64,000 nt of DNA from Hornefia porci. Its GTDB lineage: Bacteria; Bacillota; Clostridia; Peptostreptococcales; Anaerovoracaceae. The notes beneath the pieces were generated by a model. It worked only from the letters and a program-made list of their open reading frames with translations, was not told the origin of the DNA and did not search any database. Shown here in pieces: positions 1-64,000 of this stretch (the stretch's first letter is position 1; the number at the start of each line of letters is the position of its first letter). The stretch covers positions 2,170,001 through 2,234,000 of the forward strand of contig NZ_MJIE01000001.1 of NCBI RefSeq assembly GCF_001940235.1, in the 5' to 3' direction. The translations under genes and the position numbers were made by a program.

Positions 1-281
1 GACCGTCTTCGCTGGCCGAGCAGCTGCAGCAGGCTACACAGCGTATGCAGGAAATGGCGCAGCAGGCGAGAGATGCGGTTCCGCAGATGGATAACGCACG
101 GAAGGATCTGATGGGACAGCGGTCGCAGAATGCGGTTCGGACACCGTCGGCGGAAAGAGCGCCGGATATGACACATCGGACCGCCCGGGACACAGCAAAT
201 CATTATGTGGACAGGGAAAGCGGAACTGACAGACAGGGAAGAGTTTATTCTGTTGAGCAATTAAACGAGCAGATTAAATAG
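1..281 (+). CDS. 3' end of an unidentified protein (partial)
   Basis: An open frame enters from the left edge (first full codon at base 3) and stops at 279-281, giving about 92 visible residues. The visible part is hydrophilic and rich in Gln, Arg and Ala. It starts with a probable coiled-coil or helical stretch (SLAEQLQQATQRMQEMAQQA) and ends in a polar tail (VYSVEQLNEQIK). No membrane segment or catalytic motif is visible and I do not recognise the family. The next gene starts 33 bases downstream with its own ribosome-binding site, so the two may be co-transcribed. The internal ATG at 45 has no Shine-Dalgarno and is not a likely start. Confidence 0.5.
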   Translation, partial: PSSLAEQLQQATQRMQEMAQQARDAVPQMDNARKDLMGQRSQNAVRTPSAERAPDMTHRTARDTANHYVDRESGTDRQGRVYSVEQLNEQIK

Positions 282-314
282 ATTTAGAGAATTATTGTTA
301 TGCAGGAGGCAGAT

Positions 315-2498
315 ATGATTTGTAAGAATTGCGGACATCTGTTGAACGATGGAGACAGGTTCTGTCCAAATTGCGGCGCAAGGGTCGCGGTGGAAGTTCC
401 AGATGCGAAGGAAAAGCCGAGTACTCTCGACACCCTCGTATCCGGTCTCAATCGGACAGCGGAAAAGCGAGAGGGCCCGGTAGAGAAACCGCAGCAGGTC
501 GAAGAGGCTGCTTCGGAGGAAGACACAAAGCCCCGGCATCACTTTCAGTTCGAGGAATTCAACTGGAATCTTGACGGTTATCCCACCGAAGACACCAAAA
601 GGACCGAGGACATCGATTTCAACTGGGAGTCTGTCGTAGATGAACGCGAAAAATCCCGGGCAGCAGAGACTGACAGCGATCAGGAATTACTGAAGGATAA
701 AATCAAATCAGAGAATTCCGGAAAAGATGAGCGGGAGCAGTCCTCCGGCGGAGAGAAAACAGCAGAGGAAGCGCATGAGCAGGAGCTTGAGGAGATGATT
801 TTCGGAACAAAGGACCGGGAAGGAAATATCTCCGATACAACGAGACTTGACGAGGTTGAGGATCTGGATGATCTGAGCAAGACGACCAGAATCGACAAAT
901 TCTATACGTACAACAAGAAAAACGAGGAATTCCAGGAACTTCTGGACAAGGAATACAACCGTCTGAAAGCCCAGATCGAGGCAGACGCCGCCAGAGATCA
1001 CGAGGCAGAGAGGGAGAAGCCGGAAGCGGACGTGAAAGCCGCGGCGGTATCTGATGCGGAGGCGGCAAAGGCAGAGCCGGCAGGCTCTCCGGAGCCTTCG
1101 GAGACGGAGAGCACGGAAGAATCCTTCGGAGGTACCGGCGAGACGCCGGCGTGGTTCGGCGGAAGCGGACAGCCTGAGGAGTCTGAGGCGTCCACAGAGG
1201 AGGAGTCCTCCGAATTCCCGAAGGAAGAACCGGAAGCGGAGCCCATCACGCTGCGCGACGATGTTCCCTCCGGCGAGGGCTTTGAGAAGGAAATCGAATC
1301 GGATATTCCGGAATATATCAACAGTCTGGATGCGGGAAATCTGTCCCTGGCCGAGCTGCTGAAGGCACAGACCAGACAGGAGGAAGAACCCTGGACGGAG
1401 CCGGCAGACTCTGTGATGGATGACATCCCGTCTGACTCGCTGTTCTCGATACCGAATGAGGAGAAGGTGGACGAGTTCTTTGACAGGACTCCGGCAGAAA
1501 CGGCTGCTGCACCGGCCGCAGAGCCTGCGGCTGAACCTGAGGGAACCGCCTTCGGGATGCCTACGCCGGCGGAGCCGGCATATGAAGCGCCTGCTGACCC
1601 GCTTTTCGGGACACAGACGGAGCCCGTTCGGGAAAGCGCGGCAGAACCCGCATATGAAGCCGAAGCTCCGGCCACTTTCAACTATGACGCACCCGCGGGA
1701 AGCGGTGCGGCGACCGGGCAGGAACAGCAGAGCGAGGACGATGAATTCCAGATTCCCGCGTTCATGAGAAACTCGGGATCAGGAGAACCTCTTAATGTAA
1801 TCGAGGATTTACCGACCGAACCTGCCGCAGGGTATTATGAACCGCCGCGGCAGGAGACACTGCAGCAGTATCAGCAGCCGCTGGACATGGCGCAGCAGGA
1901 GGTATCGAGGCAGTATCAGCAGCCGTCGGATATGCCGCGGCAGGAGATGCCGCAGCCGACACAGCAGAAGGTTCAGTACCTGGGAGTCGCGCTGGCGCAT
2001 CCGCCTAAGGGCGTTGTCGCAGATCCGTCGGAAATGAAGGCTCATTCCACGGCAGAACCGATTACCGGAAATGCAGGCTTTGTTCCGCCGGTACAGCAGA
2101 CGCCGAAGCAGGAAGCCGTCGATCCGCGGACAAATTCTCCGGAGGAAACTTCGCCGCAGAGCTTTTCGGGAGCACCTGCCGCAGAAAGTGATCCCAACTC
2201 CCAGAGCATCGAACAGATGATCCGCGAGGACGAGGCGAACGGAAGAGAACAGGCGGACAGCAGGATTACCTTCCAGGATGTGTTCAAGGACGAGATCCAG
2301 GCTGAGAAAGAAGATAATAAAAAGAAACCGAAGAAACATACCGGCCTGAAAATCCTGGCGATTATTCTGTGCGTGCTGATCGTGCTGGAAATCATCGTGA
2401 TCTGCATCAAGACCTTTGCGCCGGACAGCGCAGCGTCCGTCGCACTGCAGGATCTGTTCAACGCCGTATACGGCAGACTGTCATCGTTATTCGGATAG
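315..2498 (+). CDS. Zinc-ribbon protein with long acidic disordered linker and C-terminal membrane anchor
   Basis: The protein has about 727 residues. The N-terminus is a zinc ribbon with two CxxC knuckles (ICKNCGHLL and FCPNCGARV). About 600 residues of Glu/Ala/Pro/Ser-rich low-complexity sequence follow, with imprecise repeats (AEPAYEA, QQYQQP). A Lys-rich stretch precedes a single membrane helix near residue 680 (LKILAIILCVLIVLEIIVIC) and a short outside tail. I chose ATG 315 over ATG 300 because the AGGAGG at 304-309 is correctly spaced only for 315. Zinc-ribbon-plus-TM proteins are common in Firmicutes and mostly uncharacterised. The UPF0182 gene follows after about 57 bases that hold a 7-bp hairpin (2503-2526). 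The function is unknown; a scaffold or sensor role is possible. Confidence 0.75.
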   Translation: MICKNCGHLLNDGDRFCPNCGARVAVEVPDAKEKPSTLDTLVSGLNRTAEKREGPVEKPQQVEEAASEEDTKPRHHFQFEEFNWNLDGYPTEDTKRTEDIDFNWESVVDEREKSRAAETDSDQELLKDKIKSENSGKDEREQSSGGEKTAEEAHEQELEEMIFGTKDREGNISDTTRLDEVEDLDDLSKTTRIDKFYTYNKKNEEFQELLDKEYNRLKAQIEADAARDHEAEREKPEADVKAAAVSDAEAAKAEPAGSPEPSETESTEESFGGTGETPAWFGGSGQPEESEASTEEESSEFPKEEPEAEPITLRDDVPSGEGFEKEIESDIPEYINSLDAGNLSLAELLKAQTRQEEEPWTEPADSVMDDIPSDSLFSIPNEEKVDEFFDRTPAETAAAPAAEPAAEPEGTAFGMPTPAEPAYEAPADPLFGTQTEPVRESAAEPAYEAEAPATFNYDAPAGSGAATGQEQQSEDDEFQIPAFMRNSGSGEPLNVIEDLPTEPAAGYYEPPRQETLQQYQQPLDMAQQEVSRQYQQPSDMPRQEMPQPTQQKVQYLGVALAHPPKGVVADPSEMKAHSTAEPITGNAGFVPPVQQTPKQEAVDPRTNSPEETSPQSFSGAPAAESDPNSQSIEQMIREDEANGREQADSRITFQDVFKDEIQAEKEDNKKKPKKHTGLKILAIILCVLIVLEIIVICIKTFAPDSAASVALQDLFNAVYGRLSSLFG

Positions 2499-2555
2499 AC
2501 CGGCATCCGGACAGATCAGCGGATGCTGACAAACTGAAGTATGGAGGAAGATATA

Positions 2556-5411
2556 TTGAAAGGTGCCAAAGTAGAAACAAGGGAAAAGCCGCGCCGCCGG
2601 CTTAGCGTAATCATACTGCTTATCGTTATCATCATTGCGCTGCTGCTTCTTCTGGTCAATTTCATCACGGACTGGATGTGGTTCATTGAGATGAAATATG
2701 TCAGCGTGTTTTTCACGGAGCTGTTCACCCAACTGAAGATCGGAATTCCGGTCTTCGTGGTGCTCGCGGTGCTGCTGGATTACTATCTACGCCGCCTGCG
2801 GAAGGGCTATTTCGCTCACATTGACTCCCATGAACACACGGACATGAAGCGGCTGGGCCGCTACACCAACCTGGTGGCGATTCTGTTCGCCGCGTTTATG
2901 GCGTTTTACGCCGCCAACAAAATGTGGTTCAAGGTTCTGGAGTTCGCCAACAGCACGAATTTCGGCAAGAAGGACCCGCTGTTCGGGATGGAGATTTCCT
3001 TTTATATCTTCAAGCTGGATTTCCTCAAGGAAATGAACGAGTTCCTGATCGCGGCGATTCTGCTGATTATCGTGATGACGATTCTGTACTATGCGATTCT
3101 CATCACGATGCATTCGCCGGATATCCTGAAAGAGGACGACACCGCGGACTTCACGCAGGATGAGGACCGGTACAGCGGAAATTCCAATCCCTTCGGAGGG
3201 GATACGCCGTTTGGAAGAGTCTTTGACAACATCAACAATTCCAGACCGCGCAGACCGAGAAGACGGTTTGATGACAATAATTTCAAACAGTTCCTGACCA
3301 TTGCGTCTCATCAGCTGACCGCACTCGGCGTGATCTTCTTCCTGATGCTGGCGCTGGACTTCTTCCTGAAACAGTTTGACCTGCTGCATGCGCATACAGG
3401 AGCTGTCTACGGTGCGGGATTCACCGACGTGAACATCACCCTGTGGATGTACCGCGCACTGATTGTGCTGTCCCTGATCGGGGCGGTTGTAACTGCCGTA
3501 TGCATCCGCAGAAAACAGATTAAGAAGATCTTCACGGTGCCGGTTATCATGATCGGCGTCGGAGTGCTGGGCGTGGTTTTGGCGCTGATCGTCCAGAATC
3601 TGGTGGTTTCGCCGGATGAGCTTAACAAAGAAAGCAAATACCTGTCCAGAAATATTGAATATACACAGTACGCCTATGATCTTGACGATGTGACGACAAA
3701 GAACTTCGCGGCGGATGAGAACCTGACCAGCGCGGATATCAGCGACAACAAGGCGACGATTTCCAACATCAGAATCAACGATTACACGCCGGTCAAGACG
3801 TTCTACAACCAGACGCAGAGTATCCGTCAGTACTATACGTTCAATGACGTGGACGTGGATCGCTATCAGATTAACGGTGCGCTGACTCAGACATATCTGT
3901 CAACCCGTGAAATCGACGAGAGCAAGATCAGCGACACCTGGCTGAACCGGCACATCAAGTACACACACGGATACGGTCTCACCCTGTCCAAGGTCAATAC
4001 CGTGACCGCCAGCGGACAGCCGGACGTGCTGGTGAAGAATATTCCGCCGGAGTCCTCCATCAATGAAATCGATATCAAGCAGCCCAGAATTTACTTCGGT
4101 GAACTGACAAACGATTATTCTCTGGTGGACACCAGCGAGGATGAATTCGATTATCCGGACGGCAGTGAGAACAAGTACACCAAGTACACGGGCTCCGCGG
4201 GAATCAAGCTGAATCCCTTTGCACGGCTGATGTTCGCCATTCGCGAAAACAGTCTGAAGCTGCTGGTTTCCACGAACCTGAACAGCAATTCCAGAATCAT
4301 CATCTACAGGAACGTGGAGGAGCGGGTTCAGAAGATCATGCCGTATCTCAGTTATGAGGACGATCCCTATGCGGTGACTGCGAACGGCCGGATCTACTGG
4401 ATTGTGGACGCCTATACGACCAGCTCCTATTACCCGTATTCAGAGCCGTACAGCGGCACCACGGGAACGACGAACTACATCCGCAACTCCATCAAGGTTG
4501 TGGTGGATGCATACAACGGCGATGTGAATTACTACATCGTCGACAAGTCGGATCCGATTGCGAAGACGTATAAGAAGATCTATCCGGCGCTGTTCAAGGA
4601 CTTTGATCAGATGCCGGCCGAGCTGCAGTCGCACATCCGGTATCCGAACGCGCTGTTCCAGGTGCAGTCGGACATCTATTCCAGATATCACATGAGCAAT
4701 GTGAAGGTGTTCTACCAGAACGAGGACCAGTGGGATATCGCCAAGGAGATTTACGGAACAAAGGTTCAGCAGATGACGCCGAACTATTACATCCTCAATC
4801 TCCCCGGAGAGAAGGATGCAGAGTTCATCAGCTCCATTCCGTTTACGCCGAAAGGGAAACAGAACATGACGGCGCTGATGATCGCCCGGAACGACGGCGA
4901 CAACTACGGAAAACTGGTGCTGTACCAGTTTCCGAAGAGCAAGACGATATACGGGCCGAGACAGGTCGAGGCGATGATCGACCAGAATACGAAGATCTCA
5001 CAGGACTTCTCCCTGTGGAGCTCCGCCGGTTCCAAGTACAGCCGCGGAAATCTGTTCGTCATTCCGATCAAGGATTCGCTGCTCTATGTCGAGCCTGTCT
5101 ATCTGGAAGCGTCCGATTCCTCAATTCCGGAGGTGAAGAGAGTCATCGTCGTATACGGTGACAAGATCTCCTATGAAGCCACGCTGGGCGACGCCCTGTC
5201 GGAACTCTTCGGCTCCAGCGGAGGTGCGGACAAGTCGGATAACGTCAAGAAGGATTCTTCGTCAGACGGAAGCAGGCTCACCAGGAACGACTACATCAAG
5301 AAGGCGCAGGAGGCCTACGACAACGCTCAGGATGCGTTGAAGGACGGCGACTGGAGCGCCTACGGCAAGTACATGGATCAGCTGTCCGATTACCTGGAGA
5401 AGCTGTCCTGA
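2556..5411 (+). CDS. UPF0182 family integral membrane protein
   Basis: The protein has about 951 residues and matches the UPF0182 (COG1615) family in length and layout. Roughly seven hydrophobic helices occupy the first 360 residues, starting with LSVIILLIVIIIALLLLLVN and DWMWFIEMKY. An acidic cytoplasmic loop follows the fourth helix. A large C-terminal extracytoplasmic domain of about 550 residues carries motifs such as NRHIKYTHGYG and RIYWIVDAYTTSSYYPYS. Family function is unknown. Start choice: GGAGG at 2543-2547 lies 8 bases before TTG 2556, whereas the in-frame ATG 2541 has no Shine-Dalgarno, so TTG is preferred. A strong terminator follows at 5438. Confidence 0.85.
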   Translation: MKGAKVETREKPRRRLSVIILLIVIIIALLLLLVNFITDWMWFIEMKYVSVFFTELFTQLKIGIPVFVVLAVLLDYYLRRLRKGYFAHIDSHEHTDMKRLGRYTNLVAILFAAFMAFYAANKMWFKVLEFANSTNFGKKDPLFGMEISFYIFKLDFLKEMNEFLIAAILLIIVMTILYYAILITMHSPDILKEDDTADFTQDEDRYSGNSNPFGGDTPFGRVFDNINNSRPRRPRRRFDDNNFKQFLTIASHQLTALGVIFFLMLALDFFLKQFDLLHAHTGAVYGAGFTDVNITLWMYRALIVLSLIGAVVTAVCIRRKQIKKIFTVPVIMIGVGVLGVVLALIVQNLVVSPDELNKESKYLSRNIEYTQYAYDLDDVTTKNFAADENLTSADISDNKATISNIRINDYTPVKTFYNQTQSIRQYYTFNDVDVDRYQINGALTQTYLSTREIDESKISDTWLNRHIKYTHGYGLTLSKVNTVTASGQPDVLVKNIPPESSINEIDIKQPRIYFGELTNDYSLVDTSEDEFDYPDGSENKYTKYTGSAGIKLNPFARLMFAIRENSLKLLVSTNLNSNSRIIIYRNVEERVQKIMPYLSYEDDPYAVTANGRIYWIVDAYTTSSYYPYSEPYSGTTGTTNYIRNSIKVVVDAYNGDVNYYIVDKSDPIAKTYKKIYPALFKDFDQMPAELQSHIRYPNALFQVQSDIYSRYHMSNVKVFYQNEDQWDIAKEIYGTKVQQMTPNYYILNLPGEKDAEFISSIPFTPKGKQNMTALMIARNDGDNYGKLVLYQFPKSKTIYGPRQVEAMIDQNTKISQDFSLWSSAGSKYSRGNLFVIPIKDSLLYVEPVYLEASDSSIPEVKRVIVVYGDKISYEATLGDALSELFGSSGGADKSDNVKKDSSSDGSRLTRNDYIKKAQEAYDNAQDALKDGDWSAYGKYMDQLSDYLEKLS

Positions 5412-5437
5412 GGAAGACGAAAAATAGATAAGTTGAG

Positions 5438-5476
5438 CTTTGGGACATTCAGTTTGGATGTCCCAAAGACTTTTTG
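5438..5476 (+). terminator. Rho-independent terminator after the UPF0182 gene
   Basis: An 11-bp perfect stem (CTTTGGGACAT at 5438-5448 with ATGTCCCAAAG at 5458-5468) and a 9-base loop are followed by ACTTTTTG. It separates the UPF0182 gene from the glutamine synthetase gene. Confidence 0.85.
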
Positions 5477-5504
5477 ATTCACAGAGATAAAACAGAGGTA
5501 GAAC

Positions 5505-7424
5505 ATGCTGGATTTTGACATTGATAAGATGCTGTTTACGATCCCGCCGGAAAATCATGACTGCCGCGAGGTCAGAAGAATCCTGGAGGAGCACCCCGAG
5601 GTGGAGTTTGTATCCTTTGTGGGAATCGATATGGGAGGCCATGACACCGACGAGAAAATCCCGGTCAGAGCCTTTCTCGAGGACATGGAGAAGCTGCTGG
5701 AGCACGGCGTGCAGACAGACGGCTCCAGTGTCGCGCTGCCGATGATCGCCGACCTGGGCAATGCCAAGGTGGACATCATCCCGGACAAAACCGTAAACTG
5801 GTACGTAGACTACAACTACCGCAACGTCTGCGCCAAGTACGGACTTCCGGTGGGGACGCTCCGGATTCCGTCCTTCCTGGTGCATAACGAGACGTTTGAA
5901 TGCGGCTCCCGTTCCATCCTGCGCAATGCGCTGCGCTATATGAAGGAGGAACTCCGCCGTGAGCTTCGCGAGCATCCCTATGTGTTCCGCTACATCGAGG
6001 GAGCGGACAGCGTGGACGACATTGATGACTTTGTTGTCACCAGCGCCACCGAGCTCGAATTCTGGGTCAGAACCCCGGACGACAAAGGCGACCGGGAACA
6101 GCTCTTCATCGCCCAGACCCTGAAGGAGCAGTACTGGAAGCGCACCTACGGAGAGGTTCGCACTGCGCTGGAGGAGACGCTGCTGATCCTGGACAAATAC
6201 GGGTTCGGCGTTGAGATGGGGCACAAAGAAGTGGGCGGCGTGAAGGCCAGAATGAATAACGGCGGACAATATAATCACGTCATGGAGCAGCTGGAAATCG
6301 ACTGGAAGTATACCGACGCCATTCAGGCGGCGGACAACGAGAACCAGGTGAAATATGTGGTTCGGGATATCTTCACCCGGCACGGTCTGGACGTTACCTT
6401 TATGGCGAAGCCCTTTGAGGGCGTTGCCGGAAGCGGAGAACACACGCATATCGGACTGGCGGCGAGACGTAAAGACGGAAAGCTGATCAGTCTGTTCGCG
6501 CCCCGGAGCATGAAAGAGGACTTCATGAGTCCCGTCGGCTTCGGCGCTCTGATGGGAATCCTGAAAAACTATGAGGTCATCAATCCCTTCATCAGCTCGT
6601 CCAACGATTCCCTGAACCGCCTGAAGCCGGGATATGAAGCGCCGGTCTGCATTGTCACGTCCCTCGGGAAAGCGGTCGACAAGCCGTCCCGGAACCGGAC
6701 CGTTCTGGTGGGGCTGATCCGGGATGTTCACAATCCGATGGCGACCAGGTTCGAGCTTCGCGCGCCGAACCCCAAGAGCAACACCTATCTGGTGCTGGCC
6801 ACCTCCTACATGGCCGTTATGGACGGCGTGAAGGCGGTGCTGGAGGCGGAGAAGACGCCGAAGGAACTGGAAGCGTCTTTGTCGAAAAAATACGGCGAGG
6901 AGGACTTCTATCTGGAGAAGGACAGAGAGTACCGCAGCGAAGAGGATGTGTTCGAATATTATACCGAGGAGGAACGGGAAAAACTCTTCGGCAGGGCTCC
7001 GGCCACCGTCTGGGAGAATCTGGAGGCCTTCGACCGGTATCCGGAGAAGATTGAGGTGTTCAACCGGGGCAATGTGCTTCCGAACATCCTGTTCGAGTCT
7101 TATCGGGAGCAGACCCTGTCTCAGTGGAAGTTGGAACTGCACGACCGCCTGATTCCAAACACCATGGGCTTTATCCGGTCCTGCAGAAAGCGGCACACAG
7201 ACGAGGACTTCTCAGACTATGATATTAAGAACTGGCTGGAAATCGACAAGATCCGCCACGAGATCGCCAAGGATACGATTACGGACAAATCCCTGCTGAC
7301 GCAGGCGAAGGAAGCGCTGGACGCCAGGCAGTATGACCGGGCCTCCGCTCTGCAGCTGGAAATCAAGCGCAGAGTAGAGGAACTCACGGCGCTTTACACA
7401 AGATATAAAAAGAATCTGTTATAA
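5505..7424 (+). CDS. Glutamine synthetase-like enzyme with C-terminal extension
   Basis: The protein has 639 residues. The catalytic signatures of glutamine synthetase are visible. They are TDGSSVALPMIADLGNAKVD (beta-grasp/active-site region), HKEVGGVKARMN (metal and glutamate site), SGEHTHIGL, LNRLKPGYEAP, the NRTVLVGL loop and RFELRAPNPKSNTYL. The reaction would be ATP-dependent amidation of glutamate with ammonia, in the cytoplasm. It is about 190 residues longer than ordinary GSI (about 445). The extra sequence lies mainly in the N-terminal domain and in a charged, helical C-terminus (LTQAKEALDARQYDRASALQ). It is shorter than GSIII (about 700). The relation to gamma-glutamyl-polyamine ligases is not excluded. 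It starts downstream of a terminator and is followed after 15 bases by serS. Confidence 0.8.
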   Translation: MLDFDIDKMLFTIPPENHDCREVRRILEEHPEVEFVSFVGIDMGGHDTDEKIPVRAFLEDMEKLLEHGVQTDGSSVALPMIADLGNAKVDIIPDKTVNWYVDYNYRNVCAKYGLPVGTLRIPSFLVHNETFECGSRSILRNALRYMKEELRRELREHPYVFRYIEGADSVDDIDDFVVTSATELEFWVRTPDDKGDREQLFIAQTLKEQYWKRTYGEVRTALEETLLILDKYGFGVEMGHKEVGGVKARMNNGGQYNHVMEQLEIDWKYTDAIQAADNENQVKYVVRDIFTRHGLDVTFMAKPFEGVAGSGEHTHIGLAARRKDGKLISLFAPRSMKEDFMSPVGFGALMGILKNYEVINPFISSSNDSLNRLKPGYEAPVCIVTSLGKAVDKPSRNRTVLVGLIRDVHNPMATRFELRAPNPKSNTYLVLATSYMAVMDGVKAVLEAEKTPKELEASLSKKYGEEDFYLEKDREYRSEEDVFEYYTEEEREKLFGRAPATVWENLEAFDRYPEKIEVFNRGNVLPNILFESYREQTLSQWKLELHDRLIPNTMGFIRSCRKRHTDEDFSDYDIKNWLEIDKIRHEIAKDTITDKSLLTQAKEALDARQYDRASALQLEIKRRVEELTALYTRYKKNLL

Positions 7425-8717
<1,293 letters not shown>

Positions 8718-9809
8718 ATGTTTACATTACCGGATTATATTGAACCGGATTTCAGTGAGGAACGCTTTGTCTCCGCGCCCAACGCCCGTCTGGAGGCGGC
8801 GCCGGTGGACAAGGCGGCGCCCCGGAACTTCCATGCGATGTCCATCTTTCCGGAATACTTTAAAATCGAGGGGAAATGGTACCTGGCGGAGGAGAGCCGG
8901 ATGGACTGTGTTCCGGTCTTTGAAAAGGGCAGAATTCATGTGCGGGAGTTCCGTAATCTGCGGCAGGGCGACATGGTGGTCACCGGACGCACGGAAAACT
9001 GCGAGGAAGGAATATATGTCCATGTCAACTGCTTCGACTGGGCGGTGAGAGCCAGCGCCGGCAGCTTCGCCTTCCGGCAGACCCGGAGCAGGGAAACAGC
9101 CTTTTCCTATGATTATGAACGGCTCTGTGAGCTGCTGCGATATGAGAAGGAACACAACGGATACGTGGTCTGGGTCATGGGCCCGGCCTGCTCCTTCGAT
9201 TCAGTCGCGCGCGAATCCTTTGCGAAGCTTGTGGAAAACGGCTACGTGCAGGCGCTGATGGCGGGAAATGCTCTGGCGACTCACGACCTGGAGGGCGCGT
9301 ATCTGGGGACGGCGCTGGGACAGGACATCCGGACGCAGGTTCCTCATGAGAACGGACATTACAACCATCTGGACACCATCAACAGAATCAACACCTGCGG
9401 ATCCATTGAACGCTTCATACAGGAGGAGCACATCGATTCCGGAATTATCCGTGCCTGCGTCAGCAGTGGAGTTCCCTTTGTGCTCAACGGCTCCATCCGT
9501 GACGACGGGCCGCTTCCGGAGGTTTATGAGCATACCTACGTGGGGCAGGACGCGATCCGTTCCCACGTCCGGAAGGCCACCACGGTTATCGGGATGGCCA
9601 CGGTGCTCCACACCATAGCGGTGGGCAATATGACGCCGACCTATCGGGTGCTTGCGGACGGTACAATCCGGCCCGTGTACTTCTATACGATCGACACGTC
9701 GGAATTCGCCGTGAACAAGCTGGGGGACCGGGGCAGCCTGGCCGCCAAGGGGATCGTGACCAACGTTCAGGATTTCATGCATAACGTGATCCGCCTTCTG
9801 GAGCTGTAA
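8718..9809 (+). CDS. TIGR00300-like protein (LOR/SDH region; putative ornithine cyclodeaminase)
   Basis: The protein has 363 residues. The C-terminal two thirds resembles the TIGR00300 / LOR-SDH conserved region seen in the archaeal ornithine cyclodeaminase MMP1218 and in cyanobacterial AgrE/ArgZ. Supporting segments are VWVMGPACSFDS, ALMAGNALATHDLEGAYLGT, PHENGHYNHLDTINRI and NKLGDRGSLAAKGIVTNVQD. That family is a deoxyhypusine-synthase-like NAD-binding fold converting ornithine to proline plus ammonia. There is no fused dihydrolase domain. The ATG abuts the serS stop (TAA ATG) with AAAGGAT as ribosome-binding site. The assignment rests on remembered family motifs. The substrate is inferred, and another dehydrogenase/deaminase function is possible. 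Confidence 0.55.
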   Translation: MFTLPDYIEPDFSEERFVSAPNARLEAAPVDKAAPRNFHAMSIFPEYFKIEGKWYLAEESRMDCVPVFEKGRIHVREFRNLRQGDMVVTGRTENCEEGIYVHVNCFDWAVRASAGSFAFRQTRSRETAFSYDYERLCELLRYEKEHNGYVVWVMGPACSFDSVARESFAKLVENGYVQALMAGNALATHDLEGAYLGTALGQDIRTQVPHENGHYNHLDTINRINTCGSIERFIQEEHIDSGIIRACVSSGVPFVLNGSIRDDGPLPEVYEHTYVGQDAIRSHVRKATTVIGMATVLHTIAVGNMTPTYRVLADGTIRPVYFYTIDTSEFAVNKLGDRGSLAAKGIVTNVQDFMHNVIRLLEL

Positions 9810-9844
9810 AGCGGGCGGAACGCCGTGCGGCGGAAAGGAAGTTT

Positions 9845-11383
9845 ATGAGAACGGCTTTCGCGAAAGGCTTTAACAAAATATTCAACCGGCTGACCATTAC
9901 AGTGGCGATCATCATCGTACAGTGCGTCTATCTGGCGATCCTCTTTTTCCAGCTGACGCAGTACGCGAGCTGGATTGAAGTCGGATTCCGCGTGCTGTCT
10001 GTCTTTGTCGCGGTGTACATCATATGGAGAGATTACAATCCGGCCTATAAAATAGGCTGGATCGTTTTGATTGCGGTTCTGCCGGCGATGGGTGCGGTGC
10101 TCTATCTTCTGTTCGGGAACAAAAGACCCTCCCGCAGCCTCAAGAGGCGGCTGTATCCACTGGAAAAACTGCATCGCGAGGATCTGAAGCAGGAGGAGAA
10201 CATCCGGATGACCGGCATCGACGAGCGGCTGCAGCGGACGGTGGAGTACGTGGCGGAGAAAGGCCCGTATCCGGCATGGCTCCATACCGCCACCCGCTAC
10301 TATGAAGTGGGCGACAAGCTGTTTGACGATATGCTGGAGGATTTGAAGAAGGCGGAGCACTATATTTTCCTGGAGTATTTCATCATCGAGAGGGGGCGGC
10401 TCTGGGACCAGATCTTCGCGATACTGAAGGAAAAAGCGGCGGAGGGTCTGGATGTCCGGGTGATTTATGACGACATCGGTTCCATCAACAAGCTGCCGCG
10501 GCATTTTGCCCATGAACTGACCGCCAGCGGCATCCGGGTACAGGCGTTCAATCCGATGCGGCCCTTTGTATCTCTGGTCTACAACAACAGAGACCACCGC
10601 AAGATCTGCGTTATCGACGGCTACATCGGATACAACGGAGGCGCGAACATCGCAGACGAATACGCCAACATCATCGTCCGGTTCGGTCACTGGAAGGACT
10701 CGGGGGTGCGCCTCTGCGGCGAAGCGGTGTGGAACTACACCGTGATGTTCCTCAATATGTGGAACGCTTTCCGGCCGGAGGACGTGGAATATGATTTGTT
10801 CAGGCCACATGTATGGCACCCGGAGGAATTCCCCTCCGACGGTATCGTGCAGCCGTTTTCCGATACGCCGCTGGACGACGAAAATCTGGGCGAGAATGTC
10901 TATATGGAGATTGTGAACCAGGCCCGGGACTACGTGTTCATCTACACCCCCTACCTCGTTCCGGATAACGAGATGATCACGGCGCTGACGCTGGCGGCCA
11001 AGAGGGGCGTGGATGTGCGTCTTGTGACGCCGGGGATCCCGGACAAGAAGATGATCTACGACCTGACGCGCTCGCATTACAAAACCCTTCTAGAGGCAGG
11101 CGTCCGCATTTATGAGTACACGCCGGGGTTCATTCACGCCAAGAGCTTTGTCAGCGACGACCGCATCGCCTGTGTGGGGACGATTAACATTGACTACAGA
11201 AGTCTGTATCTGCATTTCGAGTGCGGCACACTGCTCATTGATAACAGCTCCATCATGGATCTCCGCAGCGACGCGATTACCACGTTCGGCCGCAGTCACG
11301 AGATTACGTTGGACAACATGAAAACGCATTTCTTCAGGATGCTCGTGGCGGCGCTGCTGCGGGTAATCAGCCCGGTGCTGTGA
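9845..11383 (+). CDS. cls: Cardiolipin synthase (phospholipase D superfamily)
   Basis: The protein has 512 residues. Two N-terminal membrane helices (about residues 17-60) are followed by a membrane-facing PLDNc-type hairpin and two HKD motifs. The first is DHRKICVIDGYIGYNGGAN, a variant reading H-R-K, and the second is HAKSFVSDDRIACVGTINID. Together these form the catalytic pair that condenses two phosphatidylglycerols, or PG with another phospholipid, to cardiolipin. Length and order match bacterial Cls. GGAAG lies upstream of the ATG. It is probably in the same unit as the TIGR00300-like gene (35-base gap) and the downstream PLP enzyme (13-base gap). Confidence 0.93.
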   Translation: MRTAFAKGFNKIFNRLTITVAIIIVQCVYLAILFFQLTQYASWIEVGFRVLSVFVAVYIIWRDYNPAYKIGWIVLIAVLPAMGAVLYLLFGNKRPSRSLKRRLYPLEKLHREDLKQEENIRMTGIDERLQRTVEYVAEKGPYPAWLHTATRYYEVGDKLFDDMLEDLKKAEHYIFLEYFIIERGRLWDQIFAILKEKAAEGLDVRVIYDDIGSINKLPRHFAHELTASGIRVQAFNPMRPFVSLVYNNRDHRKICVIDGYIGYNGGANIADEYANIIVRFGHWKDSGVRLCGEAVWNYTVMFLNMWNAFRPEDVEYDLFRPHVWHPEEFPSDGIVQPFSDTPLDDENLGENVYMEIVNQARDYVFIYTPYLVPDNEMITALTLAAKRGVDVRLVTPGIPDKKMIYDLTRSHYKTLLEAGVRIYEYTPGFIHAKSFVSDDRIACVGTINIDYRSLYLHFECGTLLIDNSSIMDLRSDAITTFGRSHEITLDNMKTHFFRMLVAALLRVISPVL

Positions 11384-11396
11384 GGAAGGAGAGCTT

Positions 11397-12896
11397 ATGA
11401 GGAACAAAGAACAGCTGACCGGTTTTCTGCTCGACCATGCGGCACAGAGAACCGTGTCCTTTCATATGCCTGGACACAAGGGAAGCGGTCTGTACCGCCG
11501 CTTCGGCTACGACGGGTTTCTGAATCAGATGATGGACTGTGATATCACGGAGATTCCGGGGGCGGACAATCTGTTTCAGCCGGAGGGAGTTCTGCGGAGC
11601 ACCATGGACCGGTACCGGCGCCTGTACGACAGCCGTGAATCCTATCTGCTTGTCAACGGGTCCAGCTGCGGCCTCGTCGCCGCGGTGATGGCCTCCGTTC
11701 CGGCCGGCGGGCGCCTGATACTGGCGCGTAACTGCCACAAGGCGGTGTACAACGCGCTGTCTCTGGCCGGGGCGCAGCCGGTCTACGCGTTTCCCGAAAT
11801 GCTGCCGGAATACGGAATTACCGGAGAGATCCGGCCGGAGGAAGTCCGCCGCTGCGTCGCCGCCGCGCCGGACGTTTCGGCTGTGCTGATTCCCAGTCCG
11901 AATTATTACGGGATATGCAGTGATATTTCAGCTATTGCAGAAATCGTTCACGATGCGGGAATGACCCTGATTGTGGATCAGGCGCACGGAGCGCACCTGA
12001 AATTCTTTGACGAAAACCGCAGAGCCGACGGACGTTGTCTAATGGCCGCGGAAAATCTGGGGGCGGACATCGTCATCAACAGCATTCACAAAACGCTGGC
12101 GGCTTTCACGGAGGCGGCGCTCTGCAATGTGATGAGCGACAGGGTGGATTCTGACGAGCTGGAAGACGCCCTGCAGAAGATGGAAAGCACCAGCCCTTCT
12201 TATCTGCTGATGGCGTCGCTGGATATCAACGCAGATCTGCTGGAAAAGCACGGCGGGGAACTGGTGGATGACTGGCGGAAGGAACTAGAGCTGTTTTATG
12301 ACAGAGCAGTTTCCATCGACGGCCTGCGGGTCATGACCCATTCCCGGCTGGATGATTCCAAAATCAATCTCGATATGAGCCGGCGGGGGCTGAACGGGTA
12401 TGAGCTTGAACAGGAACTGCGGAAAAGGGGAATACTGGCGGAGCTGATCACGGGAAACCTTGTGATGTGCATGAGCGGGATCGGAAACAGACGAAACGAC
12501 TACGAGCGGCTCTATGAGGCGCTGCGGGAAATTGCAGAGCCCGAAAACGCCGCAGCGCCCGCCTGCGACAGGGCAGAGCCCGAAAACGCTGCAGCGCGCG
12601 CCTGCGACGAAGACGAAACGGAGCGGCGGAACGGGATGGCGGTCGAAGCGCCGCCATGGCCGGACCAGTCCTTTGTTCTCCACCCTGTTCCGCGCAAAAG
12701 AGTCAGAACGCCGATTGACGATGCGGCAGGACGGGTCTGCGCTCAGGCGATTATCCCTTATCCTCCCGGAATCCCCGTGATCTGTCCGGGAGAGGAAATT
12801 ACAGAAGAGATCGTGACATATGCGAAAACGCTCCGGGCGCTGGGGCAGAATGTCATGGGAATTGACGGTGACGGCTGTGTCCTGGTAGGCGTATGA
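11397..12896 (+). CDS. Orn/Lys/Arg decarboxylase-family PLP enzyme (group III-like)
   Basis: The protein has 499 residues. It is a fold-type I PLP enzyme with FHMPGHKGSG near the N-terminus, NGSSCGLVAAVMASV (PLP phosphate region), LIVDQAHGAHLKF (Asp binding the pyridine nitrogen, His) and INSIHKTLAAFTEAA (Schiff-base Lys). The short C-terminal Orn/Lys/Arg decarboxylase domain holds IIPYPPGIPVICPGEEI. This matches the SpeA/YaaO-like group that decarboxylates arginine, lysine or ornithine, though the substrate cannot be read from sequence. Odd point: residues about 380-405 hold a 13-residue in-frame tandem duplication (AEPENAAA...) forming an Ala/Pro-rich linker between the catalytic and C-terminal domains. 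Confidence 0.85.
   Translation: MRNKEQLTGFLLDHAAQRTVSFHMPGHKGSGLYRRFGYDGFLNQMMDCDITEIPGADNLFQPEGVLRSTMDRYRRLYDSRESYLLVNGSSCGLVAAVMASVPAGGRLILARNCHKAVYNALSLAGAQPVYAFPEMLPEYGITGEIRPEEVRRCVAAAPDVSAVLIPSPNYYGICSDISAIAEIVHDAGMTLIVDQAHGAHLKFFDENRRADGRCLMAAENLGADIVINSIHKTLAAFTEAALCNVMSDRVDSDELEDALQKMESTSPSYLLMASLDINADLLEKHGGELVDDWRKELELFYDRAVSIDGLRVMTHSRLDDSKINLDMSRRGLNGYELEQELRKRGILAELITGNLVMCMSGIGNRRNDYERLYEALREIAEPENAAAPACDRAEPENAAARACDEDETERRNGMAVEAPPWPDQSFVLHPVPRKRVRTPIDDAAGRVCAQAIIPYPPGIPVICPGEEITEEIVTYAKTLRALGQNVMGIDGDGCVLVGV
12534..12611 (+). repeat. 39-bp in-frame tandem duplication inside the decarboxylase-like gene
   Basis: There are two adjacent 39-base units (12534-12572 and 12573-12611) that differ at a handful of positions. 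Each encodes AEPENAAA-x-ACD-x. It lengthens a linker and keeps the reading frame. Confidence 0.85.
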
Positions 12897-13072
12897 TAAG
12901 GCAGGCTTATCTTCTGCGCCGCAACTGATAAGGACGCGTTCTGAGGCAGCCGCGCAGTCCTTGCAAACAGAGGGGTGCGGCGAAAGTGAACCAATTTTGT
13001 ACGGGGATGTATTTTGTATTTTTTTGTGATGAAAATGTGTATTTTTTTAGTGCTTTTTGTCACTCATAGGTG

Positions 13073-13078
13073 TATAAT
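13073..13078 (+). promoter_or_regulatory. Candidate -10 box for the rnf operon
   Basis: TATAAT lies 60 bases upstream of rnfC in an AT-rich tract (13010-13110). No good -35 hexamer sits 16-18 bases upstream, so either an activator is needed or this is not the true promoter. A small GATAAG/CTTATC hairpin (12897-12912) follows the upstream gene. I saw nothing else in 12897-13137. Confidence 0.35.
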
Positions 13079-13137
13079 GATACCCGTATGATTATAAGGA
13101 ATAATTTAAATTACTATTTAGAAAGGAAGGTTTCAAT

Positions 13138-14454
13138 ATGAGTTCTAATGCAAAGCATTTGCATAGCATCGATGCCGGTCATTACAAGAACACCGCCGGC
13201 TGTGAAACCGAAGTGATGCCGATTCCGGACATCGTCAAGATTTCGATGTCCCAGAACATCGGCGCGCCATGTAAGCCTCTCGTGAAAAAGGGCGACGAGG
13301 TCAAGGTGGGGCAGGTCATCGGTGACACGGATGCTTTTGTGAGTGTACCTGTTCATGCCAGTGTTTCAGGCACGGTTACCGGCATTGAAACACAGCGCAA
13401 CGCCATGGGCGGAATGGATACTCTGGTAGTGATCGAGCCGGACAAGAAGCAGGAACTGTCCGATGAGATCAAGGTTCCGGAGATCACGGACATGGACAGC
13501 TTTGTGGCCGCGGTCAGAGCCAGCGGTCTCGTCGGTCTGGGAGGCGCGTCCTTCCCGACGCACATCAAGTTCAATCCTAAGAACAAAGATGAGGTGGACA
13601 CTTTCATCATTAACGGTGCGGAGTGCGAGCCTTTTATCACGTCTGACCACAGAACGATGCTGGAGGATACACAGAACGTCATCGACGGCGCACTGGAAAT
13701 CATGAAGTATCTGGAGACAAGCCAGGGCTACATCGCCATTGAGGAGAACAAGCCCGATGCTATCGCATTGTTCGATAAGATGATCGCGGAACAGGGGATT
13801 ACCAACCTGAAGACGTTCAAGCTGCAGGCCCGCTATCCCAAGGGCGCAGAGCGCGTACTGATCTATGAGGTCACCGGTAAGGAATGTCCTGCGGGAGTTC
13901 TGCCGGCAGACCTGGGCGTAATCGTTTCCAACGTCACATCCGTCGCTTTCTTCGGACAGTATCTGAAGGACGGCATTCCTCTCATCAAGAAGAGAATGAC
14001 GGTGGACGGAGATGCGGTGAAAACACCGAAGAACATCATCGCTCCTATTGGAACACAGATTCATGACGTCATCGAATTCTGCGGCGGTTATAAAACTGCG
14101 CCGAAGAAGATCCTGATGGGCGGACCGATGATGGGCAGAGCGATCTTCTCAGATCAGATGCCTATCGTCAAGAACAATAACGCTATTCTGGCCTTCTCTG
14201 AGGAGCAGGCTTATATCCCGGAAGAAACCGCGTGCATCAACTGCGGAAGATGCCATCAGGCGTGCCCGTTCAATCTGCTTCCTACCGGACTGGCAGAAGC
14301 GTATGAAAATCATGACGCGCAGATGCTTTCTGACCTGCAGGTAATGCAGTGCATGGAATGCGGCAGCTGTTCCTTCGTATGTCCCGCGAGAAGACCGCTG
14401 GCCTTCATGAACAAGCTGGGCAAAGGTATTGTAAAGGAGGCTGGAATCAAATAA
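13138..14454 (+). CDS. rnfC: Rnf complex subunit RnfC
   Basis: The protein has 438 residues. It is the peripheral NADH/flavin and Fe-S subunit of the ferredoxin:NAD+ oxidoreductase. It has an N-terminal RnfC barrel-sandwich domain (VKKGDEVKVGQVIGD) and a Complex1_51K-like nucleotide/FMN domain (GLGGASFPTHIKF, INGAECEPFITSDHR). Two 4Fe-4S motifs lie near residues 366-376 (CINCGRCHQACPFN) and 404-414 (CMECGSCSFVCPA). It is a short Clostridia-type version without the long C-terminal repeats of proteobacterial RnfC. GAAAGGAAGG precedes the ATG. It is first in the order rnfC-D-G-E-A-B, as in Acetobacterium and other Clostridia, and its stop overlaps the rnfD start (TAATG). Confidence 0.96.
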   Translation: MSSNAKHLHSIDAGHYKNTAGCETEVMPIPDIVKISMSQNIGAPCKPLVKKGDEVKVGQVIGDTDAFVSVPVHASVSGTVTGIETQRNAMGGMDTLVVIEPDKKQELSDEIKVPEITDMDSFVAAVRASGLVGLGGASFPTHIKFNPKNKDEVDTFIINGAECEPFITSDHRTMLEDTQNVIDGALEIMKYLETSQGYIAIEENKPDAIALFDKMIAEQGITNLKTFKLQARYPKGAERVLIYEVTGKECPAGVLPADLGVIVSNVTSVAFFGQYLKDGIPLIKKRMTVDGDAVKTPKNIIAPIGTQIHDVIEFCGGYKTAPKKILMGGPMMGRAIFSDQMPIVKNNNAILAFSEEQAYIPEETACINCGRCHQACPFNLLPTGLAEAYENHDAQMLSDLQVMQCMECGSCSFVCPARRPLAFMNKLGKGIVKEAGIK

Positions 14455-15461
14455 TGGATAAGAACTATTACAACAATCTGACGGTATCCTCCTCACCGCA
14501 TCTGGTGACGACGCTGGATACACAGAAGACGATGCTGATGGTCCTCATCGCGCTGGTGCCATCCTTCATTATGAGTATCGTCGTCTTCGGCGCCCGTCCG
14601 ATCGCACTGACCGCGGTCTGCGCGATCTCAGCCGTATTCTTCGAATGGGCGTACAACAAGTTAATGAAGAAGCCGGATACTGTGAGCGATCTGAGCGCCT
14701 GCGTCACAGGCGTGATTCTGGCGATGAACCTTCCTTCCAGCTTTCCCTTCTGGATGGCGATTATCGGAACCTTTGTCTCCATCGTCGTCGTGAAGTGCAT
14801 GTTCGGCGGACTGGGCAGAAACATCGCGAACCCGGCTATCGTAGGCCGTATCGTCCTGCTTTTGTCCTTCACAACGCAGATGACGACCTGGCCGGTAACC
14901 CGTATGGACAACACTGACGCCACCACAGGCGCGACGGCTCTGGGAATCCTCAGTGAAGTCGCCAAGGGCAAGCAGGAAGTGTCCACCCTTCCGGATAATC
15001 TGTCCCTGTTCCTGGGAACCTGCGGAGGTTCCATGGGCGAGGTCAGTGCGATCGCGATTCTCATCGGAGGCGCGTTCCTGATCTGGAAGAAGATCATCTC
15101 GCCGATTATTCCGGTGTCCTTCATCGCAACCGTCTTTGTGTTCTCGCTGATCTACTACGCGATTGTCGGCGGCGACTACAATGCGTTCAATATGGCGATT
15201 TTCCATGTGTGCGCCGGCGGAGTCATGTTCGGAGCGTTCTTCTGCGCGACGGATTATGTGACGTCCCCGATCATGTCCAAGGGTAAGCTTATCTTCGGTA
15301 TCGGCTGCGGCGTGGTCACTATGGTCATCCGTATCTGGTGCGCATATCCGGAGGGCGTTTCCTTCGCGATTCTGTTCATGAACATGCTGACGCCGCTGAT
15401 CGACAGCAGGGTCATCCGGAGCTACTACTGCAAGGGAGGTGCAAAGAAAGATGAAAAGTAA
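14454..15461 (+). CDS. rnfD: Rnf complex subunit RnfD
   Basis: The protein has 335 residues and is an integral membrane flavoprotein of the Rnf ion pump. Several hydrophobic helices are visible (LMVLIALVPSFIMSIVVFGA, FPFWMAIIGTFVSIVVVKCM). A threonine FMN-attachment motif (TTGATALG) lies around residue 158 in the loop exposed outside the membrane. ATG 14454 is chosen because AAGGAGG at 14434-14440 is suitably placed and the N-terminus MDKNYYNNLTVSSSPH is typical of RnfD. The frame is open further upstream inside rnfC. ApbE at 21962 is the expected flavin transferase. Confidence 0.95.
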   Translation: MDKNYYNNLTVSSSPHLVTTLDTQKTMLMVLIALVPSFIMSIVVFGARPIALTAVCAISAVFFEWAYNKLMKKPDTVSDLSACVTGVILAMNLPSSFPFWMAIIGTFVSIVVVKCMFGGLGRNIANPAIVGRIVLLLSFTTQMTTWPVTRMDNTDATTGATALGILSEVAKGKQEVSTLPDNLSLFLGTCGGSMGEVSAIAILIGGAFLIWKKIISPIIPVSFIATVFVFSLIYYAIVGGDYNAFNMAIFHVCAGGVMFGAFFCATDYVTSPIMSKGKLIFGIGCGVVTMVIRIWCAYPEGVSFAILFMNMLTPLIDSRVIRSYYCKGGAKKDEK

Positions 15462-16023
15462 CACATTTAAAGAATACATTGCACCGATCGTCGTACTGGT
15501 TTGCATCTGTCTCGTTATCACCGCGGCGCTGGCTGTGGTCTACGGCGTCACCAAACCGATCATCGACACGAACTCCAGAGCAAAAGCAGACGCGACGAGA
15601 GGAGCGCTGCTCCCCGCGGCAGAAAAGCAGTTTGTCGAATACAAAGGCAAGCTGGTCAGCCACAGCGGAGACGGCGTGGCTGTGACAGAATGCTACACAG
15701 CGAAGAACGAAAGCGGAATGGTATGCACTGTTGAGAGCAAATCCTTCGGCGGCACGCTGACCATGATGGTAGGCGTTGACAACAAAGGCGAGGTCACAGG
15801 CGTTGAGGTGACAAACCATTCAGATACGCCGGGACTGGGAACCAAAGACTTTGAGCCCTCTTACCTGAAGCAGTATAAAGGGCTGACAAAGCTGAATTCC
15901 ACATCCGTCAAGGATGACGGTCAGATCAAATACATCAGCGGAGCTTCCGTATCCGGAAGTGCGGTCCACTACGGTGTATACGCCGCGTTAGAGCAATATA
16001 AGACCATGGGAGGTGTGAAGTAA
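15451..16023 (+). CDS. rnfG: Rnf complex subunit RnfG
   Basis: The protein has 190 residues. One N-terminal membrane helix (VVLVCICLVITAALAVVYGV) is followed by an extracytoplasmic FMN-binding domain. GVEVTNHSDTPGLGTKDFEP is characteristic of RnfG/NqrC. The flavinylation site reads SGASVSGSAV at about residues 170-179, so the residue that normally carries FMN (Thr in SGAT) is Ser here. ATG 15451 is preferred over the in-frame GTG 15439 because GGGAGGT at 15434-15440 fits 15451. It overlaps rnfD by 11 bases and its TAA overlaps the rnfE start. Confidence 0.94.
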   Translation: MKSNTFKEYIAPIVVLVCICLVITAALAVVYGVTKPIIDTNSRAKADATRGALLPAAEKQFVEYKGKLVSHSGDGVAVTECYTAKNESGMVCTVESKSFGGTLTMMVGVDNKGEVTGVEVTNHSDTPGLGTKDFEPSYLKQYKGLTKLNSTSVKDDGQIKYISGASVSGSAVHYGVYAALEQYKTMGGVK

Positions 16024-16721
16024 TGGAAAAGAAAAGCAGACTTAGCATCCTGACCAACGGTATTATCAAAGAAAACCCGGTACTCGTGCTGGTCCTCGGA
16101 ACCTGTCCGACACTGGCCGTTACCACATCTGTAAGCAACGGCGTTGGAATGGGCGTTTCCGCGATGGCGGTTCTGATCTGCTCCAACATCGTAATCTCAC
16201 TGCTGAGAAACATCATTCCGGACAAGGTAAGAATCCCGTGCTACATCGTAGTTATCGCCGGATTCGTAACAGTCGTCCAGCTGCTGCTGCAGGCCTATGT
16301 GCCGGCGCTGTATTCCTCGCTGGGACTGTTCATACCGCTGATCGTAGTAAACTGCATCATCCTCGGCCGCGCCGAGATGTTCGCCAACAAAAACTCCGTT
16401 CTGGATTCCGCACTTGACGGAATCGGAATGGGCATCGGATTCACCTTCGCGCTGTTCCTGATGGGCTCCTTCCGTGAGATCCTGGGTTCCGGCACATGGC
16501 TTGGATTCCATGTACTGGACAAGTTCATCCCGGGCATGGGAATTTTCAACCTGGCACCGGGCGGATTCTTCGCGTTTGCGGTCGTCATGGCGCTGGTGAC
16601 CTACCTGGCGAAAGACAAGAGCAAGATCAGAAAAGACTTCGGCTGCGCGGGCTGCGCAATGGAGGGTCTCTGCTCGGATGAAAAAAAAGCAAATAGAGAG
16701 AAAGGAGAGGTGGCATGCTAG
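16023..16721 (+). CDS. rnfE: Rnf complex subunit RnfE
   Basis: The protein has 232 residues and is a membrane subunit of the NqrD/RnfE family. It begins SRLSILTNGIIKENPVLVLV and contains LGTCPTLAVTTSVSNGVGMG, the half-helix segment that carries the conserved Cys of the membrane 2Fe-2S centre in this family. Further helices are IPLIVVNCIILGRAEMFA and GMGIGFTFALFLMGSFREIL. The C-terminus is a Cys-containing Lys-rich cytoplasmic tail (FGCAGCAMEGLC), longer than in many homologues. It shares the TAATG junction with rnfG and overlaps rnfA by 7 bases. Confidence 0.95.
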   Translation: MEKKSRLSILTNGIIKENPVLVLVLGTCPTLAVTTSVSNGVGMGVSAMAVLICSNIVISLLRNIIPDKVRIPCYIVVIAGFVTVVQLLLQAYVPALYSSLGLFIPLIVVNCIILGRAEMFANKNSVLDSALDGIGMGIGFTFALFLMGSFREILGSGTWLGFHVLDKFIPGMGIFNLAPGGFFAFAVVMALVTYLAKDKSKIRKDFGCAGCAMEGLCSDEKKANREKGEVAC

Positions 16722-17296
16722 CAAATATCGGCGTAATCATTCTCAGCATGGTGCTGGTTAACAACTACCCACTGGCACAGTTCCTCGGTATCTGTCCTTT
16801 CCTGGGTGTTTCAAAGGAACTGGATTCGGCAAAGGGTATGGGAATCGCGGTAACCTTCGTCATGGTGCTGGCAACCGCGGCCACCTGGCCGATCATGCAG
16901 CTCCTGAACAAATTTGAGATCGGCTATCTGCAGACGATTGTATTCATTCTGGTCATCGCTGCGCTGGTGCAGCTGGTGGAAATGTTCATGAAGAAGAGCA
17001 TGCCGGCTCTGTATAAGTCCCTCGGCGTATTCCTTCCTCTGATCACGACGAACTGCGCCGTACTGGGCGTCTGCATCTCCGTCATCGATGATGGATACAA
17101 CTACATTGAGGCTCTGGTCTGCGCGTTCGGCGCGGGAATCGGCTTCCTGGTTGCCATGATCATCTTTGCCGGCGTAAGAAGCAGACTGGTCGACCAGAGC
17201 AGAATGCCGGAATCGTTCAGAGGAGTTCCAATCACGTTAATTACTGCTGCGATCCTGTCCCTGAGCTTCATGGGCTTCCAGGGCATGGTGTCTTAA
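16715..17296 (+). CDS. rnfA: Rnf complex subunit RnfA
   Basis: The protein has 193 residues and is the NqrE/RnfA-family partner of RnfE. It has six predicted helices. VNNYPLAQFLGICPFLGVSK and LGVFLPLITTNCAVLGVCI are the pseudo-symmetric Cys-bearing segments that coordinate the intramembrane Fe-S centre. Length matches the family (about 190). GAAAGGAGAGG lies inside the 3' end of rnfE just before the ATG, so translation is coupled. Confidence 0.96.
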   Translation: MLANIGVIILSMVLVNNYPLAQFLGICPFLGVSKELDSAKGMGIAVTFVMVLATAATWPIMQLLNKFEIGYLQTIVFILVIAALVQLVEMFMKKSMPALYKSLGVFLPLITTNCAVLGVCISVIDDGYNYIEALVCAFGAGIGFLVAMIIFAGVRSRLVDQSRMPESFRGVPITLITAAILSLSFMGFQGMVS

Positions 17297-17314
17297 AGAT
17301 TGGAGGAGACCTGA

Positions 17315-18391
17315 ATGGATTTGATAGTAATTGCAATCGTAGTGGTTGTAGCGATCGGTCTTGTGGCCGCCTGCATCCTTAGTTACGCATCGAAGGTGTT
17401 CTATGTGCCCGTCGATGAGCGTGTATCCAAGCTGCGTGAGGAACTGCCCGGCGCGAACTGCGGCGGCTGCGGTTTCGCCGGCTGCGACGACTATGCCAAC
17501 GCGCTTGTGGAGGATCCGGAGCTGTCCATCAACAAATGTCCTGTCGGCGGTGCGGCTGTTGCCGCGAAGCTGGGCGAGATTCTCGGAAAATCCGCAGAAG
17601 CAGGCGAAAAGAAGCTGGCTGTTGTGATGTGCAACGGCACCAGGGATGCGGTCAAGCCGCTCCTGGCCTATAACGACATCAAGACCTGCAAGGCTGCGAA
17701 GAACCTGTTCGGCGGCATGAACGCCTGCCCCTTCGGATGCCTGGGTCTGGGTGACTGCGAGGCGGCGTGCGACTTCGACGCTATCCACATCTGCGACGGC
17801 GTAGCTGTCGTGAACAAAGATGCCTGCGTTGCCTGCGGCGCCTGTGCAAAGGCCTGCCCGAACTCGCTGATCCGGATCAGCCCTGCCAAAAATCTGGTGG
17901 TGGTCAAGTGCCACAACACAGAGAAGGGCGGCGTGGCGCGCAAAGAGTGTTCCAACGCCTGCATCGGATGCATGAAGTGCCAGAAGGTTTGCAAATTCGA
18001 CGCGATCACAGTGGAAAACAACCTGGCTTACATCGACCCCGAGAAATGTAAGAACTGCGGCATGTGTGCCAAAGAGTGCCCCACCGGCGCGATTCATGAC
18101 GAGCGCAAAAAGAAAGCCGCTCCGAAGAAGAGCCCCGAGAAAATCGAAGCTCTGAAGAAGGCCGCCGCCGCAAAGAAAGCTGCCGCGGCTGCGAAGGAAG
18201 CAGGTACTGCGGCCGACAGCACCGACGCGAAGGCGAAGGCTGGCGATACGAAGGCGGATTCTGCGAAGGAAAAGACTCCGGTCAAGGAAGTCAAGGTTGA
18301 AACAACCGTTGAAAAGGCTGAGGAGAAAGCTCCGGAAACCGTCAAAGAGGTTGTGGACGAGTCCGCAGACATCGGTGACGAAAACGTTTAA
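17315..18391 (+). CDS. rnfB: Rnf complex subunit RnfB (polyferredoxin) with Ala/Lys-rich tail
   Basis: The protein has 358 residues and is the electron-input subunit that takes electrons from reduced ferredoxin. An N-terminal membrane helix is followed by an Fe4S domain (ANCGGCGFAGCDDYANAL ... NKCPVGG) and several ferredoxin-type clusters. Visible cluster motifs are CPFGCLGLGDCEAAC, CVACGACAKACPNSLI, CIGCMKCQKVCKF and CKNCGMCAKECPTGAI. The last 90 or so residues are an Ala/Lys/Glu-rich low-complexity extension (KKAAAAKKAAAAAKEAG), absent from short RnfB forms and of unknown role. TTGGAGGAGA precedes the ATG. The operon ends at the terminator at 18423. Confidence 0.95.
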   Translation: MDLIVIAIVVVVAIGLVAACILSYASKVFYVPVDERVSKLREELPGANCGGCGFAGCDDYANALVEDPELSINKCPVGGAAVAAKLGEILGKSAEAGEKKLAVVMCNGTRDAVKPLLAYNDIKTCKAAKNLFGGMNACPFGCLGLGDCEAACDFDAIHICDGVAVVNKDACVACGACAKACPNSLIRISPAKNLVVVKCHNTEKGGVARKECSNACIGCMKCQKVCKFDAITVENNLAYIDPEKCKNCGMCAKECPTGAIHDERKKKAAPKKSPEKIEALKKAAAAKKAAAAAKEAGTAADSTDAKAKAGDTKADSAKEKTPVKEVKVETTVEKAEEKAPETVKEVVDESADIGDENV

Positions 18392-18422
18392 TTGATAACC
18401 TTCCTTATAACCGAAATAAAAG

Positions 18423-18453
18423 GAGATGCGAAAACTGCCGCATCTCTTTTTTT
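18423..18453 (+). terminator. Terminator of the rnf operon
   Basis: GAGATGCG (18423-18430) pairs with CGCATCTC (18439-18446) across an 8-base loop, followed by seven T residues (18447-18453). It lies 31 bases after the rnfB stop. Confidence 0.9.
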
Positions 18454-18471
18454 AATGGTGTGTCGGGCGGC

Positions 18472-18499
18472 TTGCATTATCAGATATCTGTGGTATGAT
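18472..18499 (+). promoter_or_regulatory. Candidate sigma-A promoter for the DUF308 gene
   Basis: TTGCAT (18472-18477), a 16-base spacer and TATGAT (18494-18499) lie about 95 bases upstream of the start codon. Confidence 0.5.
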
Positions 18500-18593
18500 G
18501 AACACAAAGAACAGTCTTAGATCTGCGCATTTAACGTGCTGCGCCGGGCTGATCCTTTGTTCACTGATCATCCCAGAACGACAGGAGGAAGAG

Positions 18594-19139
18594 ATGTATA
18601 ATAAATCAAGTTATATTGTATCTGCGATCTACATTCTGCTGGGCCTGACCCTGATTGTCAAACCGGACATCGTCGGCAATACTCTGTGCTATCTGCTGGC
18701 GCTGGCGGTCGGCGCCATGGGGATCATCTATATCCTCAGCTATATGATGACAACCGTGGAAAGCCGGGTCGTCGAAAACACGAACGGACTGGCCGGCGGA
18801 ATCGTCATGATCATTCTGGCAATCTTCATCATAGCGAAAAAAGAGCTCGTCATCTCGCTGGTGCCGTTTCTGTTCGGACTGCTGATTACCGTCAAAGGGG
18901 TTCTCGGAATTCAGCACGCCATCAATATGAAACGCTTCAATGTAAGGAATTTCAAGGGAAGTCTGTTCGGCGCCATCGCAATTATGCTGTTCGGCCTGAT
19001 TCTGATGATGTTCCCCTTCCATACCGTGAAGCTGTTTTTCGTCATAATCGGCGCAGGCCTTCTGGTCAGCGGCGTTCTGGATATTCTTGCGAACATGACG
19101 ATCTCTCATCAGCTGAATAAAGCGCGTAACGAACAGTAG
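18594..19139 (+). CDS. DUF308 / HdeD-like membrane protein
   Basis: The protein has 181 residues and is almost entirely hydrophobic, with about six helices in pairs (YIVSAIYILLGLTLIVKPDI, CYLLALAVGAMGIIYILSYM, GGIVMIILAIFII, LVPFLFGLLITVKGVLGIQ and two more). The repeated two-helix pattern and length are those of DUF308/HdeD-like proteins. In enterobacteria HdeD is linked to acid resistance; here the function is unknown. ATG 18594 is chosen because CAGGAGGAAGAG lies just upstream; the open frame extends further 5' without a ribosome-binding site. It is convergent with the aminopeptidase gene, and the 57-base gap holds no obvious terminator. Confidence 0.75.
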   Translation: MYNKSSYIVSAIYILLGLTLIVKPDIVGNTLCYLLALAVGAMGIIYILSYMMTTVESRVVENTNGLAGGIVMIILAIFIIAKKELVISLVPFLFGLLITVKGVLGIQHAINMKRFNVRNFKGSLFGAIAIMLFGLILMMFPFHTVKLFFVIIGAGLLVSGVLDILANMTISHQLNKARNEQ

Positions 19140-19196
19140 CAGCCGTAAGCCGGGCGTGCCCCGACTGCGCTGTGCACTCGCGCAGCCCCGCATCAG

Positions 19197-21056
19197 TCAG
19201 ATTTCAGCGGTTTCCGCAGCCAGCCAGTCGGCAAGAGCGGGCGGAAGATGAGGGGACAGGACTTTGTATACCGTGGCGTGATAGTGGTTAAGCCAGGTAC
19301 GTTCGCCGGTCGTCAGCATTTCCGGCAGAATCGCGGCACGGTCAAAGGGACAGAGCGTCAGGGGCGTGAACCCAAAGATTCCGTCTCCCATGTCTTCGCA
19401 CAAAAGAAGGTTCTCCAGACGAACGCCGAATTCCCCCTCGAGGTATACGCCGGGTTCGTCGGACGTAATCATTCCCGGCAGAATAGCCTGAGAGGAACCG
19501 CGTTTGCTGATGGTGTTCGGACCTTCATGACAGCTCAGCAGATGGCCTACGCCGTGCCCGGTTCCGTGATTGTAATCCAGACCCAGCGCCCGGATCGGAC
19601 GGCGGGTGATTTCGTCCAGCGCCAGTCCGGTTGTTCCCGGTGCGAATCGCGCAGAGGCGAGAGCAATATGAGCCTGCAGGACGGCGGTGTAGCAGCGTTT
19701 CATCTTTGTTGTCAGAGGCCCCAGAGGAATTGTTCGGGTAATATCCGTGGTGCCGTCAGGGTACTGGCCGCCGCTGTCCACCAGGAGAAATCCGGAGGGA
19801 GACAGAGTCGCATCAGTTTCCGGCGTCGGGGCGTAGTGGATTACAGCCCCGTTTTCGTTATAGCCTGCAATCGTGGGAAAACTCAGGTCGCGGGCGCCCT
19901 GATCCCGGCGGAGGGCCTCCAGATGGTCAGCGGCGTCGATTTCCGTCAGAGGCTCATTTCCGACCGTGGATTTCAGCCAGTAGAGGAAGCGGACCATCGC
20001 AATACCGTCTTTCCGATGCGCCGCACGCTCACAGTCAATTTCCGTGTTGTTTTTGATGGCCTTCATCAGGTCGATGGGTGAGGGGGCGTCAAGGATTTTT
20101 ATGTTCCGGTGCAGGCTGCGGAACAAAGCATAATTGGCTTGTTTCCCGTTCATCCAGAGTGTTGTTCCCGGAGGAATCTGCGCGAGAGCGGAAGAGATGG
20201 CTTCGTAGCTGTGTACATGTGCGTCATGGAATCCGGCGGGCAGGACGCCGTCGTAAACAAAGAGCTGTACCCCGCCGTCCGCGGCCGCATTGCTCGCCGA
20301 CCCTGCCGGAGACTCCGCATCTCCCGCCGGCTTGTCCGCAGACACCTTGTCTGTCGACTCTTCGGGAGACTCCGCATCGGATTCGACGACAGCTCCGTCC
20401 GACTCGGCGTCCAGCAGCGCGAAAGCGAAGAAGACCGGGTTGTTGGCGATGTCGCTGCCCCGCAGGTTCAGCAGCCAGGCAATCTCCTCCAGGCTGGTGA
20501 GCAGCAGGCGGTCCGCGCCCTTCCGCTTCATCTCGGCGCGGACCGCCCCGATTTTGTCCGCCCTGGTCCGGCCGGTCACGGAAAGGGGCAGCTCATAGAC
20601 GGCGGCCGGAACTACGGGCGGGCGGTCAGACCAGACGGCGTCCGTCAGGTCCTGATCCCACCGGATGTCCACGTCCAGCGCTTCATAGCGCAGGCCGTCG
20701 GCGCGGCTGATGACGCGGCCGTCAAAGCCCAGGACGAAGCGACCGGATTCCCTTTTGTTCTCCAGGAATTCCAGAAGGGTGGGAACGCCGGGCTCACCCG
20801 CTTTCATCAGAGTGATGCCAGAGCCCGCAAGCTGGCGGCCGGCCTGCCGGAAATAGCGGCCGTCAGTCCACAGAAGGGCTTCCTGCAGTCCTACCAGAAG
20901 GGTTCCGGCAGAGCCGGTGAATCCGGAAAGGAACTGACGGCAGCGGAAATGGGCGTTGACGTATTCGGTGCCGTGGAAGTCCGTGGAAGGGACGATGTAC
21001 CAGTCTATACAATGCGCTTTCATTTGTGCCCGGAGCGCAGTGATGGATTCTCTCAT
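19197..21056 (-). CDS. Aminopeptidase P family protein (M24B Xaa-Pro aminopeptidase)
   Basis: The protein has 619 residues. Two N-terminal creatinase-like domains (WYIVPSTDFHGTEYVNAHF; WTDGRYFRQAGRQL) precede the pita-bread catalytic domain. Di-manganese ligands are visible in LLVDSGGQYPDGTTDITRT (two Asp), GTGHGVGHLLSCHEGP (His) and SDEPGVYLEGEFGVRLEN (two Glu). It removes N-terminal residues preceding proline. At about residues 215-262 a Glu/Ser/Asp/Ala-rich low-complexity insert makes it longer than the usual 590-600. The start has AAAGGAGG 6 bases upstream. Its ATG overlaps the stop of the upstream Gx-transporter gene by 4 bases. Confidence 0.9.
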   Translation of the reverse strand: MRESITALRAQMKAHCIDWYIVPSTDFHGTEYVNAHFRCRQFLSGFTGSAGTLLVGLQEALLWTDGRYFRQAGRQLAGSGITLMKAGEPGVPTLLEFLENKRESGRFVLGFDGRVISRADGLRYEALDVDIRWDQDLTDAVWSDRPPVVPAAVYELPLSVTGRTRADKIGAVRAEMKRKGADRLLLTSLEEIAWLLNLRGSDIANNPVFFAFALLDAESDGAVVESDAESPEESTDKVSADKPAGDAESPAGSASNAAADGGVQLFVYDGVLPAGFHDAHVHSYEAISSALAQIPPGTTLWMNGKQANYALFRSLHRNIKILDAPSPIDLMKAIKNNTEIDCERAAHRKDGIAMVRFLYWLKSTVGNEPLTEIDAADHLEALRRDQGARDLSFPTIAGYNENGAVIHYAPTPETDATLSPSGFLLVDSGGQYPDGTTDITRTIPLGPLTTKMKRCYTAVLQAHIALASARFAPGTTGLALDEITRRPIRALGLDYNHGTGHGVGHLLSCHEGPNTISKRGSSQAILPGMITSDEPGVYLEGEFGVRLENLLLCEDMGDGIFGFTPLTLCPFDRAAILPEMLTTGERTWLNHYHATVYKVLSPHLPPALADWLAAETAEI

Positions 21057-21577
21057 GAAATGCCTCCTTTGAACATCTGTGAGGGGAGCTTGCGGTTGAT
21101 GATATATGCGATGACGCCGATGCCGATGCCTGCGGCGATGCCGGAGAACACAAGAACCGGGAAGTAGACGAACATTCTGGCGTTGGTGACAACCAGGGCG
21201 GCCACCAGCAGTTGTCCGAAATTGTGAGAAACGCCGCCGGCCATGCTGACGCCGATCATGGAGAACTTTCCGGTGCGCTGGAGGAGCGCCATGACCAATA
21301 GACTGATCATTCCTCCCGCCAGCGAATAAAGCATGGCGAAAAGACCGGAGAACATCAGTCCGGCCAGCAGGATGCGGATCAGATCGATCATCAGCGCATA
21401 GCGGACGTCCATACGGTACAGGGCGATGAGAATCACCAGATTGGCAAGTCCCAGTTTGACGCCGGGAATCCCCAGATTGTAGGGAATCAGAACCTCCACA
21501 TAGGTGAAGATCAGCGCCAGAGTGGCGAACATGGCGCTGAGCGTCAGGCGGCGGGTCCGCTCAGTTCGAGACTGCAT
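21053..21577 (-). CDS. Gx transporter / heptaprenyl diphosphate synthase component I-like membrane protein (EetB-like)
   Basis: The protein has about 174 residues with five or six helices (LTLSAMFATLALIFTYVEVL, GLANLVILIALYR, LLAGLMFSGLFAMLYSLAGG, VFSGIAAGIGIGVIAYIINR). It belongs to the HepPPS component I / Gx-transporter family. Such genes often sit beside NusG_II-domain and ApbE genes. In Listeria-type extracellular electron transfer loci the corresponding pair is, as I recall, called EetB/EetA. The start is placed at 21577 because GGGGAGGTGAT lies just upstream; an in-frame start at 21613 is less likely. It overlaps the preceding NusG_II gene by about 17 bases, so translation is coupled. 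A redox or quinone/flavin-related role is inferred from neighbours. Confidence 0.75.
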   Translation of the reverse strand: MQSRTERTRRLTLSAMFATLALIFTYVEVLIPYNLGIPGVKLGLANLVILIALYRMDVRYALMIDLIRILLAGLMFSGLFAMLYSLAGGMISLLVMALLQRTGKFSMIGVSMAGGVSHNFGQLLVAALVVTNARMFVYFPVLVFSGIAAGIGIGVIAYIINRKLPSQMFKGGIS

Positions 21578-21929
21578 CGTAACCATCACCTCCCCTGATT
21601 TCAATAACGACACGATTGGGCAGACAGACGATGCTCTGGTTCGTCCGGCTGATGGAGCTGTGTTCCACGCAGAGCTGATTTTTACAGTCCGAGTATGTCA
21701 TTTGCACATGGCCGTTTTTTATGCTAAACTTGTTTGTGTGTCCGTTCTGCCGGATCGTTACGGACTGGTCGCGGCTGAGGCTGTACCTCCCGTACTCCCG
21801 TCCGTTGACGGTTACGACGGCGGTCTGTCCGCGGACGCTTCCGGACAGACTGACCCAGGACAGGGCCAGACCGATGGCGACCAGCAGGATCAGAAGAAGG
21901 AAATCTGCTTTTGTTAATACTTTAAACAT
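21561..21929 (-). CDS. NusG domain II-containing membrane-anchored protein (EetA-like)
   Basis: The protein has about 122 residues. One N-terminal membrane helix (ADFLLLILLVAIGLALSWVS) is followed by an extracytoplasmic NusG_II fold (AVVTVNGREYGRYSLSRDQS ... TYSDCKNQLCVEHSSIS ... IVCLPNRVVIEIRG). The CKNQLCVEH and IVCLPNR signatures are typical of this family and suggest a possible metal or thiol site. The start is uncertain. ATG 21929 is 14 bases from AGGAG, and an in-frame TTG at 21941 is too close to it. It forms an operon with the Gx-transporter gene and pepP, and is divergent from apbE with only 32 bases between. Confidence 0.75.
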   Translation of the reverse strand: MFKVLTKADFLLLILLVAIGLALSWVSLSGSVRGQTAVVTVNGREYGRYSLSRDQSVTIRQNGHTNKFSIKNGHVQMTYSDCKNQLCVEHSSISRTNQSIVCLPNRVVIEIRGGDGYDAVSN

Positions 21930-21961
21930 AGATACTGTCAATACTCCTGAGGGGAATGCTT

Positions 21962-22978
21962 ATGAAAAAATTCGTTTCGATGGCGGCGGTCGTCGTGCTC
22001 GCCGCCCTTTTGATTATACCACAGACCGGGTGCGGGTCCAATACTGAGCCGATATCGAAGGAGAGCTTCTATTTCGATACCACCTGCAAGATCAGCATCT
22101 ACGACATGAAGGATATGAGCGAGAAAAGGGCGAACGCCGCCATAGACAAGGCGTTCAGGCAATGCGCCCGGTATGAGAACCTTCTGAGTAAGACGAAAAA
22201 GGGCAGCGATATCTACAAAATCAACCACGCCGGCGGCAGGGCCGTCAAATGCGACCCCATCACCGTCGAGGTGATAAAAAAAGGAATCCGCTACGGGAAA
22301 ATGACCGGCGGAAAGTTCGACATCACCATCGGAAAAGCAGAGGATCTCTGGGATTTCCACGGATCGAACCAGAAACCGCCTGATGCGGAGAAGCTTGCCG
22401 AGGCGATGAAATACGTGGATTACAGACAGATTCACGTCAGCGGCAATACGGTGACCATGGGAACCGCAAAAGGCGAGATAGATCTGGGAGGAATCGCCAA
22501 GGGCTATATCGCCGACCGGGTCAGTGAATACCTGCGGGAGCTGGGCGTGACCAGCGCCATCATCAGTCTCGGCGGGAACATCGAGTGCGTCGGGGACAAG
22601 GCGGGGTCCGACTTCAATATCGGCATCGAAAAGCCCTATTCCGACCAGAGTGAGATCGTCGGGGCGACGCCGCTGTCTGACGGGACGATTGTGACTTCAG
22701 GTGTCTACGAAAGATACTTTGAATATAAAGGGAAGAAATACCATCACATTCTCGACAGTAAAACGGGGATGCCCGTCGAGACGGATGTTACGGGGGTGAG
22801 CATCCGGTCGACAGAGGGACATTCCGTGGACTGCGACGCGCTTTCCACAACGTGCCTGATTCTGGGAAAGGAAAAGGGGAAGAAGCTGATTGAGAGCATG
22901 GATGGCTATGAGGCTCTGTTCATCCTTTCGGATGACAAAATCGTTAAAACAAAGGGATTTGAGTTTAAGGAGGAGTAA
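21962..22978 (+). CDS. apbE: FAD:protein FMN transferase (ApbE family lipoprotein)
   Basis: The protein has 338 residues. The signal peptide MKKFVSMAAVVVLAALLIIP ends in QTGC, a lipobox-like site, so this is probably a surface lipoprotein. ApbE motifs are present: DLGGIAKGYIADRVSEYL (FAD binding), HHILDSKTGMPV and VDCDALSTTCLILG (Mg2+ Asp, catalytic region). The enzyme attaches FMN through a phosphoester bond to Thr/Ser of proteins such as RnfD and RnfG, which are encoded 4-9 kb upstream. GAGGGG lies about 7 bases before ATG 21962. The gene is divergent from the NusG_II gene, and six bases separate it from the ABC transporter. Confidence 0.93.
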   Translation: MKKFVSMAAVVVLAALLIIPQTGCGSNTEPISKESFYFDTTCKISIYDMKDMSEKRANAAIDKAFRQCARYENLLSKTKKGSDIYKINHAGGRAVKCDPITVEVIKKGIRYGKMTGGKFDITIGKAEDLWDFHGSNQKPPDAEKLAEAMKYVDYRQIHVSGNTVTMGTAKGEIDLGGIAKGYIADRVSEYLRELGVTSAIISLGGNIECVGDKAGSDFNIGIEKPYSDQSEIVGATPLSDGTIVTSGVYERYFEYKGKKYHHILDSKTGMPVETDVTGVSIRSTEGHSVDCDALSTTCLILGKEKGKKLIESMDGYEALFILSDDKIVKTKGFEFKEE

Positions 22979-22983
22979 CAAAA

Positions 22984-25278
22984 ATGCCGCATATGATTGA
23001 GATGCGAAAGGTGTCGAAGTTCTATTCCGGTCACGACACGGTGAGTACCGGCTTTTCCAAGGTGGATCTGAATCTGGACATCGGCGAATTCGTGGTGGTC
23101 ACCGGAGAGAGCGGAGGCGGAAAGTCAACGCTGCTGAACGTGATTTCCGGTCTGGACACCTATGAGGAGGGGGAAATGTTCGTAGCCGGACAGGACACCA
23201 GCGCCTTTCGGACAGAAGACTACGAGAACTACCGCAAAACCTATATCGGAAATATTTTTCAGGATTATAACCTGATTAACAGCTATACTGTCTATCAGAA
23301 TGTGGAACTGGCGATGCTGCTCAACGGCCGGAAAAAGCGGGAACTGAAAACCGGTATCATGGGAATTCTGCGCTGGCTGGGCCTTCGGGACTACGCCAGA
23401 ACCAGAGTGTCCAGACTTTCCGGAGGACAGAAGCAGAGAGTAGCCATCGCGAGAGCCTTCGCCAAGGACGCGCCGATTATCGTCGCGGACGAACCTACAG
23501 GAAACCTGGACAGCGAGTCTGCCGCGCTAGTGATGGAGACACTGTACAAAATCTCCCGTGACAAGCTTGTCATCGTGGTCACCCACAACTATGAGCAGGC
23601 CGAGCCCTACGCCACGCGCCGCATCATGATGCGGGACGGAAGAATCATCGAGGACCAGAAACTGAAGCCCGTGCAGAACGCGGAGCAGGAGAGCGAGGCC
23701 GTCACCGAAAAGGAAACGAAAAAGAAAAAGACGCATCTTTCGGCGGTATCGGAGCTCCGTCTGGGAATACGGAACACCTTCAACCTGCCCGCCAAATTCC
23801 TGCTGCTTCTCTTTATCTATCTTTTTGTCAGCACCGCAGTGCTCGGGGGATATTCTGCTCTGATGAATCAGGAGCACGAGGTCTCCCTGCAGGGGAGCAA
23901 CCAGTATTTCTACGACACCTCGCCGGAACGGATCGTGCTGCACCGTCAGGACCAGAAGGCCTTTACTGCGGCCGATTACAAGAAAATCGAAGGGATGGCG
24001 AACATCGATCACATCGTCAGGAACGATCTGGCTCTGGATCGTGTCGTTTCTCTGGAATCTCAGAAAATTTATGTGGAGGGACCGGCGTACAGTGTGTCCA
24101 CCATCAGCAGCGGAAAGCTGTCTTTCGGGCGCCTTCCGAAAAAAGCCAATGAAATCGTCGTGGGCGTGAACGATATGTCGGAGGCTTATGAATCTCTGAA
24201 GGAGATGGGAGAAAAGTTCCTCGGCAAGACCTACTACCTTGACACCTATAACGTGGACGAGGGTACGGGAGGAAGAATCTCCGACAAAAAAGTCCGCATC
24301 GTGGGCGTTATCCTCAATGATGAAGAGGATTCACGGGCCGCGATGTACGCCTATTCCCGTATCTACGTCACGGATGAGCTGGCGAACAGAATCCTCGTGT
24401 CCACAGTCGCCACATCCTCCGACACTGCGCTGACCATGAACGGAAAAACTGTTTCGCGGAACAACGCGCAGGCAGTGTTCATTTCAGACCGGGTCAGCCC
24501 GGGGAATGTCTGGATTTGCGAGGACGACGCAGAGAGCTATTACAAGGACGGCAAGGCTGTGGGATATCCTCTGAAGGTGAAGATTACGAACCGCTACTTC
24601 ACCTCCCGCAGAACGCTGAAGATCACAGCCGTGTTCAAGGCGGACAACATGCAGTCACTGCTGGGCTACCAGAAAAGCGACTATGACACATATGCGCAGT
24701 GCATCTTTGTGAACAGCAGGGATTTCAACCGTCTGTTCGACCGGGGAAACTACCAGATTTCCGCCTATATGAAGAATGAAGTGAAGTCCGACGCAACCAT
24801 GAAAGCGCTGAAAAGCGCCGGGTACCAGCCTTTGTCCATGAAGAGTGTCCTCTCGGACGCCACACAGGGCACCGCATTCATCAACAAGATCTTCAGCAGA
24901 GTGCTTCTCGGGATCCTGTTCATTGCGCTGTTCTTTATCGCCTACGCGGTGATACGGCTGATCATGCGGTCGAGAAACACGTATTACTCAACGCTCCGGA
25001 TCCTTGGAGCGAGCCGCGGGAACACAGCGAATCTGCTGCGCATCGAGCTTCTGATGGTGATGCTGATCGCCGTGGCGCTGGTCATGGGCTTTGTGACCAT
25101 GGTCAACCAGGGCATCCTGCCGCTGGCTGCGGTAAAGAACTTCGTCTCCTTTATGAGACCGCGGTATTACGGTGCTTTGTTCATCATCATGCTGGTCATG
25201 TCTCTGCTCATTTCGGAGCGGTATTCCCGCAAGATCTTTAAGAAGAGTGCGATGAACGTATACAGAGGGGAGGCGTAG
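22984..25278 (+). CDS. ABC transporter, fused ATPase-FtsX permease (MacB-like architecture)
   Basis: The protein has 764 residues. The N-terminal ATPase (residues 1-225) carries Walker A GESGGGKST, signature LSGGQKQRVAIARAF and Walker B IIVADEPTGNLD. The permease domain has one helix near residue 262 (FLLLLFIYLFVSTAVLGGYS), a large extracytoplasmic domain of about 350 residues, and three helices at the C-terminus around an FtsX domain (LLGILFIALFFIAYAVIRL; LRILGASRGNTANLLRIELL). This is the half-transporter layout used for peptide/lipoprotein export or mechanotransmission. AAGGAGGAG precedes the ATG, 5 bases after apbE. The substrate is unknown, and it probably partners with the next gene. 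Confidence 0.88.
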   Translation: MPHMIEMRKVSKFYSGHDTVSTGFSKVDLNLDIGEFVVVTGESGGGKSTLLNVISGLDTYEEGEMFVAGQDTSAFRTEDYENYRKTYIGNIFQDYNLINSYTVYQNVELAMLLNGRKKRELKTGIMGILRWLGLRDYARTRVSRLSGGQKQRVAIARAFAKDAPIIVADEPTGNLDSESAALVMETLYKISRDKLVIVVTHNYEQAEPYATRRIMMRDGRIIEDQKLKPVQNAEQESEAVTEKETKKKKTHLSAVSELRLGIRNTFNLPAKFLLLLFIYLFVSTAVLGGYSALMNQEHEVSLQGSNQYFYDTSPERIVLHRQDQKAFTAADYKKIEGMANIDHIVRNDLALDRVVSLESQKIYVEGPAYSVSTISSGKLSFGRLPKKANEIVVGVNDMSEAYESLKEMGEKFLGKTYYLDTYNVDEGTGGRISDKKVRIVGVILNDEEDSRAAMYAYSRIYVTDELANRILVSTVATSSDTALTMNGKTVSRNNAQAVFISDRVSPGNVWICEDDAESYYKDGKAVGYPLKVKITNRYFTSRRTLKITAVFKADNMQSLLGYQKSDYDTYAQCIFVNSRDFNRLFDRGNYQISAYMKNEVKSDATMKALKSAGYQPLSMKSVLSDATQGTAFINKIFSRVLLGILFIALFFIAYAVIRLIMRSRNTYYSTLRILGASRGNTANLLRIELLMVMLIAVALVMGFVTMVNQGILPLAAVKNFVSFMRPRYYGALFIIMLVMSLLISERYSRKIFKKSAMNVYRGEA

Positions 25279-25280
25279 AC

Positions 25281-27755
25281 ATGATCCGGTTAGAGAAGGT
25301 AAACAAATATTTCAACCGCCACAAGGCGAATCAGATCCATGTGATCGACAACACCAGTCTGGAGCTGCCGGAGAGCGGCATCGTCACCCTTCTGGGGGCT
25401 TCGGGAAGCGGCAAGACCACGCTGCTCAACGCCATCGGCGGGCTGGACCGGGTAAACAGCGGGAGCATCTTTGTTGACGGACAAAGGATTACCCGCCGCC
25501 GTTCCGGCAAGATCGATACAATCCGCAACGCGAACATCGGATATATCTTTCAGACTTTCAATCTGATGGATGACCAGACGGTTTTCGACAACGTTGCCGT
25601 GGCTCTGCGGATGGTGGGGATCCGGAACAGAGAGGTCATCCGGAAGAGGGTGCATTACTGCCTGGAGGCCGTAGGGATCTATGCGCAGAGGAACAAAAAC
25701 GCGGGCGCGCTGTCCGGCGGCCAGCGCCAGAGAGTAGCCATCGCCCGTGCCATCGTCAAGAACCCGAAGATTATCATCGCCGACGAGCCCACCGGGAATC
25801 TGGACAGCAGCAATACTCTTGACATCATGAATCTCATCAAGAAACTGTCCGGGGATCGCCTGGTGCTGCTGGTCACTCACGAAGAGAATATCGCAGAATT
25901 CTATTCCGACCGCATCATCCGCATCCGGGACGGACGGGTGATCAGCGATGAGAAGAATGAACGGAAATCCACTCTGGATTATCAGCTGGAAAACCGCATC
26001 TATCTGAAGGATATGCCGGTGCAGGATCATCTGAATTCCCGGGGACTTTCCGTAGATGTGTATGCGGACAGGCCTGTGCAGTCTGCCATTAAACTGGCGG
26101 TACGGGGCGGAAATCTGTTCATTGACACCGGCGGTCAGTTCAGTGTTATCGATGAGACCAGTGATATGGAGCTGATCGACGATCATTATTCCGCCATCGA
26201 CCAGAGCGTGTTTGAAAGCAGCGCGTTTGATTACAGCGCCTGTCTTCCGGAGAACTTCAGGGCGCGCTATCGCTCTGTCTATACGCCGCTGAACTGCATC
26301 GGAAAGGGGTTCGCCTCCATCCGTAAATTCCGGACGCTGAAGAAGCTCCTTCTGATCGGCTTTGTAATCGCGGCCATCTTCGCCTTCTACGCGGTGAGTC
26401 ATATCGTGGGAATTCTGGACGTTCAGCGGGGCGATTTCATGAAGACGGACGAGCATTATGTCACGGTGGCCAATCCGGGGAAGAGCGCTGCCCTTGCGAA
26501 AAAGGCTGCGGCGACAAAGGGCGCTGCATACGTGATTCCGGGAGCTTCGACGGTGACATTCACCGTGCCGATGGACGATTACTATCAGACGGCGTCGCTC
26601 AACGGACAGCTTCAGGGGTCCATGGTCTCTCAGGAATTCCTGGATAAGGACCGGCTTTACGCCGGAGAAATGCCGGAAAAGTCACATCAGATTGTGGTGG
26701 ATAAAATGGTGCTGAAGTCGTTCTTCGCCCAGAAGACGGGATCTGCCATCGGACTGACGAAGTACAGGCAGTTCCTGGGACGCAGGGTTACGCTTCCGGG
26801 TCTGAAGGCCTACACCGTCGTCGGAATTTCAGACTGCGGCTCTCCTTCGATTTTTGTCCGGAAGAGCCAGTTTACCGACATTCTGGCCGCTGCATCATCG
26901 GAAGCGGCGCAGGAAAATTATGACGGAGACCTCCGCAGCGGCGGCGATCTGTCGGAAACCGGTACAGACGAGAGCGGAACGCAGGTGCGGAATTACGACC
27001 TGGCGAAGGGAAGCCTGAAAATCAAATCCGGGCATAAGCCGGAGAAGAATTATGAGGTGATCGTCAATAGTTCACATTCCGAGGAAGACAAAATGAAGAT
27101 CGGCAAGACCATCACGCCGAAGATGAACGGAAGGAAGCTGACTGTCGTAGGATATTACACCTCTGCAAAAGAGGGAGAGGACGCCTATTACGTGACAAAA
27201 AATACGGTTGCCCTGGATAATATCCACAGACAGAAAAAACTGTCGGTGTACTCCGAGGATCCGGAGACTCTGGTGGAGAATCTGGCTGCGAAGGGGCTTA
27301 CCGGCACGGTGAACTTCAATCGTGAGAGGGAGGCCTACGTCAAATCTGTCCACGATGCGCTGAAGACGTCTCTGATCATGTCCGGAGTGATTCTCCTGAT
27401 CTCGCTGATTGAGATTTATCTGATGCTGCGGTCCTCCTTCCTGTCCAGAATCCGCGAGGTTGGAACACTGCGCGCCATCGGCCTGAAGAAGAGGGACATT
27501 TACCGGAAGTTCGCCGGAGAGATTATCGCGATTACGGTAATTACCGCCACCGCGGGCATCGGCGTCATGTATTATATGATGTACCACCTCGTGAGCTTCA
27601 GCGCATACTACAAAAGCCTGTACACGGTCAGCCCTGTGACCGCCGGAATCACGTTCCTGCTGATTCTGGTGTTTAACCTGCTGGCGGGTCTGCTGCCGGT
27701 GGCGATGGTCATGCGCAAGACGCCTGCGCAGATTCTGGCGAGAAGCGACATATAG
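25281..27755 (+). CDS. ABC transporter, fused ATPase-FtsX permease
   Basis: The protein has 824 residues and the same layout as the preceding gene. The N-terminal ATPase carries LLGASGSGKTTLLNAIGGL, LSGGQRQRVAIARAIV and IIIADEPTGNLD. A linker of about 130 residues follows, then a helix near 360 (LLLIGFVIAAIFAFYAVSHI), a long outside domain and a C-terminal FtsX domain (LIMSGVILLISLIEIYLMLR; EVGTLRAIGLKKRDIYRKFA). It starts 2 bases after the upstream stop, with GAGGGGAGGC before the ATG. The two proteins most likely form a heterodimer. Substrate is unknown. There is no two-component system next to it, unlike BceAB-type loci. Confidence 0.88.
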   Translation: MIRLEKVNKYFNRHKANQIHVIDNTSLELPESGIVTLLGASGSGKTTLLNAIGGLDRVNSGSIFVDGQRITRRRSGKIDTIRNANIGYIFQTFNLMDDQTVFDNVAVALRMVGIRNREVIRKRVHYCLEAVGIYAQRNKNAGALSGGQRQRVAIARAIVKNPKIIIADEPTGNLDSSNTLDIMNLIKKLSGDRLVLLVTHEENIAEFYSDRIIRIRDGRVISDEKNERKSTLDYQLENRIYLKDMPVQDHLNSRGLSVDVYADRPVQSAIKLAVRGGNLFIDTGGQFSVIDETSDMELIDDHYSAIDQSVFESSAFDYSACLPENFRARYRSVYTPLNCIGKGFASIRKFRTLKKLLLIGFVIAAIFAFYAVSHIVGILDVQRGDFMKTDEHYVTVANPGKSAALAKKAAATKGAAYVIPGASTVTFTVPMDDYYQTASLNGQLQGSMVSQEFLDKDRLYAGEMPEKSHQIVVDKMVLKSFFAQKTGSAIGLTKYRQFLGRRVTLPGLKAYTVVGISDCGSPSIFVRKSQFTDILAAASSEAAQENYDGDLRSGGDLSETGTDESGTQVRNYDLAKGSLKIKSGHKPEKNYEVIVNSSHSEEDKMKIGKTITPKMNGRKLTVVGYYTSAKEGEDAYYVTKNTVALDNIHRQKKLSVYSEDPETLVENLAAKGLTGTVNFNREREAYVKSVHDALKTSLIMSGVILLISLIEIYLMLRSSFLSRIREVGTLRAIGLKKRDIYRKFAGEIIAITVITATAGIGVMYYMMYHLVSFSAYYKSLYTVSPVTAGITFLLILVFNLLAGLLPVAMVMRKTPAQILARSDI

Positions 27756-27874
27756 CGCGCCGGATGGCTCACGACTGCCGGCGGCCCCGAACGCAGGGCG
27801 CGCCGGAGACAACGATGGCGTACTGCTGACGCGCGCTCGCCGCGCCGGACAGATGCCGGAAGCCGCCGGCGCCG

Positions 27875-29260
27875 TCAGGCGCCGGTCCGCCAGCTCTGTA
27901 CCATTGCCTGTATCAGAGAATCGATCTCCTCCAGCGGGATCTGATTGTAGTAAAAGATCAGCGCCGCGGTTTCCCGGTGTGTCAGCCGTGCCACCGGGGA
28001 AACGTGGATCGCCAGCTGTGCCGCCCGCCGGCTCAGCTCCTCCGGCGGCAGCGCCGTATGAACCTGCAGCGTGATATTGATTCCGGATCGGGTGTTCAGC
28101 GGCCGGACGAATCCGTCGGCGTATTTCTCAAAGGCGCTGAGTACGGCGTGCAGTTTCTGTGCATAGAGATTACGCAGCTTGCGGATGTTTGTATAGTAGT
28201 ACCCCTTTTCCATGAACATAGCCAGGGTCAGCTGCTCCTCCTTGGAGCAGGTCTGATCATAGTCCTTTTTAATTTGTCCGAAAATCCTCGCCATCCCCGG
28301 AGGCAGTATCATGTAGCTGATTTTAATCGCCGGGAACAGGGTCGAGGAGAAAGACCCGAAGTACACAACATGATCGCCGCTGTCCAGCCCCTGCAGGGAC
28401 GGCACCGGCTTCCCGAAGTACCGGAGCTCACTGTCGTAATCGTCCTCCAGGATGATGCTGTTATTTTCTCTCGCCCATTCCAGCAGCCTGTAGCGCCGCC
28501 CCACGGGCATCACAGAGCCTGTCGGGAACTGGTTGGAAGGGCTCACGTATACGGCCGACGGGATATTTACCGGAAGCTTTTCAATCACAATGCCGTCCTC
28601 CTTCACAGGAATTTTTGTCATCCCGAAGCCCAGATCCCGAAAAATACTCTGCACCGGCAGGTATCCGGGGTCTTCCGTCGCCACGTGGTCGATATGCATC
28701 CGCCGCATGATCCTGGCCAGATGGTTGGTCAGCTGCTGAGTCCCCGCACTGATGACGATCTGCTCCGGCGTGCACCGGACGCCCCGGGAGGTGTAGACGT
28801 ATCGGGAGATTTCATGCCGCAGAACGCGTTCCCCCTGCGGATCACTTTCGGACAAAAGCAGGTCCGGGTGCTCGGTGAGCACTTTCGCCATACATTTTTT
28901 CCATTTGACAAAATCAAAGGAGCTGAGATCATATTTGTATTCAGGCTCCTCAAAGGGGTATGTGTCGAAGTCGAAGTTCTCCGGCGCCTCTCCTTCGCCG
29001 CCGGCTCCCGAACCGACCTCGGCGACATAGTAACCCGACTGCGGACGGCTGATGATGTATCCCTCCACCAGGAGCTGGTTGTAGGCTCCCGCCGCCGTAG
29101 TGATGCTGATGCCCTGTTCCCGGGCCAGACGGCGCAGCGATGGGAGCTTCTCTCCGGCCGTCATATTTCCCCTGGTGATCTCACGCTTCAGGTAGTCGTA
29201 TAACTGTACATACAGAGGTCGAGAAGAACTGTTATCTAATTCGATTGTAAACGGCTTCAT
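27875..29260 (-). CDS. MocR/PdxR-type transcriptional regulator with aminotransferase-like domain
   Basis: The protein has 461 residues. An N-terminal GntR winged helix (residues 1-75; YVQLYDYLKREITRGNMTAG, LPSLRRLAREQGISITTAAG) is joined to a fold-type I aminotransferase domain (VISAGTQQLTNHLARIM; SPSNQFPTGSVMPVGRR; ILEDDYDSELRY). In GabR/PdxR the PLP Schiff-base lysine sits in a GTFSK-S/T-L motif. Here the segment reads GSFSSTLFPAIKISYM, so that lysine is serine at about residue 306 and covalent PLP binding is doubtful. It is divergent from an ECF S-component gene, suggesting control of vitamin or amine uptake. The start has AAAGGAAC. The stop lies in a GC-rich 8-bp hairpin (about 27867-27886). 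The gap 27756-27874 has no gene. Confidence 0.88.
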   Translation of the reverse strand: MKPFTIELDNSSSRPLYVQLYDYLKREITRGNMTAGEKLPSLRRLAREQGISITTAAGAYNQLLVEGYIISRPQSGYYVAEVGSGAGGEGEAPENFDFDTYPFEEPEYKYDLSSFDFVKWKKCMAKVLTEHPDLLLSESDPQGERVLRHEISRYVYTSRGVRCTPEQIVISAGTQQLTNHLARIMRRMHIDHVATEDPGYLPVQSIFRDLGFGMTKIPVKEDGIVIEKLPVNIPSAVYVSPSNQFPTGSVMPVGRRYRLLEWARENNSIILEDDYDSELRYFGKPVPSLQGLDSGDHVVYFGSFSSTLFPAIKISYMILPPGMARIFGQIKKDYDQTCSKEEQLTLAMFMEKGYYYTNIRKLRNLYAQKLHAVLSAFEKYADGFVRPLNTRSGINITLQVHTALPPEELSRRAAQLAIHVSPVARLTHRETAALIFYYNQIPLEEIDSLIQAMVQSWRTGA

Positions 29261-29517
29261 TTTGTTCCTTTCTGCAAACTGTACATCTGAAAATAATTAA
29301 AACTGAATGTTTAACAGAATACACTTTAGTGATATTATAAATGTGACCTCAGAAAAGGTCAATACCCTATAAGTGATAAAGCGAGAGAGCTGCGATAAAG
29401 CAGCGAAGCAATCAGGCAGTCGGGCAATAAAGCAATTGAGCAGCCGGGCGATGTCTCCGCGGGAATTGAAGATGAGGACGAGGTCAGAACTTTACAGAAA
29501 GAATCAGGTGATAAGAC

Positions 29518-30072
29518 ATGAAAAGACTGGATACGGACAAGACAATCTACAGAATCGTAATGACCGGGCTGATGATGTGCCTCATTCTGGTGGCAACCAG
29601 CCTGTTCAAAATCCCGGTGCCGGGAACGCAGGGCTACGTCCACCTGGGCGACGCCATGATCTTCCTGTCGGTATTGCTTCTCGGGAGAAATTCCGGAGCG
29701 CTGGCCGGCGGACTGGGCTCCGCGCTGGGAGATATCCTGGGAGGGTACGCCTTCTGGGCTCCCTGGACTTTTGTGATTAAATTCCTGATGGCGTTCATCA
29801 TGGGGCTGGTCATTGATCTGCTGGAACGTCGGGGCCGCAAGGTTTCTGACAAAGGAGTGACGGCTGTCGACATCGTTGGCATGGCGTTTGGCGGTGCGGA
29901 AATGTGTGCCGGATACTTCCTGGCAGAGCGCGTCATCTACGGAAACTGGATTACTGCGGCTGTCGCCATCCCATGGAACATCGGACAGTTTGTGGTGGGT
30001 ATCATCGTTGCCGTTGTGATTACGCAGGCTTTGTACAAGACCCCCGCAAAAAAATATTTCGCAGCGAGATAA
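29518..30072 (+). CDS. ECF transporter S component
   Basis: The protein has 184 residues with about six helices. The layout and motifs (LGDAMIFLSVLLLGRNSGAL, GGLGSALGDILGGYAFWAPW) are those of ECF S components in the ECF-RibU-like/YpdP-type group, which capture a vitamin and dock on a shared EcfAA'T module. No EcfA/T genes are in the window, so this would be a group II system. Neighbouring the MocR gene hints at a B6 vitamer or related compound, but this is inference. AGGTGAT precedes the ATG. The 257-base divergent region 29261-29517 contains AT-rich candidate -10 sequences (around 29332) and imperfect GCAATAAAGCA-like repeats, but no clear operator. Confidence 0.82.
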   Translation: MKRLDTDKTIYRIVMTGLMMCLILVATSLFKIPVPGTQGYVHLGDAMIFLSVLLLGRNSGALAGGLGSALGDILGGYAFWAPWTFVIKFLMAFIMGLVIDLLERRGRKVSDKGVTAVDIVGMAFGGAEMCAGYFLAERVIYGNWITAAVAIPWNIGQFVVGIIVAVVITQALYKTPAKKYFAAR

Positions 30073-30163
30073 CCGATCTGCGCATCACAGCGGCACGGAA
30101 CCGCGCGATGCCGCGATGCCCGCAAACGGGCTGAGACAAAACAGAATCTGAATTTTGAACGGG

Positions 30164-30206
30164 ACCGCCGCATCGGAATTAATTGTCTGATGCAGCGGTT
30201 TTTTTC
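30164..30206 (+). terminator. Terminator after the ECF S gene, overlapping the truncated phosphatase
   Basis: ACCGCCGCATC (30164-30174) pairs with GATGCAGCGGT (30189-30199) with one mismatch, followed by seven T residues. On the opposite strand the same hairpin carries the last codons and stop of the truncated phosphatase gene, showing where that gene was broken. Confidence 0.85.
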
Positions 30207-30520
30207 TCCGGGTCGCCGCCTGCGATGCGGATGATGTTTCGAACATTGGCATCGTCCATACCGATGAGATAATCGAACTTGTTATAGTCGGTCCGGCTCA
30301 TTTGCCGGGCATAGTGGCGTTCATAGGGGACGTCATTCTCCTGCAGCTTTTTCTTTGTGCCCGGATGAATGTCATTGCCGATTTCCTCCCGGCTGGTGGC
30401 AGCAGACTCGACGAGAAAGTCTTTCTCTCTGCCCGCCTTGCGAACCATATTTCTGAACATGAATTCTGCCATGGTGGATCTGCAGATATTGCCGTGGCAG
30501 ATGAACAAAATGTTAAGCAT
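30179..30520 (-). pseudogene. Truncated low-molecular-weight protein tyrosine phosphatase
   Basis: The product is 113 residues against the usual 150 or so. The catalytic P-loop is intact at the N-terminus (FICHGNICRSTMAEFMF; C-x5-R-S). The protein follows the family up to GGDPEKK, then ends TAASDN and stops inside a transcription terminator. The missing C-terminal third includes the DPW segment with the general-acid aspartate, so the enzyme should be inactive. An intact paralogue at 48546-49142 shows the expected continuation (GGDPEKKIHLLLDFT ... DPWFTND). GGAGG lies 12 bases before the ATG. A deletion joined to the terminator is the simplest explanation. Confidence 0.75.
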
Positions 30521-30721
30521 TGATTTACGTTACCTCCAATTGACGTGCTTTGTGACGGCCCGGGAAACGACCCCGGAACAGAGAGAACACCTCATAATAC
30601 GTCAAGATATATCAGGCTACAACAGACCTAATGTGAGATGAAGTCCTGGCGTTTATTTTTTGATACTCCAGTTTGGTGTGATATACTTATTATATCGAAC
30701 AGGAATAAAAAATCCAAAAAA

Positions 30722-30780
30722 GTTTTCAAAATGATGTCACATTTTTGCGGTTTCCGAGGTTTATATATATGGAAACGTAA
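30722..30780 (+). promoter_or_regulatory. Conserved leader element, copy A
   Basis: This 59-base segment holds TGTCACATTTTTG (30735-30747), GAGG (30756-30759) and TTTATATATATG, then ACGTA. The same blocks at identical spacing recur at 47714-47770, each upstream of a small membrane-protein gene. It is probably a promoter with a regulator-binding site. The rest of 30521-30883 is AT-rich and has no gene that I can support. Confidence 0.5.
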
Positions 30781-30883
30781 AAGGATGGAAAACTAATAAA
30801 TACAATATTTATCCTGAATTATCAGATGCGTACCCAAGGACAGAGTTGGTAAAACTAACAGAACTAGGGGGGGAAGATGTCTT

Positions 30884-31300
30884 ATGAAATTTTTAACAAA
30901 AAAATGGAACATACCTCCAGGGAAAGAGAGAACTGCAACTGTGGCAACCCTTGCGGCGCTCGTGGTAGCTCCTGCTTTATGGGTTTTGTCAAATTGGATA
31001 CTTTCTGATGATTGGTTTTCAGCTGCGTGGACTATGATACCAATCTTCTTGGCGATGCAGTATGTCTTTATAGGTTTCTGCAAATGCACTACGCCACTTA
31101 CGTTCCGTGCACATATGATAGTACGATGGGTGGTTTGTGTGGCTCTTTGCGGAAAAGTGATTACCTCAATTGTTCTGATCCTTACGCAGGGTTTTAAACC
31201 AGGACTACTGGTATATGAAGTGATTCTGGCGTTGGTAGGGATACAGTTTTTAAGGAATGGTTATTATAAGCCAGATGATGAAATCTATAATGAAGAATAA
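30884..31300 (+). CDS. Small membrane protein of unknown function
   Basis: The protein has 138 residues. A basic N-terminus (MKFLTKKWNIPPGKERT) is followed by four predicted helices (VATLAALVVAPALWVLSNWI, AAWTMIPIFLAMQYVFIGF, ARWVVCVALCGKVITSIVLI-like segment, LVYEVILALVGIQFL) and a short acidic tail. I do not recognise a family. AGGGGGGGAAG is close to the ATG. It lies downstream of leader element A and overlaps the next small frame. Codon use is more AT-rich than the core genes, consistent with an accessory island. Confidence 0.6.
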   Translation: MKFLTKKWNIPPGKERTATVATLAALVVAPALWVLSNWILSDDWFSAAWTMIPIFLAMQYVFIGFCKCTTPLTFRAHMIVRWVVCVALCGKVITSIVLILTQGFKPGLLVYEVILALVGIQFLRNGYYKPDDEIYNEE

Positions 31301-31590
31301 TGGTAATCTGGCCCCAACGGAAAAGTATAGATACGCCCTAATCACACTTCTTCTGGTACTGGCATTTTTTCTTGCGGCATGTCAAAAAACTGCCTGGTAT
31401 AAAGAGACGCTAGATTGCGAGGAGTTAGCGAAGTATGATGAATCCACGCAGACTATCGCTTTTATCGATACAGGAATAAGCAAGGAAATTAGAAGAGGAT
31501 TTCAACATAATTGATAAGTACCGATGTGGAAATAACGTGGTCAGAAAAGGAATGTCAAACCGAGTAATGTACAGAAAAGAGGGGAAATGA
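31278..31590 (+). pseudogene. Frameshifted lipoprotein fragment, possibly a subtilase (S8) remnant
   Basis: The open part (to 31514) starts near the end of the previous gene. It has a lipoprotein signal (ALITLLLVLAFFLAAC) with a good lipobox, LAAC. It then reads TQTIAFIDTGISKEI, which resembles the catalytic-Asp segment of S8 peptidases (I-A-x-I-D-T-G-I). The frame then stops at 31512-31514. Shifting by one base near 31494 continues as DFNIIDKYRCGNN and onward to a stop at 31588, which would suit such a peptidase, but no His or Ser motif follows. The family assignment is an inference from a short match. Confidence 0.35.
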
Positions 31591-31688
31591 TGTGGAAAGC
31601 TTAGTAAATCGAGAATTCGGTCACTGTTTGAGTAAATGAATTTTAGAAATTCTTTTTTTATTGAAAGGGAAATATTAGGAGCGGCATC

Positions 31689-32063
31689 ATGGAAAAGAAA
31701 CGTTATTCAATATATTTATTTATATCAGTGCTTCCGGCCCTGGCCAGTGCACAGGCAGCATATCGGACTGATGAGAATCTTCCGTATGTTACCAATTTCT
31801 TATTATTACTGGTTGTCAGTTTTGCAGCACTTACAACATGGGATTATTTCCGAAAGAAATCGGTTAGGCGAGACGTAGTAGTGTATCTCTTGAAGTGGAC
31901 AGTTCCTTTTTTGTGGGGAGTGGCATTTTCTAAATTGTTCTATACGTTAGGAGCATCAGAGCCGGGGATAAGCCTTTCGGCAAGGGGATTGTTATATGCA
32001 GGTGCCGTATACTACTCGCTGTTCTTGTCAATTTTCTATCTATCTCAGAGAAAACGTACATGA
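31689..32063 (+). CDS. Small membrane protein of unknown function
   Basis: The protein has 124 residues with four hydrophobic segments (YSIYLFISVLPALASAQAAY, FLLLLVVSFAALTTW, VYLLKWTVPFLWGVAFSKLF, GLLYAGAVYYSLFLSIFYLS) separated by short basic loops. No family is recognised. TTAGGAGCGG precedes ATG 31689. It is AT-rich like its island neighbours and is followed by structured repeat R1. Confidence 0.55.
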   Translation: MEKKRYSIYLFISVLPALASAQAAYRTDENLPYVTNFLLLLVVSFAALTTWDYFRKKSVRRDVVVYLLKWTVPFLWGVAFSKLFYTLGASEPGISLSARGLLYAGAVYYSLFLSIFYLSQRKRT

Positions 32064-32183
32064 TGGCACATATCTGGTAAATTGACAAAGCATAAAGGTA
32101 TGGAATTGAAAATAGCAGATTACTACACAGCCTTATGTCCATGACGGCGTGGGGCTTTTTCTTTGTTCGGAACAAAAGTAAAT

Positions 32184-32287
32184 AGTGTCTGCCCATTAAG
32201 TCCCCGTCGGAATTAATGAGCGCTGACGGCAGTTTGTCAGCAGCGCCGCGGCGCACCATCCAATGGAAGGGTGCGCCGGCAGACACT
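32184..32287 (+). repeat. Structured dispersed repeat, copy R1
   Basis: The element is 104 bases with 10-bp terminal inverted repeats (AGTGTCTGCC at 32184-32193, GGCAGACACT at 32278-32287). Internal hairpins are CATTAAGTCC/GGAATTAATG, GCGCTGAC/GTCAGCAGCGC, GCGCCGCGGCGC and GCACC/GGGTGC. Related copies occur at 33898, 34657 and (inverted, shortened) 48315. It looks like a small non-autonomous palindromic element. Confidence 0.75.
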
Positions 32288-32305
32288 AATTGATGCTCGT
32301 GCTCA

Positions 32306-32426
32306 GGGATTCGGCCGTTTCCGAATCCCACTGCCGCAAGGTTTTCGGATGAAACGTCTGAAAACCCTGCAGCAGGCTACCGAATATGTTCTTTGTATTA
32401 TTGATATTTCAAGCATATTCGGTAGC
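32306..32426 (+). other. Cluster of three hairpins upstream of the isochorismatase gene
   Basis: There are three perfect inverted repeats in a row. They are GGGATTCGG/CCGAATCCC (32306-32329), GGTTTTC/GAAAACC (32340-32366) and GCTACCGAATATG/CATATTCGGTAGC (32376-32426, 13 bp with a 25-base loop). None has a clean T-tract. They follow repeat R1 and could be a structured RNA or old element ends. No coding frame was found in 32064-32581. Confidence 0.5.
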
Positions 32427-32500
32427 TGAGAACACATTAAATACGCAATCAGGCATCAAAGGCTTCCGCAGGGCAGGCGAAGTCTGTTCTGTATTTTTCC

Positions 32501-32529
32501 TTGACGAGAGCCACAAATGAGTTTACACT
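32501..32529 (+). promoter_or_regulatory. Sigma-A promoter for the cysteine hydrolase gene
   Basis: TTGACG (32501-32506), a 17-base spacer and TACACT (32524-32529) lie about 53 bases upstream of the start codon. Confidence 0.6.
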
Positions 32530-32581
32530 GAAAAAGTAACTGTAAAGACACATGTCTTGTTAAATAAATGGAGGTTTGGAA

Positions 32582-33127
32582 ATGGAACGTAAATATGCAG
32601 TACTTGTGGTGGATATGCTGAATGATTTTGTAACCGGAGCATTGAAATGTGACCGTGGTCTGGCAATCGTGCCGAAGACGGTTGAGCTTCTCAAAGGCTG
32701 CCGGGAAAAGGGAATCCCTGTGATCTTTTGCAATGATGCGCATCTGAAAGGCATTGATCACGAACTGAAGCTGTGGGGAGACCATGCTATTGCAGGCACC
32801 AGGGGTGCAGAGGTTATTCCGGAGCTGGAATTGTCAGATAAGGACTATGTGGTGCCAAAGCGGCGTTACAGCGGATTTTTCCACACAGATCTGGATCTTC
32901 TGCTGAAGGAACTGGGAGTAGACACTGTTGTCATAACAGGTCTCCACGCGCACATGTGTGTTCGCCATACATCCGCAGATGCATACCAGCTGGGCTACGA
33001 TATTGTAGTTCCTAAGGATGCTACAGATTCCTTCACAGAGGAAGATTACAACATGGGAATCAGATATCTGAAAGAAGTTTACGGAGCGGAAATTACGGAT
33101 GTAGACAGTTTCCTGGCCAGTCTGTAA
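32582..33127 (+). CDS. Isochorismatase-family cysteine hydrolase (nicotinamidase-like)
   Basis: The protein has 181 residues. The catalytic triad of the family is visible: Asp in LVVDMLNDFV, Lys in VVPKRRYSGF, and Cys in VVITGLHAHMCVRHT preceded by the cis-peptide loop. The fold covers nicotinamidases, N-carbamoylsarcosine amidases and isochorismatases. KRRYSGFFHTDLD resembles the nicotinamidase-like group, but the substrate is not fixed by sequence. ATG 32582 has GGAGG 7 bases upstream; a TTG two codons earlier is not needed. It lies in the accessory island but has core-like codon use and its own promoter. Confidence 0.85.
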   Translation: MERKYAVLVVDMLNDFVTGALKCDRGLAIVPKTVELLKGCREKGIPVIFCNDAHLKGIDHELKLWGDHAIAGTRGAEVIPELELSDKDYVVPKRRYSGFFHTDLDLLLKELGVDTVVITGLHAHMCVRHTSADAYQLGYDIVVPKDATDSFTEEDYNMGIRYLKEVYGAEITDVDSFLASL

Positions 33128-33271
33128 AAGAAACGGCTGCATACCGATTATCTAAGGCATCGCACCAGCGGTGCTTTTTTGTAGAAACTGTTGGAAGTGC
33201 AGGCGGTATTATTATATAATAGGAACTGAATCTGAGTTAGTTTTGCCTTGAGTATATGGAGGAAGAACGAG

Positions 33272-33892
33272 GTGTTAGGAAAGACGCATCTTGCGGTAGG
33301 CGTTGCTACAGCGCTCATAATAACGCAACCTCATTCATTAGATGAAATCGTGGCTACCGTTATTGGGGGTGCCGTAGGTGGAATCATCTGTGATATAGAT
33401 GTAAAAATTGACAGAAGCAACAGATTTGCAGAAAAGGCTAGCACAGATGCTCTATACGGAGAAATTGCAGCAGGTATTTTGGCAAGTTCGTTGCTCTTGG
33501 CAAATTGGTTCATGGAAGGAACAGTATGCCGTGTGGTAGCAGACAATGGAATGCTTGCGATACTAGGTGCAGTTCTATTTTTAATACTGTTTGTTATCGG
33601 AGAAAAAAGCAAACACCGTGATAGAACTCATTCGTTGTTTTTTATGATCGCGTTTACCATTTCAGTGATGCTGATACACCTTAATATCGGATTAGCATTT
33701 CTGTTTGGATATGCTTCTCATTTAACTATTGACTTACTTAATAAATCTCCTGAGAGATTATTCTATCCGCGGAAGAAGGGAGTTTGCTTTAAGATCTGTT
33801 ATGCGGATCGATTCGGGAATGAGCTATTATTTGTTATAGGAATAGCCGTTATCGTTTTATATTTTTATGGAGTGGCTTCGTATTTTATATAA
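33272..33892 (+). CDS. YdjM-type membrane-bound metal-dependent hydrolase
   Basis: The protein has 206 residues. It begins MLGKTHLAVGVATAL, the conserved His-containing start of the YdjM/LexA-regulated membrane hydrolase family. GGIICDIDVKIDRS and the HRDRTHS motif (about residue 113) follow, with several helices (LLANWF, LGAVLFLILFVIGE, FMIAFTISVMLIHL, LLFVIGIAVIVLYFYG). Family members are predicted zinc hydrolases of unknown substrate. The GTG start at 33272 is chosen because GGAGG at 33258-33262 is 9 bases upstream. A TTG eight codons earlier lacks a ribosome-binding site. Repeat R2 begins six bases after the stop. Confidence 0.8.
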   Translation: MLGKTHLAVGVATALIITQPHSLDEIVATVIGGAVGGIICDIDVKIDRSNRFAEKASTDALYGEIAAGILASSLLLANWFMEGTVCRVVADNGMLAILGAVLFLILFVIGEKSKHRDRTHSLFFMIAFTISVMLIHLNIGLAFLFGYASHLTIDLLNKSPERLFYPRKKGVCFKICYADRFGNELLFVIGIAVIVLYFYGVASYFI

Positions 33893-33897
33893 ATTAT

Positions 33898-34018
33898 AGT
33901 GTATGCTCATTAAGTCCCCGTCGGACTTAATGAGCGCTGACTGCAGTTTGTCAGCAGCGCCGCGGCGCACCATCCAATGGAAGGGTGCGTCGGCTAATTG
34001 ATGCTTGCGCTCAGGGAT
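33898..34018 (+). repeat. Structured dispersed repeat, copy R2
   Basis: It is nearly identical to R1 over its central 80 bases. The first hairpin is here perfect (GCTCATTAAGTCC/GGACTTAATGAGC). The right terminal repeat seen in R1 has been lost, while the flank (CTAATTGATGC, GCTCAGGGATT) is still shared with R1. It lies immediately 3' of the YdjM-like gene. Confidence 0.75.
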
Positions 34019-34147
34019 TTTTATGTATACATACGCCGGAAATGAGTATACAAAAAGCAAAGGAAAGATAATTGACATGCTATATAATTTATACGATTAA
34101 AAAAATAGATTATTATGGCGCTCACGAATCAGGTTGCCAATTTATGT

Positions 34148-34389
34148 TGCCACATTTTTGTTTTTTTTTCGAAAATGTGGCAGATTTAATGGAGAAAATT
34201 TACATATACGGCTCAAAACGCCTTAAAACGCACGGTTAAGTGTACCTAACCATACGTTTTTCATGTGAACTGCGTAGGAGAAGGACAAAAAACGCATACA
34301 GAGTACAGTTTTAGAGCTGTACTGTGAAAATTTTAAATATTCACGTGAAAATTCTGCCACATTTTTGGATTTTTTTGGAGATTGTGGCA
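34148..34389 (+). other. Inverted-repeat-rich noncoding segment bounded by TGCCACATTTTT motifs
   Basis: The left boundary is an 11-bp hairpin TGCCACATTTT/AAAATGTGGCA (34148-34182). The right boundary starts with the same TGCCACATTTTTG and pairs with TGTGGCA (34355-34389). Inside are AGTACAG/CTGTACT (34302-34323) and GGTTA/TAACC. No reading frame is present. The stretch 33893-34952 holds no gene apart from repeats R2 and R3, this segment, a promoter region and a GC-rich leader (34750-34920). Confidence 0.45.
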
Positions 34390-34582
34390 ACTCCTATTAT
34401 GTTGATAGGATTCAAATGAATTGTATGATGGAGAAAAATCGTTTGCCTGTATTTCCAAAGTCTTATATTTTGTTATCCCTTGATTCGGCTCGCTTTTCCG
34501 CAGATATCTGCAATTTATGATCGGGCGGAGACGTTAAGCTGTATTCTGCGCATTATAATTTCCATTATTTTCTACTGTTAAT

Positions 34583-34629
34583 CCACTACATATAGTGCTA
34601 TAATAGGTGATGCAACGCACATGATGTGC
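34583..34629 (+). promoter_or_regulatory. Candidate promoter and NrdR-like boxes upstream of nrdJ
   Basis: CCACTACATATAGTGC (34583-34598) is palindromic and resembles the NrdR box. It abuts a -10-like TATAAT at 34599-34604. A second palindrome, GCACATGATGTGC (34617-34629), is centred about 32 bases downstream, close to the roughly three-turn spacing of paired NrdR boxes. The promoter lies about 350 bases from the nrdJ start, with repeat R3 between. Confidence 0.45.
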
Positions 34630-34656
34630 TGTTCGCAAAACAATCTGAATTTAATC

Positions 34657-34749
34657 AGTGTCTGCTCATCAAGATTCCGTTGGACCTGACGGGTGCTGAC
34701 GATAGCTTCTAGCAGCGCTGCGGCGCGCCGTCCGATGGCAGTCTGCGGC
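34657..34749 (+). repeat. Structured dispersed repeat, copy R3 (diverged)
   Basis: It starts AGTGTCTGCTCAT like R1/R2 and keeps the order of segments (GGTGCTGACGATAGC, AGCAGCGCTGCGGCGCGCC, CCGATGGCAGTCTGC) with many substitutions. It sits between the candidate promoter and nrdJ. Confidence 0.6.
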
Positions 34750-34952
34750 ACGTCAACTACCGGCGCCCGCCGCCTTTGCTGAAGTTGTCGGGGTCTGCGG
34801 CTCGCCGTGTATCAGTGGCGCCCGCTCGCCGGTCGTGGGCTTGTCCGTCGTGCGACAATCGCTCGCCCAGCGCCCGCCAACAGTCGGAAGGGCTCGCTCG
34901 ACGACCGAGGTGTGCAGGAACTGTAATAACTAATGGAAAAGGAGTTGGAATA

Positions 34953-37256
34953 ATGGCAATATCGGATATCAGTGAAAATGCTTTGAAGGTCCTGGAGAAA
35001 CGGTACCAGGGAAAGGACGAGGACGGAAATGTGGTGGAGTCTGTGGAGCAGATGTTCCGCCGGGTTTCGGACACCATCGCCAGAGTCGACGCTAATTTTG
35101 ACAATACGGCGGACACAGGGAAAGTGTCCGATGAGTTTTTCGAACTGATGACCAGCCTGCGGTTCATGCCGAATTCTCCGACACTGATGAATGCCGGACG
35201 GACGCTGGGACAGCTGTCCGCATGTTTTGTGCTGCCCGTCGGAGACAGCATGGAGGAGATTTTCGATTCCGTGAAGAATGCGGCGCTGATTCATAAATCC
35301 GGAGGAGGGACGGGATTCTCGTTCTCCCGCCTGCGTCAGAGCGGTGCGTCTGTAAAATCCACCGGTGGAGTTGCCAGCGGTCCGGTGAGCTTCATGAAGG
35401 TCTTTAATGCGGCTACAGAAGCGGTCAAGCAGGGCGGGACCCGTAGAGGCGCCAACATGGGTATTCTGCGGGTGGATCATCCGGACATTCTGGAGTTCAT
35501 CGACTGCAAGGCCAACAACAGCGACATTACCAACTTCAACATCAGCATCGGAATCACCGAGAAGTTCATGCAGGCGGTAGAGGAGCAGACTGATTACGAC
35601 CTGATTGATCCCAAGTCCGGAACCGCGGTCGGTCACCTGAGCGCCGTCAAGGTTTTCGAGCTCATTGTGGATCATGCGTGGAAAAACGGAGAGCCGGGAA
35701 TCATCTTTCTGGACCGCCTGAACCGGGACAATGTGGTGCCGTCCCAGGGAGAGATCGAGAGTACAAATCCATGCGGGGAGCAGCCGCTGCTGCCCTATGA
35801 GAGCTGCAATCTCGGTTCCGTCAATCTGACGAAAATGCTTCGCAGAACCCTGACCGGATACGAGTTCGATTTCCGTCTCCTTGAGCAGACCGTCAACGAG
35901 GCGGTGCATTTCCTGGATAACGTAATCGAAGCCAATAATTATCCGCTGGACATCATCGCGGAAACCACCCGGGCCACCCGTAAAATCGGGCTGGGCGTCA
36001 TGGGCTGGGCGGATGCGCTCCTGATGCTGGAGATTCCGTACAATTCCGAGGAGGCGATTCGTCTGGCGGACAAAGTCATGGGCTTCATCAACAACACCGG
36101 ACATGCGGCCAGTGCGAGACTGGCGGAAAAACGGGGGAGTTTTCCTTTGTTCTCCGTCAGCACCCTCAGAGAGGGTCCCGCAATGCGGAACGCAACCGTC
36201 ACCACCATCGCGCCTACCGGAACGATTTCCATGATCGCGGGATGCTCCTCCGGCGTAGAGCCGGTGTTCGCCTATGCTTTTGTGCGCAACATCATGGACG
36301 GAACAGAGATGGTAGAGGTGAATCCGATCCTCATGCATAAACTGGAAACTCTGGGCCTGGACAAGGACAGGGCGCTCCTGAAGCGGATCGCCAGAGAGGG
36401 AACCATCGCTCATATCGAGGAGATTCCGCAGGAAGTCCGGGATGTGTTCGTCTGCGCTCATGACATCAGGCCGGTGGATCACATCAGGATGCAGGCGGCG
36501 TTCCAGAACCACACAGACAATGCGGTCTCCAAGACTGTCAATTTCCCGAAGGAGGCCACGCGCGGCGATGTGCGGGAGGCGTATCTGCTGGCCTATGAAG
36601 AGGGCTGCAAGGGTGTGACGATTTATCGCGACGGAAGCCGTGAAGAGCAGGTGCTGAACATCGGCGAGGTAAACCATGGGAACAAAACCACTGCCCCTGA
36701 GACGCCTGCGGCGCCTCTGCATGTGGAGCCCCGCCCCCGTCCGGAAATCACCAGAGGCTTTACGGAAAAGGTCCGGATCGGCTGCGGCAACCTTTATATT
36801 ACAACCAATTACGACGAAAACGGAATCTGTGAGGTGTTCACCAGCACCGGAAAAGCCGGCGGCTGTCCCAGCCAGAGCGAGGCTACGGCCCGTCTGGTTT
36901 CCGTAGCGCTGCGGAGCGGCATCTCCATCGAGGAGGTTTACGATCAGCTGAAGGGAATCCGGTGCCCGTCAACCATCCGTCAGCAGGGAATGAGCTGTAC
37001 CTCCTGCCCGGACGCCATCGCCAAGGTGATCATGAAGGTGTCCAAGGCCATCGAGGAGGAGCAGAAAAACGGTATTACGGCGTCACTGGCACAGGAACGG
37101 GAGATGCTGAAAAGCAAGCCGCTTCCTAAGCCCGGAACGGTGAATATCCCGTCCAACTCGGCTGAGATCCACGTCTGCCCGGAGTGCGGCGGCCCGGTGG
37201 AGCACGAGGGCGGCTGTGTGATCTGTCGTAACTGCGGCTTCAGCAAGTGCGGCTGA
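34953..37256 (+). CDS. nrdJ: Vitamin B12-dependent ribonucleoside-diphosphate reductase (class II)
   Basis: The protein has 767 residues. It reduces ribonucleotides to deoxyribonucleotides with adenosylcobalamin as radical generator, independent of oxygen. Motifs include RFMPNSPTLMNAGRTLGQLS (first active Cys follows in ACFVLPVG), HKSGGGTGFSFSRLR, STNPCGEQPLLPYESCNLGS (radical-bearing Cys, N and E), ATVTTIAPTGTISMIAGCSS and a C-terminal zinc-ribbon tail (CPECGG ... CRNCGFSKCG). ATG 34953 follows AAAAGGAG; the frame is open upstream but without a ribosome-binding site. The upstream leader is long (about 350 bases), GC-rich near the gene, and interrupted by repeat R3. Confidence 0.95.
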   Translation: MAISDISENALKVLEKRYQGKDEDGNVVESVEQMFRRVSDTIARVDANFDNTADTGKVSDEFFELMTSLRFMPNSPTLMNAGRTLGQLSACFVLPVGDSMEEIFDSVKNAALIHKSGGGTGFSFSRLRQSGASVKSTGGVASGPVSFMKVFNAATEAVKQGGTRRGANMGILRVDHPDILEFIDCKANNSDITNFNISIGITEKFMQAVEEQTDYDLIDPKSGTAVGHLSAVKVFELIVDHAWKNGEPGIIFLDRLNRDNVVPSQGEIESTNPCGEQPLLPYESCNLGSVNLTKMLRRTLTGYEFDFRLLEQTVNEAVHFLDNVIEANNYPLDIIAETTRATRKIGLGVMGWADALLMLEIPYNSEEAIRLADKVMGFINNTGHAASARLAEKRGSFPLFSVSTLREGPAMRNATVTTIAPTGTISMIAGCSSGVEPVFAYAFVRNIMDGTEMVEVNPILMHKLETLGLDKDRALLKRIAREGTIAHIEEIPQEVRDVFVCAHDIRPVDHIRMQAAFQNHTDNAVSKTVNFPKEATRGDVREAYLLAYEEGCKGVTIYRDGSREEQVLNIGEVNHGNKTTAPETPAAPLHVEPRPRPEITRGFTEKVRIGCGNLYITTNYDENGICEVFTSTGKAGGCPSQSEATARLVSVALRSGISIEEVYDQLKGIRCPSTIRQQGMSCTSCPDAIAKVIMKVSKAIEEEQKNGITASLAQEREMLKSKPLPKPGTVNIPSNSAEIHVCPECGGPVEHEGGCVICRNCGFSKCG

Positions 37257-37310
37257 AGCCGTGTCTGCACGCCCGCCGCATCGGGAACAGTCTGACGAAA
37301 GGAGCCTGAC

Positions 37311-38078
37311 TTGGAGCAGCTGACACCCTATCTGATAACTGTCATAAAATGTCTGGCGGCCATTCTCGCAGCGATTTTTCTGGGGAATGGCGCTGTCTAT
37401 TTCTTTAACAAAATGCCGGCCCGGTGGTTCTGCGACTATGGCGAGGCTCCGCCCAATGAAGCATCGAAGAAAACACCGAATGGATCGCCTGAGGGAACAT
37501 CGGAGGAACCGACGGGTTCCGGCAAACGCCGGATTCGAAGCCATCCCTGGAAAATCGTTTTCACGATGCTCTTTGTCGTGCTGGGGATTTGGCTTGTCAT
37601 CGATGACTGGCGTTTCGCCGTTGCCGCACTGTGCAGCGCCTGGCTGCTGATTGAAATGGCAATCGGAGACGTCCTCTGCCGGATTGTGCCGGATCAGCTG
37701 ATTCTGCTGCTGGGCGTCACCGCGGTGGGCTACCTGCCGTATTATGATAACTGGCAGTTCTGCGTGATCGGCGGACTGGCCGGCTTCGGCCTGATGGGCT
37801 TTGTGGCTCTGCTGGGAAGACTTATCTACTGTCGGGACACGGTGGGCGGCGGAGACATCAAGCTTTTCGCGGCACTCGGCTTTGTCACAGGCGCCTACGG
37901 CATCGTTACGATCTTTGTGGCAAGCACGCTGCTCAGCGCAGCGCATTTTCTGTTTCTCATGGCACAAAAAAAGGTGCGGCGCGGCGAGAGCCGCCCGATG
38001 GTTCCGTACATTGCTGTTGCGGCGATCGCGTACCTTGCGTTTTTTTGGGGAATCCCCGAAATGATGTTCAGTCTGTAG
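37311..38078 (+). CDS. A24 prepilin peptidase-like membrane protein
   Basis: The protein has 255 residues. Membrane helices flank a hydrophilic Pro/Ser/Glu-rich loop (residues 45-75). The aspartyl protease residues of the type IV prepilin peptidase family appear as IGDVLCRIVPDQL and the GxGD motif VGGGDIKLFAALG. It lacks the Cys-rich methyltransferase-type N-terminal domain, so it is closer to the peptidase-only CpaA/TadV group. No pilin genes are in the window. The TTG start at 37311 is supported by AAAGGAG six bases upstream; no better ATG exists. Confidence 0.8.
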   Translation: MEQLTPYLITVIKCLAAILAAIFLGNGAVYFFNKMPARWFCDYGEAPPNEASKKTPNGSPEGTSEEPTGSGKRRIRSHPWKIVFTMLFVVLGIWLVIDDWRFAVAALCSAWLLIEMAIGDVLCRIVPDQLILLLGVTAVGYLPYYDNWQFCVIGGLAGFGLMGFVALLGRLIYCRDTVGGGDIKLFAALGFVTGAYGIVTIFVASTLLSAAHFLFLMAQKKVRRGESRPMVPYIAVAAIAYLAFFWGIPEMMFSL

Positions 38079-38150
38079 AGCGGCGACGCTCCGGATGCAG
38101 AAGTGATGACGCTCCGGTTGTAGAAAATTGTGGATTCAGATGGCAATGTT

Positions 38151-38159
38151 TGCTATAAT
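38151..38159 (+). promoter_or_regulatory. Extended -10 promoter for truA
   Basis: TGCTATAAT (TGn plus TATAAT) lies 31 bases before the truA start. There is no strong -35, as expected for an extended -10 promoter. Confidence 0.5.
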
Positions 38160-38189
38160 GAATAATACAGTACGTCCGGAAGGAAGACC

Positions 38190-38957
38190 ATGGAACGGAA
38201 TATTCTGCTGACAATCGAATACGACGGAACCGGATTTTCCGGCTGGCAGAGACAGCCGGACAGGAGAACCGTACAGGGAACGCTGGAGGAGGCGCTCTCC
38301 AGAGTCTGCGCCGTACCCGTTCAGGTAGACGGCACCAGCAGGACAGACGCCGGCGTCCATGCGCTGGGACAGAGAGCGAGCTTTCACGGGGATTTCGGAA
38401 TTCCTGTGGAGCGCATTCCGCTGGCGGTAAACAATCTGGTTTCAGAAGCAGGGAAAGACGGGGATATGAGGATCCGGAAAGCGCAGCTCGTGCCGGAGGG
38501 ATTTCACGCCCGTTATGACTCGAAGGGAAAGAAGTACCGTTATCGGATTCACAATGGGGAAGAGATGCCGGTATTTTTGCGTAACTACCGTTATCACGTG
38601 CGAGGCGCGCTGGACGCGGCCGCGATGCGCCGCGCCGCGGAGCACATCACAGGCACTCACGATTTCGCCTGCTTCCAGGCTGCGGGAGGAACTCCCCGTA
38701 AGACGACGGTTCGGACAGTCCGTCAGCTTACAGTCAGTGAATGTGCCGCGGACGGCGGCAGGCTCATCGATATCGATGTCGCCGGAGATGGGTTTCTGTA
38801 TAACATGGTCCGGATCATAGCTGGGACGCTGGTAGAGGCGGGGCAGGGAAAAATTCCGCCGGGGGCGGTTCCCGGTATTATCGCGTCACGGGACCGGCGC
38901 AGAGCCGGACATACGGCGCCTCCGCAGGGACTGTACCTGACAGAGGTATATTACTGA
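38190..38957 (+). CDS. truA: tRNA pseudouridine(38-40) synthase
   Basis: The protein has 255 residues, the normal length. The N-terminus LLTIEYDGTGFSGWQRQPDR and the catalytic motif GTSRTDAGVHALGQ (nucleophile Asp) are diagnostic. KKYRYRIHNGEEMPVFLRNY and GDGFLYNMVRIIAGTLVEAG complete the two-domain TruA fold. It isomerises uridines in the anticodon stem-loop of tRNAs. GGAAGGAAG precedes the ATG. Confidence 0.96.
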   Translation: MERNILLTIEYDGTGFSGWQRQPDRRTVQGTLEEALSRVCAVPVQVDGTSRTDAGVHALGQRASFHGDFGIPVERIPLAVNNLVSEAGKDGDMRIRKAQLVPEGFHARYDSKGKKYRYRIHNGEEMPVFLRNYRYHVRGALDAAAMRRAAEHITGTHDFACFQAAGGTPRKTTVRTVRQLTVSECAADGGRLIDIDVAGDGFLYNMVRIIAGTLVEAGQGKIPPGAVPGIIASRDRRRAGHTAPPQGLYLTEVYY

Positions 38958-38989
38958 TTACTGAAGGCCGGGGCGGACCGCAGAACAGC

Positions 38990-39077
38990 CGGAACAGATG
39001 AAGGGACGGAACAGGCTGCAGAAGAGCCGGAACGGATGAAGGGCCGGAACGGACTGCAGAACAACCGGAACGAACGG
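38990..39077 (+). repeat. 38-bp tandem repeat between truA and the dCMP deaminase gene
   Basis: Two adjacent 38-base units (38990-39027 and 39028-39065) share CGGAAC-x-GATGAAGGG and CTGCAGAA blocks. A partial third unit follows (39066-39077) and a degenerate partial one precedes. It is noncoding and fills most of the intergenic gap. Confidence 0.8.
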
Positions 39078-39093
39078 ATAGAGGTACGGATAT

Positions 39094-39573
39094 ATGGCAC
39101 ATTATGAAGATAACAGGCCCTCATGGGATGAATATTTCATGTCCATGGCGGAGCTGACCGCAAAGCGCTCGACCTGTCTCAGGCGGCATGTCGGCGCGGT
39201 GATCGTCAAGGATCGCCACATTATCGCCACAGGCTATAACGGCGCGCCGAGAGGCGTGGCGCACTGTGCGGAGAAGGGAGGCTGCCTGCGGGAGGAGCTG
39301 GGAGTTCCGTCCGGAGAGCGTCACGAGCTCTGCAGGGCGCTTCACGCGGAGCAGAACGCGATTATTCAGGCGGCGACGCTGGGACAGAGCATTGAAGACG
39401 GTGCGATCTATATCACCCATCAGCCCTGCGCCATCTGCGCCAAGATGATTATCAACGCGGGAATCAAGCGCATCGTTGTCCGGGAGGGGTATCCGGACAG
39501 CCTTGCCGTCGATATTCTGGATGAAGCCGGCCTGAAGGTCATAACGATGGGAAAAGAAACGACAGAAAAATAG
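39094..39573 (+). CDS. Deoxycytidylate deaminase (ComEB/dCMP deaminase family)
   Basis: The protein has 159 residues. Zinc site: [12 protein letters not shown] (His, catalytic Glu) and [12 protein letters not shown] (PCxxC). [20 protein letters not shown] and [11 protein letters not shown] are typical of dCMP deaminases, as is the extra Cys/His region [10 protein letters not shown] (second zinc in this family). It converts dCMP to dUMP for thymidylate synthesis. AGAGGTACGG precedes the ATG. It is 9 bases upstream of the glycosyl-phosphate transferase gene. Confidence 0.9.
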
Positions 39574-39582
39574 AGGAAACCA

Positions 39583-40695
39583 ATGGAAGTAAGCAGGACA
39601 GTTGTCTTTGGCTCCTTTGCGCTGGCATTTGTGATCGCGCTGGCGGCTACGCCCCTGGCGATCCGGATCGCCCCGAAGATAGGAGCCATGGACATTCCAA
39701 AGGACAGCAGAAGAATGCATGATCACGCGATGCCCCGGTTCGGCGGGATGGCCATATTTCTGGGCACCATGATTTCGATGATTTTCTTTCTGCACGATAA
39801 GCCGAAAATGCTGCCGGTGCTGATCGGCGGAACGCTGATTTATCTGCTGGGAGTCGTGGATGATCTCCGCGATCTGGACGCCCGGGTCAAATTCGGCGGA
39901 CAGACCGCTGTCGCGATACTCATGTATGTGATGGGCCTGAAGATCGAATTCATCAGCAATTATATCGCGGGCGAGGGACTGTGGCGCTTCGGAACGATTT
40001 TATGCTTCGTCGTCACAGTGCTCTGGATCGTGGGAATTACCAATACCATCAACCTGATCGACGGGCTGGACGGGCTGGCGGCCGGCGTGACTGCCATCGC
40101 GTCCCTGGCCATCGCATATGTCGCGTATATTCACGGCAATCAGTTCGGGTTCCTGATCGTCTGTGCCGCGATGATGGCGGTGGCGGGCGGCTGTATCGGA
40201 TTCCTGCCGTATAATTTCTATCCTGCCAGAATTTTTATGGGAGACAGCGGTTCGCTGTTTCTCGGCTTTATGATCGCGGTGCTTTCTGTGGTGGGTCCGC
40301 TGAAGCGGTCCACGATGGTGGCGGTGGTAATCCCGGTCATGGTGCTGGGCATTCCGATATTCGATACGTTTTTCGCGATTTTCCGCAGGGTGATTAACCG
40401 CAGACCGATTATGCAGGCGGACAAAGGCCATCTTCATCATCATCTGATCGCGTCCGGCTACGGACAGCGCAGGGCCGTTCTGATGCTGTACGGGATAAGC
40501 GCCATCATGGGGATGGCCGCTGTCCTGATCAGCCGGGACCTGTACAAGGATTCCTTTGTCCTGATCGGCATCGCATGTATCTACCTGTATGTATTCCTGA
40601 CCGATCCGAATCATAAGATGCCGCAGATCAAGGCGATCAACATCGAGAAGGAAGAGAAGGAGGAGCAGAAAGCAAGGAAAAATGGAAAATTATAA
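39583..40695 (+). CDS. MraY/WecA/TagO-family undecaprenyl-phosphate N-acetylglucosaminyl 1-phosphate transferase
   Basis: The protein has 370 residues and about ten or eleven helices. The cytoplasmic active-site motifs of the polyprenyl-phosphate HexNAc-1-P transferase family are present: MHDHAMPRFGGMAIFLG, LGVVDDLRDLDARVKFGGQ (DDxxD-type), NLIDGLDGLAAG, FYPARIFMGDSGSLFLG and the His-rich KGHLHHHLIASGYG. The enzyme starts teichoic-acid, exopolysaccharide or O-antigen-like lipid-linked glycans. No other glycan genes are adjacent, so its specific end product is open. GAGGAAACC lies before the ATG. Confidence 0.9.
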   Translation: MEVSRTVVFGSFALAFVIALAATPLAIRIAPKIGAMDIPKDSRRMHDHAMPRFGGMAIFLGTMISMIFFLHDKPKMLPVLIGGTLIYLLGVVDDLRDLDARVKFGGQTAVAILMYVMGLKIEFISNYIAGEGLWRFGTILCFVVTVLWIVGITNTINLIDGLDGLAAGVTAIASLAIAYVAYIHGNQFGFLIVCAAMMAVAGGCIGFLPYNFYPARIFMGDSGSLFLGFMIAVLSVVGPLKRSTMVAVVIPVMVLGIPIFDTFFAIFRRVINRRPIMQADKGHLHHHLIASGYGQRRAVLMLYGISAIMGMAAVLISRDLYKDSFVLIGIACIYLYVFLTDPNHKMPQIKAINIEKEEKEEQKARKNGKL

Positions 40696-40731
40696 CGAAT
40701 CTGTTGATGATTTTTTTGAGGTGAGGGAAAA

Positions 40732-41781
40732 ATGAATTTATCAGAAATCGTACCAGTAAAATTTACCGGTGACAAGATGCTTGTGCTGGACCAGACGAAG
40801 CTGCCGGGGGAGCAGAAGTATCTTGAGATGACGACGAAGGAGGATGTCTTTGTCGCCATCAAGAAAATGAAGGTCAGAGGGGCCCCGGCCATCGGCGTGG
40901 CTGCGGGATACGGACTCTACATTTCGCTGAGAGATTATGACGGGACGAATCTGAACGAGTTCAGAGAGAAAGCGCACAAGGTCGCCGATTATCTGGTCAA
41001 CGCGCGCCCCACCGCCGTGAACCTTTCCTGGGCTCTCAAAAGGATGCTTGCCCGGCTGGATGATTTCCGCGGATCGGTGTCCGGCGCGAAAAAGCTTTTG
41101 TTCGAGGAGGCGGACCGCATCCGTAAAGAGGACGAGCAGTCGTGCCGCAAGATGGGAGAGTACGGTCTGACACTCCTGAAGCCGGGAATGGGGATCCTGA
41201 CCCACTGCAATGCGGGCACGCTGGCGACCGCCAAATACGGGACCAGCCTGGCGCCGCTGTACCTGGGGCAGGAGAAGAACTACCGGTTCCGCGTATTCGC
41301 GGACGAGACGAGACCGGCTCTGCAGGGGGCGCGGCTGACCGCATGGGAGCTGAGCAAGGCAGGCGTCGATGTAACGCTGATCTGCGATGATATGGCCTCT
41401 ATCGTCATGAAGAACGGATGGATCGACGCGGTCCTTGTGGGCTGCGACCGGATGGCCGCCAACGGAGACGGAGCGAACAAAATCGGAACCTCCGGAGTGG
41501 CGATTCTGGCGAAGGAATACGGGATCCCGTTCTATATGTTTGTGCCGACGTCCACTATCGACTACGATACGCCGAAGGGCGACGACATCGAGATCGAGCT
41601 GAGGGACGGCCGGGAGATCTGTGAGATGTGGTACAAAACCAGAATGGCTCCGGTCGGCATCAAGACATACAACCCGTCCTTCGATGTCACCAGCGCAGAA
41701 TACATTACAGCCGTTGTTACGGAGAAAGGCATCGTGTATCCTCCTTACGAGGAGAACCTGCAGAAGCTGCGGGAGAAATAA
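40732..41781 (+). CDS. mtnA: S-methyl-5-thioribose-1-phosphate isomerase
   Basis: The protein has 349 residues. The conserved IF-2B/MtnA motifs are seen: KMKVRGAPAIGVAAGYG, NAGTLATAKYGTSLAP, VFADETRPALQGARLTAW, VDAVLVG-like WIDAVLVGCDRMAANGDGANKIG (catalytic Asp) and FYMFVPTSTIDYDTPKG. It isomerises MTR-1-P to MTRu-1-P in methionine salvage, or 5-deoxyribose-1-P in related pathways. No other salvage gene is in the window. GAGGTGAGGG precedes the ATG. The last 33 bases, including the stop, are duplicated just downstream. Confidence 0.94.
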   Translation: MNLSEIVPVKFTGDKMLVLDQTKLPGEQKYLEMTTKEDVFVAIKKMKVRGAPAIGVAAGYGLYISLRDYDGTNLNEFREKAHKVADYLVNARPTAVNLSWALKRMLARLDDFRGSVSGAKKLLFEEADRIRKEDEQSCRKMGEYGLTLLKPGMGILTHCNAGTLATAKYGTSLAPLYLGQEKNYRFRVFADETRPALQGARLTAWELSKAGVDVTLICDDMASIVMKNGWIDAVLVGCDRMAANGDGANKIGTSGVAILAKEYGIPFYMFVPTSTIDYDTPKGDDIEIELRDGREICEMWYKTRMAPVGIKTYNPSFDVTSAEYITAVVTEKGIVYPPYEENLQKLREK

Positions 41782-41842
41782 CAGACAAAGACAGATACGG
41801 AGGGGACTCGCAGAAGCTGCGGGGAAATGACAGACAAAGACA
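41761..41842 (+). repeat. Local direct duplication of the mtnA 3' end
   Basis: Copy 1 (41761-41793) spans the last mtnA codons and its TAA. Copy 2 (41811-41842) differs by a few bases, so that AAATAACAG becomes AAATGACAG and provides the ATG of the next gene. Confidence 0.8.
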
Positions 41843-42768
41843 AAATGGAGAGGAAAAAAAGTTTTTTAGAAAAGTATGTAAAGATTATCGTGGTGCTGGC
41901 GGTGGTCGCCGGATCCTCGTCCGGGATCTTCGGCGCCGCGATTTCAGCACCGTCCATGGCTATCGGGTTCTGGAGGCTGACGCTGGGCATGCCGTTTTTT
42001 GCTGTTCCGGTGCTGCTGCACCAGAGGGAACAGCTGAAGGCCATCGAGAAGAAGGATCTGCTCTGGACCTTCGCCGCGGGAGCGTTTCTGTTCGGCCACT
42101 TTTTCAGCTGGTTCACTGCCGTCAAGCTGACGAATATCGCCAGCGGCGTGGTGCTGGCGGCGCTCCACCCGCTTGTGGTGCTGGTGGTGACGGTTTTCGT
42201 GTTCCACCGCCATGTGGGACGGCGGCCCGTGATGGGAATCGTCCTGGCGCTGCTGGGCGGCGTTCTGGTGGCGGGGCTTGACAAGAGCCAGCTGTCCTCG
42301 GGGAATTTCAAAGGAGACGTTCTGGCTTTCATGGCCGCGATGTTCATGGGCTTTTATTTTGTGATAGGTAATGAGGTGCGCAGGAGAGTGGCGGGACCGC
42401 CGTATGTGTTCCTGTGCTTCCTGTCCTGCTGGATCTGTTTCTGCATCGGCATGGTGGTGACAAAGACTCCGGCACTGGGATATTCCGCGCACGACTATGT
42501 GCTGCTGGTCGGGCTGACGCTGGTCTGCCAGATCGGCGCCCACGCGGTATTCAACCTTTGCTTTGGTTATGTGGATTCCCTGTATGTTTCCGCCTGGGAA
42601 TCCGGAGAATCGGTGTTTGCCATCATTCTGAGCCTGATCTTCCTTCATCAGATTCCGACGTCGTGGGAGGTGCTGGGGGCTGCAGTCGTGGTCATCGGCC
42701 TGCTGTACTACAATTACTGTACAGGCCTGGAGGAGAAGGCCAGGACGGAGATACGCGGGAACAAATGA
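41827..42768 (+). CDS. DMT-superfamily (EamA) transporter
   Basis: The protein has 313 residues with ten predicted helices in two EamA repeats. The first repeat holds VLAVVAGSSSGIFGAAIS and IASGVVLAALHPLVVLVVTV, and the second VLAFMAAMFMGFYFVIGNEV and SAWESGESVFAIILSLIFLH. It is probably an amino acid or metabolite exporter or importer; the substrate is unknown. The start is uncertain. ATG 41827 lies inside a duplication of the mtnA tail, with GGGGAA immediately before it. ATG 41845 (MERKKSFLEK) is an alternative without a better ribosome-binding site. Confidence 0.85.
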   Translation: MTDKDKMERKKSFLEKYVKIIVVLAVVAGSSSGIFGAAISAPSMAIGFWRLTLGMPFFAVPVLLHQREQLKAIEKKDLLWTFAAGAFLFGHFFSWFTAVKLTNIASGVVLAALHPLVVLVVTVFVFHRHVGRRPVMGIVLALLGGVLVAGLDKSQLSSGNFKGDVLAFMAAMFMGFYFVIGNEVRRRVAGPPYVFLCFLSCWICFCIGMVVTKTPALGYSAHDYVLLVGLTLVCQIGAHAVFNLCFGYVDSLYVSAWESGESVFAIILSLIFLHQIPTSWEVLGAAVVVIGLLYYNYCTGLEEKARTEIRGNK

Positions 42769-42776
42769 GGTAGCGG

Positions 42777-43637
42777 ATGAGTTACAAAGTCAGACTTCCG
42801 ATTTTCGAGGGGCCCTTCGACCTTCTCGTTTACCTGATCGAAAACGCGCAGATGAGCATCTACGATATTCAGGTGTCGGAAATTACAAGTCAATATCTGG
42901 ACTACATCAGTGAAATGCGGCAGCGGAACGTGAACCTGTCTTCCGAGTTCATGGTGCTGGCGGCGGAACTCATCGAGATTAAATCCAGGATGATACTGCC
43001 GAAGCCACGGCTGGACGAGGAGCTCCTGAATGTAGAGGATCCGCGCAGCCAGCTGGCAGAGCGGCTGCTGGCGTACAAACGCTGTAAAAAGCAGAGCGAG
43101 ATGCTGGCGGAACAGGAACGCGCTCAGTCCGGCGTGTTTGAGAAACCCCAGGAAGACATTTCAGTGTATCTGGACAATCCGGACGTCTATCTGAACCTCA
43201 GCATAGAGGATTTCGCAGGAGCGTTTCACGCGTTTCTCGGCCGAAAACAGAGAATCGAAGCGGTTCGCCGCCACTATACCCGCGTAGAGCGCGAAAAGGT
43301 CACCATGGAAAACCGCATGGAGCTTATCCGGAGAATCTTCCGGAAAACGACGGCCGGCGGCGCCACCTCTGTTCCTTTTCAGGAGCTGGTTCCGGATCTG
43401 CGGAACCGCTATGATGTTGTGGTCTCCTTCATGTCCGTCCTTCAGATGATGCGGGACCGTTACCTCGACGCGGTACAGAAGAAGACCTACGGGGAGATTA
43501 CGGTAATTGCCGGAGAACGGGACTTTGACCGGCCGCCGGATGAAGAGGGGACTGAACGCGAGTACGGGAACAGGCCGGAAGACCGACACGGCGGCGGACG
43601 CGGCGACCGGCCTGAGGAGGATCAGAATGACCAGTAG
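42777..43637 (+). CDS. scpA: Segregation and condensation protein A
   Basis: The protein has 286 residues. The N-terminus LPIFEGPFDLLVYLIENAQM is the kleisin domain that contacts the SMC neck. The middle and C-terminal winged helix (VPFQELVPDLRNRYDVVVSF ... LQMMRDR) bind ScpB and the other SMC head. A 35-residue Gly/Arg/Glu/Asp-rich tail (DRHGGGRGDRPEEDQ) extends the C-terminus. ATGAGGTAG lies near the ATG. It overlaps scpB by 11 bases, the usual scpAB operon. Confidence 0.95.
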   Translation: MSYKVRLPIFEGPFDLLVYLIENAQMSIYDIQVSEITSQYLDYISEMRQRNVNLSSEFMVLAAELIEIKSRMILPKPRLDEELLNVEDPRSQLAERLLAYKRCKKQSEMLAEQERAQSGVFEKPQEDISVYLDNPDVYLNLSIEDFAGAFHAFLGRKQRIEAVRRHYTRVEREKVTMENRMELIRRIFRKTTAGGATSVPFQELVPDLRNRYDVVVSFMSVLQMMRDRYLDAVQKKTYGEITVIAGERDFDRPPDEEGTEREYGNRPEDRHGGGRGDRPEEDQNDQ

Positions 43638-44238
43638 AAAAGTGATTAAATCGGCTTTCGAGTCGATGCTGTTTGTCTGGGGACAGCCGCTTCCGGCAAA
43701 GGATGCTGCGGAAATTTTCGATATCAGCGAGCAGGAGGCTATTGGCTGCTTTGAGGAGCTTCAGGCGGAATACGAACAGGAAGGCCGGGGAATCCGGATA
43801 CGTAGAGTGGGGAAATCCTTTCAGTTTGTGACCTGCGGTGAGAACGAAACGTTCGTGCGGAGGCTTTGTACTCCGGTAAAAATCAAGAAGCTCTCGCAGG
43901 CCGCGCTGGAGGTCCTTGCAATAATCGCCTACAAACAGCCGGTGACAAAGGGCGAGATCGATTCCATACGGGGAATCCGGTGTGACCGCGTCGTGGAAGG
44001 CCTTCTGAAGAAGGGTCTGATACGGGACATGGGACGTTCCGAGGCGGTCGGGCGGCCGGTCCTTTACGGAACGACGGAAGAGTTTCTGAAGCATTTCGGC
44101 TTCTCCTCTCTGAAGGAGCTTCCGGATATCGAGGATATCGAAGGGATTATGGGAGTCGATGACGACGAAGGTGAAGAAGAGGATTCGAGACAGATCTCGA
44201 TAGAAATGGAGATGGCAGATGGCAGTGGAACTCATTGA
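43627..44238 (+). CDS. scpB: Segregation and condensation protein B
   Basis: The protein has 203 residues. It has tandem winged helices (VIKSAFESMLFVWGQPLPAK; LSQAALEVLAIIAYKQPVTK, then IDSIRGIRCDRVVEGLLKKG and YGTTEEFLKHFGF) as in ScpB, which dimerises and binds the ScpA kleisin of the SMC condensin. ATG 43627 follows GAGGAGGATC in the end of scpA. The last 60 or so bases encode an acidic tail and overlap the next gene by 20 bases. Confidence 0.95.
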   Translation: MTSRKVIKSAFESMLFVWGQPLPAKDAAEIFDISEQEAIGCFEELQAEYEQEGRGIRIRRVGKSFQFVTCGENETFVRRLCTPVKIKKLSQAALEVLAIIAYKQPVTKGEIDSIRGIRCDRVVEGLLKKGLIRDMGRSEAVGRPVLYGTTEEFLKHFGFSSLKELPDIEDIEGIMGVDDDEGEEEDSRQISIEMEMADGSGTH

Positions 44239-44863
44239 GGTGGAATGCCCCGGCTGCGGGGAGATGATTCAGGTTCGCCAGGAAGAATTTGTGGATGTAA
44301 AAGAAAATCCGGAATACCGGGAGAAGATTATCGAAGGGGACTTTTTCCTCAACCGGTGCCCGTCCTGCGGAGATGTGGTTATGGTGGAATATCCGCTCAT
44401 GTACATGGATCCGGACCGGAAACTGAATTTCTACATGGCGCCGGAGCACGAGGACGACCTGCTGGAGCAGCTGAACAGTCTGGAGCTTCCGGAGGCTGCG
44501 GTGGACGCGGAGGCGGTGTTCCGCCTGGTTCCAAACGGTCTCGGCCTGACGGAGAAGATTCTGATTGCGGAAACGGGACGGGATGACCGGGTGCTTGAGC
44601 TCTGCAAATTTGTAATCTGGGATCAGGTCAGGGAGGAATGGCCGGATCTGGAGCCGGGCGATCTGCTGTACATGTTTGATGAGGACGGGGAATATTTTGT
44701 GATCTGGCCCTCGGACAACGGACAGGACGAGAAGCTGACGATTCCTCTGGACGCAGAGCTGTACCGGGAAATCGAGGAGCATTACATGGATGCGCTGGCG
44801 ATACCGGCGGGGAAATACGCCGAGGTTGATCAGCGATGGATCGGCGAAAGGTTTGAGCGGTAG
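44219..44863 (+). CDS. CpXC domain protein
   Basis: The protein has 214 residues. Two CPxC knuckles (VECPGCGEMI and NRCPSCGDVV) are embedded in the CpXC domain (residues 1-125) with YMAPEHEDD. A second acidic alpha/beta region follows (FVIWDQVREEWPDLEPGDLL, EYFVIWPSDN). CpXC proteins are putative zinc-binding proteins of unknown function. Start at ATG 44219 inside scpB; GGAGATGGCAG precedes it. It probably forms the third gene of the scpAB operon. Confidence 0.8.
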   Translation: MAVELIEVECPGCGEMIQVRQEEFVDVKENPEYREKIIEGDFFLNRCPSCGDVVMVEYPLMYMDPDRKLNFYMAPEHEDDLLEQLNSLELPEAAVDAEAVFRLVPNGLGLTEKILIAETGRDDRVLELCKFVIWDQVREEWPDLEPGDLLYMFDEDGEYFVIWPSDNGQDEKLTIPLDAELYREIEEHYMDALAIPAGKYAEVDQRWIGERFER

Positions 44864-44922
44864 CGGCAACGTACGATAAGAGTTTCCGCAATAATATTTC
44901 ATGAGGCTTATCATCTGAACTT

Positions 44923-44975
44923 CGTGTGGTTGTTCTCCTCTTTTCTCTCTTTTCTTAAGATAGAATGACCACACG
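44923..44975 (+). repeat. Inverted repeat CGTGTGGT/ACCACACG
   Basis: CGTGTGGT (44923-44930) and ACCACACG (44968-44975) are perfect 8-bp arms, extendable to 11 of 13 matches, enclosing a C/T-rich loop. It marks the border between the scp operon and the decayed accessory region and may be an old element end or a weak terminator. Confidence 0.4.
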
Positions 44976-45127
44976 TACTTCTGTTATATTTCTCTTTTTA
45001 CTTAATTTTGGGATTCATTAAAGCTGCTTGAATTCAGCATTCTTCAGGGACTTTCCATTGGGTGCATTATCCCTGTTTCTGTTCTGTCGACTTATGCTGT
45101 ATAGTTGTACTGTGTTTATTGGTCAAC

Positions 45128-45440
45128 TTACGATAATCCGCTGAGCGATATACGGAACCTCTGCTTGAACGCACGAAACAGTGCCCAGACTTGTAGCCAC
45201 GACCCCATTATCTCTTTGAACACATTCATCCCTAGGAATCTGTTATTATGATGACTTATTGCAAGCGCAACCAGCATACTGCTGTGTAGATTCAGTATCA
45301 CTACCACATAAGTTTTCTCGGGTTTGTAGTAATTACCGTGGTATTACTTATCATTTATCTGCTTGACATCAAATGTTCCTTTGGATTTCTGCTATATCTC
45401 CCGGAAATCCTTTTGAACGAGAGATTTCGGTTCTATCCTA
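45128..45440 (-). pseudogene. Decayed ORF of unknown family with in-frame stops
   Basis: Read on the minus strand, this segment encodes about 100 residues interrupted by two in-frame stops (after FREI and after QINDK). The longest clean part is KPEKTYVVVILNLHSSMLVA and its continuation to ALFRAFKQRFRISLSGLS. The continuity of sensible sequence across the stops suggests a decayed gene rather than chance. I do not recognise the family; a transposase remnant is possible given the neighbouring IS. The rest of 44864-45490 shows nothing I can support. Confidence 0.35.
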
Positions 45441-45490
45441 TCGCATTTTACTGTAGTTTTTTCAAGACATGATAATCTCCAATAATATTA

Positions 45491-45560
45491 TTATATCATT
45501 TTTTTAAGCTCTACGTTACAGGACCCCTTCATACCGGACGAAAATAAAAATGAAAAAATT
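45491..45560 (+). repeat. Left copy of the 70-bp target duplication of the IS1634-family element
   Basis: The 70 bases directly before the left end of the IS are identical to 47647-47716 directly after its right end. Flanking bases outside the two copies differ. Long variable duplications are known for IS1634-type elements. Confidence 0.9.
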
Positions 45561-45585
45561 CCCGACTTTGCCACTTGTTTGAAGT

Positions 45586-45627
45586 AAAAACTCCCACAGG
45601 CGTGTAGTTGCACGCTTTTGGGAGTTT
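45586..45627 (-). terminator. Terminator of the transposase gene
   Basis: On the minus strand, AAACTCCCA ... TGGGAGTTTTT forms a 9-bp stem with an inner AGCGTG/CACGC stem and ends in T residues, just inside the left IS end. Confidence 0.75.
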
Positions 45628-45664
45628 CTTCTCTAGAATTATGTGACGTACTTAATATTTCATC

Positions 45665-47506
45665 CTAGAACGTTTTAATCTGCTTCTTCAATTTCCGGAT
45701 CTCCCCATCGGAGTACAGTTTCTTTGGAATCTTCAGGTCAAAAGCATCCAGGATCTTCAATACATCTTCTGTATCTGCATTCGCAAACCAATAACTGTCA
45801 TCTCCCATAGGAACCACGCCCCACTTCTGAAGAGCCTCCTGCACACGTCTTCCGGAAATTCCATAGGTCCAGTTGCGGCCATCATTCTTGGATCTGGGAT
45901 TTTTCAGTAAATATTTCCTCTGAATCAGTCGAACCATGATCAATGCGATCATGCAGATCAGAAGATGCGCATGAATGTGTTCTTTGGTTTTTACAAACAT
46001 CGGACGTGTTTCCAGAGTGCCTTTCATTTCATGGAACTGATCCTCAATTCTGGAAAGACCGTGATATTTATCAATGACTTCCTGCGGGTCCATGCCCAGT
46101 TCACTTGTTCTAAGCTGGTAATATCCCATGAGTGAGGTGTACTGTTCCAGTTTTGTTTCATCGATCATTGCAAGCAGTTTATCGGAATCCAGAATCTCTC
46201 CGGTATCCTTGTTCACGACGTCTTTTGACAGGAATCTCCTCAGACTTCTGGCCTGTGCATGGGTGACACGAAAAGATGACGGACTGTCCTTCAGTTTCCT
46301 GATAAAGTCAAGGAACTTCCTGTGTTCGGCAACATCGCGGGCATAGAATTTTCTGCTCCAGTAAACGACGGATTTCTGCTGAATTGTCCGGATATTCCCC
46401 TCCGCATCCCGGACTTTCCTTGTAATGATACGGGATTTGAATTTGAAATTGTCATCCACAACGGTATATCCATCCTGATCCAGTGTCCATTCTACGTCAT
46501 TTTTCGTTGATTTTTTCAGGCTCTTGCTGATGATGTAACCGTTGCCGTCATCCAGAAGGCGGCACATAATCGGTCCTGTGCAGATCCCTTTGTCTGCGAT
46601 AAATATGGATCTTCCGGAAAACCCCAGTTTCGTAACGGTTTCATCATATGTCGGAACAGCCGTCTGATGGTCCAGGGTATTTCCGGGAAACAGATTGATG
46701 GAAATGGGAATGCCGTTGCGATCAAGGAACATCGCCATCTGGACAATCGGTTGCTTCCTCTGCTCCTTGCAAACACCGTTCTGCCGTATGCCTTTGCCAA
46801 TGATGTTGCCGGCTTCATCTTCTTCCTCAGGATCAGGATCACCAATCTCAAAGTAAAAATTCGTTACATCGTAGAACAGAAGAGAAGTATCTCTGCCCAT
46901 ACCTTTCATGATGGACGAATTAATTCTCTGCATGATTTTAAAGCGATTTTCATAGACGACATCTAATGTGTCATAGACATGATAGACATAAGAGTCATCC
47001 TTGACCAATGGTACATAGTAGTCATCATTCTCGCGGGCAGTAGCAAATTTCGAAGCCGGACGGCAGATTCTTCCGTAGACCAGAAGCCGCATGTAATTTG
47101 CAAGATCGTAGGTGATTCTGGAGTTATGCTTGATCGTTGCCATGAGGGAAGCCAGTCCGAGGTCATGAAAAATCGGATCCAGAAGGATCTGCGCACACAT
47201 ACGCGGATGTGCATACTCTCGTAGAAAGAGTTCAGTTGAATCTGACAGCCCATGTTTAGAAGGCACCAAAGGCTCATTGCAGTAAGGAAGCAGCGAATCA
47301 ATTAAAGGTTTCCCGTCTTTAAAAGACTGCTTCAGTCGTCTGACATAGTCCGGCTTACCATCATCAAAACGAGATAAAGGACCGATCGATAGTTCGGTAT
47401 GCTTGTAGGAAGTGATTTTGGAAGGATCTTTTTTTGAAGGTCTGCGAACACTTCGAACAAGTCTGAGATAAGGAATTCCGTTATTATTGTAGCATTCAAC
47501 GAACAT
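45665..47506 (-). CDS. IS1634 family transposase
   Basis: The protein has 613 residues, typical for IS1634 (COG5421) DDE transposases. Recognisable parts are the N-terminal VECYNNNGIPYLRLVRSVRR, DTSLLFYDVTNFYFEIGDPD, RKQPIVQMAMFLDRNGIPIS and IFIADKGICTG (catalytic Asp region). SRIEDQFHEMKGTLETRPMF (catalytic Glu region) and HIHAHLLICMIALIMVRLIQ complete the set. The start is placed at ATG 47506 with GGAGGTGACT directly upstream (a GTG two codons earlier is less likely). The frame is intact, so the element may still be active. Confidence 0.94.
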   Translation of the reverse strand: MFVECYNNNGIPYLRLVRSVRRPSKKDPSKITSYKHTELSIGPLSRFDDGKPDYVRRLKQSFKDGKPLIDSLLPYCNEPLVPSKHGLSDSTELFLREYAHPRMCAQILLDPIFHDLGLASLMATIKHNSRITYDLANYMRLLVYGRICRPASKFATARENDDYYVPLVKDDSYVYHVYDTLDVVYENRFKIMQRINSSIMKGMGRDTSLLFYDVTNFYFEIGDPDPEEEDEAGNIIGKGIRQNGVCKEQRKQPIVQMAMFLDRNGIPISINLFPGNTLDHQTAVPTYDETVTKLGFSGRSIFIADKGICTGPIMCRLLDDGNGYIISKSLKKSTKNDVEWTLDQDGYTVVDDNFKFKSRIITRKVRDAEGNIRTIQQKSVVYWSRKFYARDVAEHRKFLDFIRKLKDSPSSFRVTHAQARSLRRFLSKDVVNKDTGEILDSDKLLAMIDETKLEQYTSLMGYYQLRTSELGMDPQEVIDKYHGLSRIEDQFHEMKGTLETRPMFVKTKEHIHAHLLICMIALIMVRLIQRKYLLKNPRSKNDGRNWTYGISGRRVQEALQKWGVVPMGDDSYWFANADTEDVLKILDAFDLKIPKKLYSDGEIRKLKKQIKTF

Positions 47507-47646
47507 AGTCACCTCCGTTACATACCTATAACTCTATATATAATTATATCACAAACGCAAGAAAAAATCCAGCAGAAATACTGGATTTTCAATGTTTTTT
47601 TATGTATTTTTAGTTTGTTTTTACCTCTTCAAGTGGCAAAGTCGGG

Positions 47647-47716
47647 TTATATCATTTTTTTAAGCTCTACGTTACAGGACCCCTTCATACCGGACGAAAA
47701 TAAAAATGAAAAAATT
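47647..47716 (+). repeat. Right copy of the 70-bp target duplication
   Basis: It is identical to 45491-45560 and begins on the base after the right IS end. Confidence 0.9.
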
Positions 47717-47770
47717 TTAAAATAATGTCACATTTTTGGGACTTTCGAGCTTTATATATATGAAGACGTA
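47714..47770 (+). promoter_or_regulatory. Conserved leader element, copy B
   Basis: TGTCACATTTTTG (47726-47738), GAG (47747-47749) and TTTATATATATG followed by ACGTA match element A (30722-30780) block for block with the same spacing. It precedes the small membrane-protein gene at 47838. The remaining bases to 47837 are AT-rich with AAGGAG at about 47809. Confidence 0.5.
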
Positions 47771-47837
47771 TTTTAGAGGAGGATAATAATCTAACACTCT
47801 GAAGGATTAAGGAGTACTGAAGATTATATGAAGCATA

Positions 47838-48083
47838 ATGAAGAACAATGACATAAGTTGCAAAGAAGCTAAGAAGATAGTGAAAAAAAGGCTCTGGTTT
47901 GCGTGGATTCTTTGCGTGACGGTAATTGTGGCTGAAGCAATTATCTGCCGCACATTTTACGGCAGCTATGCTTCACTGATGTTGCACGTGAAATATTATA
48001 TTGGCGGAGCGGTAGCGGCAACTCTGATTTACTTCATCTATACAAGGCTTTTTCTGAAACCTCAGTCTGGGAAATCTCGATGA
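47838..48083 (+). CDS. Small membrane protein of unknown function
   Basis: The protein has 81 residues. A Lys-rich N-terminus (KEAKKIVKKR) is followed by two helices (LWFAWILCVTVIVAEAIICR and YYIGGAVAATLIYFIYTRLF) and a basic tail. No family is recognised. ATG 47838 has only a weak upstream GAAG; an out-of-frame ATG at 47828 opens just seven codons. It is downstream of leader element B, as the 30884 gene is downstream of element A. Confidence 0.5.
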   Translation: MKNNDISCKEAKKIVKKRLWFAWILCVTVIVAEAIICRTFYGSYASLMLHVKYYIGGAVAATLIYFIYTRLFLKPQSGKSR

Positions 48084-48111
48084 ATGGGGAAACGGCCGGC
48101 AGAGTCGATGA

Positions 48112-48267
48112 TATCCGCCGATTGATATTAAATTTACAGATCGGGTCGCTTATTACAATGCTTTTGATGAATATTATGTTAATCATAATCTGAATGCGAT
48201 GGAAAAGCTGTTTGCCGGGTATCTGAATGCAAGGTTAGACAGCTATCTGGCAATGCTGGAAGAATGA
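48112..48267 (+). pseudogene. C-terminal fragment of a Fic-family protein
   Basis: An open segment of 51 codons, preceded by an in-frame stop and without a start, reads YPPIDIKFTDRVAYYNAFDE, then NAMEKLFAGYLNARLDSYLA and LEE. This is the typical end of small Fic/DOC-type proteins (PIDIKFxDRxxYYxAFDxYY ... RLxxYLAxL). The catalytic HPFxDGN motif is absent, so only the tail of a lost gene remains. Confidence 0.7.
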
Positions 48268-48314
48268 AGATATTGCGGAAGTGTGCGGGAGCGTTTGTTT
48301 CAGAATACAGGACT

Positions 48315-48369
48315 TGTCTGCCGGCGCACCTTGCCGCCGGGCTGTGCGCCGCGGCGCTGACGGCAGACA
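48315..48369 (-). repeat. Structured dispersed repeat, copy R4 (inverted, shortened)
   Basis: TGTCTGCC (48315-48322) and GGCAGACA (48362-48369) are terminal inverted repeats. Between them GGCGCACC and GTGCGCCGCGGCGCTGAC match the reverse complement of R1. It links this patch to the 32-35 kb island. I saw no gene in 48268-48545. Confidence 0.65.
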
Positions 48370-48429
48370 GCCGTTATCTCTGTTCACCGGTGGCGCCGTT
48401 ATTTTGTTATGGAGAAACGCGGCCATCTG

Positions 48430-48438
48430 TGGTACAAT
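48430..48438 (+). promoter_or_regulatory. Candidate extended -10 promoter for the phosphatase-SCIFF operon
   Basis: TGGTACAAT (TGn plus TACAAT) lies 107 bases upstream of the phosphatase start. Confidence 0.35.
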
Positions 48439-48545
48439 ATCTGCGGAGAGGCCGGCACATCGACTGACCGGGAGCGGAATCCCCGGAAGGTTTGGAAGGC
48501 GTGGCAAGCCAGGACGGAATGCGGCCATTCGGGAGGGAACAAATA

Positions 48546-49142
48546 TTGATTAAGATACTCTTTGTCTGCCACGGCAACATCTGCCGTTCGCCTATGGCAG
48601 AATATATGATGAAGGATATGGTTCGGTACCGGCAGCTGGAGGAGCAGTTTTACATTGAATCCGCCGGCGTGGCTTCCGACAATGTGGGAATGGAGATGCA
48701 GGAGGGCGCGAAAAACAAGCTGCGTTCTGTAGGAGTTCCCTATGATAATCATCGGACTGCCCGCCAGATGACCCGGGAGGACTATAAAAATTTCGATTAT
48801 GTGATCTGCATGGACGAGAATAACAGAAAAGAACTGTATAATCTGTTCGGCGGCGATCCGGAGAAGAAGATCCATCTCCTTCTGGATTTTACGGAGAGAG
48901 AGGAGAAAAACATCCCCGATCCGTGGTTTACCAACGATTTTGATGATACCTACGATGATATGCTGGTGGGAATCAGCGGGCTGCTGAAGGCTCTCCGGGA
49001 GCAGGACGGAGCGCTTTCCCGGGAAACCCCGGCGGCGGCTCCGGCTCCGCGCACTGAACCGGGCCGTGTTTCGGCTCCGCGTACCGAACCGGGCCGTGCC
49101 CAGACGCCCCGAAGCCTTGACAAAATGGCGGGATGTCGTTAA
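48546..49142 (+). CDS. Low-molecular-weight protein tyrosine phosphatase
   Basis: The protein has 198 residues. The P-loop is at the N-terminus (LFVCHGNICRSPMAEYMM; CxGNxCRS) and the general-acid segment IPDPWFTNDFDDTYDDMLVG is present, so the catalytic set is complete. It removes phosphate from tyrosine (or arginine) residues. TTG 48546 is chosen because GGGAGGG lies 9 bases upstream and the product then begins right at the fold. A 45-residue Pro/Arg/Ala tail with two APRTEPGR repeats follows the domain, which is unusual. It is first in a probable operon with the SCIFF precursor and maturase. A truncated paralogue lies at 30179-30520. Confidence 0.9.
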   Translation: MIKILFVCHGNICRSPMAEYMMKDMVRYRQLEEQFYIESAGVASDNVGMEMQEGAKNKLRSVGVPYDNHRTARQMTREDYKNFDYVICMDENNRKELYNLFGGDPEKKIHLLLDFTEREEKNIPDPWFTNDFDDTYDDMLVGISGLLKALREQDGALSRETPAAAPAPRTEPGRVSAPRTEPGRAQTPRSLDKMAGCR

Positions 49143-49179
49143 TATGAATAAGGAACAGAAAAGAAAGGTGGAACATACG

Positions 49180-49323
49180 ATGAAGAGAATTAAAACAATC
49201 GAGACGAGAAATCTGAAGGAAAGCCTGAAGGACGGCGGATGCGGCGAGTGCCAGACCTCCTGCCAGTCGGCCTGCAAGACTTCCTGCGGAATTGCCAATC
49301 AGAAGTGCGAGAAGGCTGAGTAA
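49180..49323 (+). CDS. scfA: SCIFF family RiPP precursor peptide
   Basis: The peptide has 47 residues with six cysteines at positions 21, 24, 28, 32, 36 and 43, the six-cysteines-in-forty-five (SCIFF) pattern. The leader is MKRIKTIETRNLKESLKDGG and the core CGECQTSCQSACKTSC. The adjacent radical-SAM enzyme is expected to form Cys-to-alpha-carbon thioether bridges. AAAGGTGG lies 8 bases before ATG 49180. The frame is open upstream but starts there lack a ribosome-binding site. SCIFF peptides are nearly universal in Clostridia and their role is still unclear. Confidence 0.95.
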   Translation: MKRIKTIETRNLKESLKDGGCGECQTSCQSACKTSCGIANQKCEKAE

Positions 49324-50721
49324 ATGATACATCAGTACAGGCTGAACGGCTATAATATCGTGCTGGATGTGAACAGCGGTTCTGTACACAGTGTGGATGA
49401 TGTTGCGTATGACATCATCCAGCTTTTTTGTGACGGAGAAATTTCACGCGAGGAGATTGCGTCCCGCATGCTGGAGAAGTACGGCGAATCCCAGGGACTG
49501 ACCCGCGGAGAGATTGAAGAGGTTTTCAGGGATATAGACATGCTGCGCGAGGAGGGCAAACTCTTCACGGAGGATCTGTATGAACCCCGCGCCTTTGATC
49601 TGAAAAATCACCATACGGAGCTCAAGGCGCTGTGCCTGCATGTGGCCCACACCTGCAATCTCAGCTGCTCTTACTGCTTTGCCGCACAGGGAAGGTTCCA
49701 CGGAGAGCGTGGACTGATGAGTCTGGAAACCGGAAAACGCGCTCTGGATTTTCTGGTGAAGAATTCCGGTGACCGGGTGAATCTGGAGGTGGATTTTTTC
49801 GGAGGCGAGCCTCTGATGAACTGGGACGTGGTAAAGGGCATCGTGGAATACGGCCGCTCCATTGAGAAGGAGCACGGAAAAAACTTCCGCTTCACGCTGA
49901 CCACCAACGGCGTGGGAATTAACGATGAGGTCATTGAGTTCTCAAACCGGGAGATGCATAATGTGGTGCTGAGTCTGGACGGACGGAAGGAGGTTCACGA
50001 CCGTCTGCGGAAAACCGTGGACGGTCGCGGAAGCTATGATCTGATTGTCCCGAAATTCCGGAAATTTGTCGAGGCTCGCGGCGGCAGAAATTATTACATG
50101 CGGGGAACCTTTACTCACGCAAACACGGATTTTACCAATGATATTTTTCACATGGCGGATCTGGGATTCGATCAGCTTTCGATGGAACCGGTGGTATGTC
50201 CGCCGGAGGATCCCGCGGCACTGACGGAGGAGGATCTGCCGGTTCTGTTTCGGCAGTATGAACTGTTGGCTGAGGAGATGCTGCGCCGTGAGAGGAAGGG
50301 ACATCCGATCACATTCTATCACTATATGATCGATCTCAGCGGCGGCCCCTGCATCTACAAAAGAATATCCGGCTGTGGCTCCGGCACGGAGTATCTCGCT
50401 GTAACGCCCTGGGGTGACCTGTACCCATGTCATCAGTTCGTGGGTGAGGAACAGTTCTGTATGGGGGATATCTGGCAGGGAATTACTGCTCCGGACGTTC
50501 GGGAGGAGTTCCGCAGCTGTAATGTCTACGCCCGTGAAGAATGCAGAGACTGCTGGGCCAGGCTGTACTGCTCGGGCGGCTGCGCCGCCAACGCCTGGCA
50601 CGCCGCCGGGTCAGTCCGGGGTGTCTATGAGTACGGATGCAGACTGTTCCGCAAACGGGTTGAATGCGCGATTATGATGAAGGTCGCAGAAGCATACGGA
50701 GAAGAAAATGAGAATCAATAA
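49324..50721 (+). CDS. scfB: Thioether cross-link-forming SCIFF peptide maturase (radical SAM)
   Basis: The protein has 465 residues. The N-terminal RiPP-recognition-like domain (about residues 1-90) is followed by the radical SAM core with CNLSCSYCFAAQG (CxxxCxxC) and GGEPLMNWDVV. A C-terminal SPASM/auxiliary-cluster domain has Cys-rich motifs CGSGTEYLAVTPWGDLYPCH and CRDCWARLYCSGGCAANAWH. The length matches characterised SCIFF maturases (CteB type). It starts on the base after the precursor stop with AGAAGG upstream. Its last 14 bases overlap rluB. Confidence 0.95.
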   Translation: MIHQYRLNGYNIVLDVNSGSVHSVDDVAYDIIQLFCDGEISREEIASRMLEKYGESQGLTRGEIEEVFRDIDMLREEGKLFTEDLYEPRAFDLKNHHTELKALCLHVAHTCNLSCSYCFAAQGRFHGERGLMSLETGKRALDFLVKNSGDRVNLEVDFFGGEPLMNWDVVKGIVEYGRSIEKEHGKNFRFTLTTNGVGINDEVIEFSNREMHNVVLSLDGRKEVHDRLRKTVDGRGSYDLIVPKFRKFVEARGGRNYYMRGTFTHANTDFTNDIFHMADLGFDQLSMEPVVCPPEDPAALTEEDLPVLFRQYELLAEEMLRRERKGHPITFYHYMIDLSGGPCIYKRISGCGSGTEYLAVTPWGDLYPCHQFVGEEQFCMGDIWQGITAPDVREEFRSCNVYAREECRDCWARLYCSGGCAANAWHAAGSVRGVYEYGCRLFRKRVECAIMMKVAEAYGEENENQ

Positions 50722-51412
50722 GTATATCGCCGCCGCAGGCGTGACCAGCCGCCGGAAAGCGGATGAGCTGATCCGCGCGGGAAAGGTGGAGGTAAACGGC
50801 GTCCGCCTTACGGAGCCGGGATATGACGTGCAGCCCGGGGACAAGGTCTTTGTGGACGGGAACAGAATATCATACGGCGGCCGCGACGCGTACTACGTCA
50901 TGAATAAGCCGATCGGATGCATCACGGCAGTTTCCGACGACCGGGGGCGGATTACAGTGCTGGATCTGATGCCGGATGTTGAGGAACGGGTCTTTCCGGT
51001 GGGAAGACTGGACTACAATACATCGGGACTGCTGTTCCTGACCTCCGACGGCGAGTTCGCCCATCATATCATGCATCCTTCCGGAGCGGTGAACAAAACC
51101 TATCGGGTGCGTGTGGCCGGAAGCGTCAGCGCGGTGAAACTCGCAAAGCTCCGCCGCGGCGTCGACATCGGGGGCTTCGTTACCTCCCGCGCAAAGGTGG
51201 ATGTCATCACCTGGAACCGCCGCTCCACGATTCTGGAAGTCACCATCCACGAAGGCAAAAACCGTCAGATCCGCCGCATGTTCAGCGCGGTGGGATGCCC
51301 CGTGCAGGAGCTCACCCGCATCTCCATCGGCAATATCAAGCTCGGACATCTGAAGCCCGGTCAGTACCGGAAAATGACCCGGGGCGAAATCGAACATCTG
51401 CGCAGCCTGTGA
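50708..51412 (+). CDS. rRNA pseudouridine synthase (RsuA/RluB family)
   Basis: The protein has 234 residues. The N-terminal S4 RNA-binding domain (RINKYIAAAGVTSRRKADEL) is followed by the RsuA-type catalytic domain with GRLDYNTSGLLFLTSDGEF (catalytic Asp) and HEGKNRQIRRMFSAVGCPV. It modifies a uridine in rRNA. In Clostridia this is usually annotated RluB. GAAGAAA lies before the ATG within the maturase gene, implying coupling. It is convergent with kal. Confidence 0.92.
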   Translation: MRINKYIAAAGVTSRRKADELIRAGKVEVNGVRLTEPGYDVQPGDKVFVDGNRISYGGRDAYYVMNKPIGCITAVSDDRGRITVLDLMPDVEERVFPVGRLDYNTSGLLFLTSDGEFAHHIMHPSGAVNKTYRVRVAGSVSAVKLAKLRRGVDIGGFVTSRAKVDVITWNRRSTILEVTIHEGKNRQIRRMFSAVGCPVQELTRISIGNIKLGHLKPGQYRKMTRGEIEHLRSL

Positions 51413-51462
51413 GAAACGTGCCGGTTCTCGCCGGGCTGACGTGCTGCGAAGGCACAAAAGAA

Positions 51463-51504
51463 GCCGCGCATCGGCGAACTCTCGTCAGATGCAGCGGCCT
51501 CTTT
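51463..51504 (+). terminator. Terminator after the rluB-type gene
   Basis: GCCGCGCATC (51463-51472) pairs with GATGCAGCGGC (51488-51498) with one bulge, followed by CTCTTT. It lies between convergent genes. Confidence 0.65.
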
Positions 51505-51578
51505 AAAATAAAGGATACTCAAGATGTTCTCTTAATTAAATTTCATATCGGGAAGAATCGAAGAATCAGTGACAGCGC

Positions 51579-51974
51579 TTATTTCCGCTTCATTTCCTTC
51601 GGCGTTACGCAGGTTCCGGTTGCTCTGCAGACCACGATCGGCTCTTCCAGGAAGTCCGCCGCGGAATCATTGATGTCTTTTCTGGAAACGACGACCTTGC
51701 GGGCCTCGAACTTCATCTGGCGAGAGGTGTTTCCGATCTTGGTGATTTCGCCGTAAGCTTCAATGTAATCTCCTGCGTAGGTCGGAGCCAGGAACTCTAC
51801 GTTGTCATATGCGCAGAACAGACCTTCGTCTCCGTCCAGTTTGATCAGCAGCTCGGTCGCCACGTCTCCGAACAGGTGAACCATGTGAGCTCCGTCAACC
51901 AGCTCGCCGCCGTAGTGCGCGTCCTTCGCGGACATTCTGACTCTGATCAGTGATGTGATTTTTTCTTCTGCCAT
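51579..51974 (-). CDS. kal: 3-aminobutyryl-CoA ammonia-lyase
   Basis: The protein has 131 residues with a hotdog fold. [20 protein letters not shown] and [19 protein letters not shown] fit the Kal family of lysine fermenters. It removes ammonia from L-3-aminobutyryl-CoA to give crotonyl-CoA. It is transcribed away from the other lysine genes, with AAAGGAG before the ATG and a good sigma-A promoter (TTTACA, 17 bases, TATAAT) on the minus strand at 52045-52017. Genes for kdd, kamA-E and CoA transferase nearby support the assignment over a generic thioesterase. Confidence 0.88.
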
Positions 51975-52016
51975 TGTTGTACTCCTTTTCCAATATTTGA
52001 TTTAATCGATAAAATA

Positions 52017-52080
52017 ATTATAGTTTTCTCTTTTTCAGATGTAAATATCAATTGAAAAAAATGTCCGGAGGGTTTATGAT
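52017..52080. promoter_or_regulatory. Back-to-back sigma-A promoters of kal (minus) and the kam regulator (plus)
   Basis: Minus strand: TTTACA (complement of 52040-52045), 17 bases, TATAAT (complement of 52017-52022). Plus strand: TTGAAA (52052-52057), 17 bases, TATGAT (52075-52080). The two -35 boxes are six bases apart, so one bound regulator could affect both. Confidence 0.65.
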
Positions 52081-52090
52081 TTAATCAGAG

Positions 52091-52108
52091 TGAACCGTTT
52101 TGTGTTCG
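52091..52108 (+). promoter_or_regulatory. Candidate operator, degenerate palindrome at the regulator promoter
   Basis: TGAACC-N6-TGTTCG has the same GAAC-N8-GTTC core and spacing as the better palindrome at 54442-54461. It lies just downstream of the regulator's -10 box, a position suited to autorepression. Confidence 0.4.
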
Positions 52109-52130
52109 ACTGAAATGAGGTGAATCGAAA

Positions 52131-54209
52131 ATGAACCAGACCAGAGACTTTGGTGAAAACAGAGTGCTGGAACCACAGTACGTTCTGCCGACATCAGCCT
52201 GGAAGCTTGATAACCGGAGGGAAATCGAACCCTTTGAGATGCGTGTGAGGCTGAAGAAAATCCACATTGAAGGCACGAGTTTCAAGCAGATTCGGATGGA
52301 AGCGAACGACAATGACGAGAAAATCAAACAGAAAATCATCGATATCGTGATCCGTCGCGGCAAGCTGCATAATCCGGTGACAGACACCGGCGGGCTCGCC
52401 TACGGCACCGTCGAGGAAATCGGACCGGAGTATGAGAACCGTCTTGGACTCTCTCCGGGAGACGATGTGATCTGCAATGCGTCCCTGACGACGATTCCTA
52501 TTTATATCGACAAAGTGATATCCGTTGACCGCGCCTTCGGGCAGGCGGACGTGGAGGGCTACACGATTCTCTACTCCAGAATTCCTGTGGTACGGAAGGC
52601 AGAAGATGTTCCGATGAATCTGATGCTGTACGCGCTGAACGAGTCGGGAACCCTGCTGAAGGTCAGTAATATTGCGGTAGGAAAACGGAAATTCCTGGTA
52701 GTGGGGAACGATGAGCTTACAAATATTTTCTACGGCTACGCTATCCGGAAGATTGCCAGAGAGGATGCGGAGATCATCTGCCTTCTTGATCGTAAGACAG
52801 AGTCCGTGCTGCAGGGCAGCTCGATGGAGCGCCTGATGGAGAAGGTCTTCACCGAGGTGCGGATGGTCGATATTCTGAAGCCGATGGAATGTCTGGCGGA
52901 GCTGCGGGATCGTGCCCCCTTCGATCTGACGGTGAACTGTGCGGATATTCCGGGGGCTGAAACCATCAACATTCTAGCTACCCGCGAAGGCGGGACCGTA
53001 ATGTTCGCAAATCTGATTAACAATTACAATATTGCTTTGTACATCACAGAGTCTATCTCTAAGCGGCTGAACGTCCTCTGCGCTGACGGGTACAGCGAGG
53101 TCTATGACCGGTTCGACGTGGAGCTGGTCCGCGACCTGGCGCCGTATGTGGAACGGGCGGTGGAGGCGAACGTGCAGCTGGACGATGATCCGGCCTATCC
53201 GGTGGACCGCAAGAGCCGGCTGCGCGAGGTTTCCGGACAGCGGCAGACCATGCTGGAGGATTTTGTGTGCGAAAGCCGTGCGATGGCGGCGGTTCTGGAC
53301 GAGATCCTTACGGTTTCCCGATACGACTGCAACGTGCTGATTGCCGGGGACACGGGGGTCGGGAAGGAAAAAGTCGCCAACATCATCTACAAAAACAGCA
53401 TGCGGAAGATGCAGCCGTTCATCAAGGTAAACTGCGCGTCGATTACTTCCGACCTGATAGAAAGCGAGTTCTTCGGCTGTGAAGAGGGGGCGATGGGCGA
53501 GAAGCGCCCCGGCGGCCGGAAGGGGTATTTCGAGCTGGCGGATAACGGAACTGTTTTCCTGGACGATGTGGGCGAGCTTTCCCAGGATATGCAGGCCAAG
53601 CTTCTGCGCGTGATTCAGGACGGCGAATTCCGCAGAGTCGGCGGGAGCGTGCCGGTGAAAACCAACGTGAGGATTTTGTCGGCAACAAACCGCGACCTGG
53701 AGGCGGCGATCGAAGACGGGAGCTTCCGGCGGGATCTCTACTACCGACTGAACGTGGTCCGCATACGGATTCCCAGCCTGAAGGACCGGCCCGGCGATAT
53801 CCCGGCGCTGGTTCATCACTTCCTGAAGAAATACGGGAAGAAATTCGATATGAAACGGCACATCGATGAGGATGCGGTGGAATACCTGAAGCAGTGTGAA
53901 TGGGAAGGGAATATCCGGGAGCTGGAGAACGTTGTGCAGCGCCTGATGATCAGCTCAGATCAGGAGCAGATTACGCTTCTGGACGTGATGAAGGAGCTGC
54001 ACGGCGATGTCTTTGAGGCGGCGGCGCTGGACAGTGGAGATACAAAGGAAGACGGGCAGATCATGGATCTGGAGAAAATGGTCCAGAACTTCGAGAAAAA
54101 CATTCTGAAGATGGCCTGTGAACAGTACGGCTCCACAAGAAAAGCGGCCAGGGCCGTCGGAATCAGCCAGACACAGCTGGTGCGGAAAAAGAAAAAGTAT
54201 GACATCTGA
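52131..54209 (+). CDS. Kdd-domain/AAA+/Fis-type regulator of lysine fermentation (TyrR-like, atypical bEBP)
   Basis: The protein has 692 residues. Residues 1-350 or so are a diverged copy of 3,5-diaminohexanoate dehydrogenase. RVLEPQYVLPTSAWKLDN and NPVTDTGGLAYGTVEEIGP align with the Kdd encoded next door. Kdd's glycine-rich VIGGGGKSG is replaced by VVGNDELTN, so it is probably not catalytic. Residues 377-610 are an AAA+ domain with Walker A GDTGVGKE, Walker B VFLDDVGE and Arg fingers RRDLYYRL. The GAFTGA loop reads GAMGEK. A Fis-type helix-turn-helix ends the protein (TRKAARAVGISQTQLVRKKK). GAGGTGA precedes the ATG. I infer that it senses a pathway intermediate and controls kal, kdd and kam genes, possibly with sigma-A promoters. 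Confidence 0.85.
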   Translation: MNQTRDFGENRVLEPQYVLPTSAWKLDNRREIEPFEMRVRLKKIHIEGTSFKQIRMEANDNDEKIKQKIIDIVIRRGKLHNPVTDTGGLAYGTVEEIGPEYENRLGLSPGDDVICNASLTTIPIYIDKVISVDRAFGQADVEGYTILYSRIPVVRKAEDVPMNLMLYALNESGTLLKVSNIAVGKRKFLVVGNDELTNIFYGYAIRKIAREDAEIICLLDRKTESVLQGSSMERLMEKVFTEVRMVDILKPMECLAELRDRAPFDLTVNCADIPGAETINILATREGGTVMFANLINNYNIALYITESISKRLNVLCADGYSEVYDRFDVELVRDLAPYVERAVEANVQLDDDPAYPVDRKSRLREVSGQRQTMLEDFVCESRAMAAVLDEILTVSRYDCNVLIAGDTGVGKEKVANIIYKNSMRKMQPFIKVNCASITSDLIESEFFGCEEGAMGEKRPGGRKGYFELADNGTVFLDDVGELSQDMQAKLLRVIQDGEFRRVGGSVPVKTNVRILSATNRDLEAAIEDGSFRRDLYYRLNVVRIRIPSLKDRPGDIPALVHHFLKKYGKKFDMKRHIDEDAVEYLKQCEWEGNIRELENVVQRLMISSDQEQITLLDVMKELHGDVFEAAALDSGDTKEDGQIMDLEKMVQNFEKNILKMACEQYGSTRKAARAVGISQTQLVRKKKKYDI

Positions 54210-54242
54210 TACGCCTGGAGAGTTTCGGGAAACTGTTACGGG

Positions 54243-54281
54243 CTGCCGGGGACTGATCTGCTCTGAGTTCAATCCCGGCAG
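54243..54281 (+). other. Hairpin after the regulator gene
   Basis: CTGCCGGG (54243-54250) and CCCGGCAG (54274-54281) form an 8-bp stem. It lacks a strong T-tract (TCCGTTCTGTTCTGTT follows), so it may be a weak terminator. Elsewhere in 54210-54609 I see the operator and promoter listed below and a doubtful minus-strand small frame. Confidence 0.4.
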
Positions 54282-54441
54282 TCCGTTCTGTTCTGTTAAG
54301 GGAGAAACAGATTTGTCGCAATGCCGATGGCGACGCTGATGGAAAGCAATATAAGAAAAAGCTTTGCGTGAGACCTGCTGTTTGTAAATGTAATTTCACT
54401 GAGCCGGGAGCGAACCGATATAGAATCATGCCCGTTTGCCT

Positions 54442-54461
54442 TTGAACCCAATTCGGTTCAA
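54442..54461 (+). promoter_or_regulatory. Candidate operator TTGAACC-N6-GGTTCAA upstream of kdd
   Basis: A perfect 7-bp inverted repeat with a 6-base spacer, centred about 57 bases upstream of the kdd -35 box. The geometry equals that of TyrR boxes (6-bp arms, 6-base spacer), suiting a Fis-type helix-turn-helix dimer such as the adjacent regulator. Confidence 0.55.
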
Positions 54462-54505
54462 TTGGCGAATAATCAAATTTTTCACAATCCCCGTGTACTT
54501 AATTG

Positions 54506-54534
54506 TGGACATGATTTCAGTTGGATTTTATAAT
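54506..54534 (+). promoter_or_regulatory. Sigma-A promoter of kdd
   Basis: TGGACA (54506-54511), 17 bases, TATAAT (54529-54534), 75 bases before the kdd start. I found no -24/-12 sigma-54 promoter in this region. Confidence 0.65.
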
Positions 54535-54609
54535 TAGGTTAATCGGAGAATTCCGATATCACGTAGTTTATATTAATTCAATCAATTTTCTATCTAGGAG
54601 GATACAACA

Positions 54610-55671
54610 ATGAAAAAAGGAAATCCATATGGAACACACAGAGTCATCTCCCCGAAGGGTGTTCTGCCGCAGCCGGCAGACGTTATCGATAACGATATGG
54701 AGATCTATGACAACGAAGTCAAGATCAACGTCAAGACCCTGAACATCGACTCTGCGTCATTCACATCTGTATGCGATCACGCATGTGGAAAGAAGCCTGC
54801 TGACATCACTTCCGACGAGGACAAGAAGGCAGTTGCGGACACCATGCTGGGCATTGTTGCTAAGGCAGGAAAGCATAAGAACCCCTGGACAGGTTCCGGC
54901 GGAATGCTGATCGGTACTGTTGAGGAAATCGGACCGAACTGGAAGGGCGACCTGAAGGTCGGCGACAAGATCGCTACGCTGGTTTCTCTGTCCCTGACTC
55001 CGCTGGTTATCGATGAGATTCTGGAGATGAGACCGGCAATCGACCAGGTTGACATCAAGGGTCATGCGATTCTGTTCCAGAGCGGCATCTATGCGAAGCT
55101 GCCTGACGATATGGAAGAGGGACTGGCTCTGTCTGCTCTGGACGTTGCGGGAGCTCCGGCTCAGGCTGCGAAGCTCTGCCAGCTGGGACAGACTGTTCTG
55201 GTCATCGGCGGCGGCGGAAAATCCGGACTGCTGTGCCTGTATGAGGCAAAGAAGAGAGTCGGCGTTACCGGTAAGGTTATCTGCGCTGCGGGATCTCAGA
55301 AATCCGAAGACAGAGCGCGCAACCTGGATCTGGCGGACGAGTACTTCCACATGGACGCTACCGATGCGGTCGGTATGTATGAGAAGATCATGGAGCTGAC
55401 AGACGGACAGCTCTGCGACGTCGTTATCAACTGCGTTAACATCGAGAACACTGAGATGGCTTCCATCCTGACCTGCAAGGACGACGGAACCGTTTACTTC
55501 TTCTCCATGGCGACCAGCTTCACAAAGGCTGCTCTGGGAGCTGAGGGCGTAGGCAAGGACGTCAACATGATCATCGGAAACGGCTACACCAAGGGTCACG
55601 CGGAGGTTACTCTGCAGGTGCTGAGAGAGCATGACGGAATCCGCAAGCTCTTCCAGGAAATGTATGCGTAA
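54610..55671 (+). CDS. kdd: L-erythro-3,5-diaminohexanoate dehydrogenase
   Basis: The protein has 353 residues. It is an NAD(P)-dependent dehydrogenase of the lysine fermentation pathway, oxidising 3,5-diaminohexanoate to 3-keto-5-aminohexanoate. Visible parts are the N-terminal PYGTHRVISPKGVLPQPADV, GGMLIGTVEEIGPNW, and the Rossmann glycine motif VLVIGGGGKSGLLC near residue 198. VVINCVNIENTEMASIL follows. Start ATG 54610 has CTAGGAGGATAC upstream. It is followed by 183 bases with a strong hairpin before kamA. The neighbouring regulator carries a degenerate paralogue of this domain. Confidence 0.92.
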   Translation: MKKGNPYGTHRVISPKGVLPQPADVIDNDMEIYDNEVKINVKTLNIDSASFTSVCDHACGKKPADITSDEDKKAVADTMLGIVAKAGKHKNPWTGSGGMLIGTVEEIGPNWKGDLKVGDKIATLVSLSLTPLVIDEILEMRPAIDQVDIKGHAILFQSGIYAKLPDDMEEGLALSALDVAGAPAQAAKLCQLGQTVLVIGGGGKSGLLCLYEAKKRVGVTGKVICAAGSQKSEDRARNLDLADEYFHMDATDAVGMYEKIMELTDGQLCDVVINCVNIENTEMASILTCKDDGTVYFFSMATSFTKAALGAEGVGKDVNMIIGNGYTKGHAEVTLQVLREHDGIRKLFQEMYA

Positions 55672-55730
55672 GCATAGGCAACAAAGGGAAATTTAACTGT
55701 ACCTCATAAAACTTTAAACATTTAACAAAT

Positions 55731-55754
55731 GCGCGGCCGGCGTTCCGGCCGCGC
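55731..55754 (+). other. Strong hairpin between kdd and kamA
   Basis: GCGCGGCCGG and CCGGCCGCGC form a perfect 10-bp stem with loop CGTT, followed by GAAAAATCC rather than a T-run. It could be an attenuator, a 3' stabiliser or a processing site. Closer to kamA, TTCGTTT ... AAACGAA (about 55809-55842) is a second inverted repeat, and TATAAT at 55770 lacks a matching -35. Confidence 0.6.
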
Positions 55755-55854
55755 GAAAAATCCTGAGAATATAATCATACGAAAATCCAAGAAATTAAAA
55801 ACTACTGCGTTTCGTTTAAAAACTTAAGAAACAAACGAAGATAGGAGATTTATT

Positions 55855-57126
55855 ATGGCAATCAGAAATTGGAAGGACATTCCTTTGTTCAAGGATGTCA
55901 CGGATGAACAGTGGAACGATTGGCACTGGCAGGTATCCCACAGACTTTCAACGGTGGAGGATATCGCTCAGGTTGTGAATCTGACAGATCAGGAGAAGGC
56001 TGACATCGAGAAGGTTATGGGCGGATTCCGCGTTGGAATCACTCCGTACTACGCTTCCCTGATGGATCCCGATGATCCGAGAGACCCGGTCAGAATGCAG
56101 GCGGTTCCGACGCTGGCAGAGATGCACAGATCGGAAGCGGACGATGCTGACCCGCTGCATGAGGACTCCGACTCTCCGGCTCCGGGACTGACCCACAGAT
56201 ATCCGGACAGAGTTCTGTTCCTGATTACGGACCAGTGTTCCATGTACTGCCGTCACTGCACCAGAAGAAGACTGGCCGGCGAGACTGACGGAGCGAGATC
56301 CAGAGAAGACATCGACGCGTGTATCGATTACATCAGACGGACTCCGCAGGTCAGAGACGTCCTGCTGTCCGGCGGCGACGCGCTCTGTGTTGAGGACGAT
56401 ACGCTGGAGTACATCATCAGCGAGCTGAGAAAGATCGACCACGTTGAAATCGTCAGACTCGGTTCCAGAACGCCGGTGGTTATGCCGATGCGTATTACAG
56501 ACAACCTGGTCAACATGCTGAAGAAATATCACCCGATATGGCTGAACACACACTTCAACCATCCGAAGGAAATGACTCCGGAAGCAGCGGAAGCATGTCG
56601 CAAGCTGGCTGACGCGGGTATTCCGCTCGGAAACCAGTCCGTACTGCTGAGAGGCGTCAACGACTGCAAGCACATCATGAGAGACCTGGTACATGTACTG
56701 GTCAAGAACAGAGTCAGACCGTACTACATCTACATCTGCGACCTGTCCGTCGGCATCGAGCACTTCAGAACCTCCGTTGCCAAGGGCATCGAGATTATCG
56801 AGGGCCTGAGAGGACATACCTCCGGATACTGCGTACCGACCTTTGTTGTCGACGCTCCGGGAGGCGGCGGAAAGACGCCGGTACAGCCTCAGTACGTAAT
56901 CTCCGAGACACCGGATAAGGTGATCCTGAGAAACTACGAAGGCGTTATCACCACGTACACGCAGCCGCATCTGCCTGATCTGCCGTGCAAATGCGACTAC
57001 TGCACCGGGAAGAAGACCTACAAGTATGAAGGCGTTTCCGCTCTGGGCGAAGGACTTCAGATTAAATCCATGGAGCCGGCACACCTGGCGAGACATGAGA
57101 GAAACGCGAAGAACAAGCAGAAATAA
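55855..57126 (+). CDS. kamA: Lysine 2,3-aminomutase
   Basis: The protein has 423 residues. It is a radical SAM, PLP-dependent enzyme that converts L-lysine to L-beta-lysine, the first step of lysine fermentation. Radical SAM cysteines are in CSMYCRHCTRRRLAG near residue 127-134. SGGDALCVEDDTLEY, VRLGSRTPVVMPMRI and VDAPGGGGKTPVQPQY (PLP Lys region) follow. The C-terminal zinc/dimer motif is CKCDYCTGKK. N-terminal NWKDIPLFKDVTDEQWNDWH is typical. GATAGGAGAT precedes the ATG. Confidence 0.96.
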   Translation: MAIRNWKDIPLFKDVTDEQWNDWHWQVSHRLSTVEDIAQVVNLTDQEKADIEKVMGGFRVGITPYYASLMDPDDPRDPVRMQAVPTLAEMHRSEADDADPLHEDSDSPAPGLTHRYPDRVLFLITDQCSMYCRHCTRRRLAGETDGARSREDIDACIDYIRRTPQVRDVLLSGGDALCVEDDTLEYIISELRKIDHVEIVRLGSRTPVVMPMRITDNLVNMLKKYHPIWLNTHFNHPKEMTPEAAEACRKLADAGIPLGNQSVLLRGVNDCKHIMRDLVHVLVKNRVRPYYIYICDLSVGIEHFRTSVAKGIEIIEGLRGHTSGYCVPTFVVDAPGGGGKTPVQPQYVISETPDKVILRNYEGVITTYTQPHLPDLPCKCDYCTGKKTYKYEGVSALGEGLQIKSMEPAHLARHERNAKNKQK

Positions 57127-57128
57127 GA

Positions 57129-57190
57129 GGGCGTCTGCCTGAGCAGACCCGAAGAAAAACGACATAGGGAGGCTTCGGTCTCCCTATGTC
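57129..57190 (+). other. Two hairpins in the kamA-kamB gap; the second covers the kamB ribosome-binding site
   Basis: GTCTGC/GCAGAC (57133-57148) and GACATAGGGAG/CTCCCTATGTC (57161-57190, 11-bp perfect stem, 8-base loop). The second stem contains the GGGAGG that would serve kamB and the ATG at 57186. No T-run follows, so translational control or RNA processing is as likely as termination. Confidence 0.55.
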
Positions 57191-58241
57191 ATTCAAGAAT
57201 ATCCACAGGCAACAATCAATTATGGGCTTATTATACGATCTGTCAACTGAATACAAGACACTGTCCATTGTCGGCATGGCGAAAAACGCCGGGAAGACCA
57301 CCGCACTGAACTATCTGATCGAGGAAGCGGATGACGAAATGATCAGACTCGGAATCACATCCACAGGGCGGGACGGGGAGACCTCTGACCTGGTGACGGG
57401 AACAGAGAAGCCCCGGGTGTATCTTTATGAGGACACGGTCGTTTCCGTTCCGGCGCAGCTGTATGAGCTGGCTGAGGCGGGGCTGGAGATTCTGGAGCTG
57501 ACAAAGTTCGGTACGGCGATCGGAGACATCATGCTCTGCCGTGTCGCGGAGAGCGGGTATGTGCAGATTGCCGGACCCGTGGCGACCGCGGACAACAAAA
57601 AAATGTGCGCCCGGATGTTTGATCTCGGCGCGGAGCTGATTCTGATCGACGGCGCCATCGACAGGAAGTCCATTGCGGCGCCGGAAACGTCGGACGCGAT
57701 TATTTTGTCGACCGGAGCGGTTCTCTCCAGGAGCCTGAAAAAGGTGGTGGAGGAAACCTCCCATATCGTCAATCTGTACCGGCTTCCGGAGCTTGAGGAC
57801 GAAACGGCCCGGCAGGCGCTGGCGGAGACGCGCGGAGAGGAGCGTGTGACGCTGATTGACAGAGACGGCGGTGTGCAGCGGCTGGAGCTGGCTACCGGAC
57901 TGGGCGGCAGTCGTTTTATCGACGACGCGATTACAGAAGACACGCGGTATGTATATATCCCGGGGGCTTTTACAAACAGCGTGATCGCCGATATCCAGAC
58001 TGAGAAGCTGAAGAGGGTCAGGTTCATCCTGAAGGATCCCACAAGGATTTTTATCAATGTGATGGACTGGAGACAGCTGATCAAGCGCGGATTTTCGGTA
58101 AGCGTCCTGAAGAACATCAGGATTGCGGCGGTGACCGTCAATCCTTTTTCGCCGGGCGGATATTCATTTGAACATGGAGTGCTGAGAGATACAATGCAGG
58201 AAGCGCTTCCCGACATACCGGTTATCGATGTGAGAATGTAG
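57186..58241 (+). CDS. kamB: Lysine 5,6-aminomutase reactivase subunit KamB
   Basis: The protein has 351 residues, or 339 if it starts at ATG 57222. It has a P-loop-like motif near residue 30 (LSIVGMAKNAGKTTALNY) and family segments RLGITSTGRDGETSDLVTG, ELILIDGAIDRKSIAAP and VTVNPFSPGGYSFEHG. By order (kamA-B-C-D-E) it is the KamB protein, which together with the MutS-like KamC is annotated as a reactivating system for the B12/PLP-dependent lysine 5,6-aminomutase. The start is uncertain because ATG 57186 sits in a hairpin arm. Confidence 0.82.
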   Translation: MSFKNIHRQQSIMGLLYDLSTEYKTLSIVGMAKNAGKTTALNYLIEEADDEMIRLGITSTGRDGETSDLVTGTEKPRVYLYEDTVVSVPAQLYELAEAGLEILELTKFGTAIGDIMLCRVAESGYVQIAGPVATADNKKMCARMFDLGAELILIDGAIDRKSIAAPETSDAIILSTGAVLSRSLKKVVEETSHIVNLYRLPELEDETARQALAETRGEERVTLIDRDGGVQRLELATGLGGSRFIDDAITEDTRYVYIPGAFTNSVIADIQTEKLKRVRFILKDPTRIFINVMDWRQLIKRGFSVSVLKNIRIAAVTVNPFSPGGYSFEHGVLRDTMQEALPDIPVIDVRM

Positions 58242-58258
58242 TCAGAAAGGGAGTAGAC

Positions 58259-59902
58259 ATGAAGCAGGGTTCTAACAGAAGGCTGGCCAATGTGAAGACC
58301 AGGACGGAGACGGGTTTTGAGTATGTCATGGCTCATCTGGATCTGAATACGCCTTTTGGAAAGAAACTCCTGAAAGAGAGAAAACCGTTTTATCCCGGTG
58401 AGGAGAACGAGCTGCGGCACGAGCTGGACAAGGTCGAAGACATGATGAAATTTGTCCGGGAAAGTGACCGCCAGGTTTCGAGAATACAGGAGACCTTCAT
58501 GGAAATGAAGGATCTTTCCTACACGATCCGGAGAAGTCACAGAAACGCTTTGTCGGTGCTGGAGCTGTTTGAGGTGAAGACGATGCTTCTGCAGATGCAG
58601 AAGATCGGAAAACTTTGCGCGCAGACGGAAAGCCCTGTGCCGGAGGAGTATGTTCTGGACGACGTGACACCCCTGCTGGACAGGCTGGACCCCAGAGGAG
58701 ATCGACTTAACACATTCTACATCTACGATGACTTTTCGGAAAAACTGGCTGAGCTGCGGAAGGAGAAGCATCGCTGCGAGATTCTGATCCGCAGAACGCA
58801 GAAGGCCAGGAAGGAAGAAATCCGGAAGGAATACGGCATCGTACTGACGCCGAAATTCGACGTCATCATTTCCAGGTCCAGCGAGGATCTGGAGAAAGCA
58901 AGGCAGATAAAAGATCTTGAGCAGATTTCGGAAGATTATATGTCAGTCACCTTTGAGCTGGCAAAATCGGACAAGGTATATGAGCTCGTCAGAGACATGG
59001 AAGAGGTCAACGGCGAGATTGAGGAAGAAGAGTTGAGAATACGGGAGCTTCTTTCGCAGGAGGTGGCCTCCTGTGAGGAGCTTCTGACTGAGAACTGTTG
59101 TAAGATAGGAGCTCTGGATCTTGCGCTTGCTAAGGCAATCTATGGAATCAGGCATGATTGTGTCAAACCGGAAATTGTCGAGGAGCACGTTGTTGAATTT
59201 GAAGAGGGCAGACACCTGCAGGTAGAAGAGGTCCTGCATTCCAAAGGAAAAGAATACTGTCCCGTCAGCATTGCGCTGGCGGACGGCGTGACCTGCATCA
59301 CAGGCGCCAATATGGGTGGCAAGACGATTTCACTGAAATTGTCCGGTCTGGTGCCGATGCTGGCCCAATACGGATTCTTTGTCCCTTGCAGGAGGGCGAG
59401 AATCGGATTATCGAATTATATGCAGATTCTGATTGGCGACAGTCAGTCTGTGGAACGTGGCTTATCCAGCTTCGGAAGTGAAATGGAGGAGCTGAAGGAG
59501 ATTCTGGACAACAGTCAGGACCGTTCTCTGATCCTGATCGATGAGATTGCCAGTGGAACCAACCCGATTGAGGGGCTGGCTCTGACCAGGAGCCTGATCG
59601 ATTATCTGAAGGTCCGCAGCTATATCTCCCTGATCACGACACATTTCGACGCGGTGACAGAAGAACGCGATATCAAGAATATGCAGGTTCGCGGGCTGGC
59701 CGACGTGGACTTCAGAAAGCTGGACAGTGAACTTCATCTTGCAAACAGAAGAGAAAGAATAAATATTATTTCCCGGTATATGGACTATCGATTATATACG
59801 GTGACAGAAAACAGAGAGATCCCGAAGGACGCTCTGAATATCGCTAAGATGCTGGGCCTCAATGAGGAAATCATCGAAGGCGCCAAAAAGTATATTAAGT
59901 AA
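58259..59902 (+). CDS. kamC: Lysine 5,6-aminomutase reactivase ATPase KamC (MutS-like)
   Basis: The protein has 547 residues. N-terminal helical, coiled-coil-rich regions are followed by a MutS-family ATPase domain. Walker A is ITGANMGGKTISLK near residue 350 and Walker B SLILIDEIASGTNPIEG near 424, followed by ISLITTHFDAVTE. It lacks the mismatch-recognition and clamp domains of true MutS. Genomic position between kamB and kamD identifies it as KamC, thought to remove damaged cobalamin from KamDE. AGAAAGGGAG precedes the ATG. Confidence 0.88.
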   Translation: MKQGSNRRLANVKTRTETGFEYVMAHLDLNTPFGKKLLKERKPFYPGEENELRHELDKVEDMMKFVRESDRQVSRIQETFMEMKDLSYTIRRSHRNALSVLELFEVKTMLLQMQKIGKLCAQTESPVPEEYVLDDVTPLLDRLDPRGDRLNTFYIYDDFSEKLAELRKEKHRCEILIRRTQKARKEEIRKEYGIVLTPKFDVIISRSSEDLEKARQIKDLEQISEDYMSVTFELAKSDKVYELVRDMEEVNGEIEEEELRIRELLSQEVASCEELLTENCCKIGALDLALAKAIYGIRHDCVKPEIVEEHVVEFEEGRHLQVEEVLHSKGKEYCPVSIALADGVTCITGANMGGKTISLKLSGLVPMLAQYGFFVPCRRARIGLSNYMQILIGDSQSVERGLSSFGSEMEELKEILDNSQDRSLILIDEIASGTNPIEGLALTRSLIDYLKVRSYISLITTHFDAVTEERDIKNMQVRGLADVDFRKLDSELHLANRRERINIISRYMDYRLYTVTENREIPKDALNIAKMLGLNEEIIEGAKKYIK

Positions 59903-59914
59903 GGAGATAACAGG

Positions 59915-61471
59915 ATGAAAAGCAAATTGAACATTGATCCTAAAATGGTCGACAGCGCGCGTCAGCACGCCGCTAATGTGGCCAGGGACATGCAGGAATT
60001 CATCGACGTACATACGACAGTAAGTACGGAGAGAACCGTCCTGAGACTGCTGGGGGTGGACGGCATTGACGATGTCGAGACGCCGCTTCCGAATGTCATT
60101 GTGGAGCAGATCCAGGCGGCCGGCGGCCTCCCGCGCGGCGCTGCGTACTGGATGGGCAACGCAATGATTCAGACGGGACTGCAGCCCCAGGAGATCGCGG
60201 AAAAGGTGGGAGCCGGTGAGCTGGATATCACCAAGCTTGACACAGCTTCTGCGAAAGAGGCGGAAGAGGCGATTATGCCTATCGTGCACGCTTCCCTGAA
60301 GAGAATCAAGGCACAGACCGCCAAGAGAAACGAATATATTGAACGTCTGGGCGAAGGCAGCAGACCGTATCTGTACGTTATCGTCGCGACCGGAAACATC
60401 TATGAGGACGTTGTCCAGGCGAAGGCTGCGGCGAGGCAGGGCGCGGACATCATCGCTGTAATCAGAACCACAGCGCAGTCCCTGCTGGATTACGTACCTT
60501 ACGGACCGACCACAGAAGGATTCGGAGGAACCTACGCGACGCAGGAGAACTTCCGCATCATGAGAAAGGCACTGGATGAAGTCGGAGAGGAAGTCGGCAG
60601 ATACATCCGTCTGTGCAACTATTCTTCCGGTATGTGCATGCCGGAAATCGCGGCCATGGGCGCCATCGAGAGACTGGACGTCATGCTGAACGACGCGATT
60701 TACGGAATCCTGTTCCGTGACATCAATATGCAGAGAACCATCGTTGACCAGTATTTCAGCCGTGTAATCATCGGCTACTGCGGAATCATCTTCAATTCCG
60801 GAGAGGACAACTATCTGACCACCGATGACGCGTTTGAGGCGGCGCATACCGTCACAGCGTCTCAATTCATCAATGAGCAGTTTGCGGTTCTTGCCAACAT
60901 CCCGGAGGAGCAGATGGGACTCGGCCACGCCTTCGAGATGGATCCGATGATGGAGGACGGTTTCCTGTACGAGCTGGCGCAGGCTGTTATGGCCAAGGAG
61001 ATTTTCCCGAACGCGAGCCTCAAGTACATGCCGCCGACAAAGTTCATGACCGGAAATATTTTCCGCGGACATATTCAGGACGCGCTGTTCAACCTGGTTT
61101 CCATCTGGAGCGGACAGTCGCTGCAGCTCCTCGGTATGATGACCGAGGCGATTCTGACGCCGCATATGCAGGACCGGTACCTGTCCATTGAGAACGCTCA
61201 GTACATCTTCAACAACGCCAGACACATCGGCGACGAGGTGGAGTTCAAGAAGGATGGCATCATCCAGAAGAGAGCTCAGCTCGTTCTGTCCAAGGCTAAC
61301 GACCTGCTGGCGGAGGTTGAGAAGGACGGCCTGTTCTCGACAATCGAACAGGGTAAATTCGGCGGAGTCAAAAGACCTAAGGATGGCGGACACGGACTGG
61401 ACGGCGTCTGCTCGAAGGACGACCAGTACTTCAATCCGTTCATTCCTCTGATGAAAGAAGGTGCAGAATAA
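59915..61471 (+). CDS. kamD: Lysine 5,6-aminomutase alpha subunit
   Basis: The protein has 518 residues, the standard length. It is the large TIM-barrel subunit of the adenosylcobalamin- and PLP-dependent aminomutase that moves the terminal amino group of D-lysine or L-beta-lysine. Segments include IQAAGGLPRGAAYWMGNAMI, IVATGNIYEDVVQAKAAARQ, QSLLDYVPYGPTTEGFGGTY and MGLGHAFEMDPMMEDGFLYE. TAAGGAGAT precedes the ATG, and the stop overlaps the kamE start (TAATG). Confidence 0.96.
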   Translation: MKSKLNIDPKMVDSARQHAANVARDMQEFIDVHTTVSTERTVLRLLGVDGIDDVETPLPNVIVEQIQAAGGLPRGAAYWMGNAMIQTGLQPQEIAEKVGAGELDITKLDTASAKEAEEAIMPIVHASLKRIKAQTAKRNEYIERLGEGSRPYLYVIVATGNIYEDVVQAKAAARQGADIIAVIRTTAQSLLDYVPYGPTTEGFGGTYATQENFRIMRKALDEVGEEVGRYIRLCNYSSGMCMPEIAAMGAIERLDVMLNDAIYGILFRDINMQRTIVDQYFSRVIIGYCGIIFNSGEDNYLTTDDAFEAAHTVTASQFINEQFAVLANIPEEQMGLGHAFEMDPMMEDGFLYELAQAVMAKEIFPNASLKYMPPTKFMTGNIFRGHIQDALFNLVSIWSGQSLQLLGMMTEAILTPHMQDRYLSIENAQYIFNNARHIGDEVEFKKDGIIQKRAQLVLSKANDLLAEVEKDGLFSTIEQGKFGGVKRPKDGGHGLDGVCSKDDQYFNPFIPLMKEGAE

Positions 61472-62271
61472 TGGCAGATAAGAATTGTGCTGCGGCAATT
61501 GCTCAGGTTGATCTGACCAAGGTCAAGCCTTACGGCGATACCCTGAACGACGGCTATATGGAACTCGCTTTTACTCTCCCGGTACCATACGGCGAAGAGG
61601 CAGAGGAAGCTGCCAAGCAGTATGTGGTCAAGATGGGCATGGAGGAACCGAACGTAACCTACTACCATGAACTCTGTCCGGGATATACATTCTTTGTTGT
61701 ATACGCAAAGAGCACGCATACCGTTGACTTCACGAAGATCAAGGTCAAGAAGGTGGACGTCGAGGTGCTGGATCGTGTGGAGTGCGGCAAATGGATCGAG
61801 GAAAATGTCGGCAGAGACATCGTCGTCGTCGGCGCCTCCATCGAATCCGACGCGCATACTGTCGGCATCGACGCGATCATTCAGATGAAGGGCTTCCACG
61901 GACATTTCGGTCTGGAGCGTTTCAAGAATGTGGTCGCCTACAACATGGGTTCTCAGGTTCCCTGCGAGCAGCTGCTTGCAAAGGCCAGAGAGGTGAACGC
62001 GGATGCGATTCTGGTTTCGCAGACGGTTACACAGAAAGACATTCACATCAAGCAGCTGACCCAGATGATCGAGCTGGTCGAGGCAGAAGGCCTCAGAGAC
62101 AAGCTGATCTGCACCTGCGGCGGACCGAGAATCTCTCATGAGCTGGCACAGGAGCTTGGATATGACGCCGGATTCGGACCGGGTAAATATGCAGAGCATG
62201 TAATGTCCTTCATCATGGAAGAAGTCGTGAAGCGCGGCTGGCAGAAGAAACCGAAAATCGAGGACAGATAA
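61471..62271 (+). CDS. kamE: Lysine 5,6-aminomutase beta subunit
   Basis: The protein has 266 residues. It has the B12-binding Rossmann domain with the base-off motif DAHTVGIDAI (DxHxxG, about residue 127). A nearby Lys in IQMKGFHGHFG (about residue 140) is probably the PLP-carrying lysine. VSQTVTQKDIHIKQL and CTCGGPRISHELAQELGYDA complete the cobalamin fold. It pairs with KamD. GAAAGAAGG lies upstream, and a strong terminator follows. Confidence 0.95.
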   Translation: MADKNCAAAIAQVDLTKVKPYGDTLNDGYMELAFTLPVPYGEEAEEAAKQYVVKMGMEEPNVTYYHELCPGYTFFVVYAKSTHTVDFTKIKVKKVDVEVLDRVECGKWIEENVGRDIVVVGASIESDAHTVGIDAIIQMKGFHGHFGLERFKNVVAYNMGSQVPCEQLLAKAREVNADAILVSQTVTQKDIHIKQLTQMIELVEAEGLRDKLICTCGGPRISHELAQELGYDAGFGPGKYAEHVMSFIMEEVVKRGWQKKPKIEDR

Positions 62272-62301
62272 CACATATTGTGTTAAGAAATGAACAAAAC
62301 A

Positions 62302-62339
62302 ACGTAAGCGTTGAAATTTAGCGGTTTCGACGCTTACGT
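62302..62339 (+). terminator. Terminator of the kam operon
   Basis: ACGTAAGCGT (62302-62311) pairs with ACGCTTACGT (62330-62339), with an inner GAAA/TTTC extension, followed by CATGTTTTG. Confidence 0.75.
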
Positions 62340-62356
62340 CATGTTTTGATAAATTG

Positions 62357-62385
62357 TTGACAATTCATATCTCCGAGACTATAAT
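62357..62385 (+). promoter_or_regulatory. Consensus sigma-A promoter for the AtoE-type gene
   Basis: TTGACA (62357-62362), exactly 17 bases, TATAAT (62380-62385): a full consensus match. The leader then contains a GCAGCAG/CTGCTGC hairpin (about 62391-62409). Confidence 0.85.
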
Positions 62386-62457
62386 GTAGTTGCAGCAGGG
62401 AACTGCTGCGGGAAGAATTTTTATTATTGACTTATTATAGTTATAAGGAGAAATGAG

Positions 62458-63828
62458 ATGTTCAAGAAATTAACTGACGGCTGCGTTCACCTGGTGAACC
62501 GCTATCTGCCGGACCCGTTCATTTTCTGTATTATCCTGACGATCGTCGTGTTCATCGGCGCATTGCCGGCGACGCACGCCGGCGTCATCGCCGTGATTAA
62601 CGCATGGGGCGTGGGAGTATGGAATCTGCTGGCGTTCTCGATGCAGATGGTTCTGGTTCTGGTACTGGGCAGCGCATTCGCGAATGCGCCGGCGATCAAG
62701 AAGCTGATTGCCAGAATCGCGAGTATTGCCAAGACGCCGGTACAGGCGATTATCGTTGTTACGTTTTTCTCGTTGCTGGCCTGCTGGCTGAACTGGGGAT
62801 TCGGCTTGGTTGTCGGAGCTATTCTGGCCAAGGAGCTGGCGAGACAGATCAAGGGAGTCGATTACAGACTGCTGATTGCCTCAGCCTATTCGGGCTTTGT
62901 CGTATGGCACGCCGGAATTTCCGGATCGATTCCGCTTGCGCTGGCGACTCCGGACGCACCGGGAGCACCTGGCGCTCTGGCGACGGCTACCGGAGGGGCG
63001 GTAACTCATATCATTTCCACATCGCAGACGATCTTTGCGCCGTGGAATCTGATCTGCTGCCTGATCATTCTGGTATGTCTGCCGTTCATCAACGCGAAGA
63101 TGCACCCGGCTCCGGGAGAGGCGATCACCGTTGACCCGAAGCTGCTTGCCGAGGCGCAGATCGAATACGCCGCACCGGTGACCCCGGCTGAGAAAATGGA
63201 GAACAGCGTAACCTGCTCGGCGATTATCGCGATCGCGGGACTGGTTTATCTGGTTTACTATTTCGCGACCTCAGGGTTCAACCTGTCGCTGAATATCGTA
63301 AACTTCATTTTCCTGATCCTGGGAATTATCTTCCACAAGACGCCGATCGGATATGTGAGGGCGATTGCGGATTCCGCGAAGGGCGCTGCGGGCATCATCC
63401 TTCAGTTCCCGTTCTATGCAGGCATCATGGGAATGATGACCTTCGCTCCGGAAGGCGGAACTTCTCTGGCGGGCGTGATCAGTAATTTCTTCGTATCGAT
63501 TTCGAACAATGTGACGTTCCCGCTGTTCACATTCCTGTCCGCAGGAATCGTAAACTTCTTTGTACCCTCCGGCGGAGGCCAGTGGGCGGTACAGGGACCG
63601 ATCATGATGCCGGCCGGACTGAAGCTGGGCGTCGATCCGAGCATTACCGGAATGGCCATTGCCTGGGGTGATGCGTGGACCAATATGATCCAGCCGTTCT
63701 GGGCACTGCCGGCACTGGGAATTGCAGGACTTTCGGCAAGAGATATTATGGGATATTGCTTGATAACATTGTTCTTTGTTGGTATAGTAGTATGTGGAGG
63801 TTTCGTAGTTGTAGGATTGATGGCCTAA
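62458..63828 (+). CDS. atoE: Short-chain fatty acid transporter (AtoE family)
   Basis: The protein has 456 residues with about 11-12 helices. Family motifs are VNRYLPDPFIFCIILTIVVF at the N-terminus, LLACWLNWGFGLVVGAILAK, SAYSGFVVWHAGISGSIPLA and FFVPSGGGQWAVQGPIMMPA. The protein is an AtoE/DUF-type short-chain fatty acid uniporter, here likely for butyrate, acetate or acetoacetate produced in lysine fermentation. ATAAGGAGAAATGAG precedes the ATG. It has its own strong promoter and is 71 bases upstream of the CoA-transferase gene. Confidence 0.9.
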   Translation: MFKKLTDGCVHLVNRYLPDPFIFCIILTIVVFIGALPATHAGVIAVINAWGVGVWNLLAFSMQMVLVLVLGSAFANAPAIKKLIARIASIAKTPVQAIIVVTFFSLLACWLNWGFGLVVGAILAKELARQIKGVDYRLLIASAYSGFVVWHAGISGSIPLALATPDAPGAPGALATATGGAVTHIISTSQTIFAPWNLICCLIILVCLPFINAKMHPAPGEAITVDPKLLAEAQIEYAAPVTPAEKMENSVTCSAIIAIAGLVYLVYYFATSGFNLSLNIVNFIFLILGIIFHKTPIGYVRAIADSAKGAAGIILQFPFYAGIMGMMTFAPEGGTSLAGVISNFFVSISNNVTFPLFTFLSAGIVNFFVPSGGGQWAVQGPIMMPAGLKLGVDPSITGMAIAWGDAWTNMIQPFWALPALGIAGLSARDIMGYCLITLFFVGIVVCGGFVVVGLMA

Positions 63829-63899
63829 CGTTTTCGTGAAGCCGGAGATCCTGAGGAAACGGCCTTCCATGACTAAAATTTATAGAAAGGTGATTTATT

Positions 63900-64000
63900 A
63901 TGATTGACAAAGTAATTACTGCCGATGAAGCAGTTGCTGGCGTTAAAGACGGTATGACCATCATGATCGGTGGCTTCCTCGGAACAGGTTCCCCGGAAAT
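63900..64000 (+). CDS. atoD: CoA-transferase alpha subunit (AtoD-like), 5' part
   Basis: The first 33 codons are visible before the window ends. KVITADEAVAGVKDGMTIMI followed by GGFLGTGSPE is the N-terminus of family I CoA-transferase alpha subunits (GG-x-x-GxG-x-P CoA-binding loop). In lysine fermenters this is butyryl-CoA:acetoacetate CoA-transferase, which regenerates acetoacetyl-CoA. GAAAGGTGAT precedes ATG 63900. The beta subunit and kce are presumably outside the window. Confidence 0.85.
   Translation, partial: MIDKVITADEAVAGVKDGMTIMIGGFLGTGSPE

Follow-up and report, generated by a model that had tools for sequence, protein, structure and literature searches.

TyrR combines a TyrR-type HTH with an AAA+ domain that lacks the GAFTGA loop, acts at sigma70 promoters, and senses aromatic amino acids through its ACT and PAS domains. 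MocR/GabR regulators are built on a GntR-type HTH and PLP chemistry and are not known to use an AAA+ domain or sigma54. In the latter proteins, a domain with an enzyme fold (that of an aminotransferase) has become the sensor (PMC5320631, PMC6917764). The TyrR box has been described as the palindrome TGTAAA-N6-TTTACA (PMC4894688), and the bEBPs reported to act with sigma70 and to lack GAFTGA include Rhodobacter capsulatus NtrC, Caulobacter NtrC, and VspR (PMC10274813). The sigma54 regulons of Clostridiales (those of OrdR, PrdR, and others) are governed by one-component bEBPs, several of which are predicted to control amino acid fermentation operons (Nie et al. 2019, PMC6615313). The 39 EBP groups of that survey carry PAS, GAF, ACT, PrpR_N, V4R, and other sensors; a Kdd-like sensor or a lysine regulon is absent from its sections 5 and 7, and the word "lysine" is absent from its main text. 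We found no description of the regulator analyzed here, or of its architecture, in the open-license papers searched.

The regulator is encoded among the lysine-to-butyrate genes of a gut bacterium. Coordinates are those of the window, by which we mean the whole stretch of DNA analyzed (64,000 nucleotides).

51579..51974, minus strand: kal, 3-aminobutyryl-CoA ammonia lyase, divergent (profile search)
52131..54209, plus strand: regulator open reading frame (ORF), 692 amino acids, ATG start
52149..53159, plus strand: Kdd-fold sensor domain, residues 7 to 343 (7 to 334 by sequence, to 343 by structure, from structure matches of an AF2 model)
52701..52724, plus strand: degenerate dinucleotide-binding loop VGNDELTN, residues 191 to 198 (enzyme form, IGGGGKSG)
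53049..53051, plus strand: Glu307, counterpart of Glu310 in Cloacamonas Kdd (numbering from alignment)
53268..53765, plus strand: AAA+ domain (Sigma54_activat, PF00158), residues 380 to 545 (Pfam, E 1.5e-59)
53487..53504, plus strand: GAMGEK, residues 453 to 458, where sigma54 activators have the GAFTGA contact loop (loop alignment)
53556..53570, plus strand: Walker B FLDDV, residues 476 to 480 (LDE[IV] in 58/58 loop-positive orthologues)
54063..54206, plus strand: HTH_50 DNA-binding domain (PF18024), residues 645 to 692 (Pfam, E 2.3e-13)
54610..55671, plus strand: kdd, L-erythro-3,5-diaminohexanoate dehydrogenase (profile search, alignment)
55855..57126, plus strand: kamA, lysine 2,3-aminomutase (profile search)
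57186..59902, plus strand: kamB and kamC, lysine 5,6-aminomutase reactivase (profile search)
59915..62271, plus strand: kamD and kamE, lysine 5,6-aminomutase (profile search)

A preliminary description of this DNA had proposed that a copy of the enzyme Kdd is fused to an AAA+ and DNA-binding module. The fusion is evident from the Pfam matches, which provide both bEBP hallmarks, the Sigma54_activat AAA+ domain and the C-terminal HTH. The full-length AF2 model (pLDDT, 75; pTM, 0.51) was set aside for domain arrangement. Residues 1 to 337 are 100% identical to the regulator of Hornefia butyriciproducens (L026, NZ_VUMZ01000012.1), so the window comes from this species or from one closely related to it. 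Two further regulators of this architecture bring the total in the genome to three, and both paralogues keep GAFTGA. They lie remote from lysine genes (L005, 9585 to 11672; L006, 9271 to 11358). One is directly 5′ of a 1,598-amino-acid ORF; the other is tail to tail with an ORF that by eye resembles an NhaC-type antiporter, and ORFs in its neighborhood look (also by eye) like a group II intron reverse transcriptase and an IS110 transposase. In the window itself, a 615-amino-acid ORF (45665 to 47512, minus strand) resembles an insertion sequence transposase by eye.

The alignment of the N terminus with Kdd, as claimed in the preliminary description, was reproduced by BLASTP of residues 1 to 360 against the window Kdd (27% identity over 346 columns, E 1e-42). 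The common blocks RV-x-P-x-x-VLP, K-x-x-NP-x-T-x-x-GG, and GTVEEIGP are all present as quoted, the cofactor glycine motif is indeed altered (VVGNDELTN in the regulator, VIGGGGKSG in Kdd), and kdd does start 400 bp after the regulator stop codon. A profile search and a structure comparison, both proposed as checks, gave the same answer. The NCBIfam Kdd model NF052381 matches residues 8 to 175 (136.5 bits, E 8.9e-40); with residues 1 to 360 as the query, this score lies below the enzyme cutoff of 200 bits, and that of the window Kdd lies above it (239.1 bits). PDB chains of 3,5-DAHDH match residues 7 to 334 by sequence (E 1.8e-22), and the AF2 model of the sensor domain matches Kdd structures, giving it the 3,5-DAHDH fold. 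Residues 1 to 360 had no match among the models of one Pfam copy; the precomputed family PF26370 lists these regulators together with stand-alone proteins, many of which are named L-erythro-3,5-diaminohexanoate dehydrogenase. We regard the Kdd homology and fold of this domain as practically certain.

To compare enzyme and sensor residue by residue, we aligned 38 enzymes with 27 regulators, 17 of them from lysine loci. The 17 lysine-locus regulators share with the enzymes 36 conserved columns, including GK...P.T..GG. The glutamate at position 307 (Glu312 in the window Kdd) is present in 27/27 regulators and 38/38 enzymes, and the E310G change in the solved enzyme altered its substrate scope (PMC9902596). 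As Glu307 is also kept in regulators beside unrelated genes, its presence does not have to mean a common ligand. Gly203, Lys204, and Gly206, invariant in 38/38 enzymes, are all replaced in 17/17 lysine-locus regulators, so that the intact NADP-binding loop GGGGKSG reads GNDELTN in the window. Regulators beside other genes (L106 to L111 and L138) retain a GxxGKxG-like loop, which looks like an intermediate state; in one of them (L110, 4296 to 6641), the Rossmann part is interrupted by a long Gly/Ala/Ser-rich insertion. Asp220, following the second Rossmann strand, occurs in 17/17 lysine-locus regulators and 0/38 enzymes. Because an Asp at this point is typical of NAD binders, the sensor may still bind a nucleotide. 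The sensor domain appears to be an old relative of the pathway enzyme, probably inactivated.

The view of the sensor as a repurposed copy of the pathway enzyme holds as far as homology goes, but direct copying from the neighboring kdd is not supported. In a quick, unrooted tree of 65 rows with long branches, the 27 regulator N-domains and the 38 enzymes are split by one starred branch (the sample comprised 13 hand-picked lysine loci and most others, with seven loci omitted as repeats or fragments). This separation rules out a recent tandem duplication of kdd and suggests that the capture was old and probably single. The simplest reading would be that a Kdd-type domain was captured once, long ago, and that duplications came later. 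A phylum-wide sample of 398 genomes yielded a match in 82; among the matches listed, regulator-length frames came only from the present genome (three) and one other (G356), the other frames listed being 78 to 441 amino acids long. That sample has almost no other member of the present family, in which such regulators are common and at least 103/197 genomes have a Kdd-type match. The distribution supports a direction from enzyme to sensor.

We then asked how well the locus is conserved. Eighty loci from named genomes were picked by sensor similarity and are therefore an orthologous group by construction, with the order kal (divergent), regulator, kdd, kamA. Divergent kal lies 5′ of the regulator in 72/80 loci; the sequence stops within 340 bp in 7 of the remaining 8, and L081 has no kal despite 10 kb of sequence. 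In 72/80 loci, kdd lies at most 2.5 kb downstream of the regulator, and in three (L056, L060, and L102), kdd-kam is on the kal side. Five loci lack kdd: four end within 200 bp, and L079 has none despite 8.9 kb. Downstream kamA is present in 63 loci; 9 have kdd without kamA, 6 of them ending there, and L047, L050, and L051 show no kamA within 5.9 to 7.5 kb after kdd. The preliminary description had asked whether the fusion always sits next to kdd/kamA. It does so for kdd in 75/80 loci, but related regulators adjoin other genes. Two kdd copies are found on the regulator strand in 31/80 loci (e.g., L030 to L032 and L034 to L045), usually one ∼80 to 85% and one ∼70% identical to the window Kdd; the second copy may serve another substrate or cofactor. 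The regulator-kdd gap is 1,116 bp in the type-strain locus L026, compared to 400 bp in the window. The extra ∼716 bp (window, ∼54375; L026, ∼12245 to 12970) has internal inverted repeats and lies upstream of the operator and promoter described below, both of which are kept (the operator with one change).

Despite the bEBP architecture, the window regulator reads GAMGEK at the loop that contacts sigma54. In a survey of 79/80 loci (L066 is cut off and was left out; L049 is incomplete), GAFTGA or GSFTGA is kept in 58/79 orthologues (loop-plus) and lost in 21/79, including the window regulator (loop-minus). Walker B is changed in 14/21 loop-minus proteins (LDDV in the window) and in 0/58 loop-plus proteins, and both sequences vary between loop-minus lineages. 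Promoters were counted only in loci with a complete gap, hence denominators of 16 and 56 at kdd and of 20 and 50 at kal. A sigma54 site with a matrix score of at least 13 precedes kdd in 52/56 loop-plus and 0/16 loop-minus loci; by pattern, with start codons corrected, the counts are 54/56 and 0/16, although related loci are not independent and such counts overstate the evidence. The loop-plus exceptions are L047, with a site beyond the called start, and L082, whose best candidate (TGGCAT...TTCT) scores 9.1. Upstream of kal, a sigma54 site is present in 41/50 loop-plus and 0/20 loop-minus loci. This association at both kdd and kal suggests that the regulator controls both transcripts, and its control of kdd-kam and kal is very likely.

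In the window, no −24/−12 promoter with up to two mismatches is listed in the kal-regulator or regulator-kdd gap. A hidden sigma54 site in the cluster was considered and rejected (24 matches with up to two mismatches, compared to 28.2 expected). The window copy is not an ordinary sigma54 activator. We also checked for rpoN in the genomes of 50/80 loci. It was found in the present genome, in 20/21 loop-minus genomes (a partial match for L060; none in the L049 genome), and in 27/28 loop-plus genomes (none in the L090 genome), which rules out rpoN loss as the cause of loop loss.

The number of changes in loop state depends on the tree. The N-domain tree gives four (four to five over bootstraps), at least two of them on starred branches; a quick tree with a paralogue outgroup also gives four, three of them on well-supported branches; and a concatenated tree of 66/79 loci, which may mix histories, gives six, five of them on well-supported branches. 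When the tree is rooted on the paralogues, loop-plus proteins make up both the outgroup and the earliest branches, suggesting that loss is the likely direction. An independent-pairs test yielded two pairs on starred branches (four on all), too few for significance. The trees suggest that the loop was lost more than once.

The operators and sigma70-type promoters of the window, recognized from sequence patterns, are as follows.

52017..52045, minus strand: sigma70-like promoter towards kal, TTTACA-17-TATAAT, 11/12
52052..52080, plus strand: sigma70-like promoter towards the regulator, TTGAAA-17-TATGAT, 10/12, with an operator just downstream
52090..52109, plus strand: operator in the kal-regulator gap, GTGAACC-N6-TGTTCGA, one core mismatch
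52168..52187, plus strand: possible extra operator within the regulator gene 5′ end, one mismatch, perhaps chance (it overlaps conserved coding sequence)
54410..54429, plus strand: weaker tandem operator, two mismatches, 32 bp upstream of the next
54442..54461, plus strand: operator upstream of kdd, TTGAACC-N6-GGTTCAA, a perfect dyad
54506..54534, plus strand: sigma70-type promoter for kdd, TGGACA-17-TATAAT, 11/12, its −35 starting 54 bp from the operator center

The operator was first spotted by eye in the window, before a pattern-free scan across loci. In that scan, GAACC-N6-GGTTC was the commonest dyad in both groups (14/21 loop-minus and 38/58 loop-plus loci), with five shuffles giving at most 2 and 4, respectively. 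Across loci it is frequently doubled, with the copies 31 to 32 bp apart. Only one exact match to YGAACC-N6-GGTTCR exists in the 2.8-Mb genome, and it is the site upstream of kdd. Allowing two mismatches gave 134 sites per strand in the genome, compared to 31 in the control, which is too many to define a regulon; the exact site was absent from those listed. A looser pattern with three mismatches showed no enrichment within the window (3 found, 2.64 expected). The operator just 3′ of the regulator promoter makes autoregulation possible.

The single sigma70-like site in the window kdd gap is not striking alone, with 0.9 expected from shuffles. The orthologues provide the context. Counting sites with at least 10/12 hexamer matches and a −35 located 53 to 57 bp from the operator center, we found a sigma70-type site at kdd in 15/16 loop-minus loci, always at 54 to 56 bp, and in 0/55 loop-plus loci. 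The exception, L057, has no above-threshold site at this spacing and has a weaker −35 there. The 54-bp spacing was computed on L026 and is the same in window coordinates. In 48 loop-plus loci, the distance from operator to −24 varies from 49 to 272 bp, a spread that would suit an enhancer working through DNA looping. On the kal side, loop-minus spacing is looser (54, 59 to 60, or 64 to 65 bp in 14/20 loci), and it fails as a second discriminator, as 11/40 loop-plus loci also have a site within 53 to 66 bp. In many loop-plus loci, the operator center at kal is 37 to 38 bp from the −24 element, which is close for an enhancer.

From the computed homology, fold, synteny, operator, and promoter classes with their association, we infer the ligand, activation (rather than repression), and the polymerase contact. 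We hold with reasonable confidence that the regulator is a Kdd-fold sensor of a pathway intermediate mounted on a bEBP and that several lineages of the family exchanged sigma54 for sigma70. An old enzyme-derived sensor, without the normal NADP-binding loop but with the substrate-site glutamate kept, would most likely bind an intermediate at the Kdd step, 3,5-diaminohexanoate or 3-keto-5-aminohexanoate; the substrate or product of Kdd is our best guess for the ligand. Binding would alter how the AAA+ domain assembles. The operators recognized by the C-terminal HTH would be the GAACC-N6-GGTTC sites, often tandem, that lie in the kal-regulator gap and upstream of kdd-kam. In the presumed ancestral state, still seen in most orthologues, sigma54 promoters would be activated through the GAFTGA loop. 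In some lineages, including that of the window, the loop appears to have decayed, in many cases along with a Walker B residue, and the sigma54 promoters to have gone. There, a sigma70 promoter at a fixed 54 to 56 bp from the same operator would be served by contact with the housekeeping polymerase, as with TyrR or Rhodobacter NtrC; a sigma70 mode is likely for the window. Feed-forward induction by an intermediate fits the locus layout at least as well as the feedback device, still hypothetical, that the preliminary description envisaged.

The sensor could instead read NAD(P)(H) or the redox state. Its fold is that of a dinucleotide-binding dehydrogenase, relatives in L106 to L111 and L138 keep GxxGKxG-like loops, and the distribution of Asp220 (17/17 lysine-locus regulators, no enzyme) raises this reading and slightly lowers that of an intermediate sensor. 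Nevertheless, with all three loop residues replaced in every lysine-locus regulator and with the GK...NP.T..GG block and Glu307 kept, we consider it unlikely. Alternatively, the sensor may pair with the homologous Kdd enzyme and report enzyme load rather than bind a metabolite. The shared fold and the proximity to kdd in 75/80 loci (four of the other five being cut by a contig end) would suit such pairing, but regulator and enzyme are only 27% identical, and one branch divides all of them, making it improbable.

Two other readings concern what the loop-minus protein does at its operators. Without GAFTGA and the Walker B residues, the protein has lost the known means of activation, and the operator in the kal-regulator gap closely follows a possible promoter of the regulator gene, as might be expected if the protein were mainly a repressor that occupies its operators without activating polymerase and is freed by ligand. 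An operator well upstream of the −35 is in the usual position for activators, however, unlike one that blocks, and the operator center lies 54 to 56 bp upstream of the kdd −35 in 15/16 loci; in addition, activation is expected of the loop-plus orthologues, which have sigma54 promoters. We therefore think repression rather unlikely. Finally, the variability of loop and Walker B among loop-minus lineages would fit the decay of an unneeded regulator, with the operon constitutive from its sigma70 promoter. Decay is hard to reconcile with the high conservation of sensor and HTH in loop-minus proteins, the retained operators, and their fixed spacing to the new promoter, and we consider it very improbable. 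A sigma70-acting sensor of a pathway intermediate is the reading that we carry forward.

Related sensors adjoin other dehydrogenase operons. In L107, L109, and L138, a Kdd-fold regulator is directly followed by a more distant Kdd-like dehydrogenase (44 to 52% identity), whose gene is preceded by a sigma54-like site; the pair is also present in L106, there without the site, and in L108 a sigma54-like site precedes a gene that by eye resembles a transporter component. All five regulators have GAFTGA or GSFTGA. Near L106, L107, and L138, an ORF resembles beta-keto acid cleavage enzymes (by eye, from the N terminus). Loci of this second class (L106, L107, L109, and L138), some of which also have ORFs nearby that by eye resemble transporters, perhaps serve the breakdown of another beta-amino acid.

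These data provide a candidate regulator and operator for the lysine-to-butyrate pathway, for which the open-license papers that we searched named none. More broadly, and somewhat more probably than the opposite, this orthologous family with a sensor derived from a pathway dehydrogenase made several independent moves from sigma54 to sigma70, each with the loop lost, the −24/−12 element gone, a sigma70 promoter at 54 to 56 bp, the operator unchanged, and rpoN kept. If true, the family is a natural repeated experiment in turning an ATP-dependent activator into a recruitment-type activator, and related genomes that show the two states, before and after, offer a way into testing that change.

Compared to Kdd (NF052381, PF26370; PDB 7dl0, 7dl1, 7dl3, and 7dl7), the regulator lacks the glycine/lysine NADP loop, scores below the enzyme cutoff, is fused to AAA+ and HTH domains, and lies across the starred branch from 38/38 enzymes. 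It resembles MocR/GabR in its enzyme-fold sensor. With TyrR and the TyrR-like EBPs GcsR and PhhR, as these are described, it shares a palindromic operator with N6 spacing, here predicted from sequence and accompanied by an HTH_50 domain. Unlike TyrR, its sensor is a dehydrogenase fold (no ACT or PAS domain matched in Pfam up to E 10), and most orthologues still have the GAFTGA loop and sigma54 promoters. NtrC and VspR are of the response regulator type with other sensors; the present family allows loop loss, promoter class, and operator-to-−35 spacing to be set against each other across orthologues of a single locus. Enzyme-fold sensing and bEBPs leaving sigma54 are each known; here both are joined in one conserved locus.
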